From Rubrivivax sp. (GTDB lineage Bacteria > Pseudomonadota > Gammaproteobacteria > Burkholderiales > Burkholderiaceae_C), in the NCBI GenBank assembly GCA_022842825.1, contig JALHOU010000007.1, forward strand, positions 1 through 59,649: 59,649 nucleotides of DNA, written 5' to 3'. Positions 1 through 59,649 of the stretch are shown in pieces (position 1 is the first letter of the stretch; each line of letters opens with the position of its first letter). The notes under the pieces are model-generated. The model did not search any database. It had not been told where the DNA came from and saw nothing but the letters and a program-made list of their open reading frames with translations. The translations under genes and the position numbers were made by a program.

Positions 1-2
1 CC

Positions 3-611
3 GCCGCGGCGCCCGCGCCGCCCGCGCCAACCCGCCAGCCGCACGCCGACAGCCGCGCGCCGCTGGTGCTGGACGCGGCGGCGCGCCTGTTCTGCCGCCA
101 GGGCTTCGAGGGCACCTCGGTGCGCGACATCGCCGGCGCCGCGGGCATGCTGCCTGGCTCCCTTTACTGCCACTTCGCCACCAAGGACGACCTGCTGGTG
201 GCCGTCTACCTGCGCGGCGTCGAGCAGATCTGCGCCGCCGTCGAGGCCGCCGTGTCGCCGCTCGCCGAGCCCTGGCCGCGGCTGGAGGCCGCCTGCGTGG
301 CGCACCTCGAGGCGATCCTGCGCGACGACGACTACGCACGAGTCGTGGTGCGCGTGCGGCCGGCCGACGTCCCCGGCGCGGCCGAGCGCCTCGTGGCCCA
401 GCGCGACCGCTACGAGGCGCTGTGGGCCGGCCTCGTCGCCGCGCTGCCATTGCCGCGCCGCACCGACCGCCGCGCCCTGCGGCTGATGCTGCTGGGCGCC
501 CTCAACTGGGCGCAGAACTGGTACCGCGCCGACGGCCACTCGTCGCCGCGCGTGCTGGCCCGCCAATTCACGGCCCTGCTGCGGCAGGGCCAGGAGACCG
601 CCACGCCATGA
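3..611 (+). CDS. TetR/AcrR-family transcriptional regulator (5' end outside window)
   Basis: The N-terminal helix-turn-helix is recognisable (residues after LDAAARLFCRQGFEGTSVR, followed by the recognition-helix motif GSLYCHFATKDDLL), so this is a one-component repressor of the TetR family. The frame stays open from base 3, and the first possible start inside the window (GTG at 66) would cut into the first helix, so the true start lies upstream. The C-terminal segment NWAQNWYRADG resembles TetR members that control acyl-CoA catabolism. It ends in an ATGA overlap with the mutase small-subunit gene, so it is co-transcribed with the operon it probably controls. The ligand is unknown; an acyl-CoA intermediate of the operon is the natural guess. 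Confidence 0.85.
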   Translation, partial: AAAPAPPAPTRQPHADSRAPLVLDAAARLFCRQGFEGTSVRDIAGAAGMLPGSLYCHFATKDDLLVAVYLRGVEQICAAVEAAVSPLAEPWPRLEAACVAHLEAILRDDDYARVVVRVRPADVPGAAERLVAQRDRYEALWAGLVAALPLPRRTDRRALRLMLLGALNWAQNWYRADGHSSPRVLARQFTALLRQGQETATP

Positions 612-1036
612 GCGAAGCCCCTGCCCTGATCCCCAAGGTGCTGATCACGAAGATCGGCTTCGACGGCCACGACCGCGGCAGCCGCGTCGTCGCCGCCGCG
701 CTGCGCGATGCTGGCATGGAGGTGATCTACACGCCGCCCTGGCAGGAGCTCGCCACCGTGGTGAAGCTGGCCACCGAGGAGGACGTCGACGTCATCGGCA
801 TCAGCTCGCTGGCCACCGACCACCTCATCGTGCCCAAGCTGATGGAGGCCCTGCGGGCCGCGGAGCTCGGCGACGTCGCCGTCATCGTCGGCGGCATCGT
901 GCCCGACGAGGACGAGCAGATGCTGCTCGAGGCCGGCGTGGCGCGCGTGTTCCACCCCGGCACCGCGCTGCCCGATATCGCCGCCAGCGTGCGTGCGCTG
1001 GCCGCCGAGGTGCGGGCGCGGCGCGCCACCGCCTGA
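608..1036 (+). CDS. Coenzyme-B12 acyl-CoA mutase, small (cobalamin-binding) subunit
   Basis: A 142-residue protein that matches the stand-alone B12-binding domain of methylmalonyl-, isobutyryl- and 2-hydroxyisobutyryl-CoA mutases (about 135-145 residues). The cobalamin-ligand motif DxHxxG is present as GFDGHDRGSR near residues 18-27, and the GG loop of the Rossmann-like domain as VIVGGIVPDED. The ATG at 608 is chosen because it overlaps the upstream TGA by 4 bp (ATGA) and begins just before the conserved KVLITKIGFDGHD strand. It should pair with the large subunit encoded 48 bp downstream to form the active mutase. Substrate is discussed under the large subunit. Confidence 0.92.
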   Translation: MSEAPALIPKVLITKIGFDGHDRGSRVVAAALRDAGMEVIYTPPWQELATVVKLATEEDVDVIGISSLATDHLIVPKLMEALRAAELGDVAVIVGGIVPDEDEQMLLEAGVARVFHPGTALPDIAASVRALAAEVRARRATA

Positions 1037-1084
1037 GCCGCCGTCACTACCCTCGTGCGCCTACCGCCTTCCGGAGCCCTCCTC

Positions 1085-2785
1085 ATGAACAAGCCTTTCG
1101 ACGCCCCGCTCGCGGCCCTGCCCGCAGACGCCTCGATCGCCCCCGACACCGCCCTCGCCCGCTGGCAGGAGGAGTACGCGGCGCAGATCGGCACCGACCG
1201 CCCCGTGGTCAACCGCTCCGGCGTGCCGATCAAGCCGCTGTACACCGCCGCCGACTGGCAGCCTGCGCACGAGACCGAGCACGGCCTGCCGGGCCAGGCA
1301 CCGTACACGCGCGGCATCTACGCCACCATGCACCGCGGCCGCACCTGGACGCAGCGGCAGCTCATCGGCCTCGGCACCCCCGCCGAATACAACGCGCGGC
1401 TGCTCGACGTGCTGGCCGCCGGCGCCACGGCGGTGTCGCTGATCCCGTGCAACTCGGTCTTCCGCGGCTACGACATGGACGAGTCGCACGTCGAGTTGCT
1501 CGGCACCTGCGGCACGGTGGTCAACACCGCCGGCCACATGGACCGCGCGCTGCAAGGCGTCGACCTGGCCGCCACCTCGTGCGCCATGAACGACCCGAGC
1601 CCGTTCACGCTGCTGGCCTTCATGCTCGCCGCCGCGAAGAAGCGCGGCACCGACTGGCGGCAGGTGAGCGGCACCAGCAACCAGAGCGACTATCTCAGCC
1701 ACTATGTCGCCAACCACATGTTCTTCCGCATCGCGCTGCCCGGCGCGCGGCGCATCCTCGGCGACCACATCGAGTTCTGCAACCGCTTCGTGCCCAAGTG
1801 GAATCCGATGTCGGTGGTGGGCCAGCACATGCAGCAGGCCGGCGCCACGCCGGCCGAGGCCATGGCCTTCACGCTCAGCAGCGCGATCCAGAACGCCGAG
1901 GACTGCATCGCCCGCGGCATGGACCCCGACGCCTTCCTGCCACGCTTCACCTTCTTCTTCGACATCTCCATCAGCTTCTTCGAGGAGATTGCCAAGTTCC
2001 GCGCCGCGCGCCGCATCTGGGCGAAGGTGACGCGCGAGCGCCTGGGCGCCAAGGACCCGCGCAGCTGGCGCTTCAAGTTCCACGGCCAGACCTCGGGCGT
2101 GGACCTCACCCGCCAGCAGCCGCTGAACAACGTCGCGCGCGTGGCGGTGCAGGCGATGGCCGGCATCTTCGGCGGCCTGCAGTCGCTGCACACCGACGCC
2201 TACGACGAGGCGCTGTCGTGCCCGAGCGAGTTCGGCGCGCGCATCGCCGTGGCCACGCAGAACATCCTTCGCGAAGAGGCGCACCTCACCGATGTCATCG
2301 ACCCGCTGGGCGGCAGCCACTACGTGGAGGCGCTCACCGACCAGATGCAGGCCGAGATCGAGCGCGTCATGGGCCTCGTGCAGGGCGCCGGCGGCATGTA
2401 CCAGGCGGTCGAGACCGGCCTCGTGCAGCGTTTGATCGGCGACTCGGCGCGGCGTTTCCAGGCGCGCATCGACAACGGCGAGCAGACCGTCGTGGGTGTC
2501 AACGCGTACGCGGTGGACGAAGACCGCAGCGCGCGCCCCATCAACGCACGCCCCGACCGTGCCGCCATGCTCGCGCACCTCGACGACTTCCGCGCCTTCA
2601 AGACCGCCCGCTCGTCGGCCGCCGTGCAGCAGGCTCTTGGCGCGCTGGCGGGCGCCGCGCAGGACCCGCGCGACAACGTCTTCGGCCGCGTTGTCGAGGC
2701 CGCCGAAGCCGGCTGCACGCACGGCGAGATCTGCGCCACGCTGCGCCGCGAGCTCGGCTTTGGCCACGTGCAGGCACTCGTGTGA
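1085..2785 (+). CDS. Coenzyme-B12 acyl-CoA mutase, large subunit, atypical active site
   Basis: A 566-residue TIM-barrel subunit of the methylmalonyl-CoA mutase superfamily, the length of separate large subunits such as IcmA or HcmA. The ATG at 1085 has GGAG about 10 bp upstream; a GTG at 1055 is less likely. The catalytic-His segment is conserved ([10 protein letters not shown]248, equivalent to His244 of Propionibacterium methylmalonyl-CoA mutase). Substrate-determining positions are not. The Tyr/Phe/Ile position of MCM/ICM/HCM is Leu93 (RQLIGLG), the Arg/Gln position is Asn210 (HYVANHM), the usual GTIQND is GTSNQSD (residues 196-202), and the FDLPT-like loop reads IPCNSV (120-125). It therefore probably does not use methylmalonyl-CoA. 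Substrate unknown; branched or hydroxylated acyl-CoAs are possible. It overlaps the next gene by 4 bp (GTGA). Confidence 0.88.
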
Positions 2786-4059
2786 CCGACGCGGCTGCTC
2801 ACGGGAAGGCGCAGACCCATGCGCACCCACGCGCGCACGCGCCCGCCCGCGCCAGCGATCCGCTTCTGCCCCCAGGCCTGCTGCACGGCGACCGCCGCGC
2901 CGTGGCACGCACCATCAGCTGCATCGAGCAGGGCGCGCCGGAGGCCGCCGCGCTGCGCGCGGCGCTGGCGCCGCACCTGGGCCGCGCGCACGTCGTCGGC
3001 ATCACCGGTGCACCGGGCGCCGGCAAGTCCACGCTCGTGCACGCCTTGCTGGGCGAGTTGCTGGCGCGCGGGCAGCGCATCGGCGTCGTCGCCGTCGACC
3101 CTTCCAGCCCCCTGAGCGGCGGCGCCGTGCTCGGCGACCGCGTGCGCATGGGCGAGCATGGCGCGCACGCCGACGTCTTCATCCGCTCGGTGGCCTCGCG
3201 CGGCCATCTGGGAGGCCTTTCGCCCGGCACGCGCGCCATCGTCGACGTGCTCGACGCCGCCGGCTTCGACACCGTCATCGTCGAGACCGTGGGCACCGGC
3301 CAGTCCGAGGTGGAGATCCTGCGCGTCGCCGACACGCGCATCGTCGTCTGCCCGCCCGGGCTGGGCGACGAGGTGCAGGCGAGCAAGGCCGGCATCCTCG
3401 AGATCGCCGACCTGCTGGTGGTGAGCAAGGCCGACCTGCCCGGCGCCGAGGCCACCGTGCGCCACCTGCGCGAGATGCTGCAGCTGCGCGCCCAGCCCGC
3501 GGCCGCGGCCTGGAAGGTGCCTGTGCTGAGCGTCAGCGCCGGCACCCCTGCAGGCGCGGCGGCGCAGGGTGTCGCCGCGCTGGCGGAGACCACGCTGGAG
3601 CACGGCCGCCATGGCGGCCATGGCCGGCGCCTGCATGCCGATGCGAAGTCGGCCGCCGCCGCGGCACGCGTATTCCGCCTGGCCGCCAGCGACCCCTTCA
3701 TCAGCATCACCGGCATCACCTGCCAACGCGGCGGGCCCGGCGAGGCCGAGGTGCGCCTGCACCTGCGCGCGGAACACCTCAACTTCAACGGCTCCTGCCA
3801 CGGCGGTGTCATCTTCGCCCTCGCCGACACCGCCTTCGGCCTGGCGTCCAACTCGCACGGCACCGTGGCCGCCGGCATCGACGCCCACATCACCTACCAG
3901 CAGGCCGCGCGCGCCGGCGACACACTGATGGCACATGCACGCGAGGTCTCGCGCAGCCGCAAGCTGGCGGTGTACCGCGTGGACGTCACGCGCGCGGACG
4001 GTCGCGCCATCTCCAGCTTCACCGGCACCGTCTACCTCACGAGCGAGCATCACCCCTGA
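2782..4059 (+). CDS. MeaB/ArgK-type GTPase fused to PaaI-type hotdog thioesterase
   Basis: One uninterrupted 425-residue frame with two domains. Residues about 35-275 are a G3E GTPase of the MeaB family, which loads and protects B12 mutases: Walker A GAPGAGKS (76-83), AVDPSS (104-109), ETVGTGQSE (168-176) and SKAD (215-218) in place of NKxD. Residues about 290-425 are a PaaI-like hotdog acyl-CoA thioesterase with the signature [18 protein letters not shown] (336-353). The linker is His/Gly/Ala-rich (274-296), and no in-frame ATG or GTG there could restart translation. MeaB proteins are usually about 330 residues; here the C-terminal dimerisation part seems replaced by the hotdog domain. The GTG start overlaps the mutase stop (GTGA). 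Inference: chaperoning and thioester editing are coupled to the mutase. Confidence 0.88.
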
Positions 4060-4106
4060 GCGCTGCATGCCGCACGCCGCGCGCCGCGCGCCGCTAGGGG
4101 CTAACG

Positions 4107-5006
4107 ATGATGGCCTCGACGCACAGCGCTCCGAACAATCACCGGCCACACAAGCCCGCACGGATGAACCCGCCACCGCCTCCTCACGCCGCGCTGCTGC
4201 AGGCCGATGCCGTGCACCTCGGCTTCGGGGGCATCAAGGCCCTGGCAGGCGTCTCGCTCAGCGCGCGCGCGGGCGAGATCACCGCCATCATCGGCCCCAA
4301 CGGTGCCGGCAAGACGAGCCTGTTCAACACCATCTCCGGCTTCTACCGCCCGCAGCAGGGCCGCATCGCCTTCGCCGGGCAGGACATCACGCGCGTCGGC
4401 GCCGCACGCCGCGCCGCCATGGGCCTGGCGCGCACGTTCCAGAACGTGGCGCTCTTCCGCGGCATGAGCGTGCTCGACAACATCAAGCTCGGCGGCCACA
4501 CACGGCTGGGCGCCAACCCGCTGACGGCGCTGTGGTACCTGGGCCCGGCGCAGCGCGAGGAAATGGCCTTGCGCCGCGAGATCGAGCGCGAGGTCATCGA
4601 CTTTCTCGAGATCGACCACGTGCGCCACCAGGCGGTGGCCGCGCTGCCCTACGGGCTGCAGAAGCGCGTCGAGCTCGCGCGGGCGCTGGCCATGCGGCCC
4701 AAGGTGCTGATGCTCGACGAGCCGGTGGCCGGCATGAACCGCGAGGAAACCGAGGACATGGCGCGCTTCATCCTCGACATCCAGGAGGAGCGTGGCATCA
4801 CGGTGCTGCTGATCGAGCACGACATGGGCCTCGTCATGGACATCGCCAACCACGTCGTGGTGCTGAACTTCGGCCAGGTCATCGGCGAAGGCACGCCGGC
4901 CGAGGTGCGGCACGACCCCGAGGTGGTGCGGGCCTATCTCGGCGAGAGGGCGGCGGCCGCCGCGCCTGCGGCAGCACCGGCCGGCAGCGCCACGGTGGGG
5001 GCATGA
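4107..5006 (+). CDS. livG: Branched-chain-type ABC importer ATPase LivG
   Basis: A 299-residue ATP-binding subunit of the HAAT (LIV-type) family. It shows Walker A GPNGAGKTS, a Q-loop, Walker B VLMLDEP and the LivG-typical stretch PVAGMNREE, where most ABC proteins have other sequence. The ATG at 4107 follows AGGGG by about 7 bp; a later Met (4164) has no ribosome-binding site. Before the ABC domain is a Pro/His-rich leader of about 30 residues, and the C-terminus is Ala-rich. Its stop overlaps the livH start (ATGA). It supplies energy for uptake of a carboxylate or amino-acid-like substrate that the rest of the operon presumably degrades. Confidence 0.93.
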   Translation: MMASTHSAPNNHRPHKPARMNPPPPPHAALLQADAVHLGFGGIKALAGVSLSARAGEITAIIGPNGAGKTSLFNTISGFYRPQQGRIAFAGQDITRVGAARRAAMGLARTFQNVALFRGMSVLDNIKLGGHTRLGANPLTALWYLGPAQREEMALRREIEREVIDFLEIDHVRHQAVAALPYGLQKRVELARALAMRPKVLMLDEPVAGMNREETEDMARFILDIQEERGITVLLIEHDMGLVMDIANHVVVLNFGQVIGEGTPAEVRHDPEVVRAYLGERAAAAAPAAAPAGSATVGA

Positions 5007-5896
5007 ACAGCGCCGCCTTCGACTGGGTCGCGCTGGCCGAATACTCGGCCATCGGCCTGCTCTCCGGCGGCCTGCTCGCGCTCGTGGCGCTCGGCTTCGT
5101 GCTCATCTACAAGGGCACGGGCGTCATCAACTTTGCGATGGGCGAGTTCATGATGCTGGGCGCCTACTTCTTCTACACCGCCAACGTGATGTGGAAGTTG
5201 CCGATGGGCCTGGCACTGGCGCTCACGCTGGCCGCGGTGGCCCTCGTGGCGGCGCTGATCGAGCGCGCCCTGCTCAGGCCGCTGTCGGGGCAGCCGGTGA
5301 TCTCGGTGCTGATGGCTACCATCGGCCTGGCCAGCGCGCTGCACGGCGCCGTCGAGGGTGTCTGGGGCGGTCAGAACCTCGAGATGCCGCAGGTGCTGCC
5401 GCGCAAGCCCTTCACGCCGGGCGACATCCTCATTCCCGGCCAGGTGGTGTGGAGCTTCGTGCTGGCGACAGTGGTGATCACCGCCTTCACGCTGTACTTC
5501 CGCTTCTCGCGCACCGGCATCGCGATGCGCGCCGCCGCCAGCGACCCCGTCACCGCCTACGTCATGGGCATCGATGTGCGGCGCACGCAGGCGCTGACGT
5601 GGATGTTCGCCGGCATCGTGGGTGCCATGGCCGGCATCGTCGTCGCCTCGATGACGAGCCTGTCGCCGGCGCTGGGCGGTGCGGCGCTCGGCGTGCTGGC
5701 GGTCATCATCCTCGGCGGGCTGGACAGCATCGCCGGCGCCATCGTCGCCGGGCTCCTGGTCGGGCTCATCGAGAGCCTCACCGCCGCCTACCTCGGCGGC
5801 AAGGTGCGCGACATCGTGCCCTACGCCACCGTGCTCATCATCCTGCTCGTGCGGCCGTACGGCCTGTTCGGCACGCGGCAGATCGAACGGCTGTAG
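5003..5896 (+). CDS. livH: Branched-chain-type ABC importer permease LivH
   Basis: A 297-residue hydrophobic inner-membrane permease of the LivH type, with the characteristic start LSGGLLALVALGFVLIYK and the loop GVINFAMGEFMMLGAY. Further segments give about eight predicted membrane spans, including the conserved SLSPALGGAALGVLAVIILGG region. The ATG at 5003 is fixed by the 4 bp overlap with livG. With LivM it forms the transmembrane channel of the importer. The gene is followed, 22 bp later, by livM. Confidence 0.93.
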   Translation: MNSAAFDWVALAEYSAIGLLSGGLLALVALGFVLIYKGTGVINFAMGEFMMLGAYFFYTANVMWKLPMGLALALTLAAVALVAALIERALLRPLSGQPVISVLMATIGLASALHGAVEGVWGGQNLEMPQVLPRKPFTPGDILIPGQVVWSFVLATVVITAFTLYFRFSRTGIAMRAAASDPVTAYVMGIDVRRTQALTWMFAGIVGAMAGIVVASMTSLSPALGGAALGVLAVIILGGLDSIAGAIVAGLLVGLIESLTAAYLGGKVRDIVPYATVLIILLVRPYGLFGTRQIERL

Positions 5897-5918
5897 CCCG
5901 CGCCAGGAAAGAGACCCC

Positions 5919-6959
5919 ATGCGCATCGGCGACTTCCGCGCAAGCTACGCGCACGACGAGGCGATCTGGCCCACGCGCGTGCAGCGCCTGTGGCTGGCCG
6001 CGCTGGCCGTGGCGCTGCTCGTCTTTCCGTTCACGGCCAACAGCTACGTCGTGAGCCTGGCCTGCATCGTCGGCATCCACTGCATCGCCGCGGCGGGGCT
6101 GAACATCATGACCGGCTACACCGGACTCATCTCGCTGGGCCATGCGGCGTTCATGGGCGTGGGCTGCTACACGGCGGCCTGGCTCGCCAAGCAGGGGTTG
6201 CCGTTCTTCGTCACGCTGCCGGCCGCGGGCCTGATGGCGGCGGCACTGGGCATCATCGTCGGCCTGCCGAGCCTGCGCATCAAGGGCCTGTACCTGGCGG
6301 TGGCGACGCTGGCCACGCAGTTCCTGCTCGTCTACGTCTTCCGCGAGTGGGAAAGCGTCACCGGCGGCGTGCGCGGCGTCAACGTGCCGAATGCGAGCCT
6401 GTTCGGCTTCGAGCTGCTCAACGACCACCGCATGTACTTCCTCATCGTGCCGGTGGCGGCGCTGATGCTGGTGGGTGCGCGCAACCTCTTTCGCACGCGC
6501 GTGGGGCGCGCCTTCATCGCCATCCGCGACAAGGACATCTCGGCCGAGGTGCTGGGCATCGACCTGCTGCACTACAAGCTGGCGTCGTTCGCGATCGGCT
6601 CGTTCTACGCCGGCGTGGCCGGCGCACTGCTCGGCTACTTCTACCGGGCGATGACGCCCGAGTACTTCACGCTGCAGCTGTCCATCTTCTACCTCGCCGC
6701 CATCATCGTCGGCGGCCTGGGCAGCATGCTGGGCACGATCCTTGGCGCGGTCTTCATGACGCTGGTGCCCGAGCTGCTGCGCGGCGTCGTCGCCATCATT
6801 GCGCAGTGGGCACCGCGCGCCACCGAGGTGCTGAGCCCGGCGCAGCAGGTGGTGTTCGGCATCCTCATCATGGGTTTTCTCGTCTTCGAGCCGCATGGCC
6901 TGCTGGAAGTCTGGCGGCGCGTGCGCAGGACCTTTCACCTGTGGCCCTTCCGGGCCTGA
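5919..6959 (+). CDS. livM: Branched-chain-type ABC importer permease LivM
   Basis: A 346-residue LivM-type permease. It carries the family motifs NIMTGYTGLISLGHAAFMG near residue 62 and LPSLRIKGLYLAVATLA near residue 110, plus an EAA-like loop (IRDKDISAEVLGID). The ATG at 5919 follows AGGAAAGAG at good spacing. It pairs with LivH as the second channel subunit. The C-terminus FEPHGLLEVWRRVRRTFHLWPF is a basic cytoplasmic tail typical of the family. Confidence 0.93.
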   Translation: MRIGDFRASYAHDEAIWPTRVQRLWLAALAVALLVFPFTANSYVVSLACIVGIHCIAAAGLNIMTGYTGLISLGHAAFMGVGCYTAAWLAKQGLPFFVTLPAAGLMAAALGIIVGLPSLRIKGLYLAVATLATQFLLVYVFREWESVTGGVRGVNVPNASLFGFELLNDHRMYFLIVPVAALMLVGARNLFRTRVGRAFIAIRDKDISAEVLGIDLLHYKLASFAIGSFYAGVAGALLGYFYRAMTPEYFTLQLSIFYLAAIIVGGLGSMLGTILGAVFMTLVPELLRGVVAIIAQWAPRATEVLSPAQQVVFGILIMGFLVFEPHGLLEVWRRVRRTFHLWPFRA

Positions 6960-7021
6960 CGCCCCTTCCGCCCGCGACGCAACCACCCCTCACCCACCTC
7001 TCACCCACCCAGGAGCCCGCC

Positions 7022-8251
7022 ATGAGCCACCATGACCTGAGCAACCCCCAGCGCCGCCGCCTCGTCGGTGCCGGCCTCGGCGCCGCCGGTGCCACCGCCC
7101 TCTCGGCGCTGCCGTTGCGCGCGGCCCTGGCGCAAAGCGGCGAAATCGTCGTCGCCGCCGCGCCACCCATCACCGGCGTGTTCGCGTTCGCCGGCGTCGG
7201 CCTGCACCAGGGCCTGGGCGACTACTGCCAATGGCGCAACGAAGCCAGGAAGGGCGTCGCCGGCCGCCTGCTGCGCTACGTCGGCGAAGACTCGGGCTAC
7301 AAGATGGACCAGGCGATGGCTGTCTTCAAGAAGTTGATGGGCGCGCACAAGCCGCCGGTGTTCTACGGCGACAGCACGGCCTGGGCCAAGGCCGCCGCGC
7401 AGGAAGTGAGCCAGCTCGGCACCACGCTCACCTCGAGCCCGAGCTTCAGCTCCGACCTCGCCGACCCGAAGAACGCGCCCTACTACTTCATGGCCGGCCC
7501 CACCTACACGGCGATGGGCGAGATCCTGCTCGAGTACATCAATCGCACCTCGCGCGGCGCCACCAAGCCGGCAGTGGCCATCGTCTACAGCGACACCGAA
7601 TTCGGCCGCGACCCCATCCCCGGCATCAAGGCCAAGGCGCAGGCACTGCAGATCCCGCTCGTGCAGGAGATCGTCACCAAGCCCGGGGCCGTGGACGTGA
7701 GCAGCGAGGTCGCCAAGCTGCGCCGTGCCAAGCCCGACTACGTCATCTTCCATGGCTACGTGCTGGCGCCGATCCCCGAGTTCATCAAGCAGATGCGCGA
7801 GGCCGGCATGAGCACGGTGCCGATGGGCACCATCTGGAGCATGGACAAGACCACAGTCGATGCCATGGGTGCCGCCGGCCAGGGCTGGATGGGCGTGATG
7901 CCCTACCGCTACAGCTACGACACCGAAGGCGCGCCGACGATGCAGGCGATCAAGGACTTCGCCGCCAAGGCGCGGCCGAACATGCCCTACGTGCCGCTGT
8001 TCTACACGCACGGCTGGCTGGTTGGCATGATCTTCGCCGAGGTCATCGAGCGCACGCTGAAGGCCGGCAAGCCGCTGACGGGGCCCAACATGAAGGCGGC
8101 CCTCGAGAGCATCGACAACTGGGACACCGGCGGCGTCACCGGCCTGCTCGTGTCGTTGAAGGGACACCAGATCCCCAGCGGCCGCATCTACACCTACGAC
8201 GCGACTTCCAAGCTGCTGCAGCCGGCGAGCGGTTGGATCAAGACCGCCTGA
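7022..8251 (+). CDS. livK: LivK-type periplasmic substrate-binding protein
   Basis: A 409-residue type I periplasmic binding protein of the branched-chain amino-acid (LivK/Peripla_BP_6) family, preceded by AGGAG at the right distance. The N-terminus has a twin-arginine-like signal (NPQRRRLVGAGLGAAGA, then cleavage near ALAQSG). The mature part starts EIVVAAAPPITGVFAFAG, the usual first strand and ligand loop. Such proteins in catabolic operons bind aromatic, branched or dicarboxylic acids as often as amino acids; which ligand is bound cannot be read from the sequence. It sits between livM and livF in the same operon. Confidence 0.92.
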   Translation: MSHHDLSNPQRRRLVGAGLGAAGATALSALPLRAALAQSGEIVVAAAPPITGVFAFAGVGLHQGLGDYCQWRNEARKGVAGRLLRYVGEDSGYKMDQAMAVFKKLMGAHKPPVFYGDSTAWAKAAAQEVSQLGTTLTSSPSFSSDLADPKNAPYYFMAGPTYTAMGEILLEYINRTSRGATKPAVAIVYSDTEFGRDPIPGIKAKAQALQIPLVQEIVTKPGAVDVSSEVAKLRRAKPDYVIFHGYVLAPIPEFIKQMREAGMSTVPMGTIWSMDKTTVDAMGAAGQGWMGVMPYRYSYDTEGAPTMQAIKDFAAKARPNMPYVPLFYTHGWLVGMIFAEVIERTLKAGKPLTGPNMKAALESIDNWDTGGVTGLLVSLKGHQIPSGRIYTYDATSKLLQPASGWIKTA

Positions 8252-8285
8252 TCCAGCGCCGCCTTGGTCCCGGCATCCGCCCGCC

Positions 8286-9094
<809 letters not shown>

Positions 9095-9098
<4 letters not shown>

Positions 9099-10963
9099 GA
9101 GCGGCCGACGTCGATGCGCTCACCTTGCCGCAGCAGCTGCGGCACTGGGCACACGCGCGCCCCGACGCCGTGGCGTTGCGGCAGAAGGACTTCGGCATCT
9201 GGGAGCCCGTCACCTGGGCGTTGTACGAGCAGGCGGCGCGCCACTTCGGCCTCGGCCTGGTGAAGCTCGGCCTGCCCGAAGGCGGGCACTGCGCCATCAT
9301 CAGCGAGAACCGCAAGGAGTGGGTCTTTGCGCAACTCGGCTGCGGGCTCGTCGGCGCCGTCCCGGTCGGCGTCTATCCCACGTCGCCGGCGCCCGAGATC
9401 GAGTACCTGCTGCACGCCTCCGACGCCGTGGTGGTGGTGTGCGAAGACCAGGAGCAGCTCGACAAGGTGCTCGAGGTGCGCGAACGGCTGCCATTGCTGC
9501 GGCACCTCGTCGTCATCGACCCGCGCGGCCTGCGCCACTACGAGGTGCCGGGGATGATGACCTTCGAGGAGGTCACGGCACTCGGCGCCGCCTTCGAGCA
9601 CGAGAAACCGCGCATCGTCGAGGAGCGGCTCGAGCGGCAGCGCATGGACGACACGGCGCTGATGATCTTCACCAGCGGCTCCACAGGCCGGCCCAAGGCG
9701 GCGATGATCAGCTACGGCAACGTCGCCGCCATGGCGCGCGGCGCCGACGCCATCTACCGCTGCACGCCGGCCGACAGCATGGTCTCGTACCTGCCGCTGT
9801 GCCACGTGGCCGAGCAGATCTACACCGTGAACCTGCCGCTGCGCTCGGGCGCGGTGGTCAACTTCGCCGAGAGCCTGCGCACGGTGCAGAGCGACCTGCG
9901 CGAGATCGCGCCCACCCTCTTCCTCGGCGTGCCGCGCATCTGGGAGAAGCTGCACGCCAGCATCGAGATCAAGGTGCGCGAGACCGGGGGGCTGCGCCGC
10001 AAGCTCTACGAGCGCGCACTCGCGTCGACACTGCCCCTTGCCGACCTGCCGCCCGAGCGCCGCACGCTCGCGCAACGCCTCACGCACGGCCTTTGGTGGT
10101 GGCTGGTGCAACGCGCGCTCACCAACTTCATCGGCCTCACGCGCTGCCGCATGGCGCTTTCGGGTGCGGCGCCCATCGCGCCGGACATGCTGCGCTTCTT
10201 CCGCGCCCTCGGCGTGCCCATCCGCGAGGGCTACGGCATGACCGAGACGGCGGGCGTGGCCACCGTGCAGCGCAGCGCCGCCTCGCCGCTGGGCACCGTG
10301 GGCAGCGCCATCCCCGGCGTGGAGCTGAAGATCGCCGACGACGGGGAGCTGCTCGTACGCGGCCCCACCGTCTTCAAGGGCTACTACCGCAACGAGGCGG
10401 CCACGCGCGAGGCCATCGACGCCGAAGGCTGGCTGCACACCGGCGACGTGGCCGAGCGCGTGCCCACGGCGGGCAGCGCGGTGCATGGCGACGAGATCCG
10501 CATCATCGACCGCAAGAAGGACATCATGATCACCGCCGGCGGCAAGAACATCACCCCGAGCGAGATCGAGAACGCACTCAAGTTCAGCGCCTACGTCAAG
10601 GAGGCGATCGTCGTCGCCGACCGCCGGCCCTTCGTGGCGGCACTGATCCAGATCGACTACGACACGGTGGGCAAATGGGCCGAGGAGCAGGGCCTGGCCT
10701 ACACGCACTTCCGCAGCCTCGCCGAGCACGCGCGCGTGCGCGAGCTCGTGCAGGCCGAAGTGGACCGCGTCAATGCCCGCATGCCGCAGGTGCAGCAGGT
10801 GCGCAAGTTCCACCTGCTGACCAAGGAGCTCGACCACGACGACGGCGAGGTCACGGCGACGATGAAGGTCAAGCGCAGGAGCATTGCCGAGAAGTACGCC
10901 GATGCCATCGAGGCGCTGTACGGCGCCAGCGCGGCACGTTCACCCGAAGGACAGACGGCATGA
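9095..10963 (+). CDS. AMP-forming long-chain-type acyl-CoA ligase
   Basis: A 622-residue adenylate-forming enzyme of the long-chain acyl-CoA synthetase (FAA/FadD15-like) group. Core motifs are present: the P-loop IFTSGSTGRPKAA near residue 190, GYGMTET near 380, the WLHTGD hinge near 445 and the catalytic-lysine loop DRKKDIMITAGGKNI near 475. It forms acyl-AMP and then acyl-CoA from a free acid, ATP and CoA in the cytoplasm. The GTG start is set by a 4 bp overlap with livF, and the 3' end overlaps the SDR gene. The natural substrate is likely the acid imported by the Liv system and need not be a long-chain fatty acid. Confidence 0.92.
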
Positions 10964-11865
10964 CCCAGATCCGCTTCGACGGCCGCGTGGCCATCGTCAC
11001 CGGTGCCGGCGGCGGCCTGGGCCGCGCGCATGCGCTGCTGCTCGCGTCGCGCGGCGCGGCCGTGGTCGTCAACGACCTCGGCGGCAGCCTCAACGGCGTG
11101 GGCGGCGACACCGCGGCGGCGAGCCAGGTCGTGCGCGAGATCGAGGCCGCCGGCGGCCGCGCGCTCGCGAGCTTCGACGACATCGCCACGCCCGCGGGCG
11201 CGCAGCGCCTGGTCGATGCCGCGGCACAGGCCTTCGGCCGCGTCGACATCCTGATCAACAACGCCGGCATCCTGCGCGACAAGACGCTCGTCAAGATGGA
11301 GCCCGCCGACTTCGAGGCCGTGGTGCGCGTGCACCTGCTCGGCTCGGCGTGGTGCTCGCGTGCCGTGCTGCCGCTGATGCAGCAGCAGCAGTACGGCCGC
11401 ATCGTCATGACCACCTCGGCCGCGGGCCTCTACGGCAACTTCGGGCAGAGCAACTACGGCGCCGCCAAGCTCGCCGTCGTGGGCCTCATGAACTCGCTCA
11501 AGCTCGAGGCCGAGAAGTTCGGCATCCGCGTCAACACGATCGCCCCGGTGGCGCTGACACGCATGACCGAGGGCCTGCCCTTCGCGCGCATGCTGGAGGA
11601 GGCCACGCCCGAGCGTGTGGCCGCCGGCGTGGCCTACCTGGCCAGCGAGTCGTGCGATGCGAGCGGCATCGTGCTGGCCGCCGGCGCCGGCTACTTCTCC
11701 ACGGTGCGCATCATCGAAGGCCAGGGGGTGCACCTGCCCGCCGGCGACATCAGCCCCGAGACCGTGGCCGCCCGCTGGGGCGAGATCAGCGCCGAGGCAG
11801 ACGCGCGGCCGTTTGCGAATGCCGGTGCAGCGCTCCTCGGCGCCTTCGGAGGCGACCGCGGCTGA
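10960..11865 (+). CDS. SDR, (3R)-hydroxyacyl-CoA-dehydrogenase-like
   Basis: A 301-residue classical short-chain dehydrogenase. The NAD(P)-binding motif is TGAGGGLG (14-21), followed by VVVNDLGG, a sequence typical of the dehydrogenase domain of peroxisomal multifunctional enzyme type 2. The active site has Asn in INNAG, Ser153, Tyr166 and Lys170 (YGAAK). Length also fits that MFE-2-like group rather than 250-residue FabG. It would oxidise a 3-hydroxyacyl-CoA or reduce the ketone. It starts in an ATGA overlap with the ligase gene and is followed 16 bp later by the acyl-CoA dehydrogenase. Confidence 0.9.
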   Translation: MTQIRFDGRVAIVTGAGGGLGRAHALLLASRGAAVVVNDLGGSLNGVGGDTAAASQVVREIEAAGGRALASFDDIATPAGAQRLVDAAAQAFGRVDILINNAGILRDKTLVKMEPADFEAVVRVHLLGSAWCSRAVLPLMQQQQYGRIVMTTSAAGLYGNFGQSNYGAAKLAVVGLMNSLKLEAEKFGIRVNTIAPVALTRMTEGLPFARMLEEATPERVAAGVAYLASESCDASGIVLAAGAGYFSTVRIIEGQGVHLPAGDISPETVAARWGEISAEADARPFANAGAALLGAFGGDRG

Positions 11866-11881
11866 GCAGGCACCCGACGCG

Positions 11882-13066
11882 ATGATCGACGACCTCTACC
11901 CCGCCACCGCCCCGCTGGCCAGCGAGGAGCACGCGGCCTTCCGCGCCACCGTGCGCCGCTTCATCGCCGAAGAGGTCACGCCGCACCACGCGTTATGGGA
12001 GCGCGACGGCCAGGTTCCGCGCGAGCTCTGGCGGCGCGCCGGCGAGCTGGGCCTCTTGTGCCTGACCGTGCCCGAGGCCTACGGCGGCGCCGGCGTCGAT
12101 TTCGGCTACGCCGCCATCGTCACGGAGGAGATGGCGCGCGCCGGCGCCACCGGGCCGCTGTTCTACCTGCACTCCGACATCGTCGCGCCCTACCTCGTGC
12201 ACTACGGCACCGAGGCGCAGAAGCGGGCGTGGCTGCCGCGTCTGGCCAGCGGCGAGGTCATCGCCGCCATCGGCATGACCGAGCCCGGCGCCGGCAGCGA
12301 CCTCGCCTCGCTGCGCACACGCGCCGAGGCCGAGGGCGACGGCGCCGATGCCTGCTGGCGCATCAACGGCCAGAAGATCTTCATCAGCAACGGCCAGCTG
12401 TGCGACCTGCTGCTGCTGGCCGCCAAGACCGACCCGGCGCGCGGCGCGCACGGCGTGAGCCTGCTGCTCGTGCCCACGCACCTGAGCGGCTTCGGGCGCG
12501 GCCGGCGGCTCGAGAAGCTCGGCATGCACGCGCAGGACACCTCCGAGCTCTTCTTCACCGACCTGCGCGTGCCGCGCGACCACCTGCTCGGCGAGGCGGG
12601 GCGCGGCTTCGCCAACATGATGAGCCAGCTGCCGCAGGAGCGGCTGCTGGTGGCCATCACCGCGGTGGGCGCCATGGAGGCGGCGGTGGCCTGGACACGC
12701 GAGCAGGTGATGCAGCGCGAGGCCTTCGGCGCGCCGCTGGCCGACAAGCAGACTGTGCGCCACCGCCTGGCCGAGGCGCACGGCAACACGCGCGTGGCGC
12801 GCGCCTTCCTCGACGACTGCCTGCGCCGGCACCTGGCCGGCGAGCTCGACACCGCCACTGCCTCGATCGCCAAGTACTGGTGCACCGAGATGCAATTCCA
12901 GGTGCTCGACAACTGCCTGCAGCTCTTCGGCGGCTACGGCTACATGCGCGAATACCCGATCGCGCGCGCCTGGGTCGACGCGCGCGTGCAGCGCGTCTAC
13001 GGCGGCACCACCGAGATCATGAAGGAGATCGTGGCGCGCTCGTTGTTCGAGGGGCGGCGCGGCTGA
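11882..13066 (+). CDS. Acyl-CoA dehydrogenase
   Basis: A 394-residue FAD-dependent acyl-CoA dehydrogenase with the motifs IGMTEPGAGSD near 130-140 and FGGYGYMREYPIARAW near 349-364. The usual catalytic-Glu position in the C-terminal loop reads YGGTTEIM (Gly, not Glu, after Tyr), whereas Glu253 in LPQERLL falls where isovaleryl-CoA and long-chain dehydrogenases carry their base. This suggests a branched or bulky substrate. It introduces an alpha,beta double bond and passes electrons to ETF. It is the last clear gene of the mutase/Liv operon, and GCAGG lies about 11 bp before its ATG. Confidence 0.92.
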   Translation: MIDDLYPATAPLASEEHAAFRATVRRFIAEEVTPHHALWERDGQVPRELWRRAGELGLLCLTVPEAYGGAGVDFGYAAIVTEEMARAGATGPLFYLHSDIVAPYLVHYGTEAQKRAWLPRLASGEVIAAIGMTEPGAGSDLASLRTRAEAEGDGADACWRINGQKIFISNGQLCDLLLLAAKTDPARGAHGVSLLLVPTHLSGFGRGRRLEKLGMHAQDTSELFFTDLRVPRDHLLGEAGRGFANMMSQLPQERLLVAITAVGAMEAAVAWTREQVMQREAFGAPLADKQTVRHRLAEAHGNTRVARAFLDDCLRRHLAGELDTATASIAKYWCTEMQFQVLDNCLQLFGGYGYMREYPIARAWVDARVQRVYGGTTEIMKEIVARSLFEGRRG

Positions 13067-13173
13067 GGGTCGCGTATTCGCCACCCCCGGAAGACGCGCG
13101 CTTTGACGCGCACCGCACGGCCGCCTAGCATGCGCACAGCACCCTGGACTGGCCGTCGCGCCACCCACCGACG

Positions 13174-13569
13174 ATGAAGCTCCCGCACCGCCTCGCCCTG
13201 AAGCTCTCTCCCCTCGTCGAGGCCGCCCGCGGCGAGCCGCTCGTCGAGCCGTTCGTCGAGATCGGCCAATTCGACGACAACGTGCTCGTCATCGAGTCGT
13301 CGCACGGCAGCTTCGTCTTCGACCGCCTGTTGCGCGTCGTCAAGGAGGGTGAGCAGCAACTCGCCACCTTCGACACCATCCAGTCGGTGGACATCGCCGC
13401 CTTCCCGGGCGGGCGAGGCGAGCGCAGCTGGTCGATCACGCTCTTCCGCAGTCTCTTCGACCGCATCACCGTCGCCCGCACCTACGACGACGGCGACGCC
13501 TCGGTGGTGGCGGCCAAGATCGCCAGCGTCATCGGCTGCCGCATCGTCTCGCTGATGGGGCATCGTTGA
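13174..13569 (+). CDS. Conserved hypothetical protein, 131 residues
   Basis: I do not recognise the family. The protein is soluble, has no signal peptide, and alternates hydrophobic strands and charged turns ([48 protein letters not shown]), which looks like a small beta-rich, PH-like fold ending in a helix. The ATG at 13174 lacks an obvious ribosome-binding site. It lies 107 bp after the acyl-CoA dehydrogenase, so it may have its own promoter, and it converges on the export-ATPase gene. Codon use is like its neighbours and the frame is free of stops, which supports a real gene. Confidence 0.65.
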
Positions 13570-13577
13570 GGCGGCGC

Positions 13578-13590
13578 CCGGCTTCGCCGG
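13578..13590. terminator. Small GC hairpin between convergent genes (weak)
   Basis: CCGGC-TTC-GCCGG forms a 5 bp stem with a 3-base loop in the 51 bp gap between two convergent stop codons. There is no T-tract, so a bidirectional terminator role is only a guess. Confidence 0.25.
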
Positions 13591-13620
13591 CAGTGCCCGG
13601 CGAGGTCGCCCGGCGCACCC

Positions 13621-14358
13621 TCAACTGGCGGCACGCGGCGCGATGGCGCCGTCCACGAGCTCGACGATGCGATCGCAGCGCGCGGCCAGGCGTGGGTCGT
13701 GCGTCACGATGAGGAAAGCCGTGCCGTCCTCGGCGTTGAAGCGGCGCATGAGCGCGAACACGTCGTCGGCGCTGTGCGTGTCGAGGTTGCCCGTGGGTTC
13801 GTCGGCCAGCACCAGCGGCGAGCCGCGCGAGAGAGCGCGGGCGATGGCCACCCGCTGCTGCATGCCGCCCGAGAGCTGGTTGGGCCTGCGGTGCGCCGCG
13901 TCGGCCAGCCCCACCGCCTGCAGCAACGCCAGGCCACGCGCACGCGCCGCGGCGTCGAAGCGGCCGCTGCGGATGAACTCGGGCATGAGCACGTTCTCCA
14001 GCGCCGAGAACGCCGGCAGGAGGTGGTGGAACTGGAAGACGAAGCCGATCGCCTCGCTGCGCAGGCGCGTCAGCTCGGCGTCCTGCAGGCTCACCACCGG
14101 TTGCCCGAGCAGCCGGTAGTCGCCGCTGGTGAGCGGCTCCAGCAGGCCGATCAGGTTGAGCAGCGTGCTCTTGCCCGAGCCCGAAGGCCCGATCAGCGCC
14201 ACGAATTCGCCGCGCGTCACCGCCAGGTCGACGCCGTGCAGCACCTCGGTGACCACGGGCGTGCCCAGGCCGTAGCTCTTGCGCACGCCTGCCAGTTCGA
14301 TGAGCGGCTGGCCGTTGGTCGTCGGAGCCGACCGGCCCGCCTCGGGGGTGGCGTTCAC
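13621..14358 (-). CDS. ABC export ATPase, LolD/MacB type
   Basis: A 245-residue ATPase with Walker [10 protein letters not shown], the signature [15 protein letters not shown], Walker [12 protein letters not shown] and the H-loop VTHD. The ADEPTGNLD form is diagnostic for the LolD/MacB/FtsE group, which works with FtsX-like permeases. The GTG at 14358 is chosen because it overlaps the permease stop by 4 bp (GTGA). Together with the two upstream genes it forms a three-component exporter in the order adaptor, permease, ATPase. The substrate is unknown; lipoproteins, peptides or macrolide-like compounds are handled by relatives. Confidence 0.93.
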
Positions 14359-15602
14359 AGCCGGATCGCCTGCGCCGGGTCGAGCCGCGCCGCGCGGCGC
14401 GCCGGCGCCACGGCCGCCAGCACGCCGGCTGCCGTGGCGGCCAGGGCCACGCCGAGCGCCATGTCCAGCGGCAGATCGATCACGAAGAGCGGCTTGCCGT
14501 CGCTTCCCTTGGCGAAGTTGGAGAACGCCCACAACATGCCCTGGGCGAGCGCGACGCCCGCCAGTGAGCCGACCCAGCCGACGATGGCACCCTGCAGCAG
14601 GAACACCTGCGTCATCTGCGCACGCGTGGCGCCCATGGCGCGCAGGATGCCGATTTCCTTGCGCTTCTGCACCACCGAGACGACGAGCACGCTGGCAATG
14701 CCCAGCATCACGACCAGCGAGGTGAAGATGCGGATGAGCCCGGTGCTGATGCTCTGCGCCTGCAGGGCCGACAACAGCTGCGCGTTGCTGTCCATCCAGC
14801 TTTCCACATCCAGGCCGGTGCGCGCGCGCAACTGCGCGGCCAGGCCGGCGGCGCCGAAGAGGTCGCGCACGCGGCCATAGGTCTGCGTCATGCCGCCCGG
14901 GATGCCGAGCAGGCTCTGCGCGCTCGTCTGCGTGACGTAGACGAAGCGCCGGTTGAGGTCGCGGTTGCCGAGGTCGAACAGGCCCGCGACCTTGAAGGTG
15001 TCGGTCACGGCGCCGGCGCCGCCGGCGCGCACGACGACGCGGTCGCCGAGCACCAGGCCCAGGTCGTCGGCCAGCTCGCGGCCGATCAGCGTCTCGCCCG
15101 GGGACACGCGCGCCACCCCCTGCACGATGCGCGTGCGCAGGGCCACGATGCGGTCGTAGCCCTCGAAGTCGATGCCCATGAGCGAGATGGCCCGGCTCGC
15201 GTCTCCCCGCTGCGCCAGCGCCGCGCCGCTGGCGACACTGGTCACCGCGAGCACGCCCGGCAGGCGGGCCATCTCGGCCTCGATGGCGCGCCAGTCGTCG
15301 AGCGTGCGCAGGCGCTGGGCGCGCGACTGCACGTCGCGCGCCACGGTGCCGGGGCCGACCCCGACCAACGCCGCGGCGCCGGGCACCGACAGCGCCGCCG
15401 TCGTGCGCTCTTCGCGCGCCTTCACCGTCAGGTGCGCCTGCGTGCCGAGGGTGCGCTCGATGGTGTTGCTCTGCAGGCCCTGGATGAGGGCCGAGACATA
15501 GGTCACCACCGCCACGCCGGCCGCCACGCCGACGACGATGAGCAGGCTCTGGAAGCGACCCTCGCGCAGGAAGCGCCAGGCCACGGTGAAGGCGAAGCCC
15601 AT
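14355..15602 (-). CDS. FtsX-like ABC permease (MacB/LolC group)
   Basis: A 415-residue permease with one N-terminal membrane span (residues about 18-40), a large periplasmic domain of about 220 residues, and three C-terminal spans containing the FtsX signature ([21 protein letters not shown]). This is the layout of LolC/E and MacB permeases without a fused ATPase. GAAGAG precedes the ATG. It lies 9 bp from the adaptor gene and overlaps the ATPase gene, so all three are one operon. Confidence 0.9.
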
Positions 15603-15611
15603 GCCGGCTCT

Positions 15612-16895
15612 TCAGTCTCGCCCCAGGCCGCGCATCGCCGGGCCCACGTCGAGCCCCTCGCCGGCGGCGCCGCCTGCGGTGCGCTCCACGGCGCGCACGC
15701 GCGCACCGGCCACCACGGCGGCGTCGAGCACGACCTGCTCGCCCTCGCGCAGCCCCTGCACCACCTCCAAGGCGCTGAGCGTGTGCAGGCCGGTCGACAC
15801 CGGCCGCAGCGCGGCACGGCCGTCTTGCACGACCAGCACCGCCGGCCCCGCGCGCAAGGCCTCGGCCGGCAGCGCAATGGCCTTGTCGCGCCGCCCGGTG
15901 ACGATCTCAATCGACACCGTCATGTCGTTTTTCAGCACCACGGGCGGCGGCAGGGCAGCGGGCAGCGAGAACTTGACCTCGACGGCGCCGCGCTGCGCAT
16001 CCACCAGCGGCGCGACGCTCGCGATGCGCGCCTCGAAGGCGCCGCCCGGGAAGGCATCGGCCACGACCCCGGCCACCAGGCCGGGCGTCAGGCGCGAGAG
16101 GTATTTCTCGTCCACCAGCGCCACCAGTTGCACCGGGCCGCGCACGCTCAGCTCGGCCAGCCGCGTGCCCGGCTGCACGATCTGCCCGGGCTCGACCAGC
16201 CGCGCCAGCACCGTGCTCTCGGCCGGCGCGGTGATGCGCGTCTGCGCCAGCCGCGCCCGCGCGAAGTCGAGCGCGGCGCGCGCCTCCGTCACGCGGGCCT
16301 CGGCCTGCAGCAGCTCGGTGCCGCTCTGGTTGGCTTCCTGCTGCACCTGGGCCGATCGCTGCGCCGCCTGCGCCACCTCCGCCACGCGCCGCACCTCGTC
16401 CAGGCGCGCCTGGCCGATGAAACCCTGGGCCAGCAGCTGCTCGGTGCGCTGCACCTCGCGCTCGGCGGCGGCGGCATTGGCGCGTGCCTGCTCCAGCTGC
16501 TGCAACGCCACCGGCGCGGCCAGCCGGCGCTGGCTGGCCAGGCGCGCCAACGCCGAGGCCAGCCCGGCCTCGGCCTGGCGCAGCGCGGCGGCCAGCTCGG
16601 CGTCTTCCAGGCGCACGATGAGCTCGCCCGCGCCCAACGTGCCGCCCTCGCGCCGCGTCACCTCGGCCACGCGGCCAGTGATGGTGCTGCCGACGAAGAC
16701 GCGGTTCTCGCTGACGACGCGCCCGCTCACGGCCAGGCTTTGCGTCAGCGACGCCGCGCGCACCGTCCACACCGGCACCGGCACGGCGCGCGTACGGCTC
16801 CACGCCAGCGCAGCCGCGGCCGCCGCCACGAGCAGCAAGGCCAGGATCCAGGGGCGCCGCAACTGGCCCTTCAAGGCGGCAGGCAGTTGAACCAT
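15612..16895 (-). CDS. HlyD/MacA-type periplasmic adaptor protein
   Basis: A 427-residue membrane-fusion protein. It has one N-terminal membrane anchor ([18 protein letters not shown], about residues 15-32). A barrel/lipoyl half-motif ([20 protein letters not shown]) is followed by a long Ala/Gln/Arg-rich coiled coil, the second lipoyl half ([22 protein letters not shown]) and a beta-barrel domain. Such adaptors link an inner-membrane ABC permease to an outer-membrane channel; no TolC-like gene is nearby. It is the first gene of the three-gene export operon. Confidence 0.9.
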
Positions 16896-17042
16896 CGTGC
16901 GGCATTGTGGCCCGCCCGCCGCGTGGCACCGGCCGGCCGTGCGCAGGCCTTGCGCCAGGGCAAGGCCGAAGCGGCGCGGCGGCCGGGCCTCGCCGCGCTC
17001 GCGTATGCTGCAGACCTTGTCGCTTCGATCGAGGAAAGACCC

Positions 17043-17225
17043 GTGGCCAAACCCAATTACGCCTTCGAGAAGCGCCAGCGCGAGCTGGAGAAGAAGAAGA
17101 AGAAGGAAGAAAAGGCGCAGCGCAAGCAGCAGACCCGCGGCGACTCCCCCGTCGACGGCCAGAATCCGGCCGACGCAGGCCCGGCGGACGCACCGAGCCC
17201 GGCGACGCCATCGGCCGAGCGCTGA
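17043..17225 (+). CDS. Small Lys/Glu-rich protein (60 residues)
   Basis: A short basic protein starting VAKPNYAFEKRQRELEKKKK at a GTG preceded by GAGGAAAG. The first half is a charged helix rich in Lys, Glu and Arg; the second half is Pro/Ala/Asp-rich and disordered. Very similar small proteins are common in Burkholderiales genomes, where they are annotated as hypothetical; that memory is the basis for calling it real. The function is unknown, though nucleic-acid binding would suit the composition. Confidence 0.75.
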   Translation: MAKPNYAFEKRQRELEKKKKKEEKAQRKQQTRGDSPVDGQNPADAGPADAPSPATPSAER

Positions 17226-17262
17226 GCCGCGTTCAGCCGCCGCTTTGTGGCGCCTTGCCCCG

Positions 17263-17634
17263 ATGACCGATTCCGCCTTTCCGGATGCCCGCCGGGGTCC
17301 GCCCGACCGGCGCTTCCACGACGCTGCCCAGGCCTTGTTGCAGCTGGCCCGGTCCTGGGGCGACCAGCCCTACGGAGCCGTGGTCGTGGCCGACGGCGTG
17401 ATCGTCGGCGTCGGGCCGAGCCGCGTCGTCGTCGACCAGGACTTCACGGCGCATGCCGAGCGCGTGGCCTTGCGCGACGCCCAGCGCCGCCTGGGACGAC
17501 CCAGCCTCGCCGGCGCGGTGCTCGTCTCGACCTCGCGCCCCTGCGCCGCCTGCGAGGCGGCGGCCGCGGCCGCAGGTCTGGGCCGCATGTACCACGGCCC
17601 CACTCTCTTCGACGCCGGCGCGCCACAGCCCTGA
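17263..17634 (+). CDS. Nucleoside/cytidine deaminase-like zinc protein
   Basis: A 123-residue protein with the two zinc motifs of the cytidine/deoxycytidylate deaminase superfamily: HAE in FTAHAERVALRDA and PCAAC in TSRPCAACEAAAA. His and the two Cys bind zinc, and Glu is the proton shuttle. It is close in length to small tRNA- or nucleoside-deaminase-like proteins, but I cannot assign the base acted on. The ATG at 17263 follows the small basic protein by 37 bp. Confidence 0.8.
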   Translation: MTDSAFPDARRGPPDRRFHDAAQALLQLARSWGDQPYGAVVVADGVIVGVGPSRVVVDQDFTAHAERVALRDAQRRLGRPSLAGAVLVSTSRPCAACEAAAAAAGLGRMYHGPTLFDAGAPQP

Positions 17635-17722
17635 GGCGGCGCGCCGCCACGTCGCCGTCAGCCAGGCAGGAGTCGACCGCGTTCAAAGGCCGCCGTCTGA
17701 ACGGTGCACGCACGAGGTTTCC

Positions 17723-17983
17723 ATGGTCCGCCAGCCCGAGATCCACTGCCCCGCCTGCGGTTACCGACCCCGCCTGGAGGACCGCTGGGCCTGCACGCCC
17801 GAATGCGGTACGGTGTGGCATACGTTCTGGACCGGCGGCATCTGCCCCGGCTGCGCGCGCCCGTGGAAGACGACGCAGTGCCCGGCCTGTGAGAAGGTCT
17901 CGCCGCACCGCGCCTGGTACCACCTGCCCAGCGAAGAGACGAATTCGCGCACCGAGCCGGCGGAGCTGGGCACCGGAGCCTGA
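17723..17983 (+). CDS. Zinc-ribbon protein, 86 residues
   Basis: A small cysteine-rich protein with four Cys pairs (CPAC, CTPEC, CPGC, CPAC) at regular spacing in its first 60 residues, enough for two zinc ribbons, then a short polar tail. Ribbons of this sort usually stabilise proteins that bind nucleic acids or other proteins. The ATG at 17723 is the first that keeps all Cys pairs. No closer family was recognised. Confidence 0.75.
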   Translation: MVRQPEIHCPACGYRPRLEDRWACTPECGTVWHTFWTGGICPGCARPWKTTQCPACEKVSPHRAWYHLPSEETNSRTEPAELGTGA

Positions 17984-18151
17984 GCGCCCACGCCGTGGCG
18001 GCAACGGGGCCTTGCAGGCAGCCCCATCGCCTCCACCTTCCGGGTTTGGCGCCATCGGGCTGCGCCTGGGGCTCATCGGGTCGCAGCGTCGCTGGCGCGG
18101 AAGTCGCGCCAAGGGCTGGAGTGCGGCGCTTCTGTCACCATCTGGCCCGCC

Positions 18152-19288
<1,137 letters not shown>

Positions 19289-19369
19289 CGCGCCGGCTTC
19301 GCCACGAGTCCTTCAGGGGGCGCATGGCGCAGCGCGCACCATGCCGCCGGCCCTTCGGCCATGGCTGGC

Positions 19370-20173
19370 TCAGGCCGGCATCAACCGGTCGTCGAAAATC
19401 GCCACCGCCCGCGTCCACCCCGCCGAGGCGCCGCGGATCTTGTGCGGGAAGCAGCTGATGAAGAAGCCGTCGGCCGGCACCGACTCGAGGTTGTGCAGCT
19501 TCTCGATGTGGCAGTAGCCGATGTCGCGCCCGGCCTTGTGCCCTTCCCAGATGAGGCTGGCATCGTGCGTCTCGCCGTACTTCCTGGCCGTGTGCACGAA
19601 GGGCGCGTCCCAGCTCCAGGCATCCGTGCCGGTGAGGCGCACGCCGCGCTCGAGAAGGTACATCGTCGCCTCGTAGCCCATGCCGCAGCCGGCGCTCACG
19701 TAATCAGGGTGGCCGTAGCGCGAGCCGGCGCGCGTGTTGACGACGACGATCTCCAGCGGCTTCAGCTCGTGGCCGATGCGTTTCAACTCCGCCTCGACAT
19801 TCGCTGCAGTGACGACGTAGCCGTCGGCGAAGTGGCGGAAGTCCAGCTTCACCGCCGGCTGGAAGCACCACTCCAGCGGCACGTCGTGGATGGCGATGGC
19901 CGGCTTCTTGTCGCCGAGCGCCTTGTCCATGGTGCTGTGGAAGTGGTACGGCGCGTCCAGGTGCGTGCCGTTGTGCGTGGACAGCTGCACCAGCTCCACC
20001 GCCCAGCCTTCGCCGTCGGGCAGGTCTTCCTTCTTCAACCCGGGGAAGAACGGCGCGATCTGCTCGAAGGTGTTGTCGTGCGTGAAGTACTGGATCTTGG
20101 GCGCGAAGGCCGGGGGATCGGACAGCACGTCGTTCTCGAGGTAGATCGACAGGTCGACAAAGCGGCGGGGCAT
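19370..20173 (-). CDS. Cyclase-family metal-dependent hydrolase
   Basis: A 267-residue protein of the cyclase family (kynurenine formamidase, isatin hydrolase and relatives), defined by the metal-binding motif HNGTHLDAPYHF at residues 67-78. These enzymes use Zn or Mn to open or hydrolyse amide and cyclic amide bonds. The ATG at 20173 is preceded by AAGGAGAG. It lies downstream of a complete NMT1-type ABC importer on the same strand, so it may process the imported compound, although 156 bp with a tandem repeat separate it from the permease gene. Confidence 0.85.
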   Translation of the reverse strand: MPRRFVDLSIYLENDVLSDPPAFAPKIQYFTHDNTFEQIAPFFPGLKKEDLPDGEGWAVELVQLSTHNGTHLDAPYHFHSTMDKALGDKKPAIAIHDVPLEWCFQPAVKLDFRHFADGYVVTAANVEAELKRIGHELKPLEIVVVNTRAGSRYGHPDYVSAGCGMGYEATMYLLERGVRLTGTDAWSWDAPFVHTARKYGETHDASLIWEGHKAGRDIGYCHIEKLHNLESVPADGFFISCFPHKIRGASAGWTRAVAIFDDRLMPA

Positions 20174-20211
20174 GGGGCTCTCCTTTGGGGTGAGTCGGGG
20201 GGTCTCGGTTC

Positions 20212-20267
20212 GATGGCTCGATGGCTCGATGGCACGATGGCACGATGGCACGATGCGTCGATGCGCG
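20212..20267. repeat. 8-bp tandem repeat GATGGCNC, seven units
   Basis: Seven consecutive octamers: GATGGCTC twice, GATGGCAC three times, then the degenerate GATGCGTC and GATGCGCG. The array lies between the second ABC permease gene and the cyclase gene, just upstream of the cyclase ribosome-binding site. An eight-base unit can vary in number by replication slippage and alter promoter spacing. Confidence 0.9.
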
Positions 20268-20329
20268 GTCGGTGCGGCGGGTGGGTGCGTTGCGGGCGAT
20301 GGGGTTCTTGCGGTCGCTGTGCGCCACCC

Positions 20330-21091
20330 TCACCGGCGCTGCCAGCGCAGCAGCCGGCGCTCGGCCAGCGCGAGCAGCGCATTGCTCGCAAAGCCGAGCG
20401 CACCGAGCAGCACGATGCCGGCAAACAACTCGCTTGCGCGGAACGAGCGTGCCGCCAGCAGCACCGCCTGGCCGAGGCCGCTCTGCGAGGCGATCATCTC
20501 GCCCACCACGCTGACGATGAGCGAGACCGTGAGCGACAGCCGCAGGCCGGCCAGGATGTCGGGCAGCGCGTTGGGCAGCCCGATCTTGAAGACGAAGGCC
20601 GTGCGCGAGAGCTCCAGCGAACGCGCCACCTCGCGCAGCCGCTCGTGCACGCTGGCCAGGCCGTGCATCGTGGCCAGCAGCACCGGCCACATCGCGCCGA
20701 AGGCCACGACCGCGAGCACCATGCCGCCCGAGAGGCCGAACAGCGAGATGGCCAGCGGCAGCACCGCCGAGGCCGGCAGCGGCCGCATGAACTCGAGCGT
20801 CGGCCCGACCCACGCGCGCAGCAGCGCCGAGGAGCCGATGGCCACGCCCAGCGCCACGCCGGCCAGCGCCGCCAGGCCGAAGCCCAGCACCATGCGCTGC
20901 AACGTGGCCGCGGTGTAGGCGAGCCACTCGCCGGCCAGCCCCTCGGCGAGGCTGGCGAGCGTGGCCTGCGGCGTGGGCAGGAAGACGCGGCTGACCCAGC
21001 CGCCATGGCTGGCCGCCCACCACAGGCCGAACAGCGCGGCCAGGAGCGCCAGCGACGCGGCGAACTCCTGTGGGCGGATGCGCAGGCTCAT
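20330..21091 (-). CDS. ABC importer permease, SsuC/TauC type (second)
   Basis: A 253-residue inner-membrane permease with about six spans and the EAA loop around LPNALPDILAGLRLSLTVS, the signature region of nitrate/sulfonate/pyrimidine-type importers. The start is placed at the ATG at 21091 (MSLRIRPQE), with GAGGG about 10 bp upstream, because sequence further upstream is polar and unlike a permease. Together with the preceding permease it would form a heterodimeric channel, as in ThiXYZ- or RibXY-like systems. Confidence 0.88.
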   Translation of the reverse strand: MSLRIRPQEFAASLALLAALFGLWWAASHGGWVSRVFLPTPQATLASLAEGLAGEWLAYTAATLQRMVLGFGLAALAGVALGVAIGSSALLRAWVGPTLEFMRPLPASAVLPLAISLFGLSGGMVLAVVAFGAMWPVLLATMHGLASVHERLREVARSLELSRTAFVFKIGLPNALPDILAGLRLSLTVSLIVSVVGEMIASQSGLGQAVLLAARSFRASELFAGIVLLGALGFASNALLALAERRLLRWQRR

Positions 21092-21185
21092 GGTGCGGCC
21101 CTCAGTGCGGCCCTCGTCGCGAGGCTGCCGACGCGCGGCCGTGACCGGGACCGTACGAGCGCGTTCGGACCTGAGCACATCACCC

Positions 21186-22016
21186 TCATTGCGCGGCGCC
21201 CGCTTCGGCTTCACCCATGCGCCGCGCCACCAGCCGCTGCAGTGCCATCGCACCCGCATTGACGAGCCAGCCGACGCAGCCGATCCAGCCCAGCCAGGCG
21301 AGCATCGTCGCCGGGTCCAGGCTCTGCTGCGCGATCATCATCGCGTAGCCCATGCCGTGCGGGTTGGCGGCGATCTCCACGGTCACCGCCACCACGAGCG
21401 CGATGGCCACGCCGAGCCGCAGCGCCACGAACAGGCGCGGCACCATCGCCGGCAGCACCACCTTGGCAAAGCGCGCCCACGGCGTGAGCTGCAGGGCCGC
21501 GCTCACCTCCAGCAACTGCGGCTCCACCTGGCGCGCCGCCGCCTGCGCCAGCACCAGCATCGGCCAGAAGGTGGCGAAGGCGACCACGCCCACCTCCATG
21601 CGCACGCCGAAGCCAAACACCAGCATCGCAAGCGGGATCAGCGCCACCGACGGCACCGGGCGCAGCACCTCGACCGACAGGAAGGCCGCGGCGCCGGCCC
21701 GGCGCGAAAGCCCGAGCAGCGTGCCGAGCGGCACCGCCGCCAGCGCCGCCAGCGCCAGGCCCAGCGCGGCGCTGCCGAGCGTGAAGGCCGTCGGTCCGAA
21801 GAGGCCGTCCTCGGCCACCAGCGTGCCGAAGGCGCTCAGCGCCTGCGTCGGCGGCGCGAGAGCGTCGCTGGCGCGGCCGGCGGTGCGGGCCCAGGCCTCC
21901 AGCAAGGCGAGCATCGCGAGCGGGAAGGCGACCGCCCGCGCCAGGCCCGCCAGCCTTGCCCGCTGTGCCCACGGTGCACGGGATGCCCGAGGCGCGCGCC
22001 GCGCCACTTCAGCCAT
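21186..22016 (-). CDS. ABC importer permease, SsuC/TauC type (first)
   Basis: A permease of about 276 residues with an Arg-rich cytoplasmic N-terminus, six hydrophobic spans and the EAA loop LPAMVPRLFVALRLGVAIALV. I place the start at the ATG at 22016, giving an 8 bp overlap with the ATPase gene; an in-frame ATG at 22031 is the alternative. It is distinct in sequence from the second permease, so the two are subunits of one importer and not a recent duplication. Confidence 0.86.
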   Translation of the reverse strand: MAEVARRAPRASRAPWAQRARLAGLARAVAFPLAMLALLEAWARTAGRASDALAPPTQALSAFGTLVAEDGLFGPTAFTLGSAALGLALAALAAVPLGTLLGLSRRAGAAAFLSVEVLRPVPSVALIPLAMLVFGFGVRMEVGVVAFATFWPMLVLAQAAARQVEPQLLEVSAALQLTPWARFAKVVLPAMVPRLFVALRLGVAIALVVAVTVEIAANPHGMGYAMMIAQQSLDPATMLAWLGWIGCVGWLVNAGAMALQRLVARRMGEAEAGAAQ

Positions 22017-22779
22017 GGCCGAGGTACCCATAGAGGTCGCGCCGCAGCTGCAGGAAGCGCGGGTGCTCCTTGGTCTCGAGCTGGCTGCGCGGATGCGCGA
22101 TGTCCACGTCCACCAGCGCCGCCAGGCTGGGCCGGCCCGGGCCAGGCCCGGTGCGCAGCGCCAGCACCCGGTCGCCGAGGTAGATGGCCTCCTCGAGATC
22201 GTGCGTCACGAACATCACCGTCAGGCCCTGCTCGCGGACGAGTCGGGCGAGCTCGTCCTGCAGGCCCTCGCGCGTCATCGCGTCGAGCGCACCGAAGGGC
22301 TCGTCCATGAGCATCAGCGCGGGCCGTTGCGCCAGGCAGCGAGCGATCTGCACGCGCTGCTGCATGCCGCCCGAGAGCTGCGCCGGGAACCTGCGCGCGT
22401 GCTCGGTGAGGCCCACGGTCTGCAGCACCTGCGCGATGCGCCCGGGACGCTCGGCCGCCGGCACCTGCGCCGCCTCGAGCGCCAGCGCCACGTTGCCGGC
22501 CACGGTGCGCCAGGGCAGCAGCGCGCGGCCGTAGTCCTGGAAGACGAAGGCCACCTCGCGCGAGGGGCCCTGCACCACCGCACCTTCCCGTGCGACGCGC
22601 CCTGCGCTCGGGGGCACGAAGCCAGCGGCGGCGCGCAGCAGCGTCGTCTTGCCGCAGCCCGAAGGCCCGATGACGCAGACGAACTCGCCGCGCGTCACGT
22701 CGAAGCTCGTCGGCGACAGGATCTCGCGGCCGCCGAGGTGGATGGACACCCCGTCGAACCGCAGCAGCGGCGCAGACAC
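22009..22779 (-). CDS. ABC importer ATPase, SsuB/TauB type
   Basis: A 256-residue ATPase with Walker A GPSGCGKTT, the signature [16 protein letters not shown], Walker B LMLMDEPFGALDAMTRE and the H-loop VTHDLEEAIYLGDRV. The DEPFGALD form is typical of nitrate/sulfonate/taurine-type importers. The GTG at 22779 starts just before the first beta strand and lies 8 bp after the binding-protein stop. Confidence 0.92.
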   Translation of the reverse strand: MSAPLLRFDGVSIHLGGREILSPTSFDVTRGEFVCVIGPSGCGKTTLLRAAAGFVPPSAGRVAREGAVVQGPSREVAFVFQDYGRALLPWRTVAGNVALALEAAQVPAAERPGRIAQVLQTVGLTEHARRFPAQLSGGMQQRVQIARCLAQRPALMLMDEPFGALDAMTREGLQDELARLVREQGLTVMFVTHDLEEAIYLGDRVLALRTGPGPGRPSLAALVDVDIAHPRSQLETKEHPRFLQLRRDLYGYLGHG

Positions 22780-22787
22780 GTGGCGTG

Positions 22788-23756
22788 CTACTTCGCCAGC
22801 AGGCTCGCCACCGGCAGCTCGGTCTTGAGCATCTCCTGGTCCTTCATCAGCCCCACCCAGTAGGCGAGCTGTTTCTCGTTGACCACGGGTGACGGCGGCG
22901 AAATCTGCACCTTGGCCAGCACCTCCGGCGGCAGCTTGATGTACTTGCCGATGTGCGCGCGCACCTTGGCGTCGTTGGCCGGTTTGGACATGAAGGCAGC
23001 CGCCTCCTGCACCGACTCGCGGAAGGCCTTGGCCGCACCGGCGTTCTTCTGCACCCACTCGCGCTTGGCGACGTGGACGATGGTGGGTTGCCCCTCGGGC
23101 AGGAACGTCGAGTAGTAGCTCGCCACGTAGCCCGCGCCGCTGTCGACGATGCGGCTCATGAAGGGGTCGGCGGTGACCACGGCGTCGATGGAACCGCCGC
23201 GCAGCAGGTCGCCGTGCTGCGGGAACGAGGCCTCGACGAAGTTCACCTTCTTGTAATCGACACCCGAGCTCTTGAGCCAGGCGCGAAAGGTGACATGCAG
23301 GAAGGCGCCGAGCCCCGGCACGCCCACCTTCTTGCCGAGCACGTCCTGCGGCTTGCGGATGCCCGAGCCGGCGCCGGCCACAAGGCCGAAGCCGGTCATC
23401 GTCTTCGACGTGGCGCCGCCGCCGGCCACCACGACGTGGTCGAGCCCGCCGTCCACCGATTGCAGGAAGACGCTCGGTGTCGGCCCGCCGATCTGCAGCG
23501 AATCGGACTGGATGGCCGCCGGGATGGTGCTGTTGATCGGGATGAACTTCAGCTCGACATCGAGCCCGCGCTTGCTGAAGTACCCCTCCTCCTTGGCCAC
23601 GAAGACCGAGGCGAAGTCGGTCACCGCGGTGAAGCCGAAGACGATCTTGGTCGTGCCCTGCGCGCGGGCGGGCCGGCCGGCAACGCCGAGAGCGGCCAGC
23701 GCGCCGAGTGCAGCCAGATCGGTGAGCCGGCGCAAGGCGCGGCGACGGGTGTGCAT
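22788..23756 (-). CDS. NMT1/SsuA-type periplasmic substrate-binding protein
   Basis: A 322-residue binding protein with a signal peptide (MHTRRRALRRLTDLAALGAL to ARAQ) and the NMT1/SsuA fold pattern: an IVFGFTAVTDFASVFVAKEEGYF start, a central VGVPGLGAFLHVTFRAWL loop, and VVTADPFMSRIV in the second lobe. AAGGAGG precedes the start. Relatives bind aliphatic sulfonates, pyrimidines, riboflavin precursors or aromatic amides. Linkage to a cyclase-family hydrolase makes an amide or cyclic amide ligand attractive, but this is inference. Confidence 0.9.
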   Translation of the reverse strand: MHTRRRALRRLTDLAALGALAALGVAGRPARAQGTTKIVFGFTAVTDFASVFVAKEEGYFSKRGLDVELKFIPINSTIPAAIQSDSLQIGGPTPSVFLQSVDGGLDHVVVAGGGATSKTMTGFGLVAGAGSGIRKPQDVLGKKVGVPGLGAFLHVTFRAWLKSSGVDYKKVNFVEASFPQHGDLLRGGSIDAVVTADPFMSRIVDSGAGYVASYYSTFLPEGQPTIVHVAKREWVQKNAGAAKAFRESVQEAAAFMSKPANDAKVRAHIGKYIKLPPEVLAKVQISPPSPVVNEKQLAYWVGLMKDQEMLKTELPVASLLAK

Positions 23757-23910
23757 GGGGATCCTCCTTCGGCCGATGCGGGGCCTCGGGCCCGATTGAA
23801 GCCGCGTGCGGAGCTGCCGGCTATTCGTGCAAACACACGGCCGCCCGACTTCGGGAAGGTGCGAGCGTTGCAGTGCACCTGCGGCCAGCGCGGGCTGGCC
23901 ACGGGGTCGC

Positions 23911-24450
23911 TCAGGCTTTCGGCTCTGCGGACGCCAGCGCGCCGCGATCGAAGGTGGGCCCGATCTTGAACACGCCGCTGCAGCGCAGCGCCGTCTTGCC
24001 GGCGCTCGTCACGAGCCCCTGCGCGAAGACCATCGTGCGCGTGGTGCGCAACACCTGCGCCTCGCCTTCGACCCAGTCGCCGACCTGCGCCGAGGCCATG
24101 AAGTCCACCTGCAGGCTCACCGTGGGCAGGAAGCGCTGGCGCAGCTCGGGCACCAGTGTGATGGCGCCGATGGGCATCAGCATGTCGGCAAAGGTGGCGA
24201 GCATGCCGCCGTGGCAACTGCCTATCGGGTTGCAATGCCGCTCTTCGACACGGAAGCCGAGCTTGAAGAGCGGCCCGTCGTGCAGGAAGAACAAGGGCCC
24301 GTTGACGCCGATGAAGCCGGTGGTCCCGCGGAAGCGGCGGAAACCCGCCGGGACATCGGCGGCGACCTCGGGGGCCGGCCGGGCGGCGGCTGCCGCCTCC
24401 ACGGCCGCCTGCGCCGGCAACGCCTGCTCGGGCCCGGCGTCGGCGCTCAC
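23911..24450 (-). CDS. PaaI-type hotdog thioesterase
   Basis: A 179-residue acyl-CoA thioesterase of the hotdog fold. The first 50 residues are Ala/Pro-rich and probably disordered. The catalytic region reads NPIGSCHGGMLATFADMLM, the PaaI/FcbC-like HGG motif, with the Asp that activates water. The GTG at 24450 overlaps the stop of the transglutaminase-like gene (GTGA). It is the third gene of an operon with an enoyl-CoA hydratase and should release a free acid from an acyl-CoA formed by it. Confidence 0.87.
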   Translation of the reverse strand: MSADAGPEQALPAQAAVEAAAAARPAPEVAADVPAGFRRFRGTTGFIGVNGPLFFLHDGPLFKLGFRVEERHCNPIGSCHGGMLATFADMLMPIGAITLVPELRQRFLPTVSLQVDFMASAQVGDWVEGEAQVLRTTRTMVFAQGLVTSAGKTALRCSGVFKIGPTFDRGALASAEPKA

Positions 24451-25223
24451 GACACCTCCTTGGCCACGTCGGCGAGGAAGTCCGCCTTGGCGAGCGCGCC
24501 GCCGTGGCCGGCGTTCGGCCCCCAGCCCGGGTAGAGGGCGGCGAAGTCGGCCAGCATCTGCGTCAGCGGCAGGTCGTCGAAGCTGCCGCGCTGGTGCACG
24601 TATTCCATGTGCCGGTTGCCGGCGCGGTCGTAGGGGTGGTAGATCGAATCGCCGGTGCCGTCGAACTCCAGCGGCACGAGGCCGAAACGCTCGCACAGCT
24701 GCAGGTTGAACGCCGGCGTCGCCTTCAGCCAGCGGCCCTCGATGAGGATGTCGGTGTAGCCGTGCCAGACGAAGAGGTCGGTCTTCATCACCTCGCGCAT
24801 GCGCTCGGTGCTGAGGTGGTTGCGCACGTCGGCATAACCCAGCCGCGCCGGGATGCCCACGGCGCGGCAGGCCGCGGCCAGCAGCACGGCCTTCGGCACG
24901 CACCAACCGTATCCGTTGGCGAGCACGGTGCTGGCGCGCAGGCCCGCGGGCGTGAGGTCGACTCGGTAGGGGTCGTAGCGGAAGCCGTCGCGCACAGCCA
25001 GGTACAGCGACACGGCGCGCTCGCGTACGCTCGAGCCACGCGCGTGCTCGGTGGCGAAGGCGCGCACGGCAGCGTGGTCGCTGTCGATGAATGACGTCGG
25101 CTGCAGCGCTGCGGCGCCAGCGGCGACCTCCGGGACCGCACTCGTGGCGGCGACGCGGGTGCCGGCTGCAGCGGGCGCGCCGTTGGGGTCGTAAGGTGCG
25201 GGGCTCATCGTCGAAGTCTTCAT
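24447..25223 (-). CDS. Transglutaminase-like (papain-fold) protein
   Basis: A 258-residue protein with a transglutaminase-like core. Cys108 lies in NGYGWCVPKAVLLAAACRA, followed by GIPARLGYADVRNHL, and His154 in VWHGYTDILIEGRW. The third catalytic residue, normally Asp after W..V, is not seen: the strand reads WLKATPAFN. I recall this KATPAFN form as usual in one bacterial subfamily, so it may be a subfamily trait and not a defect. The ATG at 25223 overlaps the enoyl-CoA hydratase stop (ATGA). Its pairing with two acyl-CoA enzymes is unusual, and its substrate is unknown. Confidence 0.83.
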   Translation of the reverse strand: MKTSTMSPAPYDPNGAPAAAGTRVAATSAVPEVAAGAAALQPTSFIDSDHAAVRAFATEHARGSSVRERAVSLYLAVRDGFRYDPYRVDLTPAGLRASTVLANGYGWCVPKAVLLAAACRAVGIPARLGYADVRNHLSTERMREVMKTDLFVWHGYTDILIEGRWLKATPAFNLQLCERFGLVPLEFDGTGDSIYHPYDRAGNRHMEYVHQRGSFDDLPLTQMLADFAALYPGWGPNAGHGGALAKADFLADVAKEVS

Positions 25224-26161
25224 TCGTAGCCTGGATCCTGCCACCACGGGAACCACTCGGGCATCGCCTGCGTGACACGGTCGGTGAACAACGCCGGGCG
25301 CTTCTCGAGGAAGGCGGTGACGCCCTCGCGCACGTCGGCCGAGCGGCCGCGCGAGAAGATGGCGCGGCTGTCGACGCGGTGCGCCATCATCGGGTGCGGC
25401 TCGCCGAGCATGCGCCACATCATCTGCCGTGTCAGCGCCACGCTCACCGGCGCGGTGTTCTCGGCGATCTCGCGCGCGATGGCGCGCGCCGCCGGCAGCA
25501 GCGCATCGGGCGCCAGCACTTGGCGCACGAGGCCACCTTCGAGCGCCTCGGCGGCCGGGAAGACGCGGCCGCTCATCGTCCACTCGAGCGCGCGGCTGAT
25601 GCCCACCAGGCGCGGCAGGAACCAGCTTGAGCAGGCCTCGGGCACGATGCCCCGCCGCGCGAAGACGAAGCCGATGCGCGCCGCCTCGCTGGCCAGCCGG
25701 ATGTCCATCGGCAGCAGCATCGTGGCGCCGATGCCCACCGCGGGCCCGTTCACCGCCGCGATCACCGGCTTTAGGCAGTTGAAGATGCGCAGCGTGACGC
25801 GGCCGCCGCCGTCGCGCACGGCCTCGTGGCGCCAGTCGATGCGGCCGTCGGCGCCGATGGCCTCGCCCACGGCCGGCCGGCCGGCCTCGCCGGCGCGCGC
25901 CGCGTAGTCGAAAGTCCTGCCGCCTTGCGAGAGGTCGGCACCGGCGCAGAAGGCGCGCCCGGCGCCGGTGACGATGACGGCGCGCACCTCGTCGTCGGCG
26001 TCGGCGCGGTCGAAGGCGGCGATGAGCTCGCTCATCATCGCCGCGTTGAAGGTGTTGAGCGCCTCGGGGCGGTTCAGCGTCACCGTCAGCACACGCTCGC
26101 TGAGCTCGATGCTCAGCGTCGTGGGCAGGCCGGCGGGCCGCGTGGGCAGCGTCTCGGACAT
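25220..26161 (-). CDS. Enoyl-CoA hydratase/isomerase (crotonase family)
   Basis: A 313-residue crotonase. The oxyanion-hole segments are present (GAGRAFCAGADLSQGG, and KPVIAAVNGPAVGIGATMLL). The catalytic helix carries GIVPEACSSWFLPRLVG, retaining Glu164-like and losing the other Glu, as in several isomerases and hydratases. A 30-residue insertion (RTFDYAARAGEAGRP and following) after the first loop and a long C-terminus make it longer than the usual 260. AAGGAG lies upstream of the start. It is the first gene of a three-gene operon. Confidence 0.9.
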   Translation of the reverse strand: MSETLPTRPAGLPTTLSIELSERVLTVTLNRPEALNTFNAAMMSELIAAFDRADADDEVRAVIVTGAGRAFCAGADLSQGGRTFDYAARAGEAGRPAVGEAIGADGRIDWRHEAVRDGGGRVTLRIFNCLKPVIAAVNGPAVGIGATMLLPMDIRLASEAARIGFVFARRGIVPEACSSWFLPRLVGISRALEWTMSGRVFPAAEALEGGLVRQVLAPDALLPAARAIAREIAENTAPVSVALTRQMMWRMLGEPHPMMAHRVDSRAIFSRGRSADVREGVTAFLEKRPALFTDRVTQAMPEWFPWWQDPGYE

Positions 26162-26274
26162 GGCAGGTGGGTCTCCTTCGGCCGCAGTATCGCCGCTGGA
26201 ATCCCGCCGGACGCCGGCCCCTCTTCAGCGCAGCGGCGGCCTCACGACACGCTTCGTCCGATGCAACGATGGGC

Positions 26275-27609
26275 TCACGCGCCCGAGAGGCACGCCGCGG
26301 GCCGTGCGCCACCGCCGCCGCCACCGCCGCCGCTGCGGCCGCGCAGCCACAGCGATTGCAGCCCGCGCAGATTGATCATCGGCCGCCAGCGCACTTCATC
26401 GTCAGCCCGCTCGAGGGTGGCAAACCGCTGCAGCAGCACTTCGAGCGCCAGCTCGGCCTCCAAACGCGCCAGCGGTGCACCCACGCAGTAGTGCACGCCG
26501 CCGCCAAACGCCAGCTGCGGGTTCGGGTTGCGGCGGATGTCGAAGCGCTCGGGCTCGGCAAACACCGCCGGGTCGTGGTTGGCCGCACCCACCATGCAGT
26601 AGAGCGCCTCGCCGGCGGGAACCGTGATGTCGGCCATCGTCCACGGCGCGCGCGTGATGCGCGCCACCATGTTGGTGGGGCTTTCGTAGCGCAGCATCTC
26701 CTCCACCGCGCAGGGCAGCAGCGCCGGCTCACGACGCAGCAGCGCCAGTTGCTCGGGGTGGCGCAGCAAGGCGAGCAGGCCGTTGCCGAGCAGGTTGGTG
26801 GTGGTCTCGTGCCCGGCAATGAAGAGCAGGATGAGGTTGGCGAGCAACTCGTCGTCGTTGAACGCAGGATCTACGCGCTGCGCGTCGATCATGCGGTCGA
26901 GCACGGTGTCACCCGGCCGCAGCCGGCGCCGGGCCACCTGCGCGGCGAGGTAAGCCGTCAGTTCTGCCACCGCGCGTGCGCCTTCGGCCCGATCGGCGCG
27001 CGAGGCGAGTGGCTCCACGAGGCAGGCCGCGGCTTCGGACCACGCCTTGGCCTGGTCGAAGTCGCCGGCGTCGATGCCCAGCAGGTCGCAGACAACGCGG
27101 ATCGGCAGCACCTGGGCGAAGTCGCGCATGAAGTCGAACGGCGTGCCGTCGGCCGGCAGCGCCGCGGCGAGCGCGCGCGCGCTTGCCGCCACCATCTCGC
27201 GCAGCTGGCGCGTGGCCGCCGGTGTGAAGGCGGCGGCCACCACCCGGCGCAGCCGCGTGTGCACCGGCGCATCGCTGAAGAGCATGAAGCGCTCGGCCGC
27301 CTGCTCCAGCGCCGAGCCGGCGATGAAGGGACGCAGCCTCGCGTAGCCGTTGTGCTGCCGCGGGTCGCGGCTCAGGTGCGCGCTCTGCATCACCGCGCGG
27401 CAATCGGCATGACCGAGCAGCAACCACAGGCCTTGCGTGTCGCGGTGCACGCGACCGCGCTCGCGCAGGCGGCGGGCCTGCTCACGCGGCGCGGTCAGCC
27501 AGGCCGGGTCGCGCAGGTCAACCAGCTCGCCGGCCAAGTGGGGGATCGGCGGGTTGCGGTCGTCACCGGCAGCGGCGGCAGTGGGCGCCTCGAGGGCTTG
27601 CAGCGTCAT
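26275..27609 (-). CDS. Cytochrome P450
   Basis: A 444-residue soluble bacterial P450. The I-helix reads FIAGHETTTNLLGNG (residues about 263-277), the K-helix ExxR is EEMLR (303-307), and the heme-ligand loop FGGGVHYCVGAPLARLE places the thiolate at Cys375. These features give a class I monooxygenase needing ferredoxin and reductase, which are not encoded here. The C-terminus ends in a Gly8 run (GGGGGGGGARPAACLSGA) beyond the conserved fold. It lies 113 bp upstream of the enoyl-CoA hydratase operon on the same strand, so it may feed an oxidised acid into it; this is inference. Confidence 0.95.
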   Translation of the reverse strand: MTLQALEAPTAAAAGDDRNPPIPHLAGELVDLRDPAWLTAPREQARRLRERGRVHRDTQGLWLLLGHADCRAVMQSAHLSRDPRQHNGYARLRPFIAGSALEQAAERFMLFSDAPVHTRLRRVVAAAFTPAATRQLREMVAASARALAAALPADGTPFDFMRDFAQVLPIRVVCDLLGIDAGDFDQAKAWSEAAACLVEPLASRADRAEGARAVAELTAYLAAQVARRRLRPGDTVLDRMIDAQRVDPAFNDDELLANLILLFIAGHETTTNLLGNGLLALLRHPEQLALLRREPALLPCAVEEMLRYESPTNMVARITRAPWTMADITVPAGEALYCMVGAANHDPAVFAEPERFDIRRNPNPQLAFGGGVHYCVGAPLARLEAELALEVLLQRFATLERADDEVRWRPMINLRGLQSLWLRGRSGGGGGGGGARPAACLSGA

Positions 27610-27708
27610 GAAGATGGGCTCCTGGTCCGGTCAAGCCGAGGCCGACATGGCAGGGGCTCATCCGGCCGGCATCGTCGCTGCGCCACCCGCGCCGCCATAG
27701 ACGGCCCA

Positions 27709-27762
27709 CTACGGTACGACGGCCCGGCCGCCGCGCCATGACCACGGTGGCGGCTACGGTAC
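27709..27762. promoter_or_regulatory. Direct repeat CTACGGTAC x2 upstream of the P450 gene
   Basis: The 9-mer CTACGGTAC occurs at 27709-27717 and 27754-27762, in the gap between the P450 start and the LuxR-type regulator stop. It could be a regulator binding site (GTACCGTAG when read toward the P450 gene), but a 9-mer can recur by chance, so the call is weak. Confidence 0.2.
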
Positions 27763-28866
27763 TCAAGGCCGCAGCAGCTTCCAGTGGTGCGCGCGGCTCA
27801 CCGCCTCGGAGCGGTTGCGCGCCCCCAGCGCCGACAGCGCGCGCGCCACGTGCATCTCCACCGTGCGCGGGCTCAACTGCAGCACGCGCGCGATCTCCTT
27901 GTCGCCCAGGCCCCGCGCCACGTGCTGCAGCACCTCGCGCTGGCGCTCGGTGAGTTTCGGTGCAGCGCCGGCGTGGGCGGCGGTGCCTTCGGTGGCCTCC
28001 AGCATGGCGAGAAACTGCGTCATCTCGCGCTCGAGCGTGGGCCAGCCGGGGTCGGTGGCCAGCGGCAGGTGGTTGCGCCCCGGCACGCTCACCCAGCGCG
28101 CGCCGGGAACGAGCGAGGCCACGAGCTCGCCCTCGCGCTGCAGGATGAGCGAGTCTCCGCTCACATGCATCACGAGCGTGGGGCAGCGCACCTGCGCCGC
28201 ATCGGCGCGCGCATCGAGTTCGAAGAAGGCCTTCATGTAGCGCGCCGCCATCGGGCCACTGACACTGTTCTTGTGCAGTTCGTCGTAGGCATCGAGCACG
28301 CTGGCCGGCGCGGTGGGCAGCAGGTGCGCGGTGAAGAGGCGCCGGAACGCGCTGGCATCGTGACCCCACCCCAGCTCCGCAATGCGGATCATCTCGTTGA
28401 AGATCGCCTGCGTCTTGGCTGAAAGACCCTGGTTGAACGCGCCGCGCACGAAGCTCGCGTACAGCACCAGCGCGCGCACGCGCTCGGGATGGCGCACCGC
28501 GTAGCGGATGGCAATGGCCGCGCCCTGCGAGATGCCCAGCAGCACGAAGCGGTCCTGGCCACTGGCGTCGGCCACCGCTTCGAGATCGCGCACCCAGGCA
28601 TCGAGCGAAACGTCATCGACCTCGCGGTCCGAAAGGCCGCAGCCGCGCGCGTCGTACCACAGCATCTGGTACGTGCGCGCGAAGTGGTCCACCCAATGGC
28701 GCGTGGAAGGCAGCTGTGCATCGGCCTGAAGATTGCCCAGCCAGTTGGCGGCCTTGATGATGAGCGGCCCGCGGCCGACGCTGCGCATGGCCAGCGTCAC
28801 GCCGTCGCTGGTGGTGCAGTAGCTCAAGGGCCCGGCGTGCGCCGGGACGGGGGCGGGGCTGGGCAT
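27763..28866 (-). CDS. Alpha/beta-hydrolase domain fused to LuxR-type HTH (transcriptional regulator)
   Basis: A 367-residue two-domain protein. Residues about 15-290 form an alpha/beta hydrolase with an intact-looking triad: Ser113 in LLGISQGAA, Asp238 in HVSGDSLI and His266 in GRNHLPL. Residues 304-365 form a GerE/LuxR helix-turn-helix (LTERQREVLQHVARGLGDKE, then VEMHVARALSALGA). The start at 28866 gives MPSPAPVPAHAG; no strong ribosome-binding site helps. The hydrolase part probably senses, or even turns over, a small ester or lactone ligand. Position suggests it controls the P450 gene 153 bp downstream. Confidence 0.85.
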   Translation of the reverse strand: MPSPAPVPAHAGPLSYCTTSDGVTLAMRSVGRGPLIIKAANWLGNLQADAQLPSTRHWVDHFARTYQMLWYDARGCGLSDREVDDVSLDAWVRDLEAVADASGQDRFVLLGISQGAAIAIRYAVRHPERVRALVLYASFVRGAFNQGLSAKTQAIFNEMIRIAELGWGHDASAFRRLFTAHLLPTAPASVLDAYDELHKNSVSGPMAARYMKAFFELDARADAAQVRCPTLVMHVSGDSLILQREGELVASLVPGARWVSVPGRNHLPLATDPGWPTLEREMTQFLAMLEATEGTAAHAGAAPKLTERQREVLQHVARGLGDKEIARVLQLSPRTVEMHVARALSALGARNRSEAVSRAHHWKLLRP

Positions 28867-28989
28867 CAGGAGTGGCGCACGGCGCGTGCAGGATCGTAAG
28901 GGCTTCTGCGGTGGCGGCCGGATGACCGGGACCGGCCAGCCGACGGCGTGCGCTTCATCGGTTCGCAATTGCGCGTGCGTGCATTGCGA

Positions 28990-29741
28990 TCAACCATGCG
29001 ATCCCTCAAGCGCCACCGCCGCGGCTTCGACCGTGCCCACCTCGCCACGGCGGATCGAGACCGCCCGCTCGACCACCTGCTGCCGCTGTGTGGCGCTCAT
29101 GCGCCCCAGGTTCTTCACCTGTAGCGCCATGCGCGGGTTCTTCGCCAGCATCGCCTCGCGGCGCATCAGGTGGTCCCAGTACAGCGTGGTGAACGGGCAC
29201 GCGCGTTCGCCGGCGCGCAACGCGGGGTCGCAGCGGCAGCCCTTGCAGTGCGGGCTCATGCGTGCGATGTACCCTCGACGCTGGCCAGCGGCGCGTGGCC
29301 CGCGGCGTGGGCCGCGCACGCGGCAGAAGAAGTGGCGGTCCTCGCGGATCTCCAGCGGCAGGCCGGCATCCTCGGCCACGGCCTTGAGCGCCTGCAGCAC
29401 GCGCCGGTCGCCCGGCGCCGTCATCACCAGCCGCGCCGGGCGCAGGCGCTCGATGTCGGCGCGCAACTGCGCGGCCAGGCTGTCGCCCTTCACGTCACCG
29501 CCGGGTGCCCCGAGCCGCGTGTAGTGCAGCGGGCGGCCCCCCCCTGCAGCGCCAGCGCGAAGTGGCGCATCGCCGCCAGGAACAGCGCGATGCGGGGCCG
29601 GCTCGACCACACGTGCATGGACTCCTCGGCCGCTTCGGCCATCCACACCGCGTCGGCCCCGGGTTCGAAGCCGTCCAAGGCGGACGACTCGAGGTCGAGC
29701 TGGTCGCCCAGCACCAGCACCAACGAGCGCAACTCAGCCAC
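28990..29741 (-). pseudogene. Photolyase/cryptochrome-related protein (DPRP), frameshifted and internally deleted
   Basis: The N-terminal half (GTG at 29741) begins VAELRSLVLVLGDQL and reaches AAMRHFALALQG. It then leaves frame at a run of eight C (eight G in the sense strand, about 29537-29544); one extra base would restore LHYTRLGAPGG. The second part reaches EIREDRHFFC and jumps to GYIARMSPHCKGCRCDPALR and CPFTTLYWDHLMRR, which is the C-terminus of the family. About 250 internal residues, including most of the FAD-binding core, are missing: about 250 codons remain against about 500 in relatives. Both lesions make it a likely pseudogene. It overlaps the DUF2256 gene by 8 bp. Confidence 0.8.
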
Positions 29742-29895
29742 CGGGGGCCTTCACGCGCCGGCAGGCTTCGCTGCAGTACTTGACCTCGGCCCAGTTCTTC
29801 GCCCAGCGCCTGCGCCAGCTCATGGCGCGGCCGCAGGCGGCGCAGGGCTTGGTCGGCAGCGCGGCCTTGTTGCCGCGAAAGGTGGCCTCGCTCAT
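29734..29895 (-). CDS. DUF2256 small cysteine protein (53 residues)
   Basis: Reading from the ATG at 29895 gives a 53-residue protein starting MSEATFRGNKAALPTKPC, with two Cys pairs (CAAC and CSEAC) around RRRWAKNWAEVKY. This is the DUF2256 pattern, a small zinc-binding protein regularly encoded beside or fused to photolyase-related genes. Its stop overlaps the start of the broken photolyase-related gene (GTGGCTGA), the expected operon partner. Its function is unknown. It remains intact although the partner is decayed. Confidence 0.8.
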   Translation of the reverse strand: MSEATFRGNKAALPTKPCAACGRAMSWRRRWAKNWAEVKYCSEACRRVKAPGG

Positions 29896-29931
29896 CGCGC
29901 TGGCCTGAACGGCCGCCCGGCGGCGCCCCGC

Positions 29932-30033
29932 TCATCCCTTCCTGGCCCAGGCGCTGTGGGCCAGCGTACCGACGGCGACCGAGGACGAGGCCAAGGTCAT
30001 GAGGAAGACGCGGCGCGGGATGGTCGGGGTCAT
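29932..30033 (-). pseudogene. Tat-type signal-peptide remnant (33 codons)
   Basis: The ATG at 30033 gives MTPTIPRRVFLMTLASSSVA and then a region ending AHSAWARKG followed by a stop. This is a twin-arginine signal with no mature protein after it. It resembles the leader of high-potential iron-sulfur proteins found in betaproteobacteria, but with nothing left of the mature part the assignment is only suggestive. It sits 36 bp upstream of the DUF2256 gene in a stretch with other broken genes. Confidence 0.3.
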
Positions 30034-30390
30034 CGAGAGCTTCTTGCGAGAGGTGGGCGAGAGCGACGGACAGCGCACTGGCCGGCGAGTGCATTCGAAG
30101 GCAAGGATATTCACTTCGCGGTCACACTCGCGTCGCCTTGCCAATCACCTCCACTGCCGACCACCAATCGGCTTCAAACCAGCTTCACTCCCGGCCACAC
30201 GGAGCGCCGCCGTCGCCGCCTTCGTCGCCACCCTCGACGGCATCGACGCCACCGCGAAGAACATCGCCGCCGCGTGCCGGCTGACCCGTGGCGAGCGCCG
30301 CGGCATGGCTCACCTTCCCGCCGTGCACCGAGCCCGGCGGACGCGCGAACTCTCGGTCAACCACATCGCCACTATCGGAAAGCCCTCCCC
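30034..30390. other. Non-coding stretch upstream of the SOUL gene
   Basis: No convincing gene in 357 bp. Several frames are open but have Arg/Ser/Pro-rich translations typical of GC-rich shadow frames. No clear promoter or repeat was found. Confidence 0.5.
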
Positions 30391-31047
30391 ATGAACCGCC
30401 ACCTGCCTGCCCGCCTCCTGAGCCGCCTCCTCGGGCTCACACTCGCCGCCATGCCGCTCGGAAGCCAGGCCATCGAAGAGCCCGAGTACGAAGTCGTCCG
30501 CCAGCTCGACGACGTGGAGGTGCGCCGGTACGCGCCCTATGTCGTGGCCGAGGTGGTGCTGAACGCCACGGCCCAAGAGGCGGGCAACCAGGCCTTCCCC
30601 ATCCTCGCCGGCTACATCTTCGGCAAGAACAAGGGCGACAGGAAGTTCGCGATGACGGCGCCCGTGACCCAGGCCGCCGAGCCCGTGAAGATGGAGATGA
30701 TCGCCCCGGTGACGCAAGCCGCGGTGGCTGGGGTGGCCGGGGCGGAAGGGACTCGGGGCGGCATGCGCGTGCAGTTCGTGCTGCCCAAGGGCGTGACGCT
30801 GGAGTCCGCCCCCGAGCCGCTGGACCCGCGCGTGCAACTGCGCCTGGTGCCGGCCGGCGAGAAGGCGGTGCTCCGCTACTCGGGCACCTGGTCGCAGAGC
30901 AACTACGAAGAGCACCTGGCACTGCTGAAGGCCGCGCTCGACAAGGCGGGCGTGGCCACGCAGGGCGAACCCGTGCTCGCCCGCTACAACGCGCCCTACA
31001 CGCCGTGGTTCCTGCGGCGCAACGAGATCTGGCTGGCGCTGCGTTGA
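30391..31047 (+). CDS. SOUL-family heme-binding protein, exported
   Basis: A 218-residue protein with a signal peptide (cleavage near LGSQAIEEP) and a SOUL domain: EYEVVRQLDDVEVRRYAPYV, the repeated MTAPV/MIAPV motifs (residues about 86-110) and a final W-F-L-R-R-N-E-I-W segment. SOUL proteins bind heme or tetrapyrroles; in bacteria the physiological role is not settled. The gene stands alone on the + strand. Confidence 0.88.
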   Translation: MNRHLPARLLSRLLGLTLAAMPLGSQAIEEPEYEVVRQLDDVEVRRYAPYVVAEVVLNATAQEAGNQAFPILAGYIFGKNKGDRKFAMTAPVTQAAEPVKMEMIAPVTQAAVAGVAGAEGTRGGMRVQFVLPKGVTLESAPEPLDPRVQLRLVPAGEKAVLRYSGTWSQSNYEEHLALLKAALDKAGVATQGEPVLARYNAPYTPWFLRRNEIWLALR

Positions 31048-31368
31048 AGGCCTGACGCCGGGGCGCGCGCGGCTGTCGCTGGGGCCGCACTTCGGCAGCC
31101 ACCGCGGGGCGACAGCCTTGCCTGAGCCGCTTCGCGGCGCGCAGCCGACTGAGCTGGTGTCGGTGACCGCTTGGCAGCGTCACCGGTCGCTCGCTTCCGG
31201 CTGACCTACTCACACTGCCGGCCATCAGCAGCCATAGCGGCTGTGTCTCCATAGCGGACAGCCATCATCGATGGCGATTCGCTCATGGGCACCCCAGGGG
31301 ACACTGCCGACATGCCCGCCGAAGGCCCGCCGACCCACACCGTGGATTGCTCAGGTAACGCGAGCCTG
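31048..31368. other. Intergenic stretch with inverted repeat
   Basis: About 320 bp without a supportable gene between the SOUL gene and the broken YccA locus. It holds the inverted repeat described separately at 31071-31117. It also holds a short direct repeat (CATAGCGG twice) near 31236-31260. Confidence 0.5.
31071..31117 (+). terminator. Inverted repeat downstream of the SOUL gene
   Basis: GGCTGTCGC (31071-31079) and GCGACAGCC (31109-31117) are perfect 9-base complements with a GC-rich 29-base loop, starting 24 bp after the SOUL stop. There is no T-tract, so it may be a structured 3' end, not a classic terminator. Confidence 0.35.
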
Positions 31369-32167
31369 TCAGTTCCGGGACGACGACCGAAACACCTCAT
31401 GGTGCAAGCCCCAATGCTCAATGGCGGCGACCAGCACGATCGACTCGCCTTCATGCACTTGGGCGTCGACCTCCGCCAGGGCGACACACCAGCGCAGCAA
31501 CTTCAGCCGCAGCGCAGGGTCTTGGATCTCGCCCATCAGATCCGTCAGCGTGCGCTCGTCCACCGGGCAGGCGTCAGCCCACTGCAGCTGTTCGCTTGAC
31601 AGCAGGTCCTCGCAGAACTTGTCCAGCAGAGCGTGCAACTCGTGACGGGCCAGGCCCAACTGCTCATGCACAGCAAAGCGATCGTCCGAGCTGCCCAAGC
31701 CGAACAGGCTGAGCAAGCTCGTGAACAGGTTGAAGATCGAGACCCAGGCCGACAAGGCCAGGAAGGTGGCGCCCGTGGCCGCCAGAGCCATCGTCACGAC
31801 CTGCGCGCCGCCGGGCAAGGCCAGCGACTGGGCCAGCACCGACCCCCAGCGAGTAGCCCACGAAGCCCGTCAGCGCAAACACCGCTGGCAGGGCCCAGCC
31901 GCTGTTCTTGCCCTTGTAGGCGGCGAACAAGAGCCCGAAGCAGGCACCCAGGGTCAGCAGGATGCCTGGCGCCGGGAGCTGGAACGCCACGCTGGCAGCG
32001 GCGATCCCCGCGCAGAACAGCAGCGTCATCGACAACGAGGCGCACGTGTTGCGCAGCACACGGCTCCTACTGGCGACATCCGTGGGTGTCGCGCTGCCTG
32101 CTCCGATCGGGGCCGAATGCGCGGCTTCCGGGCGAGCGGTGGAGGGGATGAGCGTCATGGACCTCAT
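31369..32167 (-). pseudogene. yccA: YccA/Bax-inhibitor-1-like gene, frameshifted and deleted, running into a TerB-like domain
   Basis: The first part (ATG at 32167 or 32158) reads like E. coli YccA: SRVLRNTCASLSMTLLFC, then LTGFVGYSLG. At a run of five C (31843-31847) the frame breaks; removing one base restores GYSLGSVLAQSLALPGG. The frame then goes from ATFLALSA straight to WVSIFNLFTSLLSLFGLGSS, the last span of YccA, so about 90 residues and several membrane spans are missing. After the YccA end the frame continues for about 100 residues with a TerB-like helical region (WCVALAEVDAQVHEGES). This is likely a decayed gene, or remnants of two genes joined. Confidence 0.72.
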
Positions 32168-32194
32168 GGCGTCGAGTCCTGAGGTCGTTCGAGT

Positions 32195-32536
32195 TCAGCG
32201 TTCGTGACTGATGAAGCGTTGGCGCAAGCGGCGGGAGTCATGGCCTCGGCGCCAAAGACGCATGAGGAACCGTGCAGCACGTGCCAGCGCGTTGTCCAGT
32301 GCTGTGCGCCAGTCGCCGGCCACGGAAGCGACGACCACCGACCCTGCGCCATCGGTCAAGAGTTCCACCTGGCAGCGCTTGTCGATGCCGCCACGCGGTC
32401 CGTTCACGTCCGACATCTGCACCTCGGCGCGCGGTACCAGCCAACCCAGGCGCCGCAGCACGAAGCGAACTCGGCGCTCCGCCAGCTCTCGCAGGTCGGT
32501 GGCCTGGGGGTGGCGGGACTTGAAGAGCACTTGCAT
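32195..32536 (-). CDS. HPF/RaiA-family ribosome-associated protein
   Basis: A 113-residue protein with the S30AE-like pattern: MQVLFKSRHPQATDLRELAE at the start, FVLRRLGWLVPRAEVQMSDV, and a helix LARAARFLMRLWRR. Proteins of this family bind the 30S subunit and hibernate or stall ribosomes under stress. The ATG at 32536 has GGAG about 10 bp upstream. It is shorter than long HPF and lacks the C-terminal dimerisation domain. It lies directly upstream of the broken yccA on the same strand. Confidence 0.78.
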   Translation of the reverse strand: MQVLFKSRHPQATDLRELAERRVRFVLRRLGWLVPRAEVQMSDVNGPRGGIDKRCQVELLTDGAGSVVVASVAGDWRTALDNALARAARFLMRLWRRGHDSRRLRQRFISHER

Positions 32537-32736
32537 CGCGGATCTCCATGGGTTGGTGAACGATCGAATGTGGGGTTGGTGAAGATTCTGAAGAAGCAGC
32601 ATTTGGAGGATGCGAACTTCGGATAAACCTGAACTCGGCAACAGACTTCTGCCGCAGACTCTTGGGTTAGTTGGCTGCGGTCGGCACGCATTGCAGCGCG
32701 TGAAATTTCCTGCCCATCCACGCTTTGAGGAACGCG

Positions 32737-33825
32737 ATGCCCAACGCTCGAACCGCCAATGCCGTCCGCCTGGAGTTCGCCTCTGACTCCCTGGTTCAAT
32801 CCAATCTGTCCGGCGCAGCCTTCATCGGCGACTGGCTCTGGGTGGCGGGCGACGAGGCCTGCGGCCTGGACCGCCTGCGTCGACTCGACCCCATTGGGCG
32901 CGAGGCCTTGCGCTTCGGCGAGGTGCGCGACTTCCCGCTCGCCGATCTGCTGAGCCTGCCCGGCATGGCTGAGGAAGAGGCCGACCTGGAAGGCATGGCC
33001 GTGGCCGACGGCTTCCTCTGGGTGGTGGGCTCGCATGGCCTGAAGCGCAAGAACGCCAGACCGGACCGGGACCATGCCGACAACGCCAGGCGGCTGGCGA
33101 AGGTGGCGCTCGACGGCAATCGGCGCCTGCTGGCCTGCCTGCCCATCGAGACCGACGCCAAGGGCGAGCCCTGTCTGGTACGGCTGGCCCAGGACGGCCG
33201 ACAGGCACTGCGCCTGAAGGGCGATGCGCAAACGAACCTGCTCACCCGTGCGCTGGCCGATGATCCGCACTTCGGGCCGTACATGGCCATCCCGGGCAAG
33301 GACAACGGCTTCGACATCGAAGGCCTGGCCGTGGACGGCCGCCGGCTGCTGCTGGGCTTGCGCGGCCCGGTGCTTCGCGGGTGGTCGGCGCTGCTCGAGA
33401 TGGCCGTAGAAGCCCGTGGCGACCAACTGCGCCTGGCGCCTCTGGACGACAGCGGCACGCTGATCCGCAAGCACTTTCTGCAGCTCGACGGCCTCGGTGT
33501 CCGGGACCTGCACTTCTCCGGCGATGACCTCTACATACTGGCCGGCCCGACGATGGTGCTGAACGGCGACATCCGCGTCTTCAAGTGGCCTGCTGCCCGG
33601 CCCTTGCTGGCCGCCAACCGCGAGCCGGTGCGTTTCGAGGCGACGTTGACCGAGTCGGTGCCACTGCCGCACGGGCGCGGCACCAACCGTGCCGAAGCCA
33701 TCTGTGACCTGCCGCCGACGTTGTCGGGCGGCAAGGCACGCTGGCTCGTCCTGTACGACGCGCCTGGCGCCGATCGCAAGGAGGGCGAGCACACCGTCTT
33801 CGGTGATCTGCTGCGCCACGATTGA
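32737..33825 (+). CDS. DUF3616-domain protein
   Basis: A 362-residue protein of the DUF3616 family, recognised from DIEGLAVDGRRLLLGLRGPV and repeated LEGMAV/WVVGSHG strands that suggest a beta-propeller-like fold. No signal peptide is visible. The ATG at 32737 follows GAGGA; a TTG at 32725 is possible. Function unknown. It is the first of three co-directional genes with a diacylglycerol-kinase-like protein and a metallophosphoesterase. Confidence 0.8.
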   Translation: MPNARTANAVRLEFASDSLVQSNLSGAAFIGDWLWVAGDEACGLDRLRRLDPIGREALRFGEVRDFPLADLLSLPGMAEEEADLEGMAVADGFLWVVGSHGLKRKNARPDRDHADNARRLAKVALDGNRRLLACLPIETDAKGEPCLVRLAQDGRQALRLKGDAQTNLLTRALADDPHFGPYMAIPGKDNGFDIEGLAVDGRRLLLGLRGPVLRGWSALLEMAVEARGDQLRLAPLDDSGTLIRKHFLQLDGLGVRDLHFSGDDLYILAGPTMVLNGDIRVFKWPAARPLLAANREPVRFEATLTESVPLPHGRGTNRAEAICDLPPTLSGGKARWLVLYDAPGADRKEGEHTVFGDLLRHD

Positions 33826-33856
33826 CAACCTTCGCCGCAACCTGTCTCGATTGCCC

Positions 33857-34843
33857 ATGGCCACTTGCCCCGAGATCGATCCGGCGGCACCACTCCAGTT
33901 CGTCGTCAATGCGGCAGCGGGCAGCAGCGACGCGGAGGCGAAGCGCGAAGTCATCGAAGCCGCGCTGCGGGCTGGTGGACGGCGCGGTGACCTGCTGTTC
34001 TGCAGCCCCGCCGAGCTGACTGGCCTGGCGCAACAGGCTGCGACGAGGGCCATCGCCACCCGCGCGGCCATGGTTGCCGTCGGCGGCGACGGGACTCTCA
34101 ACACGGTGGCGCAGGCCGCGCACGTCGTGGGCTGCGCCATGGGCGTGGTGCCGCAGGGCACGTTCAATTACTTTGCCCGCACGCATGGCATTCCCGCCGA
34201 CCCGGCCAAAGCGGTCCGCCTGCTGCTGCGTGCGGAGCCGGCGCCGGTGCAGGTGGCCGGCATCAACGACCGCGTTTTCCTGGTCAACGCCAGCCTCGGG
34301 CTCTACCCCGACCTGCTGGAAGACCGCGAGGCCTACAAGGCCCGTTTCGGCCGGAGTCGCTGGGTGGCGTTCGTGGCGGCGTGTGCGACGCTGCTGCGCG
34401 CGCAGCGCCGGCTCCGGCTGCACATCGAGATGGCTGGCACGGTTCGGGACGTGCAGACCTTGACGCTCTTCGTGGGCAACAACCGGCTGCAGCTGCAGCA
34501 GTTCGGTGCGGAGCCGCAAGACACCCTGGCTGGAACGCCCGGCGACGGCAGCATGGCGGCGCTGATGCTGCGGCCCATCGGCACGCTGTCGATGATCGGC
34601 CTGATGCTGCATGGAGCGATGGGCCGGCTGGGTGAAGCCGCCGGCGTGGAGGGCTTCGAGTTCCAGCACATGGTGGTGAAGCCCACGATGGCCCCCGGCC
34701 GCAAGGAGGTCGTGGTGGCGTTCGACGGTGAGGTGGCACGCATGCGCGCGCCCATCGACATTCGCGTGCTGGACAAGCCCTTGTACCTGCTCCAAGCTCC
34801 CGACGCTTTGCGCATCCAAGGCGCGGTCGAGGCGGCGGCGTGA
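33857..34843 (+). CDS. Diacylglycerol kinase-like (DAGK catalytic domain) protein
   Basis: A 328-residue lipid-kinase-like protein. The nucleotide-binding motif VGGDGT spans residues 75-80, followed by MGVVPQGTFNYFAR, which corresponds to the GT.N.FA motif of the DAGK/YegS/LCB5 fold. It presumably phosphorylates a lipid at the membrane. It starts 31 bp after the DUF3616 stop and overlaps the phosphoesterase start by 4 bp (GTGA), implying a linked lipid-signalling or membrane-repair role. The lipid is unknown. Confidence 0.87.
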   Translation: MATCPEIDPAAPLQFVVNAAAGSSDAEAKREVIEAALRAGGRRGDLLFCSPAELTGLAQQAATRAIATRAAMVAVGGDGTLNTVAQAAHVVGCAMGVVPQGTFNYFARTHGIPADPAKAVRLLLRAEPAPVQVAGINDRVFLVNASLGLYPDLLEDREAYKARFGRSRWVAFVAACATLLRAQRRLRLHIEMAGTVRDVQTLTLFVGNNRLQLQQFGAEPQDTLAGTPGDGSMAALMLRPIGTLSMIGLMLHGAMGRLGEAAGVEGFEFQHMVVKPTMAPGRKEVVVAFDGEVARMRAPIDIRVLDKPLYLLQAPDALRIQGAVEAAA

Positions 34844-35664
34844 GTGTCCTGCTGCAGATCTCCGACACCCACTTCGGCACCGAACAGCCGCATGTGGTCG
34901 ACGCCCTGATCAACCTGGCAGCCCAGCGGCGACCGGATGTGGTGGTGCTGTCGGGCGACATCACTCAGCGTGCGCGGCCGGCCCAGTTTCGCGCGGCAAG
35001 GGCCTTCGTCGATCGACTGAGCGCGCCGGTGCTGGCGGTCCCGGGCAATCACGACATACCGCTGTTCGATCTGTGGACGCGCCTGCGCCACCCCTATGCA
35101 CGCTACATCGCTGCTTTCGGTGCGGATCTCGAACCCCTGCACCGCTCGCCCGACTTGCTGGTGGTGTGCATCAACACCACGCGGGCCCGGCGCCACAAGC
35201 ACGGCGAGATTTCCGGTTTGCAGGTCGGCCGAGTAGCCCGACTGCTGGCGGGCGCCGGGCCCGCACAGCTGCGCGTGGTGGTCGTGCACCAGCCCGTGGC
35301 CGTGACACTCGACGAAGACGTGTCCAACCGTGTGCGCGGGCATGCCGCCGCGCTGCAACGCTGGGCTGCGGCCGGCGCCGACCTCGTCATGGGCGGACAC
35401 ATCCATCTGCCCTACGTGATCGCGCTGCAAGACATGGCGCGGCCGATGTGGGCGGTGCAGGCGGGAACGGCCGTCTCGTCGCGGGTGCGCAAGAACGTGC
35501 CCAACTCGGTGAACCTGCTGTGCTGGGGCGAGGATTCAGCGCCCGGTTGCTGCCGGATCGAGCAATGGGACTTCTCGGCTGACGTTGGGGCGTTCGTTTG
35601 CGCGAGGGTCAGCGAAGTCCGGCCCGCCAGGGCAGGAGTCGAAGCCAGCGTGTTTCGTTCTTGA
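34840..35664 (+). CDS. Metallophosphoesterase (calcineurin-like)
   Basis: A 274-residue enzyme with all metal-binding blocks: ISDTHF (Asp9, His11), SGDIT (Asp40), GNHD (70-72), VVHQP (His150) and GGHIHLP (His187, His189). These give a dinuclear-metal phosphodiesterase similar to the CpdA/Icc and UDP-diacylglucosamine hydrolase families. The GTG start overlaps the DAGK stop. The substrate is not deducible; neighbours suggest a phospholipid or nucleotide. Confidence 0.9.
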   Translation: MSVLLQISDTHFGTEQPHVVDALINLAAQRRPDVVVLSGDITQRARPAQFRAARAFVDRLSAPVLAVPGNHDIPLFDLWTRLRHPYARYIAAFGADLEPLHRSPDLLVVCINTTRARRHKHGEISGLQVGRVARLLAGAGPAQLRVVVVHQPVAVTLDEDVSNRVRGHAAALQRWAAAGADLVMGGHIHLPYVIALQDMARPMWAVQAGTAVSSRVRKNVPNSVNLLCWGEDSAPGCCRIEQWDFSADVGAFVCARVSEVRPARAGVEASVFRS

Positions 35665-35854
35665 CGACAAGCGCCGCACACGCGGGCCGGTCGGCCAGCC
35701 TCCCTAACCGGGGCAGCAAGGTGCTGCGTTTGTCTCTGGCCGCGGCTCGGGCCGATGGCCATCGAGTCGAAGGCGGAACCTTGGTGGTGGAGAACGCGCG
35801 GCGCCATGGGAGGCCCACCGTCACGCTGCCTGATCGGAGTCGATCAAGAAGCGA

Positions 35855-36736
35855 TCAAGGCCGTGCCGCAGCCACCACCTGCGCTACCAAGGGGTGGTGC
35901 TGTCCGCGCCGCGAGCGGATGGCGTGGATTCCCTCCTTCACGCCATCGCTGCCGCCCAGCAGGCGAAGTCCGCGCATCAGGCCGACGTCGTCTGAGCCGA
36001 GCCGACTGACCGGGAACACGCCCAGCCCGCGGGCCGCAAACACCGCCAGCAGCGCACTGTCCTCGAACTCGCCGACGATGCGGGGCCGCAGGCCCTGCGT
36101 CTCGAACCAGTGGTCCAGCGTCGAGCGCAGGGCCGAGTGGCCCGTGGGCAGCAGGACCGGCAGGTCGTTGAGGCTTTGGGGAAAGCGGTCGCGTTCGGTC
36201 TTGCCGACCAGCCGGGCCGGGCCGTACCACTCGACCGGCGAATCGACGAGCCGCTCGCTGGTGAGGCGCAGGTTCGGGTTGCGCGGAGCGGCCTGACCGG
36301 CCAGCACCAGGTCCAGGTGATGCAGCGCCAGTTCGCTGAGCAACTGCTCGAATTCTCCTTCGTGGCACACGAGCCGAAGGTTGGGTGTGCTCAGCACGGG
36401 CTCCAGCAGCGCATGGGCGGCCAGCTTGGAGATGCCATCGGAGAGCCCGACCGCCAGGCGCGCCACCTTGCCGCTGGCCGCTGCGCGCACTTCGTCGGGG
36501 ATGCCCTGGCCCAGTTGGAAGATTTCCTCGGCGCGCGCGAAGGCGGCCTGGCCCGCCTCGGTGAGGGCCACGCCACGCCCTGAGGGCTTGAGGAGCTGGT
36601 GGCCCAGCGCCTTTTCCAGCTCACGCACCTGCGCGCTGATGGTCTGCACCGCCATGTCCAGGCGTTCGGCAGCGCGGGCGAAGCCGCCCTCCTTGGTGAC
36701 GACCCAGAAGTAATGGAGATGGCGGTAGTTCAGCAC
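35855..36736 (-). CDS. LysR-family regulator, NhaR-like
   Basis: A 293-residue LysR regulator. Its start LNYRHLHYFWVVTKEGGFAR and HTH VQTISAQVRELEKALG closely follow E. coli NhaR (NYNHLYYFWHVYKEG), which activates nhaA in response to Na+. The effector domain fits over its full length (VGEFEDSALLAVFAARGLG near residue 220). It is divergent from the small membrane-protein genes at 36.8-38.4 kb, which are its likely targets; no nhaA is in the window. A perfect inverted repeat lies in the shared promoter region. Confidence 0.85.
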   Translation of the reverse strand: MLNYRHLHYFWVVTKEGGFARAAERLDMAVQTISAQVRELEKALGHQLLKPSGRGVALTEAGQAAFARAEEIFQLGQGIPDEVRAAASGKVARLAVGLSDGISKLAAHALLEPVLSTPNLRLVCHEGEFEQLLSELALHHLDLVLAGQAAPRNPNLRLTSERLVDSPVEWYGPARLVGKTERDRFPQSLNDLPVLLPTGHSALRSTLDHWFETQGLRPRIVGEFEDSALLAVFAARGLGVFPVSRLGSDDVGLMRGLRLLGGSDGVKEGIHAIRSRRGQHHPLVAQVVAAARP

Positions 36737-36786
36737 GGACCCTCCGGTGCGGGAAAACCGAAGTTTAAGTGCGTTTCGATCTGGTT

Positions 36787-36829
36787 TGTTCGAATCGGAT
36801 AGATCCCCACACTCGGGGTCATTCGAACA
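36787..36829. promoter_or_regulatory. Inverted repeat TGTTCGAAT...ATTCGAACA, candidate LysR operator
   Basis: TGTTCGAAT (36787-36795) and ATTCGAACA (36821-36829) are perfect complements, 25 bases apart, in the divergent promoter region between the NhaR-like gene and the membrane-protein genes. Between the arms is a small CCCC...GGGG hairpin. Position fits binding by the adjacent LysR-type regulator. Confidence 0.4.
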
Positions 36830-36846
36830 CTAGAGAAGGTCCGATC

Positions 36847-37266
36847 ATGGTCTACGCCCTCAGCTGGTTCTTCGTTGTCGCTCTGCTGGCGATCTGGTCG
36901 CTGTCCGCCTGGGCGCTGCATGCAGTTGCGGTCTGGACCGTCTCGAACGCGGGCGTGCTCTCCGGGGCTGCGTCGGGCGCCAGCACCATGGCACTTCCCA
37001 ACTGGCTGGCCCCCTGGGTGCCGCCGGAAGTCGCGCAGTGGGCAAGCCAACTGATGGCGGGCCTTGCGCCGTTCGTCGACAGCATCATGCAGGCCGCACC
37101 CGCGCTGGCGGGTGGCTTGACGGTAGCGACATGGGTGATCTGGGGTGTCGGCAGCGTGCTGCTCTTGCTGCTGGGTGCGGGGCTGCACCTGCTGGTCGCG
37201 CTCATGCGCCGCCGGGGAGGCCGCGGAACCGGCCCGAACGCCGGCTCCTCGCTGGCGGCAGGCTGA
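36847..37266 (+). CDS. Small membrane protein, two spans (139 residues)
   Basis: The protein begins MVYALSWFFVVALLAIWSLS, with one N-terminal membrane span, a central Pro/Ala/Trp-rich stretch (LPNWLAPWVPPEVAQWASQL), a second span around ATWVIWGVGSVLLLLLGAGL, and a basic tail (MRRRGGRG). The ATG at 36847 follows GAAGG. No family was recognised. It is the first gene divergent from the NhaR-like regulator and lies 22 bp upstream of the ExoD-like gene. Confidence 0.7.
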   Translation: MVYALSWFFVVALLAIWSLSAWALHAVAVWTVSNAGVLSGAASGASTMALPNWLAPWVPPEVAQWASQLMAGLAPFVDSIMQAAPALAGGLTVATWVIWGVGSVLLLLLGAGLHLLVALMRRRGGRGTGPNAGSSLAAG

Positions 37267-37288
37267 TTTTGCCGCTCGTTGAGCCCAC

Positions 37289-37885
37289 ATGATGGCGGCC
37301 ATCGTGCTGCGGCTGCGTGAAGCAGCCGCAGCCATGCAGCAAGAGCGGGTGTCGATGCAAGCCATGGCGCAAGCCCAAGGGCCCGAGGCGCAAGGCACTT
37401 TTGCTTCTGCTGATGGCCATGCCTTGCCTGCTGCCGGTGCCGGTGCCGGGCGTTGGCACGGTGCTCGGATTGGGGATGGCTGCGCTGGCAGTCGCCATGT
37501 GGCGGGGCCACTGCGCGCCAAGCTTGCCACAGCGGGTGCTGGTCGGGCTTGCCTCTGCCTACGCCGTCGCCGGGCGCCATGCCAAGGCCCGGCTGAGCCA
37601 TCTCGCATCCGTAGGCCGACGTTCAGCGACTGCCCTCGCAGTGGGTCTGATGGCCGCCATCGTCGTGATGCCGATCCCCTTCGGCAACGTGCTGCCGGCA
37701 CTGGCGCTGACGCTGACGCTGATCGGCCTGGGCCTGGTGTTTCGCGATGGTGTCGCGGTGGTCCTGGGGCTGATGATGGCGGCGCTGGCGCTGCTCGCCA
37801 CGGCGGGCCTGATGCTGGCGGCGTGGGTCTGGGGCGCCGAGTGGATCCTGGGCTGGTTCTCGATGTGCACGGGAGTCTTCGATGA
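37289..37885 (+). pseudogene. ExoD-family membrane protein, frameshifted
   Basis: The start (ATG 37289) reads LRLREAAAAMQQERVSMQAM and then QGPEAQGT, which matches the N-terminus of ExoD-like proteins. At a T4 run (37399-37402) the frame breaks; with one T fewer it continues LLLLMAMPCLLPVPVPGVGT and PIPFGNVLPALALTLTLIG, the ExoD core. That second frame runs on past the next gene's start. The original frame ends in a TGA that overlaps the next ATG (ATGA), so a second compensating shift near 37850-37880 is likely. The resulting length, about 198 residues, fits the family. Either a real mutation pair or sequence errors. Confidence 0.65.
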
Positions 37886-38358
37886 TCTATGCAGCCCTCA
37901 AGACCGTGCACGTGCTGTCCATCATCGTGTGGATCGGTGGCATGGTGTTTGCGCACTTCTTCTTGCGCCCGGCCATCGCCCAGCTCGAGCCCGTTGTGCG
38001 GGTGCGCCTGATGCACGATGTGCTCGGCCGTTTCTTCAAGGTGGTGCTGGTGGCGTCCTTGCTCACTTTGGCCAGCGGTGTGTGGATGCTGGGCCGCGTA
38101 GCCAAGCAGGTGGTGCAGTCAGGTGGTAGCTTCGACATGCCAGTGACCTGGACCGTCATGGCGGTGCTGGGCGTGGCGATGGTGGCGATCTTCATGCACA
38201 TCCGCTTCGTGCTCTACAAGCGGCTCGGCCGCGCCGTTGCGGCGTCCAAGTGGACCGCCGGAGGCGCGGCCCTGGCACAGATTCGAAGCTGGGTCCTGAT
38301 CAACCTCGGACTGGGAGTCCTCGTGCTCCTCGTGACACTGATGCGCTGGACGGCCTGA
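37882..38358 (+). CDS. CopD/DUF2269-like four-span membrane protein
   Basis: A 158-residue membrane protein with four predicted spans and the family start YAALKTVHVLSIIVWIGGMV, which carries the conserved His and the WIGG motif seen in CopD-like copper-resistance and related cytochrome-like proteins. The other conserved His would be in FMHIRFVLYK. The ATG is coupled (ATGA) to the ExoD-like gene. A role in metal or heme handling is possible but unproven. Confidence 0.78.
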   Translation: MIYAALKTVHVLSIIVWIGGMVFAHFFLRPAIAQLEPVVRVRLMHDVLGRFFKVVLVASLLTLASGVWMLGRVAKQVVQSGGSFDMPVTWTVMAVLGVAMVAIFMHIRFVLYKRLGRAVAASKWTAGGAALAQIRSWVLINLGLGVLVLLVTLMRWTA

Positions 38359-38930
38359 GTCCGGACCCTGCAGCTGCGTCGTAGACGGCACCGATGCGGT
38401 CAGCCGACCAAGCAGCCCGTCCGAGCACAAACACGGCGAAGGCACCCATGGGACGTCTTTGACGAGGGCGTTTCGTACGCGCCGTGTCAGTGCCACTCCG
38501 AGCGTGACCAACGAGAGGCCGTAGTTCGCTGCCGCCGAAGGGCTTCACGTCAGCAAGCGCGAATGCGCCCGCGTCTCACGGAAGCTGCAGCCGCTCGGGT
38601 CGCTCTTCGCCACAGGAATGACCGGTCTTCCGTTGGACCGCCGGCTGCTTTGGGTCGGCAGCGCCAGTTCGCAGGTCACGGGGCCGGTCATTGGCCGGCG
38701 GTCGTGATGTCGGCCAGGACGTTTACCGTCAAGGCTTTGGATGAAGGGCCGGTTCCTGCATGAAGCTGTCGATCGCCGCGCCGAGCGTTGAGCGGCAGGC
38801 ATGGGTGGGCGCCGACATTGGTTTGCCAAGTCCCACCGGCGGCAACCAGTCTCGACCTGCCGTCCCTCCCCGGCTTTTCATCGACCTGTGCGAGAAGATG
38901 CCCTGGCGCACCGGTCGACGGACCCGGCAC
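38359..38930. other. Gene-free stretch
   Basis: About 570 bp in which I can support no gene. Open frames exist on both strands but their translations are Arg/Ser/Pro-rich and lack any recognisable motif. It separates the stress-related stretch from the Bug receptor gene and may hold remnants of decayed genes. Confidence 0.5.
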
Positions 38931-39932
38931 CTACTGCGGCACCAGCCCCGCCGCCATCACCAACTCCGCATGCAGCTTGATGTCCCGCGCGATCAACTGC
39001 TGCAGTTCCTCCGGCGTGCTCGTGGCCACCTCGATGCCGCTTTCGGCGAGCTTGGCGCGAAGCTCGGCGTCGAAGGCCGTGGCCACGGCGCGGTTGAGCT
39101 GGTCGATGAGGGCGCGTGGCGTCTTCGCCGGGGCCAGCAGGGCCATCCAGGCCGAGAGGTCGAGGCCGGCGATGCCGGCCTCGGCCATGGTGGGCACCTG
39201 CGGCATCACCGGCGAGCGCTTGGGGCTCATCACGCCCAGGGCATGCAGCCGGCCGGTCTGCACATGCGGCACCGCCTCGGGCATCACCGCGAACATCGCC
39301 TCCACCTGCCCGCCGATGGTGTCGTTGATGGCCAGTGCCCCGCCCCGATAGGGCACGTGCAGCAGCTTGGTCTGGGTGCGGGTCTCGAACAACAGGCCGC
39401 CCAGGTGCTGCGGGCTGCCGTCGCCCGATGAGGCGTAGGTCAGGTTGCCGGGGGCGGCGCGCGCCGCAGCGAGCAGTGCGGCCACGGTGGGGTACTTCTG
39501 CTTGTCCTTGACGACCAGCACCATCGGCTGGTTCACCAGGCGCGAAACCGGTGCGAAGTCGGCCTCGGGGTCGTAGGGCAGCTTCTTGAAGACGCTCTTG
39601 TTGGTGGTCAGGAACGACGCCGGCGACACCGTGAGGGTGTAGCCGTCGGCGGCGGCACGCGCGGCCACGGGCATGCCGATCTGCCCGGAGCCGCCGGCCC
39701 GGTTGTCCACGATCCAGGGCTGCCCCAGGGCCGATGCGAGCCTCTGGGCCAGGGCGCGGGCCACCATGTCGACGCTGCCCCCGGCCGGCAGCGCAACGAT
39801 GAGCTTGACCGGTTGCTCGGGGTACTTGCCTTGCGCCCGAGCCGCCGTGCCGAAAGGCAACGCACTGCCTGCGCCCAGGGCGCTGAACCAGCGCATCCAC
39901 CTGCGGCGCGAGAGGAGTTGAGAGCGGGTCAT
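38931..39932 (-). CDS. Bug-family tripartite tricarboxylate transporter receptor
   Basis: A 333-residue periplasmic binding protein of the Bug/TctC family, which is greatly expanded in Burkholderiales. It has a signal peptide (SRRRWMRWFSALGAGSALP to ARAQ), the family start YPEQPVKLIVALPAGGSVDM, VDNRAGGSGQIG, and the ligand loop HVPYRGGALAINDTIGGQV. Such proteins bind carboxylates for TctAB permeases; no TctAB gene is in the window, so it is an orphan receptor. Confidence 0.92.
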   Translation of the reverse strand: MTRSQLLSRRRWMRWFSALGAGSALPFGTAARAQGKYPEQPVKLIVALPAGGSVDMVARALAQRLASALGQPWIVDNRAGGSGQIGMPVAARAAADGYTLTVSPASFLTTNKSVFKKLPYDPEADFAPVSRLVNQPMVLVVKDKQKYPTVAALLAAARAAPGNLTYASSGDGSPQHLGGLLFETRTQTKLLHVPYRGGALAINDTIGGQVEAMFAVMPEAVPHVQTGRLHALGVMSPKRSPVMPQVPTMAEAGIAGLDLSAWMALLAPAKTPRALIDQLNRAVATAFDAELRAKLAESGIEVATSTPEELQQLIARDIKLHAELVMAAGLVPQ

Positions 39933-40075
39933 GCGAGCCTTTCGTTTGGATGGGGAAGCCGAGGTGGCGGGGGAGGTGCGGAGCGCGCACCGTGGACGGC
40001 GCCGCTACGGCATCACGCAAACTTTGTACCACTTGCGGCCGCGAGGCGGACCCCGTGGCGACGAGACAATGCCTC

Positions 40076-41404
40076 ATGCCCAGCCGCCGACGCTTCGCCC
40101 TCGCGCTCGGCGCACTTCCCGCCCTCCCCGCACTTTCCGGCGCCGGCCTGCTGCTCTCGGGCTGCAGCGAAACCGTCACCGTGCACGGCCCCGCGCGCGT
40201 GGCCCACGGCGTGCTGCGGGTGGCTTCGGATCAGGGCGACCGGCTCGCCTTCCTCACGTCGCAATGGGAGCGGCGCCACGTCTACGTGGGTGGTAGGCGG
40301 ACCGGCTCGTCGCGGCGCTCCGTGGCGCATTTGCACATCGACTTCTGGCTCGTCGACGTGGCGACGGCGCGCCCGCTGCGGCGGGTTCGCCTCGCCACGG
40401 ACAAACAACTGGGCGATGTGGCGGTGCTCGGGGCGGACCGCGGCGTCTTGTGGGCACGCCTGCCCGATCTCATCGGCGTGCGGCTCGCCGACGGCGCCAT
40501 GGTGGCCGACCGCGCCCGCATGGCCGCGGCCAACCCGGCGCTGGCCTCGGTGCTGCCGCAACCTCCCGACCGGACGTTGTTTCTCACCCCTCAGCAGCAG
40601 CGCCTGCGCTTCACGCTCGCCGATGGCCTGGTGATGCTGCTGGACGACGGCCGCCGCGTGCGCGTGGACCCGTCGACGCTGCAGGCGCGCACGCTGGGTG
40701 CGGCGGCCGAAACCGAACGCGAAGCCGCACCGGGCGCGCAACGACAACGCGCACTGGCGCCCGCCAGCGGCATGCAGTGGAACGCGATGGTGCGCGGCCT
40801 GAGCATCGCACGCACCGACCGGGATCTCGACTGGCTCGGCCTGGTGGCCGAGCGCGAGGTGGCGCAGATCGCGCGCGAACGCCAGACCACCTCGGTCCCG
40901 GATTTCACGCGGCCGGAGCGCTTCAAGCTCTATCGCGGCCGCCAACGCCCCGAGACCACGCACTTCGGCGTGCGCCATCGGCTCGAGCTGGTGCAGCCGC
41001 TGCCGGAGGCCCCGGAGTTCCTGTTCGCCGGCCTGGCGGTGGAGGACCCCGAGGTGAACCCGACGCGCGCGCTCTGGCGGCGCGAGCCGGACAGCGTCTT
41101 CGTGCTGCACCGGGACAGGCTCGGCGACCAAGGCCGCTGGTTGCTCAGCCGTGTCGCCGGCCCCGCCGGGCGCGAGGTGTGGCGCGCGGAGCTGCCGCTG
41201 TCGAACGTGGGGCTGTGGCTGCCGGGCGGGCCGAACGCCCGGCACGCCACGCTGCTGGGCACGTGGCTCAACGCGCCCCGCTCGCCGTGGGCCGAAGAGC
41301 GCGAAGAGCGCTCGATGCAGGTCGTCAGCGTCGACCTGGACAGCGGGGAGATGGCGGCGTTCAACCTCGATGTGGAACGCAGCTGGCCGCTGACGCCGGC
41401 GTAG
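40076..41404 (+). CDS. Exported lipoprotein of unknown function (442 residues)
   Basis: The N-terminus MPSRRRFALALGALPALPAL leads to the lipobox LLLSGC, so the protein is exported and lipidated at the Cys. The body is rich in short beta strands with repeated (V/L)-R-V-D/ADG turns, as in a beta-propeller. A C-terminal segment reports values (LLGTWLNAPRSPW). I do not recognise the family with certainty. The ATG at 40076 is in frame with the signal; an earlier ATG at 40069 is out of frame. It stands alone between a Bug receptor and an FAD oxidoreductase. Confidence 0.72.
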   Translation: MPSRRRFALALGALPALPALSGAGLLLSGCSETVTVHGPARVAHGVLRVASDQGDRLAFLTSQWERRHVYVGGRRTGSSRRSVAHLHIDFWLVDVATARPLRRVRLATDKQLGDVAVLGADRGVLWARLPDLIGVRLADGAMVADRARMAAANPALASVLPQPPDRTLFLTPQQQRLRFTLADGLVMLLDDGRRVRVDPSTLQARTLGAAAETEREAAPGAQRQRALAPASGMQWNAMVRGLSIARTDRDLDWLGLVAEREVAQIARERQTTSVPDFTRPERFKLYRGRQRPETTHFGVRHRLELVQPLPEAPEFLFAGLAVEDPEVNPTRALWRREPDSVFVLHRDRLGDQGRWLLSRVAGPAGREVWRAELPLSNVGLWLPGGPNARHATLLGTWLNAPRSPWAEEREERSMQVVSVDLDSGEMAAFNLDVERSWPLTPA

Positions 41405-41447
41405 CGAAAGCGAGCACCACGATCGGCACGGCAGCAGCGCCCCCGCT

Positions 41448-42773
41448 TTACCGCCCGCGCCTGTCCAGCCACCGATACCAGCGCACCGAGGCGGCCAGGA
41501 ACCAAGGCCTGCCCGTGTACAGCGGCCGCGTCGGGAACGGCAGGTCGTCCAAGGCCGTGCGGCCCTCGGCCCGGCCCAGCACCTGCTGCCCCAGCCGCAT
41601 GCCGAGGTAGCTGCCCATGCCCACGCCCGAGCCGCAGTAGCCCAGGGCGTAGTGTTGGCCCTCGTGTCGGCCGATGTGCATCATCGTGTCGAAGGTGTAG
41701 GCGACGAAGCCGCACCACGAGTGCGAGATGCGCGTGCCCGCCAGCTCGGGGAACAGCGCCACCAGGTCGGCGTGCAGCAGCGGGCCGCTGACGCGCGGGT
41801 CGGTCTCGTCGGTGGAGACGCGGCCGCCGAAAAGAATGCGCGTGCGGTCGGGCGAGGGGCGGTAGTAGAACACCACGCGACGCGTGTCGCTGACGATGCG
41901 CTGGCTCGGCATCAGCTTGTCCATCAGCGCGGCGGGCAGCGCCTGGGTGGCGATGATGTAGCTGCCGATGGGGATGACGCGCCGGCGCAGCCAGGGCGTG
42001 AGCGTGCCGGTGTAGCCGTTGGTGGCGATGACCACGTCGCGCGCGCGCACCGCGCCGCGCGACGTGTGCACGGTGAAGGGGGCGCTGCCGCCGCCCTGCA
42101 CGCGCTCGACGCGCTGCGCCGGGCAGCGCGCCGCCACCGTGGCCCCGGCCGCCTGCACGCGCTGCAGCAGGCCCTGGTGGTAGCGGGCCGGGTCCACGCT
42201 GGCGTGCTGGCCGTAGACCACGCCGCCCCAATAGGCGTCGGTGCCCAGCTCGCGGCGCTGCTCGGCGCGCGGCACCACCTCGGCCGCCACCTCCAGCCCC
42301 GGCGCCTGGTGCGTGGCCGCATGCGCAAGCAACTCGAACTGGCGCGCGTTGTGCGCGGCGTGGAAGCGGCCGACGACGCCGAAGTCGCAATCGATGCCCT
42401 CGGCGGCGATGAACTCGCCGAGCCAGGCGAGCGAGCGCTGCCCCTCGCGCACGATCTCGCGCGCCCGCGCCTCGCCGTGCCGGCGCGCCAGCTCGGCGAA
42501 TCCCGGCTTCACGCTCGTGGACACCTGCCCGCCGTTGCGCGTGCTGCAGCCCCAGCCGGCGTCTTCGGCGTCCAGCACCAGCGTGCTGCGGCCCGCGCGG
42601 GCCGTCTGCAGCGCCGCGTGCAGGCCGGTGTAGCCCGAGCCCACCACCACCACGTCGGCTTCGGCGGGCAGCGCCACTTCGGGCAGCGCTGGGCGCGGCA
42701 CGTGATCCCACCAGTACGGGGCGAGCTTCGCGTCGGCGGTGAACAGCTGGGGGTCCAAGGGCGCTCCGGACAA
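41448..42773 (-). CDS. FAD-dependent oxidoreductase (DAO/PuuB-like)
   Basis: A protein of about 441 residues in the D-amino-acid-oxidase fold: FAD-binding GSGYTGLHAALQTARAG near residue 46, and WGCSTRNGGQVSTSVKPGF, typical of gamma-glutamylputrescine oxidase and related amine/amino-acid oxidases. The C-terminus has the usual YALGYCGSGVGMGSYLG. No ATG is available at the N-terminus. A TTG at 42773, or a TTG at 42758 preceded by GGAG, is the likely start, so the exact start is uncertain. It lies about 60 bp after the GMC oxidoreductase stop on the same strand. Confidence 0.88.
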   Translation of the reverse strand: MSGAPLDPQLFTADAKLAPYWWDHVPRPALPEVALPAEADVVVVGSGYTGLHAALQTARAGRSTLVLDAEDAGWGCSTRNGGQVSTSVKPGFAELARRHGEARAREIVREGQRSLAWLGEFIAAEGIDCDFGVVGRFHAAHNARQFELLAHAATHQAPGLEVAAEVVPRAEQRRELGTDAYWGGVVYGQHASVDPARYHQGLLQRVQAAGATVAARCPAQRVERVQGGGSAPFTVHTSRGAVRARDVVIATNGYTGTLTPWLRRRVIPIGSYIIATQALPAALMDKLMPSQRIVSDTRRVVFYYRPSPDRTRILFGGRVSTDETDPRVSGPLLHADLVALFPELAGTRISHSWCGFVAYTFDTMMHIGRHEGQHYALGYCGSGVGMGSYLGMRLGQQVLGRAEGRTALDDLPFPTRPLYTGRPWFLAASVRWYRWLDRRGR

Positions 42774-42834
42774 GGAATGAAGTGGGGAGTCGTGGGTCCG
42801 TCGGCGCCTTCAGGGCCCCGAACCAGGACGTGCC

Positions 42835-44466
42835 TCAGGAGGCCGCATGCGGGCCCGCGTCTTCCAGCATCAGCTCGGCCCCCCGCTCACCCACCATCAT
42901 CGCAGGCGCATTGGTGTTGCCCGAGGTGATGTGCGGAAAGATCGACGCGTCCACCACGCGCAGCCCCGCCAGGCCAAACACGCGCAGCCGCGCGTCGACC
43001 ACGCCTTGCGCCGCATCGGGCCCCATGCGGCAGGTGCCGACGGGGTGGAACACGGTGGATGCGCGCGCGCGGATGTCGGCCTCGAGCTGCTCGCGCGTCT
43101 GCACCGCCGGGCCGGGCTGCAGTTCGGTGTCGATCACGGCCTGCAGGGCCGGCGCCGCGGCCAGCCGGCGCAGCCAGAGCGCGCCTTGCACGAGCGCCTC
43201 CAGGTCATCGGCGCTCGCCAGCGAATTGGGCACGATGACCGGCGGCGCCATGACATCGGCCGTGCGCAGCTGCACGTGGCCGCGGCTCGTGGGCCAGCAC
43301 GGCTGCGCACTCAGCAGGAAGCCCGGGAAGCGATCGGGCTGCATCAGCGCCCGCTTGCCCGGCGTGGCCCGCGTGTAGCTGAGCGGCGAGAAGTACAGCT
43401 GCAGGTCGGCGCGCGGGCTGGCGGAGCTCAGGCGCACGAAGCCGCCGCCCTGGTTGACGCTCAGGCTCAGCGGCCCGCGCCGCGTGGCCAGGTAGCGCAG
43501 CGCAGCCCGCACGCGCCCGGGCCAGGTGCCGAGCTCCCGGTTGAGCGTGGGCACGCGGGCGCGGTAGAGGTGGTCGATGCACAGGTGGTCTTGCAGGTGC
43601 CGGCCCACCGCGGGCAGGTCGCTCACGACGCCGATGCCGAGCGACTGCAGCAGCCCGCCCGGCCCCACGCCCGAAGCCTGCAGCAGCAGCGGCGAATGCA
43701 CGGCCCCGGCACACAGCACGACTTCGCGCGCTGCCTCCACGCGCTGCGCCACACCACCGCGTTGGTAGTGCACGGCCACGGCGCGCCGGCCTTCGAACTC
43801 CACGCGCGTGGCCAGTGCGCCGGTGTGCACGGTGAGGTTGGCGCGGCGCATGGCCGGGCGCAGGTAGGCGCGCGCCGCACTCATGCGCAGCCCGCCGTGC
43901 GTGGTGATCTCGTACAGGCCCAACCCCTCGGCACTCGCGCCGTTGAAGCCGGCGTTGCGCGGCAGGCCGAGCTCGTCGGCCGCGCGCAGCCAGGCCTCGC
44001 AGATTGGGTGCACCTCGCCCGACACGTCGCTCACATGCAGCGGCCCCTCGTGGCCGCGTTGCAGGTCGGGCGAGATCGCGAAGCTCTCCATGCGGCGGAA
44101 GCAGCGCAGCGCATCGCTCCAGCCCCAGCCCGGGTTGCCCTCGGCGGCCCAGCGCTCGTAGTCGGCCGGCTGCCCGCGCACATAGACCATGGCATTGATC
44201 GAGCTCGAGCCGCCCAGCACCTTGCCGCGCGGCCAGTAGCCGCGCCGGCCGCCGAGCGCCGCCTCGGGCTCGGTGTAGAGCCGCCAGTTCAGCCGCGGGT
44301 CGTGGAACGCGAGGCCGTAGCCGATGGGCACCTGCACGCGCGCCCGCAAGTCGCTGCCGCCGGCTTCCAGCAGCAGCACGCGGTGACGCCCGCCCTGCGT
44401 GAGCCGGTGCGCCAGCACGCAGCCGGCCGAGCCGGCACCGACGATGACGTAGTCAAAGGGGGGCAC
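42835..44466 (-). CDS. GMC-family flavin oxidoreductase (choline dehydrogenase-like)
   Basis: A 543-residue GMC oxidoreductase. The FAD-binding motif DYVIVGAGSAGCVLAHRL is at the very N-terminus, the GMC signature 1 region reads PRGKVLGGSSSINAMVYVRG, and the active-site pair is His in FHPVGTCRMG near residue 475 and Asn in SGNTNAPAM near 516. Length fits BetA/AlkJ relatives, which oxidise alcohols. The GTG at 44466 starts just before the FAD strand. Its promoter region holds one copy of the ~62 bp repeat. With the DAO-type enzyme it may oxidise an amino alcohol such as choline, but this is inference. Confidence 0.9.
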   Translation of the reverse strand: MPPFDYVIVGAGSAGCVLAHRLTQGGRHRVLLLEAGGSDLRARVQVPIGYGLAFHDPRLNWRLYTEPEAALGGRRGYWPRGKVLGGSSSINAMVYVRGQPADYERWAAEGNPGWGWSDALRCFRRMESFAISPDLQRGHEGPLHVSDVSGEVHPICEAWLRAADELGLPRNAGFNGASAEGLGLYEITTHGGLRMSAARAYLRPAMRRANLTVHTGALATRVEFEGRRAVAVHYQRGGVAQRVEAAREVVLCAGAVHSPLLLQASGVGPGGLLQSLGIGVVSDLPAVGRHLQDHLCIDHLYRARVPTLNRELGTWPGRVRAALRYLATRRGPLSLSVNQGGGFVRLSSASPRADLQLYFSPLSYTRATPGKRALMQPDRFPGFLLSAQPCWPTSRGHVQLRTADVMAPPVIVPNSLASADDLEALVQGALWLRRLAAAPALQAVIDTELQPGPAVQTREQLEADIRARASTVFHPVGTCRMGPDAAQGVVDARLRVFGLAGLRVVDASIFPHITSGNTNAPAMMVGERGAELMLEDAGPHAAS

Positions 44467-44471
44467 GGCTT

Positions 44472-44534
44472 CGAGGTTGCCACAGGCGCACGGCACAGGG
44501 GCAGGGCCACTTTGGAGTTTGTGGGGGTCCGCTC
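44472..44534. repeat. Imperfect ~62-bp direct repeat, copy 1
   Basis: Begins CGAGGTTGCCACAGG and ends TTGGAGTTTGTGGGGGTCCG plus CTC. The last 23 bases match copy 2 at 46142-46164 at 21 positions; the earlier part matches with small gaps. It lies a few bases upstream of the GMC gene start. Confidence 0.65.
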
Positions 44535-44753
44535 CCTGTCGATGATGGCAAGGTCGGAGTTGCTGCGGACCGGTGTGGTCGGTGGGGCTGAAGCCCGGCT
44601 CGAGCCCTCCGAGGTCGTGCCGGTTTGCCAATACGCCGATTGCCACCCGGCTGCAACGGTCGGAGGGCCGCCAGCTGCATTGCTGGCGGTGCAGGCAGGG
44701 TTCGCATGACTGCAGTACTCTCCGGCACACTCCGTGAAGAGGGTCAAGCCTCC

Positions 44754-46004
44754 ATGCATCGAACCTCACTATCTCGCCGGCCAGGGCCGCGGCTGGCCAC
44801 GGCCGCCGCCGCCGCGCTCATCGGCGTGGCCTGCGACGGCGGCAGTGGCGATGCGGCCACCACGCCTCCGCCGGCACCGCTGGCCGTGGACTGCTCGCGC
44901 GGCACCACGGCCTGCACGCCCATCAGCATCAGCGGCGACACCGTGGCAGCCACCCCCACCTTCAGCGGCTTTGCCGACCCCGCGCTGCGCGCCGACCCCA
45001 CGCTTGCCAATGGGGTGTGGATGGCCTACTCGCGCCTGGGCGGCAAGCCGGCCACCGGCGCCGGCGGCGCACCGGTGGGGGTGCCTGTGGTCGCCACGCA
45101 TCTGGCACGCAGCGACGACGGCGGCGCCAGCTGGCGCCTGGAGGCGAAGCTGTGGGACTCGCCGCTCGTCGCCGACCCCGAAGCGCTGGGCCCGGCAAGC
45201 TATTTCGGCTCCGAGACGCCGAGCCTGGCGGTCAAGCGCGTGGGCACGCAGACCACCTGGTACAGCGTGCGCTTGTCCTACTTCCTGGCACCGGTGTCAG
45301 CCTATTCACCCCGTTATGCCTCGAGCTGGACGGTGCGCGTGGCCGCCGCCCAAGCCGCCAGCCCAGCCGCCCTGGTCGGTGCGCCCGAAACCGTGCTCGG
45401 CACCACCACCACCGCCGCGGCCTATGGCGCGCACCTGCGCTTGAATTCACTGAGCCCGGCCCTCGCCGCCTGTGGGCTGTGGAACAACCCGGCCATCACC
45501 TGGCACGGCGAGCGGCTGCATCTGATCACCGAGTGCGTGGAGTTCGACGGTGCCGCCACCAGCGCCACCCGCAGCCGCATCGTGGTCTTCTCCACCGATG
45601 CGAGCGGCGCACCTTCCACTTGGTCCTGGCGTTATGCCGGCGTGCTGGCCGACTTTGCCACGGCGCAGGCATTCGGCGGCCAGCGCCTGGTGTCGGCCGA
45701 CGTCTCGAGCGGGCGCGACGGCCAATTGCAGCTCACGGTGGCCGTGCATGGTGGCAGCACGGGCGATGTGGGCCAGAGTTGCCAGGTCCTCGAATTGGCC
45801 TCGCTCGACCCGCCCGCGTTGGCGCGCGACGGTGCCGGGCGCCTCGTCGTTCGCGCAACGCAAACCGCCACAGCCGACCCCAGCTGGCACACCGGCGCCT
45901 GCACCTACGATGCGGCCGCGGCCACCGGCCTCATCACGGTGGTGGCCAACCGCGCCGGCGGCGGACTTCAGACCGAGCTGCGCGCCACCGCGCTGCGGCC
46001 CTGA
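44754..46004 (+). CDS. Exported lipoprotein with sialidase-like Asp-box
   Basis: A 416-residue protein with a signal sequence ending in the lipobox IGVAC and a Gly/Pro/Ala-rich spacer. An Asp-box motif SDDGGASW (residues about 120-127), characteristic of sialidase/BNR beta-propellers, is followed by strand-rich sequence such as ETPSLAVKRVGTQTTWYS. The catalytic Arg triad of true sialidases is not obvious, so it is called only a BNR-type propeller. The ATG at 44754 is preferred; one at 44706 is possible. The gene is bracketed by the two copies of the direct repeat. Confidence 0.68.
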   Translation: MHRTSLSRRPGPRLATAAAAALIGVACDGGSGDAATTPPPAPLAVDCSRGTTACTPISISGDTVAATPTFSGFADPALRADPTLANGVWMAYSRLGGKPATGAGGAPVGVPVVATHLARSDDGGASWRLEAKLWDSPLVADPEALGPASYFGSETPSLAVKRVGTQTTWYSVRLSYFLAPVSAYSPRYASSWTVRVAAAQAASPAALVGAPETVLGTTTTAAAYGAHLRLNSLSPALAACGLWNNPAITWHGERLHLITECVEFDGAATSATRSRIVVFSTDASGAPSTWSWRYAGVLADFATAQAFGGQRLVSADVSSGRDGQLQLTVAVHGGSTGDVGQSCQVLELASLDPPALARDGAGRLVVRATQTATADPSWHTGACTYDAAAATGLITVVANRAGGGLQTELRATALRP

Positions 46005-46102
46005 AGCCACCCGGGCCGCGGCGCCCAGACGCTCCTGCGTCGCTGCGAAACCGTATCCGCTGCGGCCGGACAAGGCTGTGCACGCCTGTCGTTCCCAGCC
46101 GC

Positions 46103-46164
46103 CGAGGCTGTCACAGCCACGCGGGGCGGCAGCGAGGCCGCTTGGAGTTTGTGTCGGTCCGCTC
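46103..46164. repeat. Imperfect ~62-bp direct repeat, copy 2
   Basis: Begins CGAGGCTGTCACAGCC, which can fold as a small hairpin (GGCTG-TCA-CAGCC), and ends TTGGAGTTTGTGTCGGTCCG plus CTC. It lies 99 bp after the lipoprotein stop and in the same orientation as copy 1. Confidence 0.65.
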
Positions 46165-46228
46165 GGGCTTTCGCCGAGTGGACCGCCGAGGCTGTGGCGC
46201 GCACCGGCGCCCACAGGCGTCCACGGGC

Positions 46229-46246
46229 GCTTTCGATATCGAAAGC
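46229..46246. promoter_or_regulatory. 18-bp perfect palindrome, candidate DeoR-type operator
   Basis: GCTTTCGATATCGAAAGC is a perfect palindrome 71 bp before the first start of the sugar operon. Next to it, CGAAAACGAA (46254-46263) repeats the CGAAA half-site. TTTCG/CGAAA elements are typical targets of DeoR-family regulators, one of which is encoded at the end of this operon. Confidence 0.6.
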
Positions 46247-46316
46247 CTCATTGCGAAAACGAATGCGCGGTGCTAAGGTGCCGCAGCGCCCGATGGACCG
46301 GCGCGCCGGAGGACCG

Positions 46317-47039
46317 ATGGCAGTTCCGAGCTTTTCCGTGGCCGGCTTGCAGGTGTTGATCAGCGGTGGCTGCGGCGGCATCGGCTCGGCCTTCGCGCGC
46401 GCCTTCCTGGGCAGCGGCGCCGGCGTCACCGTCACCGACCTGAAGCCGCCCGCCGCCGAGCTCACCGCCGCCGGCGCGAGGTTCGAGCCGCTGGACGTGA
46501 CCAGCGACGAGGCCGTCAACGCTCTCGCGGCCAAGGTGGGCAGGCTCGACGTGCTGATCCACTGCGCCGGCCGGCTCATCCGCCACGAAGAGCACAAGCC
46601 CGAGGTCTTCCGCGAGATCGTCGACATCCACCTCTTCGGCAACATGCGGCTGGCCACCGCCTTCCGCCCGCACCTGAAGGCCACGCGCGGCTGCATCATC
46701 AACATCGGCTCGATGTACAGCTATTTCGGCGCGCCGATGATCCCGGCCTACGCCTCGGCCAAGACGGCCGTGGTCGGGCTCACCAAGTCGCTCGCCATCG
46801 CCTATGCCGAGGACGGCATCCGCGTCAACGCCATCGCGCCCGGCTGGATCGCCACCGAGATCAGCCGCCGCGGCCGCGAGGACCCCGAGTTCAGTGCCAA
46901 GGTGATGCAGCGGCTGCCCACCAAGCGGTGGTCGGAGCCCGACGAGCTGGCGGGCACGGCGCTCTTTCTGGCCTCGCCCGCCGCGGCGCTGATCAATGGC
47001 GTCACCATTCCCGTGGACGGCGGCTACGTCGCCTCCTGA
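46317..47039 (+). CDS. Short-chain dehydrogenase/reductase (first gene of sugar operon)
   Basis: A 240-residue classical SDR: cofactor motif SGGCGGIG (16-23), Asp41 after the second strand (suggesting NAD preference), Ser132, Tyr145 and Lys149 (YASAK). The NNAG motif reads HCAG (82-85), an uncommon variant. GGAGGA lies 4-10 bp before the ATG at 46317. It is the first gene after the palindrome and precedes an ABC sugar importer, so it probably oxidises the imported sugar or polyol or reduces an intermediate. Confidence 0.88.
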   Translation: MAVPSFSVAGLQVLISGGCGGIGSAFARAFLGSGAGVTVTDLKPPAAELTAAGARFEPLDVTSDEAVNALAAKVGRLDVLIHCAGRLIRHEEHKPEVFREIVDIHLFGNMRLATAFRPHLKATRGCIINIGSMYSYFGAPMIPAYASAKTAVVGLTKSLAIAYAEDGIRVNAIAPGWIATEISRRGREDPEFSAKVMQRLPTKRWSEPDELAGTALFLASPAAALINGVTIPVDGGYVAS

Positions 47040-47101
47040 GACCGGCTCTGTCCTACTCGCCTACTCGCCCGCTCGCCCGATCGCATACAAGAGGAGACAC
47101 G

Positions 47102-48415
47102 ATGCGCAAGACCACCGCCACCTGGCTCGCCGCAGCCACCTTGTTCGCCGGCCTCGCCCCCATCGGCACGGCCAGCGCCCAGGCCTTCAACTGGAAGCAG
47201 CACGACGGCCAGACGCTCAACCTGCTGCTCAACAACCACCCCTGGTCTCAGGCGGTGCGCGAGATGGCCGGCGAGTTCACGGCCAAGACCGGCATCCGGC
47301 TGCGCGTGGAGATCTTCAACGAAGAGCAGTTCCGCGCCCGCCTCACCACCATGATGCAGGCCAGGTCGAGCGACTTCGATGTCTTCATGTCGCTCAAGTT
47401 CCGCGAAGGCGCCACCTGGGACAAGGCGGGCTGGTACGCCAATCTCTCGCCGCTGCTGGCCAGCACCAGCGCCACCGCGCCGGAGTTCAACTTCAACGAT
47501 TTCGGCGAGGGCCTGCGCAAGGCCGAGACCATCAACGGCAAGCTGGTGGGGCTGCCCATCAACCTCGAAGGGCCGCTCTTCTACTGGAACAAGGAGATCT
47601 TCTCCAAGTGCAACGTGGCCGAGCCCATGTTCATCGAGGAGATCCCCGAGGCCGCCGCCAAGCTCAAGGCCTGCAGCGCCAAGGGCGACGCCACGGTGTG
47701 GGCGGCGCGCGGCATCCGTGGCGCCATCCCCTATGCGCTTTCGGCCTTCATGTACAACCAGGGCGGCGACTTCGCCACGCCGGATGGCAAGCCGGGCCTG
47801 TGCCAGGCGAACAGCGTGAAGGGCGTAGAGATGTACGCCAACCTGCTGAAGGACTTTGGCCCGCCGGGTGCCGCCAACCACACCTTCACGCAGGTGATCG
47901 AGATGCTCGGCCAGGGACGCCTGGCGATGACGCACGAGTCGTCCAACGAGTTCTCCAACGTCATGAAGTTTCCCGGCCGCTCCAGCGACATCGGCCTGAA
48001 GGTGCTGCCCAAGGGCAAGGCCACGGGCATCAGCAAGCCCATCGTCTTCGGCTGGGGCATCTCGGTGTCGAACTACTCGACAAAGAAGGAGGCGGCCTGG
48101 ATGTTCCTGCAATGGGCCACCAGCGCCGAGATGCAGACGCGCCTGGTGAAGAACGGCGTCGCGCCGCCGCGCAGCTCGGTCTTCAACGGGCCCGAGTTCA
48201 AGGCGTGGACGGCCGAGCTGCCCATCCGCCAGCAATGGGCCAATGCGCTGGTGGAGATCAGCAAGACGGGCACGTCGGTCTCGTTCCCGCCCACCGAGCG
48301 CGTGATCGAGGCGCGTGAGATCGTCGGCGGCGGCGTGCAGAAGGTCTTCCTCGGCCAGGCCAGCGCCAAGGACGCGATGTGCCAGGTGGACGCGGACGTC
48401 GCCAAGCTGAACTGA
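47102..48415 (+). CDS. Sugar ABC transporter, periplasmic binding protein
   Basis: A 437-residue extracellular solute-binding protein of the CUT1/family-1 type, with a signal peptide (MRKTTATWLAAATLFAGLAP, cleaved near ASAQ) and a strong AGAGGAG upstream. The mature part begins FNWKQHDGQTLNLLLNNHPW and contains the lobe-crossing segment GLPINLEGPLFYWNKEIF. Ligands of relatives include disaccharides, glycerol phosphate, polyols and sulfoquinovose glycosides. It stands in an operon with a kinase and aldolase, which argues for a monosaccharide or sugar-acid route. Confidence 0.92.
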   Translation: MRKTTATWLAAATLFAGLAPIGTASAQAFNWKQHDGQTLNLLLNNHPWSQAVREMAGEFTAKTGIRLRVEIFNEEQFRARLTTMMQARSSDFDVFMSLKFREGATWDKAGWYANLSPLLASTSATAPEFNFNDFGEGLRKAETINGKLVGLPINLEGPLFYWNKEIFSKCNVAEPMFIEEIPEAAAKLKACSAKGDATVWAARGIRGAIPYALSAFMYNQGGDFATPDGKPGLCQANSVKGVEMYANLLKDFGPPGAANHTFTQVIEMLGQGRLAMTHESSNEFSNVMKFPGRSSDIGLKVLPKGKATGISKPIVFGWGISVSNYSTKKEAAWMFLQWATSAEMQTRLVKNGVAPPRSSVFNGPEFKAWTAELPIRQQWANALVEISKTGTSVSFPPTERVIEAREIVGGGVQKVFLGQASAKDAMCQVDADVAKLN

Positions 48416-48446
48416 AGCGCACGGCCGGCCGCCGATCTCTGAAGCG

Positions 48447-49391
48447 ATGATGGAAGCGGTGCCGCCCCAGGCGCCTGCAGCGGCGCGCCTGCCCGACGCA
48501 CCGCGCGGCGCACCCGCGCCGACGCGCGAGCTCGCCCAGCGCGTCGCCTCGCTGCACTGGATGATCTGGCCGGCGGTGGCCTTCGTGGCGCTGATGGTGA
48601 TCTTTCCGTTCGGCTACGCCGCGTGGCTGAGCCTCACCGACACCAAGATCGGCCAGCCGCAGGTCTTCGTCGGTGCCGGCAACTACAAGGCGCTGGCGGC
48701 CGACCCGCAGTTCTGGAACGGGTTGAAGCTCACCTTCATCCTCTACCTCGGCGCGCTCGTGATCCAGCTCGTGCTGGGCGTGGCGCTGGGGCTCGTGCTC
48801 AACCGCATCGAGTGGGCCAAGGGCTTCATCCGCACGGTGATGGTCTCGCCCTTCATGCTGCCGCCGGTGGTGGTGGGCATGATGGCCATCGTCGTGCTGG
48901 ACCCCGGCATGGGCGTGGCCAACTACCTGCTCAAGGCGGTGGGCCTGCCGCCGAGCCTCTTCCTCGCCTCGCCCGACTACGTGATCTTCGCCGTGATGCT
49001 GGTGGACACCTGGCAGTGGACGCCGTTCGTGGCGCTCATCGTGCTCGGTGGCCTGCAGTCGCTGCCGGCGCGCGTGTACGAGGCGGCGGCCATCGACGGC
49101 GCGCGCGGCTGGCGCACGTTCTGGCACATCACGCTGCCCATGCTCGGCCCCACCATCGTCACGGCGGCGGTGCTGCGCAGCGTGGACCTGCTGCGCTTCT
49201 TCGACGTCATCTACATCACCACACAGGGCGGGCCGGGCTACGCCTCGTCCACGCTCAACGTCTACGCCTACCGCAAGGGCTTCGAGTTCACGGACTTCGG
49301 CTATGCGGCGGCGTTGATGATCACGCTGTCCACCATCGTGCTCGGCGCGGTGATGGTGTTCGCGCAGCTGCGGCGCAAGGTCGCCTGGTGA
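48447..49391 (+). CDS. Sugar ABC transporter permease (MalF/UgpA type)
   Basis: A 314-residue permease with six predicted spans, a polar N-terminus of about 35 residues and the EAA loop EAAAIDGARGWRTFWHITLP. The family is CUT1 subunit 1. The stop overlaps the next permease gene by 4 bp (GTGA). Confidence 0.92.
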   Translation: MMEAVPPQAPAAARLPDAPRGAPAPTRELAQRVASLHWMIWPAVAFVALMVIFPFGYAAWLSLTDTKIGQPQVFVGAGNYKALAADPQFWNGLKLTFILYLGALVIQLVLGVALGLVLNRIEWAKGFIRTVMVSPFMLPPVVVGMMAIVVLDPGMGVANYLLKAVGLPPSLFLASPDYVIFAVMLVDTWQWTPFVALIVLGGLQSLPARVYEAAAIDGARGWRTFWHITLPMLGPTIVTAAVLRSVDLLRFFDVIYITTQGGPGYASSTLNVYAYRKGFEFTDFGYAAALMITLSTIVLGAVMVFAQLRRKVAW

Positions 49392-50224
49392 CGCCGATGT
49401 CGATGAAGATGCCCGGCACGCCGCTCAACCGCACGCTCGCCGCCGTGCAGGTGGTGGTGCTGGCGGTGGTCATGTTCGCGCCCATCGCCTGGATGGTGCT
49501 GGCGAGCTTCAAGAACCGCGTCGACATCACCAAGTACCCGCCCACGCTCGCCTTCACGCCGACGCTGGACAACTACCGAGCGCTCTTCGTGCGCACGGAC
49601 TTCCTGGACAACACGCTCAACAGCTTCTATGTCGCGGCCGGCTCCACGCTGCTGGGCCTGCTGCTGGCGGTGCCGGCAGCCTATGCCATCTCCTGGCACC
49701 GCACGGTCTGGCCGGCGACGCTGACGCTGTTCGCGCGCATGGCGCCGGGCACGCTGTTCCTGCTGCCGTGGTTCATCATGTTCTCGGCGCTCAAGCTGCA
49801 GGGCACGCTCACGGCGCTCATCATCACGCACGCGGTGATCACGCTGCCCATTGCGCTGTGGACAATGCTGCCGCACTTCGACGCGCTGCCGCGAGAGCTC
49901 ACCGAGAGCGCGCAGATCGACGGCTGCCGTGGTGCCGCCATCCTCTGGCGCATCGCGCTGCCGGTGGTGTTGCCGGGGCTGGTGGTGGCCACCATCCTCA
50001 GCTTCATCTTCTCGTGGAACTACTTTCTCTTCGCGCTCGTGCTCTCGGGCTTCGATTCCAAGACCGCCATCGTGGCCTCGTTCAACTTCATCGGCGAAGG
50101 CGTCACCAACTGGGGCACGCTGATGGCCGCGGCCACGGTGATCGCGCTGCCACCCATCGTGCTCACCTTCCTCATCCAGCGCCGGCTGGTGGCGGGGCTG
50201 TCGTTCGGCTCGGTGAAGGGCTAG
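49388..50224 (+). CDS. Sugar ABC transporter permease (MalG/UgpE type)
   Basis: A 278-residue CUT1 subunit 2 permease with six spans and the EAA loop ESAQIDGCRGAAILWRIALP. The GTG at 49388 (VTPMSMKM) is coupled to the upstream stop; the ATG at 49397 is an alternative. The C-terminus LVAGLSFGSVKG is the common MalG-type ending. Confidence 0.92.
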   Translation: MTPMSMKMPGTPLNRTLAAVQVVVLAVVMFAPIAWMVLASFKNRVDITKYPPTLAFTPTLDNYRALFVRTDFLDNTLNSFYVAAGSTLLGLLLAVPAAYAISWHRTVWPATLTLFARMAPGTLFLLPWFIMFSALKLQGTLTALIITHAVITLPIALWTMLPHFDALPRELTESAQIDGCRGAAILWRIALPVVLPGLVVATILSFIFSWNYFLFALVLSGFDSKTAIVASFNFIGEGVTNWGTLMAAATVIALPPIVLTFLIQRRLVAGLSFGSVKG

Positions 50225-50246
50225 GCCCACCCCACAAGAAAAGGCG

Positions 50247-51238
50247 ATGAAGCACGCCATCTTCCGCGGTGAAGGCCGCATCGAGATTGCCGAGGCGCCG
50301 TTGCCGTGCGCACCTGCGGGCGAGGTGCTGCTGCGCGTGCTCGCCTGCTCGCTGTGCGGCAGCGACCTGCGGCCGCTGCGCAACGGCTGGCCGGTGACGC
50401 CGGGGCACGAGATCGTCGGCCGCGTCGACCAGCCCGGCCACGCCCGCCACGGCCAGCGCTGCCTGGTCTACATCCCCGTGTGGTGCGGCCACTGCGCGCT
50501 GTGCCGCGGAGGCCACACGCACCTGTGCGAGAACGCCACCGACCTGATGGGCTGGCAGCGCGCCGGCGGCTACGCCGAGGCGGTGACGGTGCCCGAGCAA
50601 TGCCTGCTGCCGGTGCCCGACGACGTGCCCACGCACCTGGCGCCCCTGCTGCTGGACACGCTGGGCACGGCGGCGCATGGCGTGCGCCTGGCGCAGGGGC
50701 TGGTGCGGCCAGGCCCGGCGCTGGTCCTCGGCGCGGGCCCCATCGGTCTGGGCGCGCTCATCGTGCTGCAGCAGATGGGCTTCGACCCCGTGGAGGTGTT
50801 CGACCCCAACGGCTTCCGCCGCGGCGTGGCCGGCGAGCTGGGCGGCGTGCCGCTGGCCGCGGTGGACCCGAAGGCGCGCTATCCGCTCGTGCTCGAGTGC
50901 AGCGGCAAGGACGCGGCGCGCCAGGCCGCGCTGGAGGCCGTGGCTGCGCGCGGCGTGGTCATCCAGCTCGGCGAGGCCGACGCCTGGCAGGTGTTGGAGA
51001 CCAAGGCCATCCGGCGCAAGGACTTCTTCTACGCCCGCTCGTTCTACTTCCCCGTCGGCGAGTACGAGGCCAATGTCGCACTGCTGCGTGCCGCGCGGCC
51101 GCAGTGCGAGCGGCTGGTGGATGCGCGCGTGCCCCTGGCCGGGCTCGAAGTGTTGTTCGGCGAGTTCGCGCGCGGCGAGCGGCTGAAGCCGCAGCTCTCG
51201 CTCGAGGTTCCACCCAGCGCGTTGGCTGGAGCCACACG

Positions 51239-51242
<4 letters not shown>
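50247..51242 (+). CDS. Zinc-dependent alcohol dehydrogenase (MDR family)
   Basis: A 331-residue medium-chain dehydrogenase. The catalytic-zinc Cys is in CSLCGSDL, followed by TPGHEIVG. A four-Cys structural-zinc loop reads [15 protein letters not shown], and NAD binding [17 protein letters not shown]. It resembles sorbitol- and threonine-type dehydrogenases and should oxidise a secondary alcohol or reduce the ketone. The stop overlaps the ATPase gene (ATGA). Two dehydrogenases (with the SDR) in one sugar operon suggest either polyol interconversion or reduction of an aldehyde product released by the aldolase. Confidence 0.9.
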
Positions 51243-52309
<1,067 letters not shown>

Positions 52310-52338
52310 GGCGCCGGACACGGAAGCGAAACCCCAAC

Positions 52339-53232
52339 ATGGCCGCGCTGATCTGCCTGGGCATCGCGGTGCGCGACCTCGTCTTCCGCCTGCCTGCCTT
52401 GCCATCGCAGCCGGGCAAGTACACCGCCAGCGGCCTGGCGCCCCGCGGTGGCGGCATGGCGGCCACGGCCGCGGTGGCCGCGGCCGCGCTTGGCGGCCAG
52501 GTCGAATACTGGGGGCGCCTGGGCGACGACGCGCCAGGTCGCGAGCTGCGCGCGGAGCTGCAGTCGTGTGGCGTGAAGGTGCAGGCCGCCAGCCCCGCCG
52601 GCACCCAGACACCCACCTCGGCGGTGCTGGTGGCCGACAACGGCGAGCGGCTGCTGGCCGTCTACCCGGGCCGGCTCGACGACTCAGCGGCCTGGCTGCC
52701 CTTGGAGCGGCTGGCCGCGGTGCAGGCGGTGCTCGCCGACTTCCGCTGGCCGGCGGGCGCCGAGCGGCTGTTCGCAGCGGCGGCCGGCCAACGCCTGCCG
52801 CGTGTGCTCGATGCCGACATGGGCGAGCCCGAGACGCTGCGCCGGCTGCTGTCGTTGTGCGACCACGCCGTGTTCTCGCAGGCGGGCCTGGCGCAATGGG
52901 CCGGCACCGAGGAAGTGGAGGCAGGCCTGGCCGCGGCGGCGCGTCTCTCGCCCGGCGTGGTGGCGGTGACTCTGGGTGAACGCGGCAGCGTCTTCCTCGT
53001 CGACGGCCAGCTCCACCGCGTGGGCGCGTTTGCCGTCGATGCGCGCGACACCAACGGTGCCGGCGATGTCTTCCACGGCGCCTACACCCTGGCGCTGGCG
53101 CGCGGCGAGACGGTGCTCGATGCCGCCCGCTTCGCCAGCGCCGCCGCGGCACTCAAGTGCCGCAACGGCAGCGGTTGGGGCGCCGTACCCACGTTCGACG
53201 ATGTGCATTCACTCCTGAAGGTAGAACCCTGA
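52339..53232 (+). CDS. PfkB-family sugar kinase, YihV (sulfofructose kinase)-like
   Basis: A 297-residue ribokinase-fold kinase with the two PfkB blocks: RGGGMAATAAVAAAALGG (36-53) and DTNGAGDVFHGAY (237-249), with catalytic base Asp243. Compared from memory with E. coli sulfofructose kinase YihV, alignment is close and nearly gapless in several blocks (LPSQPGKY, GRLGDD, VLADFRW, LCDHAVFSQAGLA, AALKC). Of the YihV residues I recall as contacting the sulfonate, Lys27 and Arg138 have equivalents (Lys27, Arg136), while Asn109 is Val108. So it could act on 6-sulfofructose or on another 6-substituted ketose. The gene is followed without a gap by an aldolase gene (TGATG). Confidence 0.85.
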   Translation: MAALICLGIAVRDLVFRLPALPSQPGKYTASGLAPRGGGMAATAAVAAAALGGQVEYWGRLGDDAPGRELRAELQSCGVKVQAASPAGTQTPTSAVLVADNGERLLAVYPGRLDDSAAWLPLERLAAVQAVLADFRWPAGAERLFAAAAGQRLPRVLDADMGEPETLRRLLSLCDHAVFSQAGLAQWAGTEEVEAGLAAAARLSPGVVAVTLGERGSVFLVDGQLHRVGAFAVDARDTNGAGDVFHGAYTLALARGETVLDAARFASAAAALKCRNGSGWGAVPTFDDVHSLLKVEP

Positions 53233-54263
53233 TGACCGAAATCAGCCCGGGCAAACTCTGGGGCCTGCGCCGCCTGGCCGATGCCTGCGGGCGCTGGAAG
53301 ATGGTGGCCATCGACCAGCGCACGCCGCTGATGGCCCCCATTGCCGCGCGCCGAGGCGTGGCCGAAGCACCCTACGAGGACCTGGCGGCGGTCAAGGCCG
53401 CCGTCACGCGTGCGCTCGCGCCGGAGGCGAGCGCGATGCTGCTGGACCCGAACTTCGCCTATCCGCGCTGCGCCGGCGAAATGCCGGCCACCAAGGGCCT
53501 GGTGCTGGCGCTGGAGCATCACCTCACCGACGAGACGCCGGCCGGCCGCCGCAGCGCCGAGATCCCGTACTGGAGCGTGGCCAAGATCCGCCGCATCGGC
53601 GCCGACGCCGTGAAGCTGCTTGTGTGGTACCGACCCGATGCCGACGCGGCGGTGCGCGCGCACCAGCAGGCCTTTGTGCAGCGCATGGGTCGCAACTGCC
53701 GGGAGCACGACATCGTGCTGCTGCTCGAACTGCTGGTCTACCCGCTGGCCGGCGATGCGCCGGGGCAGCTGGAGGCGCAGCGCACGCAGCTCGTGCTCGA
53801 TTCCATGCGCGACTTTGCCGCGGCCGACTTCGGCGTCGACATCTACAAGCTCGAGCCGCCAGCGGCGCTGCGCAACGTGCCCGATCCCGGTGGGGCCGAG
53901 GCCGCCGCGGTGCAGGCCACGTACGACAAGCTGGGCGCGTTGACCACGCGCCCCTGGGTCTTGCTGTCGGCTGCTGCCGGCCCCGATGACTTCCGGCGCT
54001 CGTTGACCTACGCCTGCCGCGCGGGTGCCAGCGGCTATCTGTGTGGACGCGCCATCTGGCAATCGGCGTTCGAGCACTTCCCGGACATGGCCGCGCTCGA
54101 GCGCACGCTGGCCACCGTCTCGGCGCCCTACGTGCGCGAGCTCAACGAGCTGACCGATCGCCTGGCCACGCCGTGGATGCGGCACGTCGCACTCGGTGGC
54201 GCGTCCGGGGGTGCGGCGCGTTTGGCGGGCGAAGGGCCGGAGTTTGCGCGCGGCTATGCCTGA
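53232..54263 (+). CDS. Class I aldolase, LacD/YihT family
   Basis: A 343-residue TIM-barrel aldolase of the LacD group, which contains tagatose-1,6-bisphosphate aldolase and the sulfofructose-1-phosphate aldolase YihT. The Schiff-base lysine is Lys206 in DIYKLEPP, close to Lys205 of LacD. Other landmarks are MVAIDQR (24-30), AVKLLVWYRPD and RAGASGYLCGRAIW. It would cleave the kinase product into dihydroxyacetone phosphate and a three-carbon aldehyde. The start overlaps the kinase stop by 1 bp. Whether the substrate is tagatose- or sulfofructose-type cannot be settled by reading. Confidence 0.87.
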   Translation: MTEISPGKLWGLRRLADACGRWKMVAIDQRTPLMAPIAARRGVAEAPYEDLAAVKAAVTRALAPEASAMLLDPNFAYPRCAGEMPATKGLVLALEHHLTDETPAGRRSAEIPYWSVAKIRRIGADAVKLLVWYRPDADAAVRAHQQAFVQRMGRNCREHDIVLLLELLVYPLAGDAPGQLEAQRTQLVLDSMRDFAAADFGVDIYKLEPPAALRNVPDPGGAEAAAVQATYDKLGALTTRPWVLLSAAAGPDDFRRSLTYACRAGASGYLCGRAIWQSAFEHFPDMAALERTLATVSAPYVRELNELTDRLATPWMRHVALGGASGGAARLAGEGPEFARGYA

Positions 54264-54308
54264 GAGCCCGCACAGCGGGCCGGGCCCCCGTCGCAGGCAG
54301 GCGGCGCC

Positions 54309-55121
54309 GTGACCAGCGCGGCGCGCCGCGAGCGCATCGTGCAGCTGCTGCGCCGCCGCGGCTACATGGCCATGGACGACTTGGTGGCGCACTTCGAGGT
54401 CACGCCGCAGACGCTGCGCGGCGACCTCAACCGCTTGGCCGACGAGGGGCGGCTGATCCGTCACCACGGCGGCGCGTCGATGCCCAGCAGCGTTGCCAAC
54501 AGCGCCTACTCGCTGCGGCACGGCGAGTTCGCGCGCGAGAAGGCGCAGATGGCCCAGGCCGCGGCGGCTTGGCTGGATGACCGCAGCTCGGTCTTCATGA
54601 CGCCCGGCACCACCATGCTGGCGGTGGCGCAGGCGCTGCACGTGCGCCGGGGCCTGAAGGTCATCACCAACCACCTCGAGGCGGCGCTGGCCCTGGCCGC
54701 GTTGCCCGACACCGAGGTGATCGTGCTCGGCGGCCGACTGCATCCGCACAACTCGTCGTGCAGCGGCACCGGCACACTGGCCGCGGTAGAGGGCTACCGC
54801 GCCGACGTCATGCTCTTCAGCGTGGGCGGCATCGACGCCGAAGGCAGCCTGCTCGAGTACCACGAGTCCGAAGCCGACGTGGCGCGGCGCATGCTGCAGC
54901 GCGCACGCCAACGTGTGCTGGTGGTGGACCACAGCAAGTTTGGCCGCTCGCCGGCGGTGCGCCTGGGCAGCCTCACCGAGGTTTCGGCCCTCGTCACCGA
55001 CCAGCCGCTGCCGCCGGGGATCCAGCGCTTGCTGCGCGGGCACGCGGTGGAGGTGCTCGAGGGCGCGGGGACGCGGCCTTCGGTTCATCGACGGCGGCCA
55101 GGCAACCTTCAGCCGGGGTGA
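54309..55121 (+). CDS. DeoR-family transcriptional regulator
   Basis: A 270-residue DeoR regulator: winged HTH with RRERIVQLLRRRGYMAMDDL and FEVTPQTLRGDLNRLADEG, then a sugar-phosphate sensing domain (VFMTPGTTMLAVA, VITNHLEAALALA, VIVLGGRLHPHN, VDHSKFGR). Such proteins are released from DNA by sugar phosphates, here presumably the kinase product. The GTG start lies 45 bp after the aldolase stop. It is the last gene of the sugar operon and the best candidate to bind the palindrome at 46229-46246. E. coli CsqR (YihW), the sulfoquinovose regulator, belongs to the same family. Confidence 0.9.
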   Translation: MTSAARRERIVQLLRRRGYMAMDDLVAHFEVTPQTLRGDLNRLADEGRLIRHHGGASMPSSVANSAYSLRHGEFAREKAQMAQAAAAWLDDRSSVFMTPGTTMLAVAQALHVRRGLKVITNHLEAALALAALPDTEVIVLGGRLHPHNSSCSGTGTLAAVEGYRADVMLFSVGGIDAEGSLLEYHESEADVARRMLQRARQRVLVVDHSKFGRSPAVRLGSLTEVSALVTDQPLPPGIQRLLRGHAVEVLEGAGTRPSVHRRRPGNLQPG

Positions 55122-55211
55122 CCCACGCGCCGCGCGTCGCGCACCGGCAGCGCGAGATCGACGCCCGTGCACGACCTGAACCCGCGCCCGAAGGGCCGGG
55201 CCCCGCGCAGC

Positions 55212-56819
55212 TCAGCGCATCGCGGGCGAACGCCCCAGCACGTGCGCCAGCACCTCCGCCCCCCGCTCGATCTGCTCCACCCCCACGCCGCCAAAGCCCA
55301 GCACCAGCCCGGGCCGGGCGCCCTCGGCGCGCGGCGCGATCGCATAACGCGCCAGCGGCGCCACCGTCACCCCTTGCGCGGCGGCCGCGGCCACCACCGC
55401 GGCTTCGTCATGCCCCCTCTCCCCGCTCGCCAGCCAACCCACGGTGTGCAGCCCGCTGGAACTCGGCACGACCTCCAGCGCGCCGGCCAGGTGCCGCCGC
55501 GCCGCCGCGCACAGCGCCTCGTGCCGCTCGGCATACAGCCGGCGCATGCGCCGCACGTGCGCGGCGAAGTGACCCTCGCCGATGAAGCTGGCCACCACCG
55601 CCTGCGTGTGCGTGGGCACGCCGTGCATCAGGCGGCTCATGATGGCGGTGAGCGGCTCCACCAGCGCCGGCGGCGCCAGCAGGTAGCCCAGGCGCAGCGA
55701 GGGGAAGAGCGACTTGCTGAAGGTGCCCACGTGGATGACGAGGCCGGTGTCGTCCACGCTCTTGAGCGTGGGCAGCGGCGGGCCGCCGAAGCTGAACTCG
55801 CCGTCGTAGTCGTCCTCCACGATCCAGGCGCCGGCCTGCGCGGCCGCCTGCAGCAGCTCGAAGCGCCGCTGCAGCGCCAGCACCACGCCCAGCGGCTGCT
55901 GGTGCGAGGGCGTGACGAAGGCGAGGCGGAACTGGGGCGCCAGGCGCAGGCCTTCGGCCACGCGCAGGCCGTGCTCGTCCAGCGGCACGGGCACCAGCTC
56001 CGCGCCGGTGGCGATGAGGCTGTTGCGCGCACCGATGGCGCCCGGGTTCTCGAACCACACCTTGTCGCCAGGGTCGAGCAACATGGCCCCGATGAGCTGG
56101 AAGGCGTGCTGTGCGCCCGAGCAGACGAAGATCTGCTGCGCGTCGCAGGCGATGCCGCGGTTGGCGCGCAGGTGCATGGCGATGGCCTGGCGCAGCGGCG
56201 CGTGGCCGCCGGGCTCGCCATAACCCATCACCTCGGCGCGCGGTCGCCGCCAGTGCTGCGCCGACAGGCGCGCCCACTGCGCCACCGGAAAGGCCTCGAA
56301 GGCCGGCAAGGCGGTCGTGAAGGCGCGGGCCACCGCGGGCAGGCGCGAGCGGTCGGCAAACTGCAGCACGGCCTGCGTCATCGTGCGCGAGAGCCGAGGA
56401 GGCCGCGGGGCCGAGGTCGACGCTGACGTCAACGCTGAGGTCGACGCCGAGGAAGATGCCGAGGAAGTCGCAGAGGCGCAAGCACCCATCGAACCAGGCA
56501 ACGGGCCCGGCAAAGCCGGGCGCGACGGCCGCCGCGGCCGCTCGGTCTCGAGTGCCTGGCTGACGAAGGCACCCGCGCCCACACGGGCCTCGATCAAGCC
56601 CTCGGCCGTGAGGCGGTCGAAGGCCTCGATCACCGTGGTGCGCGAGAGCCCCAGCTCCTGCGCCAGCGTGCGGCTGGCCGGCAGCCGCTCGCCCACCGCC
56701 ACGCCACCCGAGAGGATGATCTCGCGCAGCGCGTGATGCAGTTGCGCGCTCACCGAGCGCTGCGAACTGGGGTCGATGGCGATGGAGGCCAGCAGGGCCC
56801 CGCCAGCGCGCTTGACCAT
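55212..56819 (-). CDS. MocR/PdxR-type regulator (GntR HTH plus aminotransferase-like domain)
   Basis: A 535-residue protein with an N-terminal GntR winged helix (RLPASRTLAQELGLSRTTVI, residues 45-64), a linker, and a fold-type I aminotransferase domain with Asp337-Tyr338 and the PLP lysine Lys369 (GTFSKSLFPSLRLGYL). MocR proteins sense amines, amino acids or PLP vitamers. The linker (about residues 113-139) is a Ser/Ala/Thr low-complexity run. It diverges from the alpha/beta hydrolase gene, and a shared 18 bp motif in both nearby promoters suggests its regulon. Confidence 0.92.
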   Translation of the reverse strand: MVKRAGGALLASIAIDPSSQRSVSAQLHHALREIILSGGVAVGERLPASRTLAQELGLSRTTVIEAFDRLTAEGLIEARVGAGAFVSQALETERPRRPSRPALPGPLPGSMGACASATSSASSSASTSALTSASTSAPRPPRLSRTMTQAVLQFADRSRLPAVARAFTTALPAFEAFPVAQWARLSAQHWRRPRAEVMGYGEPGGHAPLRQAIAMHLRANRGIACDAQQIFVCSGAQHAFQLIGAMLLDPGDKVWFENPGAIGARNSLIATGAELVPVPLDEHGLRVAEGLRLAPQFRLAFVTPSHQQPLGVVLALQRRFELLQAAAQAGAWIVEDDYDGEFSFGGPPLPTLKSVDDTGLVIHVGTFSKSLFPSLRLGYLLAPPALVEPLTAIMSRLMHGVPTHTQAVVASFIGEGHFAAHVRRMRRLYAERHEALCAAARRHLAGALEVVPSSSGLHTVGWLASGERGHDEAAVVAAAAAQGVTVAPLARYAIAPRAEGARPGLVLGFGGVGVEQIERGAEVLAHVLGRSPAMR

Positions 56820-56897
56820 CGGTGGTGGCCTTCCTGGCAGCGAATGCCGTGAGAGGTGCTGTGAGGGGTGCCGCAGTCTGCCGCAGCGGCTCGCGTG

Positions 56898-56915
56898 GCA
56901 GAAACGGTATCACGG
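56898..56915. promoter_or_regulatory. 18-bp motif, copy 1 (candidate MocR operator)
   Basis: GCAGAAACGGTATCACGG, in the divergent region between the MocR-type regulator and the alpha/beta hydrolase. It matches copy 2 at 16 of 18 positions. The opposite strand contains GATACC, reminiscent of the ATACCA boxes of GabR, a MocR regulator. Confidence 0.5.
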
Positions 56916-56975
56916 CGGTTCGCCCGGGCCTCCGCAGGTGCCCAACCGCCGAACGGCGGCGCATAGCATCGCCCC

Positions 56976-57815
56976 ATGTCCAAAGCCTGCCCAGACCCCT
57001 CGGCCCGACGCGTCGTCGCCGGCCGCCACCTTGTCGTCGAGGGCCCCGCCGGCGCCTCGCCGCGCGAGACGCTGGTGATGATCCACGGCTGGCCCGACAC
57101 GCTGCGCCTGTGGGACGGCACGGTGGCCGCGCTGGCCGATCGATACCGCTGCGTACGATTCACGCTGCCGGGGTTCGACGCCGCCGACGCGCCGCGCGCC
57201 CACACGCTTGACGAGATCACCGAGCTCGTGCACCAGGTCGTTCGCCACGCCGGTGGCGGCGCGCCGGTGACGCTGCTTCTGCACGACTGGGGTTGCCTCT
57301 ACGGCTACCACTTCGCCAACCAGCATCCGTTGCTGGTGGCGCGCATCGTCGGCATCGACATCGGCGACGCCATGTCGCGCGCCACGCGCGACTCGCTCGG
57401 TGCCAAGGCCAAGGCGATGGTGGTCTTCTACCAGTGGTGGCTGGCGCTGGCGTGGCGCCTCCTGCCGCTGAGCCGCCGGCTTGCCGACGGCATGGCGCGC
57501 TGGATGGCGCGGCTGATGCACGTGCGCACGCCGTTGTCCGAGATACGCGCCGCCATGGGCTACCCCTACTGGATCACCTGGACCGGCACACACGGATCGC
57601 ACCGCGCCGCGCGCACCCTGCAGCCACGCTGGCCCGTCTTCTTCGCCTACGGCGAGCGCAAGCCGATGATGTTCCACAGCCCGAGCTGGGCCGCCGCGCT
57701 TGCCACCCAGCCCGGCTGCCGCGTGCGCGGCTTTCGCGCCGGGCACTGGGTGATGCTCGATGCCAAGGCGGAGTTCCACGCCGCGCTGCGCGAGTGGCTC
57801 GAGGCCACTGCGTGA
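56976..57815 (+). CDS. Alpha/beta hydrolase, epoxide hydrolase/dehalogenase-like
   Basis: A 279-residue alpha/beta hydrolase. HGWPD (37-41) gives the oxyanion region. The nucleophile elbow reads LLHDWGCLYG, so the nucleophile is Asp104, as in epoxide hydrolases and haloalkane dehalogenases and not Ser. The C-terminal His lies in FRAGHWVMLD. No signal peptide is present. It is transcribed away from the MocR-type regulator, with the 18 bp motif between them. Confidence 0.85.
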   Translation: MSKACPDPSARRVVAGRHLVVEGPAGASPRETLVMIHGWPDTLRLWDGTVAALADRYRCVRFTLPGFDAADAPRAHTLDEITELVHQVVRHAGGGAPVTLLLHDWGCLYGYHFANQHPLLVARIVGIDIGDAMSRATRDSLGAKAKAMVVFYQWWLALAWRLLPLSRRLADGMARWMARLMHVRTPLSEIRAAMGYPYWITWTGTHGSHRAARTLQPRWPVFFAYGERKPMMFHSPSWAAALATQPGCRVRGFRAGHWVMLDAKAEFHAALREWLEATA

Positions 57816-57933
57816 GGCGGGGTCGGCGGTACGGCGCAGCCAGTAGGCTCGGCCCGCCGCGCCGGCCCCGCCTGGCCGATCCGGGCACGAGCGCCGGGTC
57901 GTGCAACGGCACCCCGCGCTCGGGATGTGACCT

Positions 57934-57951
57934 GCAGAACCGGTATCGCGG
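57934..57951. promoter_or_regulatory. 18-bp motif, copy 2 (candidate MocR operator)
   Basis: GCAGAACCGGTATCGCGG, 96 bp upstream of the enolase-superfamily start. It differs from copy 1 only at positions 7 and 15. Confidence 0.5.
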
Positions 57952-57970
57952 AAGATCCAGAATGGATCTT
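57952..57970. promoter_or_regulatory. Inverted repeat AAGATCCA-GAA-TGGATCTT
   Basis: A perfect 8 bp inverted repeat with a 3-base centre, directly abutting copy 2 of the 18 bp motif and followed by two more T (TTTT in all). It could be an operator for another regulator or a weak terminator for the upstream gene; the distance (136 bp from that stop) and adjacency to the motif favour an operator. Confidence 0.45.
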
Positions 57971-58047
57971 TTGCCGCGCCGCAGACGCGCCGCATCATGC
58001 GCCGGCAGCACAGGGCCTGCGCCACCCGCGCCGCCACGCGCATCGGC

Positions 58048-59160
58048 ATGAAGATCCAGCGCATCGAGACCTTCTGCACCCCGTTTGTCGGTTTCGTGCG
58101 CGTGAGCACGGACGACGGCGCCTTCGGCTGGGGCCAGGTCTCCACGTACCACGCCGACTTGAGCGCACTCGTGCTGCATCGTCAGGTGGCGCCCTGGGCG
58201 CTGGGGCAAAGCGTGGACGGCATCGACACCATCGGCGCGTTGGCCGACCGCGTGTGCGAGAGCGAGCACAAGTTCCCGGGCTCGCACCTGTACCGCGCCA
58301 TCGGCGGGCTCGACACGGCGCTGTGGGACCTGCACGGCCGGCTGCAAGGCAAGCCCGTGTGCGCGCTGCTGGGCGGCACGCCGCGGCGGCTGCGCGCCTA
58401 CGCCTCGTCGATGAAGCGCGACATCACGCCCGAGCAGGAGGCGGCACGTTTCGTGGCGCAACGCGAGCGCTTCGGTTTCGATGCCTTCAAGTTCCGCGTC
58501 GGCGCCGAGTACGGCCACGACCGCGACGAATGGCCCGGCCGCACCGAGGCCATCGTGCCGGCCGTGCGCCGCGCGCTGGGTGCCGACGTGGCGCTGCTGG
58601 TGGATGCCAACAGCTGCTACAGCCCGGCGCGCGCCATCGAGGTCGGCCAGCTGCTGCAGGAGCACGGCGTGTGCCATTACGAGGAGCCCTGCCCCTACTG
58701 GGAGCTGGAGCAGACGCGCCAGGTGCGCGAGGCGCTGAGCCTGGACGTGACCGGCGGCGAGCAGGACAACTACCTGCCCATGTGGCGCCACATGATCGAG
58801 ATGCGCGCGGTGGACGTGGTGCAGCCCGACGTGTGCTATCTCGGCGGCATGGCGCGCACCTTGCGCGTGGCGCAGATGGCGCAGGCCGCCGGCCTGCCGG
58901 TCACGCCGCACAGCGCCAATCTCTCACTGGTGACGCTCTTCACCATGCACCTGCTGACCGCCATCCCGAACGCCGGGCCGTACCTCGAGCTCTCCATCGA
59001 AGGGCCCGACTACTACCCGTGGCAGGAGGGCCTCTTCGTCGAATCGCCCTACGGCGTGCGTGATGGGCACGTCACCGTGACCGATGCGCCCGGCTGGGGC
59101 GTGGAGATCTCGCCGGCGTGGCTCGAGAAGGCCACGCGGCAGGTGAGCGAGTGCTCTTGA
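58048..59160 (+). CDS. Enolase-superfamily dehydratase/racemase (mandelate racemase subgroup)
   Basis: A 370-residue enzyme with a capping domain and a TIM barrel. Metal ligands are Asp186 (LLVDANSC), Glu212 (YEEPCP) and Glu238 (GGEQDN). The acid-base His288 (TPHSANLS) pairs with Asp261 (VVQPDVCY). At the second-strand base the motif is Lys148-Phe-Arg150, KxR in place of the more common KxK. This is the mandelate racemase/acid-sugar dehydratase layout; the substrate is probably a sugar acid but is not fixed. The ATG at 58048 begins MKIQRIETFC. An aldehyde dehydrogenase gene follows 93 bp later. Confidence 0.9.
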   Translation: MKIQRIETFCTPFVGFVRVSTDDGAFGWGQVSTYHADLSALVLHRQVAPWALGQSVDGIDTIGALADRVCESEHKFPGSHLYRAIGGLDTALWDLHGRLQGKPVCALLGGTPRRLRAYASSMKRDITPEQEAARFVAQRERFGFDAFKFRVGAEYGHDRDEWPGRTEAIVPAVRRALGADVALLVDANSCYSPARAIEVGQLLQEHGVCHYEEPCPYWELEQTRQVREALSLDVTGGEQDNYLPMWRHMIEMRAVDVVQPDVCYLGGMARTLRVAQMAQAAGLPVTPHSANLSLVTLFTMHLLTAIPNAGPYLELSIEGPDYYPWQEGLFVESPYGVRDGHVTVTDAPGWGVEISPAWLEKATRQVSECS

Positions 59161-59253
59161 GCGGATGCTGCTGAGCGATTGACCTTTGGCGAACGCCCTT
59201 GATCGCGCGCTGATGATCGAGCCCCGTGAGATTGTCCCGATGATCGACCGCCC

Positions 59254-59649
59254 ATGACCCCCACCTTGCGCGCCCTTGCCGACGAAGCCCTGGCCCGCGG
59301 CACGCTGCCCGGGCTGCCGATGCAGCATTTCATCGACGGCCGCTTCGAGCCCTCGACCAGTGGCGAGCGATTGGCCGTGCAAGACCCCGGCACCGGGCGC
59401 GACTTCGCCGAAGTGGCGGCCGGCAACGCCGAAGACGTGGACCGTGCCGTGCGCAGTGCCCGCGCCGCCATCGACATGCGCACGGGTGCCTGGCGTCGTG
59501 CGCTGCCGGCCGAGCGCGGCCGCGTGCTGCAGCGCGCGGCCGAGCGCATCCGCGCCGGGGCCGAACGCCTGGCGGTGGTGGAGTCGCTCGACTCCGGCAA
59601 GCGGCTGAGCGAGGCGCTTGGCGACGTGCTCGGCGCGGCGCGGTGCTTC
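59254..59649 (+). CDS. Aldehyde dehydrogenase, N-terminal part (cut by window end)
   Basis: The frame from the ATG at 59254 stays open to the last base (132 codons). It reads as the N-terminus of the NAD(P)-dependent aldehyde dehydrogenase family: MQHFIDGRFEPSTSGERLAV, EDVDRAVRSARAAID, and the W-R-R-ALPAERGRVLQRAAERI segment, ending at VVESLDSGKRLSEAL. The catalytic Cys and Glu lie beyond the window. With the upstream enolase-superfamily enzyme it may form a dehydratase-dehydrogenase route for a sugar acid. Confidence 0.88.
   Translation, partial: MTPTLRALADEALARGTLPGLPMQHFIDGRFEPSTSGERLAVQDPGTGRDFAEVAAGNAEDVDRAVRSARAAIDMRTGAWRRALPAERGRVLQRAAERIRAGAERLAVVESLDSGKRLSEALGDVLGAARCF

Follow-up and report, generated by a model that had tools for sequence, protein, structure and literature searches.

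A MeaB-type GTPase and a PaaI-like hotdog thioesterase encoded as one protein beside a B12-dependent acyl-CoA mutase

Gene content of the locus

The window, meaning the entire 59,649-nucleotide stretch of Rubrivivax sp. DNA that was analyzed, opens with a TetR-family regulator gene, followed by the two subunits of a B12-dependent acyl-CoA mutase, the fusion gene, a set of Liv-type transporter genes, an acyl-CoA ligase, and two dehydrogenases (Table 1). This layout suggests an operon for the uptake, activation, and degradation of a carboxylic acid. The GTG start codon of the fusion gene (2782-2784) overlaps the mutase stop codon (TGA, 2783-2785), and the frame remains open to a TGA at 4057-4059. 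Within the 425-residue product, a MeaB-type GTPase (residues ~32 to 280) is followed by a complete PaaI-like hotdog thioesterase (residues 288 to 425); Pfam matches were MeaB at residues 42 to 279 (E value, 1.6e-80) and 4HBT at residues 336 to 409 (E value, 7.3e-17), and an 18-residue hotdog motif lies at residues 336 to 353. A preliminary description of this DNA had proposed such a one-frame fusion at 2782..4059, and its coordinates and motif positions proved exact.

Table 1. Features of the window around the fusion gene
Feature	Position	Strand	Remarks
TetR-family regulator	3..611	+	open at 5' edge of window
B12-binding small subunit of mutase	608..1036	+	
Acyl-CoA mutase large subunit	1085..2785	+	subfamily distinct from MCM and HCM
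MeaB::PaaI-type fusion gene	2782..4059	+	425 aa; GTG start overlaps mutase stop
G3E GTPase domain	2875..3621	+	residues ~32-280; without MeaB C-terminal dimerization extension
P-loop (Walker A) GAPGAGKS	3007..3030	+	residues 76-83
Switch III	3352..3387	+	residues ~191-202, placed by motif; D196, Q199, K202 each invariant in 50/50 fusions
Base-specificity motif SKAD	3424..3435	+	residues 215-218
PaaI-like hotdog thioesterase domain, complete	3643..4056	+	residues 288-425; structural match 2fs2_B (138 residues, rmsd 1.4); profile matches
Hotdog active-site stretch	3781..3828	+	N334...H340-G341-G342...D349
LivG-, LivH-, LivM-, LivK-, LivF-type ABC transporter genes	4164..9098	+	LivM, LivF named by order and similarity only
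AMP-forming acyl-CoA ligase	9095..10963	+	
Short-chain dehydrogenase and acyl-CoA dehydrogenase genes	10960..13066	+	

Both halves of the fusion are under selection

Long open frames come cheaply at the 74% G+C of this region, so the length of the frame alone does not prove a fusion. Compared with six relatives (L031, L137, L138, L032, L033, and L145), dN/dS was 0.15 to 0.42 in the GTPase domain, 0.24 to 0.46 in the hotdog, and 0.08 to 0.64 in the linker of about 30 codons, with values below 1 in both domains against all six. Purifying selection acts on both halves of the protein. Because homology extends to both sides of the junction, dN/dS is below 1, and the fusion recurs in isolates (Ramlibacter and Pseudaminobacter) and on one complete plasmid, chance is disfavored and a sequencing or assembly artifact can be ruled out; the fusion is real and recurrent.

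A free thioesterase might also arise from this frame by internal restart. A codon scan found no in-frame ATG, GTG, or TTG between codons 249 and 323, in agreement with the earlier claim that no start codon separates the domains; upstream of the hotdog the series ends with codon 248, and it resumes at codon 324, already within the hotdog. Five in-frame CTG codons (249, 267, 272, 284, and 300) occur in the gap, leaving restart improbable rather than impossible.

The fusion recurs directly downstream of the mutase

Matches to both domains were found in 6 of 61, 16 of 399 (plus G150 by gene call), 4 of 399, and 3 of 369 genomes, in samples that overlap and that each count the window's own genome; the two 399-genome searches and the 369-genome search used strict cutoffs that may miss weaker fusions. 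Three of the 16 matches in the first 399-genome sample, all from genus group g131, have a degenerate hotdog and no adjoining mutase. The remaining fusions span 11 genus groups from four families (one of them from outside the order). The preliminary description had proposed recurrence beside this mutase across genera as the test of a real fusion, and these fusions pass it. Among 398 sampled genomes of the phylum, no both-domain match besides the window's own appeared at an E value of ≤1e-90, and the seven other matches covered the GTPase part only. In all 23 distinct loci where the fusion is normal, the mutase gene lies immediately upstream of it, itself usually preceded by TetR and B12-subunit genes (exceptions include L110, L113, L114, and L117, in which a TetR or B12 gene was unlabeled).

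Named bacterial records were also scanned with a mutase alignment, and the best 80 of 287 relatives were analyzed; some of these loci are the same contigs as loci of the other sets (e.g., L136/L031, L162/L103, and L184/L037), so the sets overlap. A DNA-level test placed the GTPase and a PaaI-type hotdog in one open frame in 56 of these best 80 loci, and L211, called as one gene, brings the fused total to 57. Record titles with the fusion include Rubrivivax, Ramlibacter, Rhodoferax, Polaromonas, Methylibium, and the alphaproteobacterium Pseudaminobacter arsenicus, and most are metagenome assembled.

Among the 72 loci with at least 1.5 kb of sequence beyond the mutase, 56 were fused and 16 unfused, and in 11 of the 16 a hotdog gene of its own follows the mutase on the same strand, no more than 3.5 kb downstream. 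The same hotdog queries gave no match in 586,535 bases lying further from the mutase in these loci, a control whose reach is limited to close relatives of the queries; part of the query set was itself drawn from such loci. In L197 the PaaI-type gene lies upstream, and no hotdog gene was found near the mutase in L163, L167, L171, or L205. Neither part appears to be obligatory beside the mutase, because L163, L167, and L171, all with full context, have an untailed MeaB without a hotdog, and L161 and L183 have a hotdog with no MeaB found nearby. A thioesterase usually, but not always, accompanies this mutase.

The GTPase keeps its dimer-dependent residues and lacks the end of its arm

The GTPase half scores above the TIGR00750 cutoff for MeaB/MMAA G proteins (279.6 versus 240.75 bits) and shares with MeaB and MMAA (PDB 2QM7, 8DPB, and 8GJU) the G3E fold, the P-loop, switches I to III, and the dimer-contact residues. 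D106, R122, E168, Q174, D196, Q199, and K202 do not vary in any of the 50 aligned fusions; they were matched by motif to MeaB D92, R108, E154, Q160, D182, Q185, and K188, with these residues and MeaB switch III taken from excerpts of PMC9974510. The preliminary description had suggested that SKAD in place of NKxD might change nucleotide use. This did not hold up, as the first position of the motif alternates among the same fusions (T in 23, S in 18, and N in 9) and its Asp is kept in 49 of 50, which is ordinary variation.

Both halves had also been called complete. That description stands for the GTPase domain and the hotdog but not for MeaB as a whole, from which about 60 C-terminal profile positions are missing. 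The 300-position TIGR00750 profile stops at position 238 in the window fusion and at 233 to 256 in all 13 tailed proteins scanned (the window's, five other hotdog, four nitroreductase, two XdhC-type, and one CutA1 fusion), compared with 295 to 299 in all six untailed proteins scanned. Thus, unlike MeaB and MMAA, the fusion does not retain the end of the C-terminal dimerization extension and has a hotdog thioesterase there instead. Since the structural match to MeaB 8dpb_A runs to residue 290 of that chain, with the first hotdog helix overlying the start of its extension, absence of the arm is certain only for its final portion.

According to the available portions of PMC9974510, PMC10481361, and PMC10356863, MeaB and MMAA dimerize via this extension, and their active form is a dimer, with switch III from one protomer completing the nucleotide site of its partner. 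Judged by its residues, the fused GTPase still looks built for a dimer, yet much of its dimerization segment is gone. This loss of the arm alongside invariant, dimer-dependent residues of the GTPase site is new here and had escaped the preliminary description. Excerpts of PMC9974510 and PMC10356863 describe the arm as the hinge for a large rotation that accompanies B12 loading and note that defects in human MMAA cause methylmalonic aciduria; a natural family with another fold in place of the arm's end offers a way to explore which tasks the hinge has to perform.

The hotdog active site is usually intact

The hotdog half has the complete fold and the N...HGG...D active site of PaaI thioesterases (PDB 1PSU, 2FS2, and 1J1Y). 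It differs from them in being part of a chaperone and in scoring below the NCBIfam cutoff for PaaI (TIGR02286, the hydroxyphenylacetyl-CoA thioesterase equivalog; 105.5 versus 118.9 bits). The N-HGG-D pattern is complete in 69 of 75 hotdog sequences, 10 of them labeled stand-alone (one of the 10, L201, is fused by the DNA-level test, and another, L039, starts at a contig end), and H-G..D is present in 72 of 75. Conservation of this site suggests that the window hotdog would be an active thioesterase. The three g131 relatives have lost the hotdog N, H, and GG, and this mutase was not found in g131; they amount to two independent sequences in one genus group, from draft genomes that are 94 to 96% complete, so that absence of the mutase there is not certain. 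The predicted model of one of these degenerate proteins retains the hotdog fold. In the portions of PMC4498308 at hand, PaaI is assigned a control role, the removal of excess phenylacetyl-CoA, and acyl-CoA hydrolysis sited at the mutase would plausibly fit the same kind of role.

Unfused relatives and other tails

A close unfused counterpart lies on plasmid pXAUT01 of Xanthobacter autotrophicus Py2, where the operon Xaut_5045-5034 has the same order of TetR, B12 subunit, mutase large subunit, MeaB, PaaI-type gene, ligases, and ABC transporter. In contrast to the window, MeaB (Xaut_5042; 329 residues, profile matched to 298 of 300) and the PaaI-type protein (Xaut_5041; 153 residues, 32% identical to the window hotdog by alignment) are separate there, encoded by adjacent genes with a 4-base overlap. 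In genome G561 the MeaB and PaaI genes are likewise unfused, overlapping by 8 bases, and TetR, both mutase subunits, and two further 4HBT proteins are also encoded individually. The preliminary description had not noted such separate neighboring genes.

On a tree drawn from 112 MeaB-type proteins after removal of 17 near-copies and of frames of >700 aa, fused proteins flank an unfused clade on both sides (support, 82 to 91). The tree requires nine changes between fused and unfused states, a figure inflated by at least four "unfused" entries with contig ends near the gene (L159, L160, L172, and L185). The hotdog tree, built on few columns, leaves many forks unresolved; one hotdog sequence with <80 columns was left out of it and kept in the motif count. 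A single origin of the fusion is not borne out by these trees, and the domains may have joined once, early, and later separated again, or may have joined more than once.

Hotdogs are not the only domains at this position. The place of the arm is taken by a nitroreductase-type domain in L037/L184, L157, L158, and L168 (shorter in L037 and L157), by CutA1 in L036, and by an XdhC/CoxI domain in L105; the tail of L108 looks XdhC-like by eye and has no Pfam match. In the MeaB::nitroreductase loci, PaaI is a separate gene. A reading of the nitroreductase tail as BluB, the B12 lower-ligand enzyme, was prompted by a below-cutoff hit of L158 (58.9 versus 150 bits) and rejected because the best solved relatives are nitroreductases (3gr3_A, E value of 2e-65, versus 2.8e-11 for BluB). 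Hotdog, nitroreductase, CutA1, and XdhC/CoxI folds all self-associate, and it is mainly because these unrelated self-associating folds share one place that we read the hotdog as a dimerization module as well as an enzyme.

The neighboring mutase and its possible substrate

By alignment with HcmA and human methylmalonyl-CoA mutase, the pocket of the window mutase has Leu, Ile, and Asn where those enzymes have Ile/Tyr, Asp/Ala, and Gln/Arg, and a Gln replaces the Tyr adjoining a conserved His. Leu and Asn align with the human Tyr and Arg that correspond to the carboxylate-contacting pair of Propionibacterium methylmalonyl-CoA mutase (Y89 and R207), and the NCBIfam score for that enzyme was 432.9 against 876, low partly because the model describes a one-chain enzyme. 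Leu and Ile align with the 4r3u_A positions Ile90 and Asp117 of the 2-hydroxyisobutyryl-CoA mutase pocket. On these alignments the window mutase is no classical methylmalonyl-CoA mutase, and its pocket argues against both methylmalonyl-CoA and 2-hydroxyisobutyryl-CoA and appears compatible with a hydrocarbon branched acyl group.

A native pivalyl-CoA mutase, an enzyme that interconverts pivalyl-CoA and isovaleryl-CoA, has reportedly been described from X. autotrophicus Py2, and Xaut_5043/5044 may be that enzyme. The window large subunit is 66% identical to Xaut_5043 and is perhaps itself a pivalyl-CoA mutase. It is 36% identical to L042, which is HCM-like by motif. HcmAB with its chaperone MeaH resembles the window in combining a two-subunit AdoCbl mutase, a G-protein chaperone, and an acyl-CoA ligase in operon-like order (excerpts of PMC7176365), whereas the window's mutase pocket residues differ and its regulator is TetR rather than GntR. 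The fusion points to a mutase subfamily of uncertain substrate, whose distinctness from methylmalonyl-CoA mutase the preliminary description had not noted.

In both the fusion and IcmF, the fused isobutyryl-CoA mutase, a MeaB-type G domain shares one polypeptide with a second function belonging to an acyl-CoA mutase system. In IcmF that second function is the mutase itself, whereas in the window protein it is a thioesterase, and the mutase subunits have genes of their own; the IcmF score is 132.3 against 1,500. Because the window genome holds another MeaB match and an IcmF-like frame, the fusion copy looks dedicated.

Proposed function and alternatives

The reading we prefer, at a probability of about one-half, is that the fusion is a dedicated AdoCbl chaperone of the neighboring mutase, in which a PaaI-like hotdog replaces the dimerization arm and doubles as a mutase-sited overflow valve for acyl-CoA. 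Free PaaI self-associates. A hotdog that did so within the fusion would pair two GTPase domains, letting switch III of one complete the nucleotide site of the other. Like MeaB, the paired GTPases could then open the mutase to load or repair its AdoCbl cofactor. An open, empty, or inactivated mutase would leave its acyl-CoA, probably a branched one made by the ligase of the operon, to be hydrolyzed by the attached hotdog, freeing trapped CoA at the reactivation complex. Dimerization of the fusion is what we infer from these features, and the overflow role is suggested by analogy with PaaI. If correct, the fusion may couple cofactor repair to the disposal of stalled acyl-CoA.

The hotdog could instead be an ordinary overflow thioesterase merely held near the mutase, with GTPases that pair transiently and need no arm. 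The available text of PMC10481361 proposes that IcmF G domains associate only transiently, in GTP-dependent higher-order oligomers, so a permanent arm may not be needed, and excerpts of PMC10356863 place these domains at opposite ends of the IcmF dimer. Retention of H-G..D in nearly all hotdogs and the separate PaaI-type or 4HBT genes of the same operon elsewhere also speak for a thioesterase that is simply tethered, an explanation we hold to be rather doubtful given that the end of the arm is missing from every tailed protein scanned, whatever its tail, and that the modeled relative without the motif keeps the hotdog fold. That relative belongs to the three in which HGG is lost, and such losses, with the different self-associating fold types found in the same place, would suit a hotdog that serves only as a dimerization or CoA-binding scaffold and has ceased to act as a thioesterase in the cell. 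The motif is whole in most fusions, however, and the hotdog dN/dS of 0.24 to 0.46 against six relatives indicates constraint, and we rate this purely structural role as improbable.

Adjacent, coexpressed genes might also have been joined without any functional interaction between their domains, as the overlapping gene pairs of Xanthobacter Py2 and G561 and the mixture of fused and unfused states on the MeaB tree would allow. Against such a joining of convenience, which we judge quite unlikely, the fusion is held across four families and is coupled with loss of a functional part of MeaB, and the same segment is replaced by unrelated tails. An unlikely but more far-reaching extension of our preferred reading makes the hotdog both acyl-CoA sensor and hinge: binding or hydrolysis of acyl-CoA would alter hotdog pairing and gate the GTPase dimer, rendering AdoCbl loading substrate dependent, in a MeaB lineage that swaps its arm for whole self-associating domains (hotdog, nitroreductase, CutA1, or XdhC/CoxI).

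Literature and annotation of the fusion

No description of the fusion was found in the open-access literature searched, and an earlier mention elsewhere is possible. The sole mention of "thioesterase" in the available text of PMC10356863 concerns assay background, and PMC516016 discusses hotdog fusions, with GTPase, MeaB, and LAO absent from its main text. On a complete Diaphorobacter plasmid, an annotated copy of the fusion is called plain MeaB, and its thioesterase half is hidden from the annotation there.

Other domains fused to MeaB

A separate PaaI gene lay downstream of the MeaB::nitroreductase-type fusion in all four compared loci listed with it below. In one of these (L168), a single 674-residue frame apparently comprises both the B12-binding subunit and the large subunit of the mutase (9662-11686). 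At locus L036, MeaB::CutA1 has no mutase gene beside it. Because locus L032 has a separate CutA gene immediately after MeaB::PaaI, a deletion may have joined MeaB to CutA1 in L036. A mutase of the window's kind adjoined the MeaB fusion in neither L105 nor L108.

The fused hotdogs of L116, L119, and L121 have lost the N and HGG of the active-site pattern, retain the Asp, and sit on very long branches; the window's mutase subfamily was not found in the genomes of these three loci.

Thioesterase genes near the mutase

Genome G561 (L104) has a PaaI-type gene in addition to its two 4HBT-type genes. A single 4HBT-type gene likewise comes after the mutase in L156, L157, L160, L161, L162 (whose contig is that of L103), L166, L169, and L173. 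Within the window, the P450 and enoyl-CoA hydratase-type genes sit farther along than the operon.

Features of the compared loci and the window
Feature	Position	Genome or remark
MeaB::nitroreductase-type, longer form	L158:11832-13298	
MeaB::nitroreductase-type, longer form	L168:11745-13214	
MeaB::nitroreductase-type, shortened form	L157:12141-13454	
MeaB::nitroreductase-type, shortened form	L037:7520-8836	
MeaB::CutA1	L036:7991-9145	Same genus as window
MeaB-type GTPase::XdhC/CoxI domain	L105:2313-3431	G776
Separate XdhC Rossmann-domain gene, next after MeaB::XdhC/CoxI	L105:3428-4117	G776
MeaB-type GTPase with XdhC-like tail	L108:7760-8974	G513; likeness by eye, no Pfam match for tail
Fused hotdogs with degenerate site	L116:7804-8973, L119:7460-8629, L121:7622-8866	
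Two 4HBT-type thioesterase genes, mutase on one side, MeaB on the other	L104:8765-9661	G561
Cytochrome P450 gene and enoyl-CoA hydratase-type gene	Window 26275-27609 and 25220-26161 (-)
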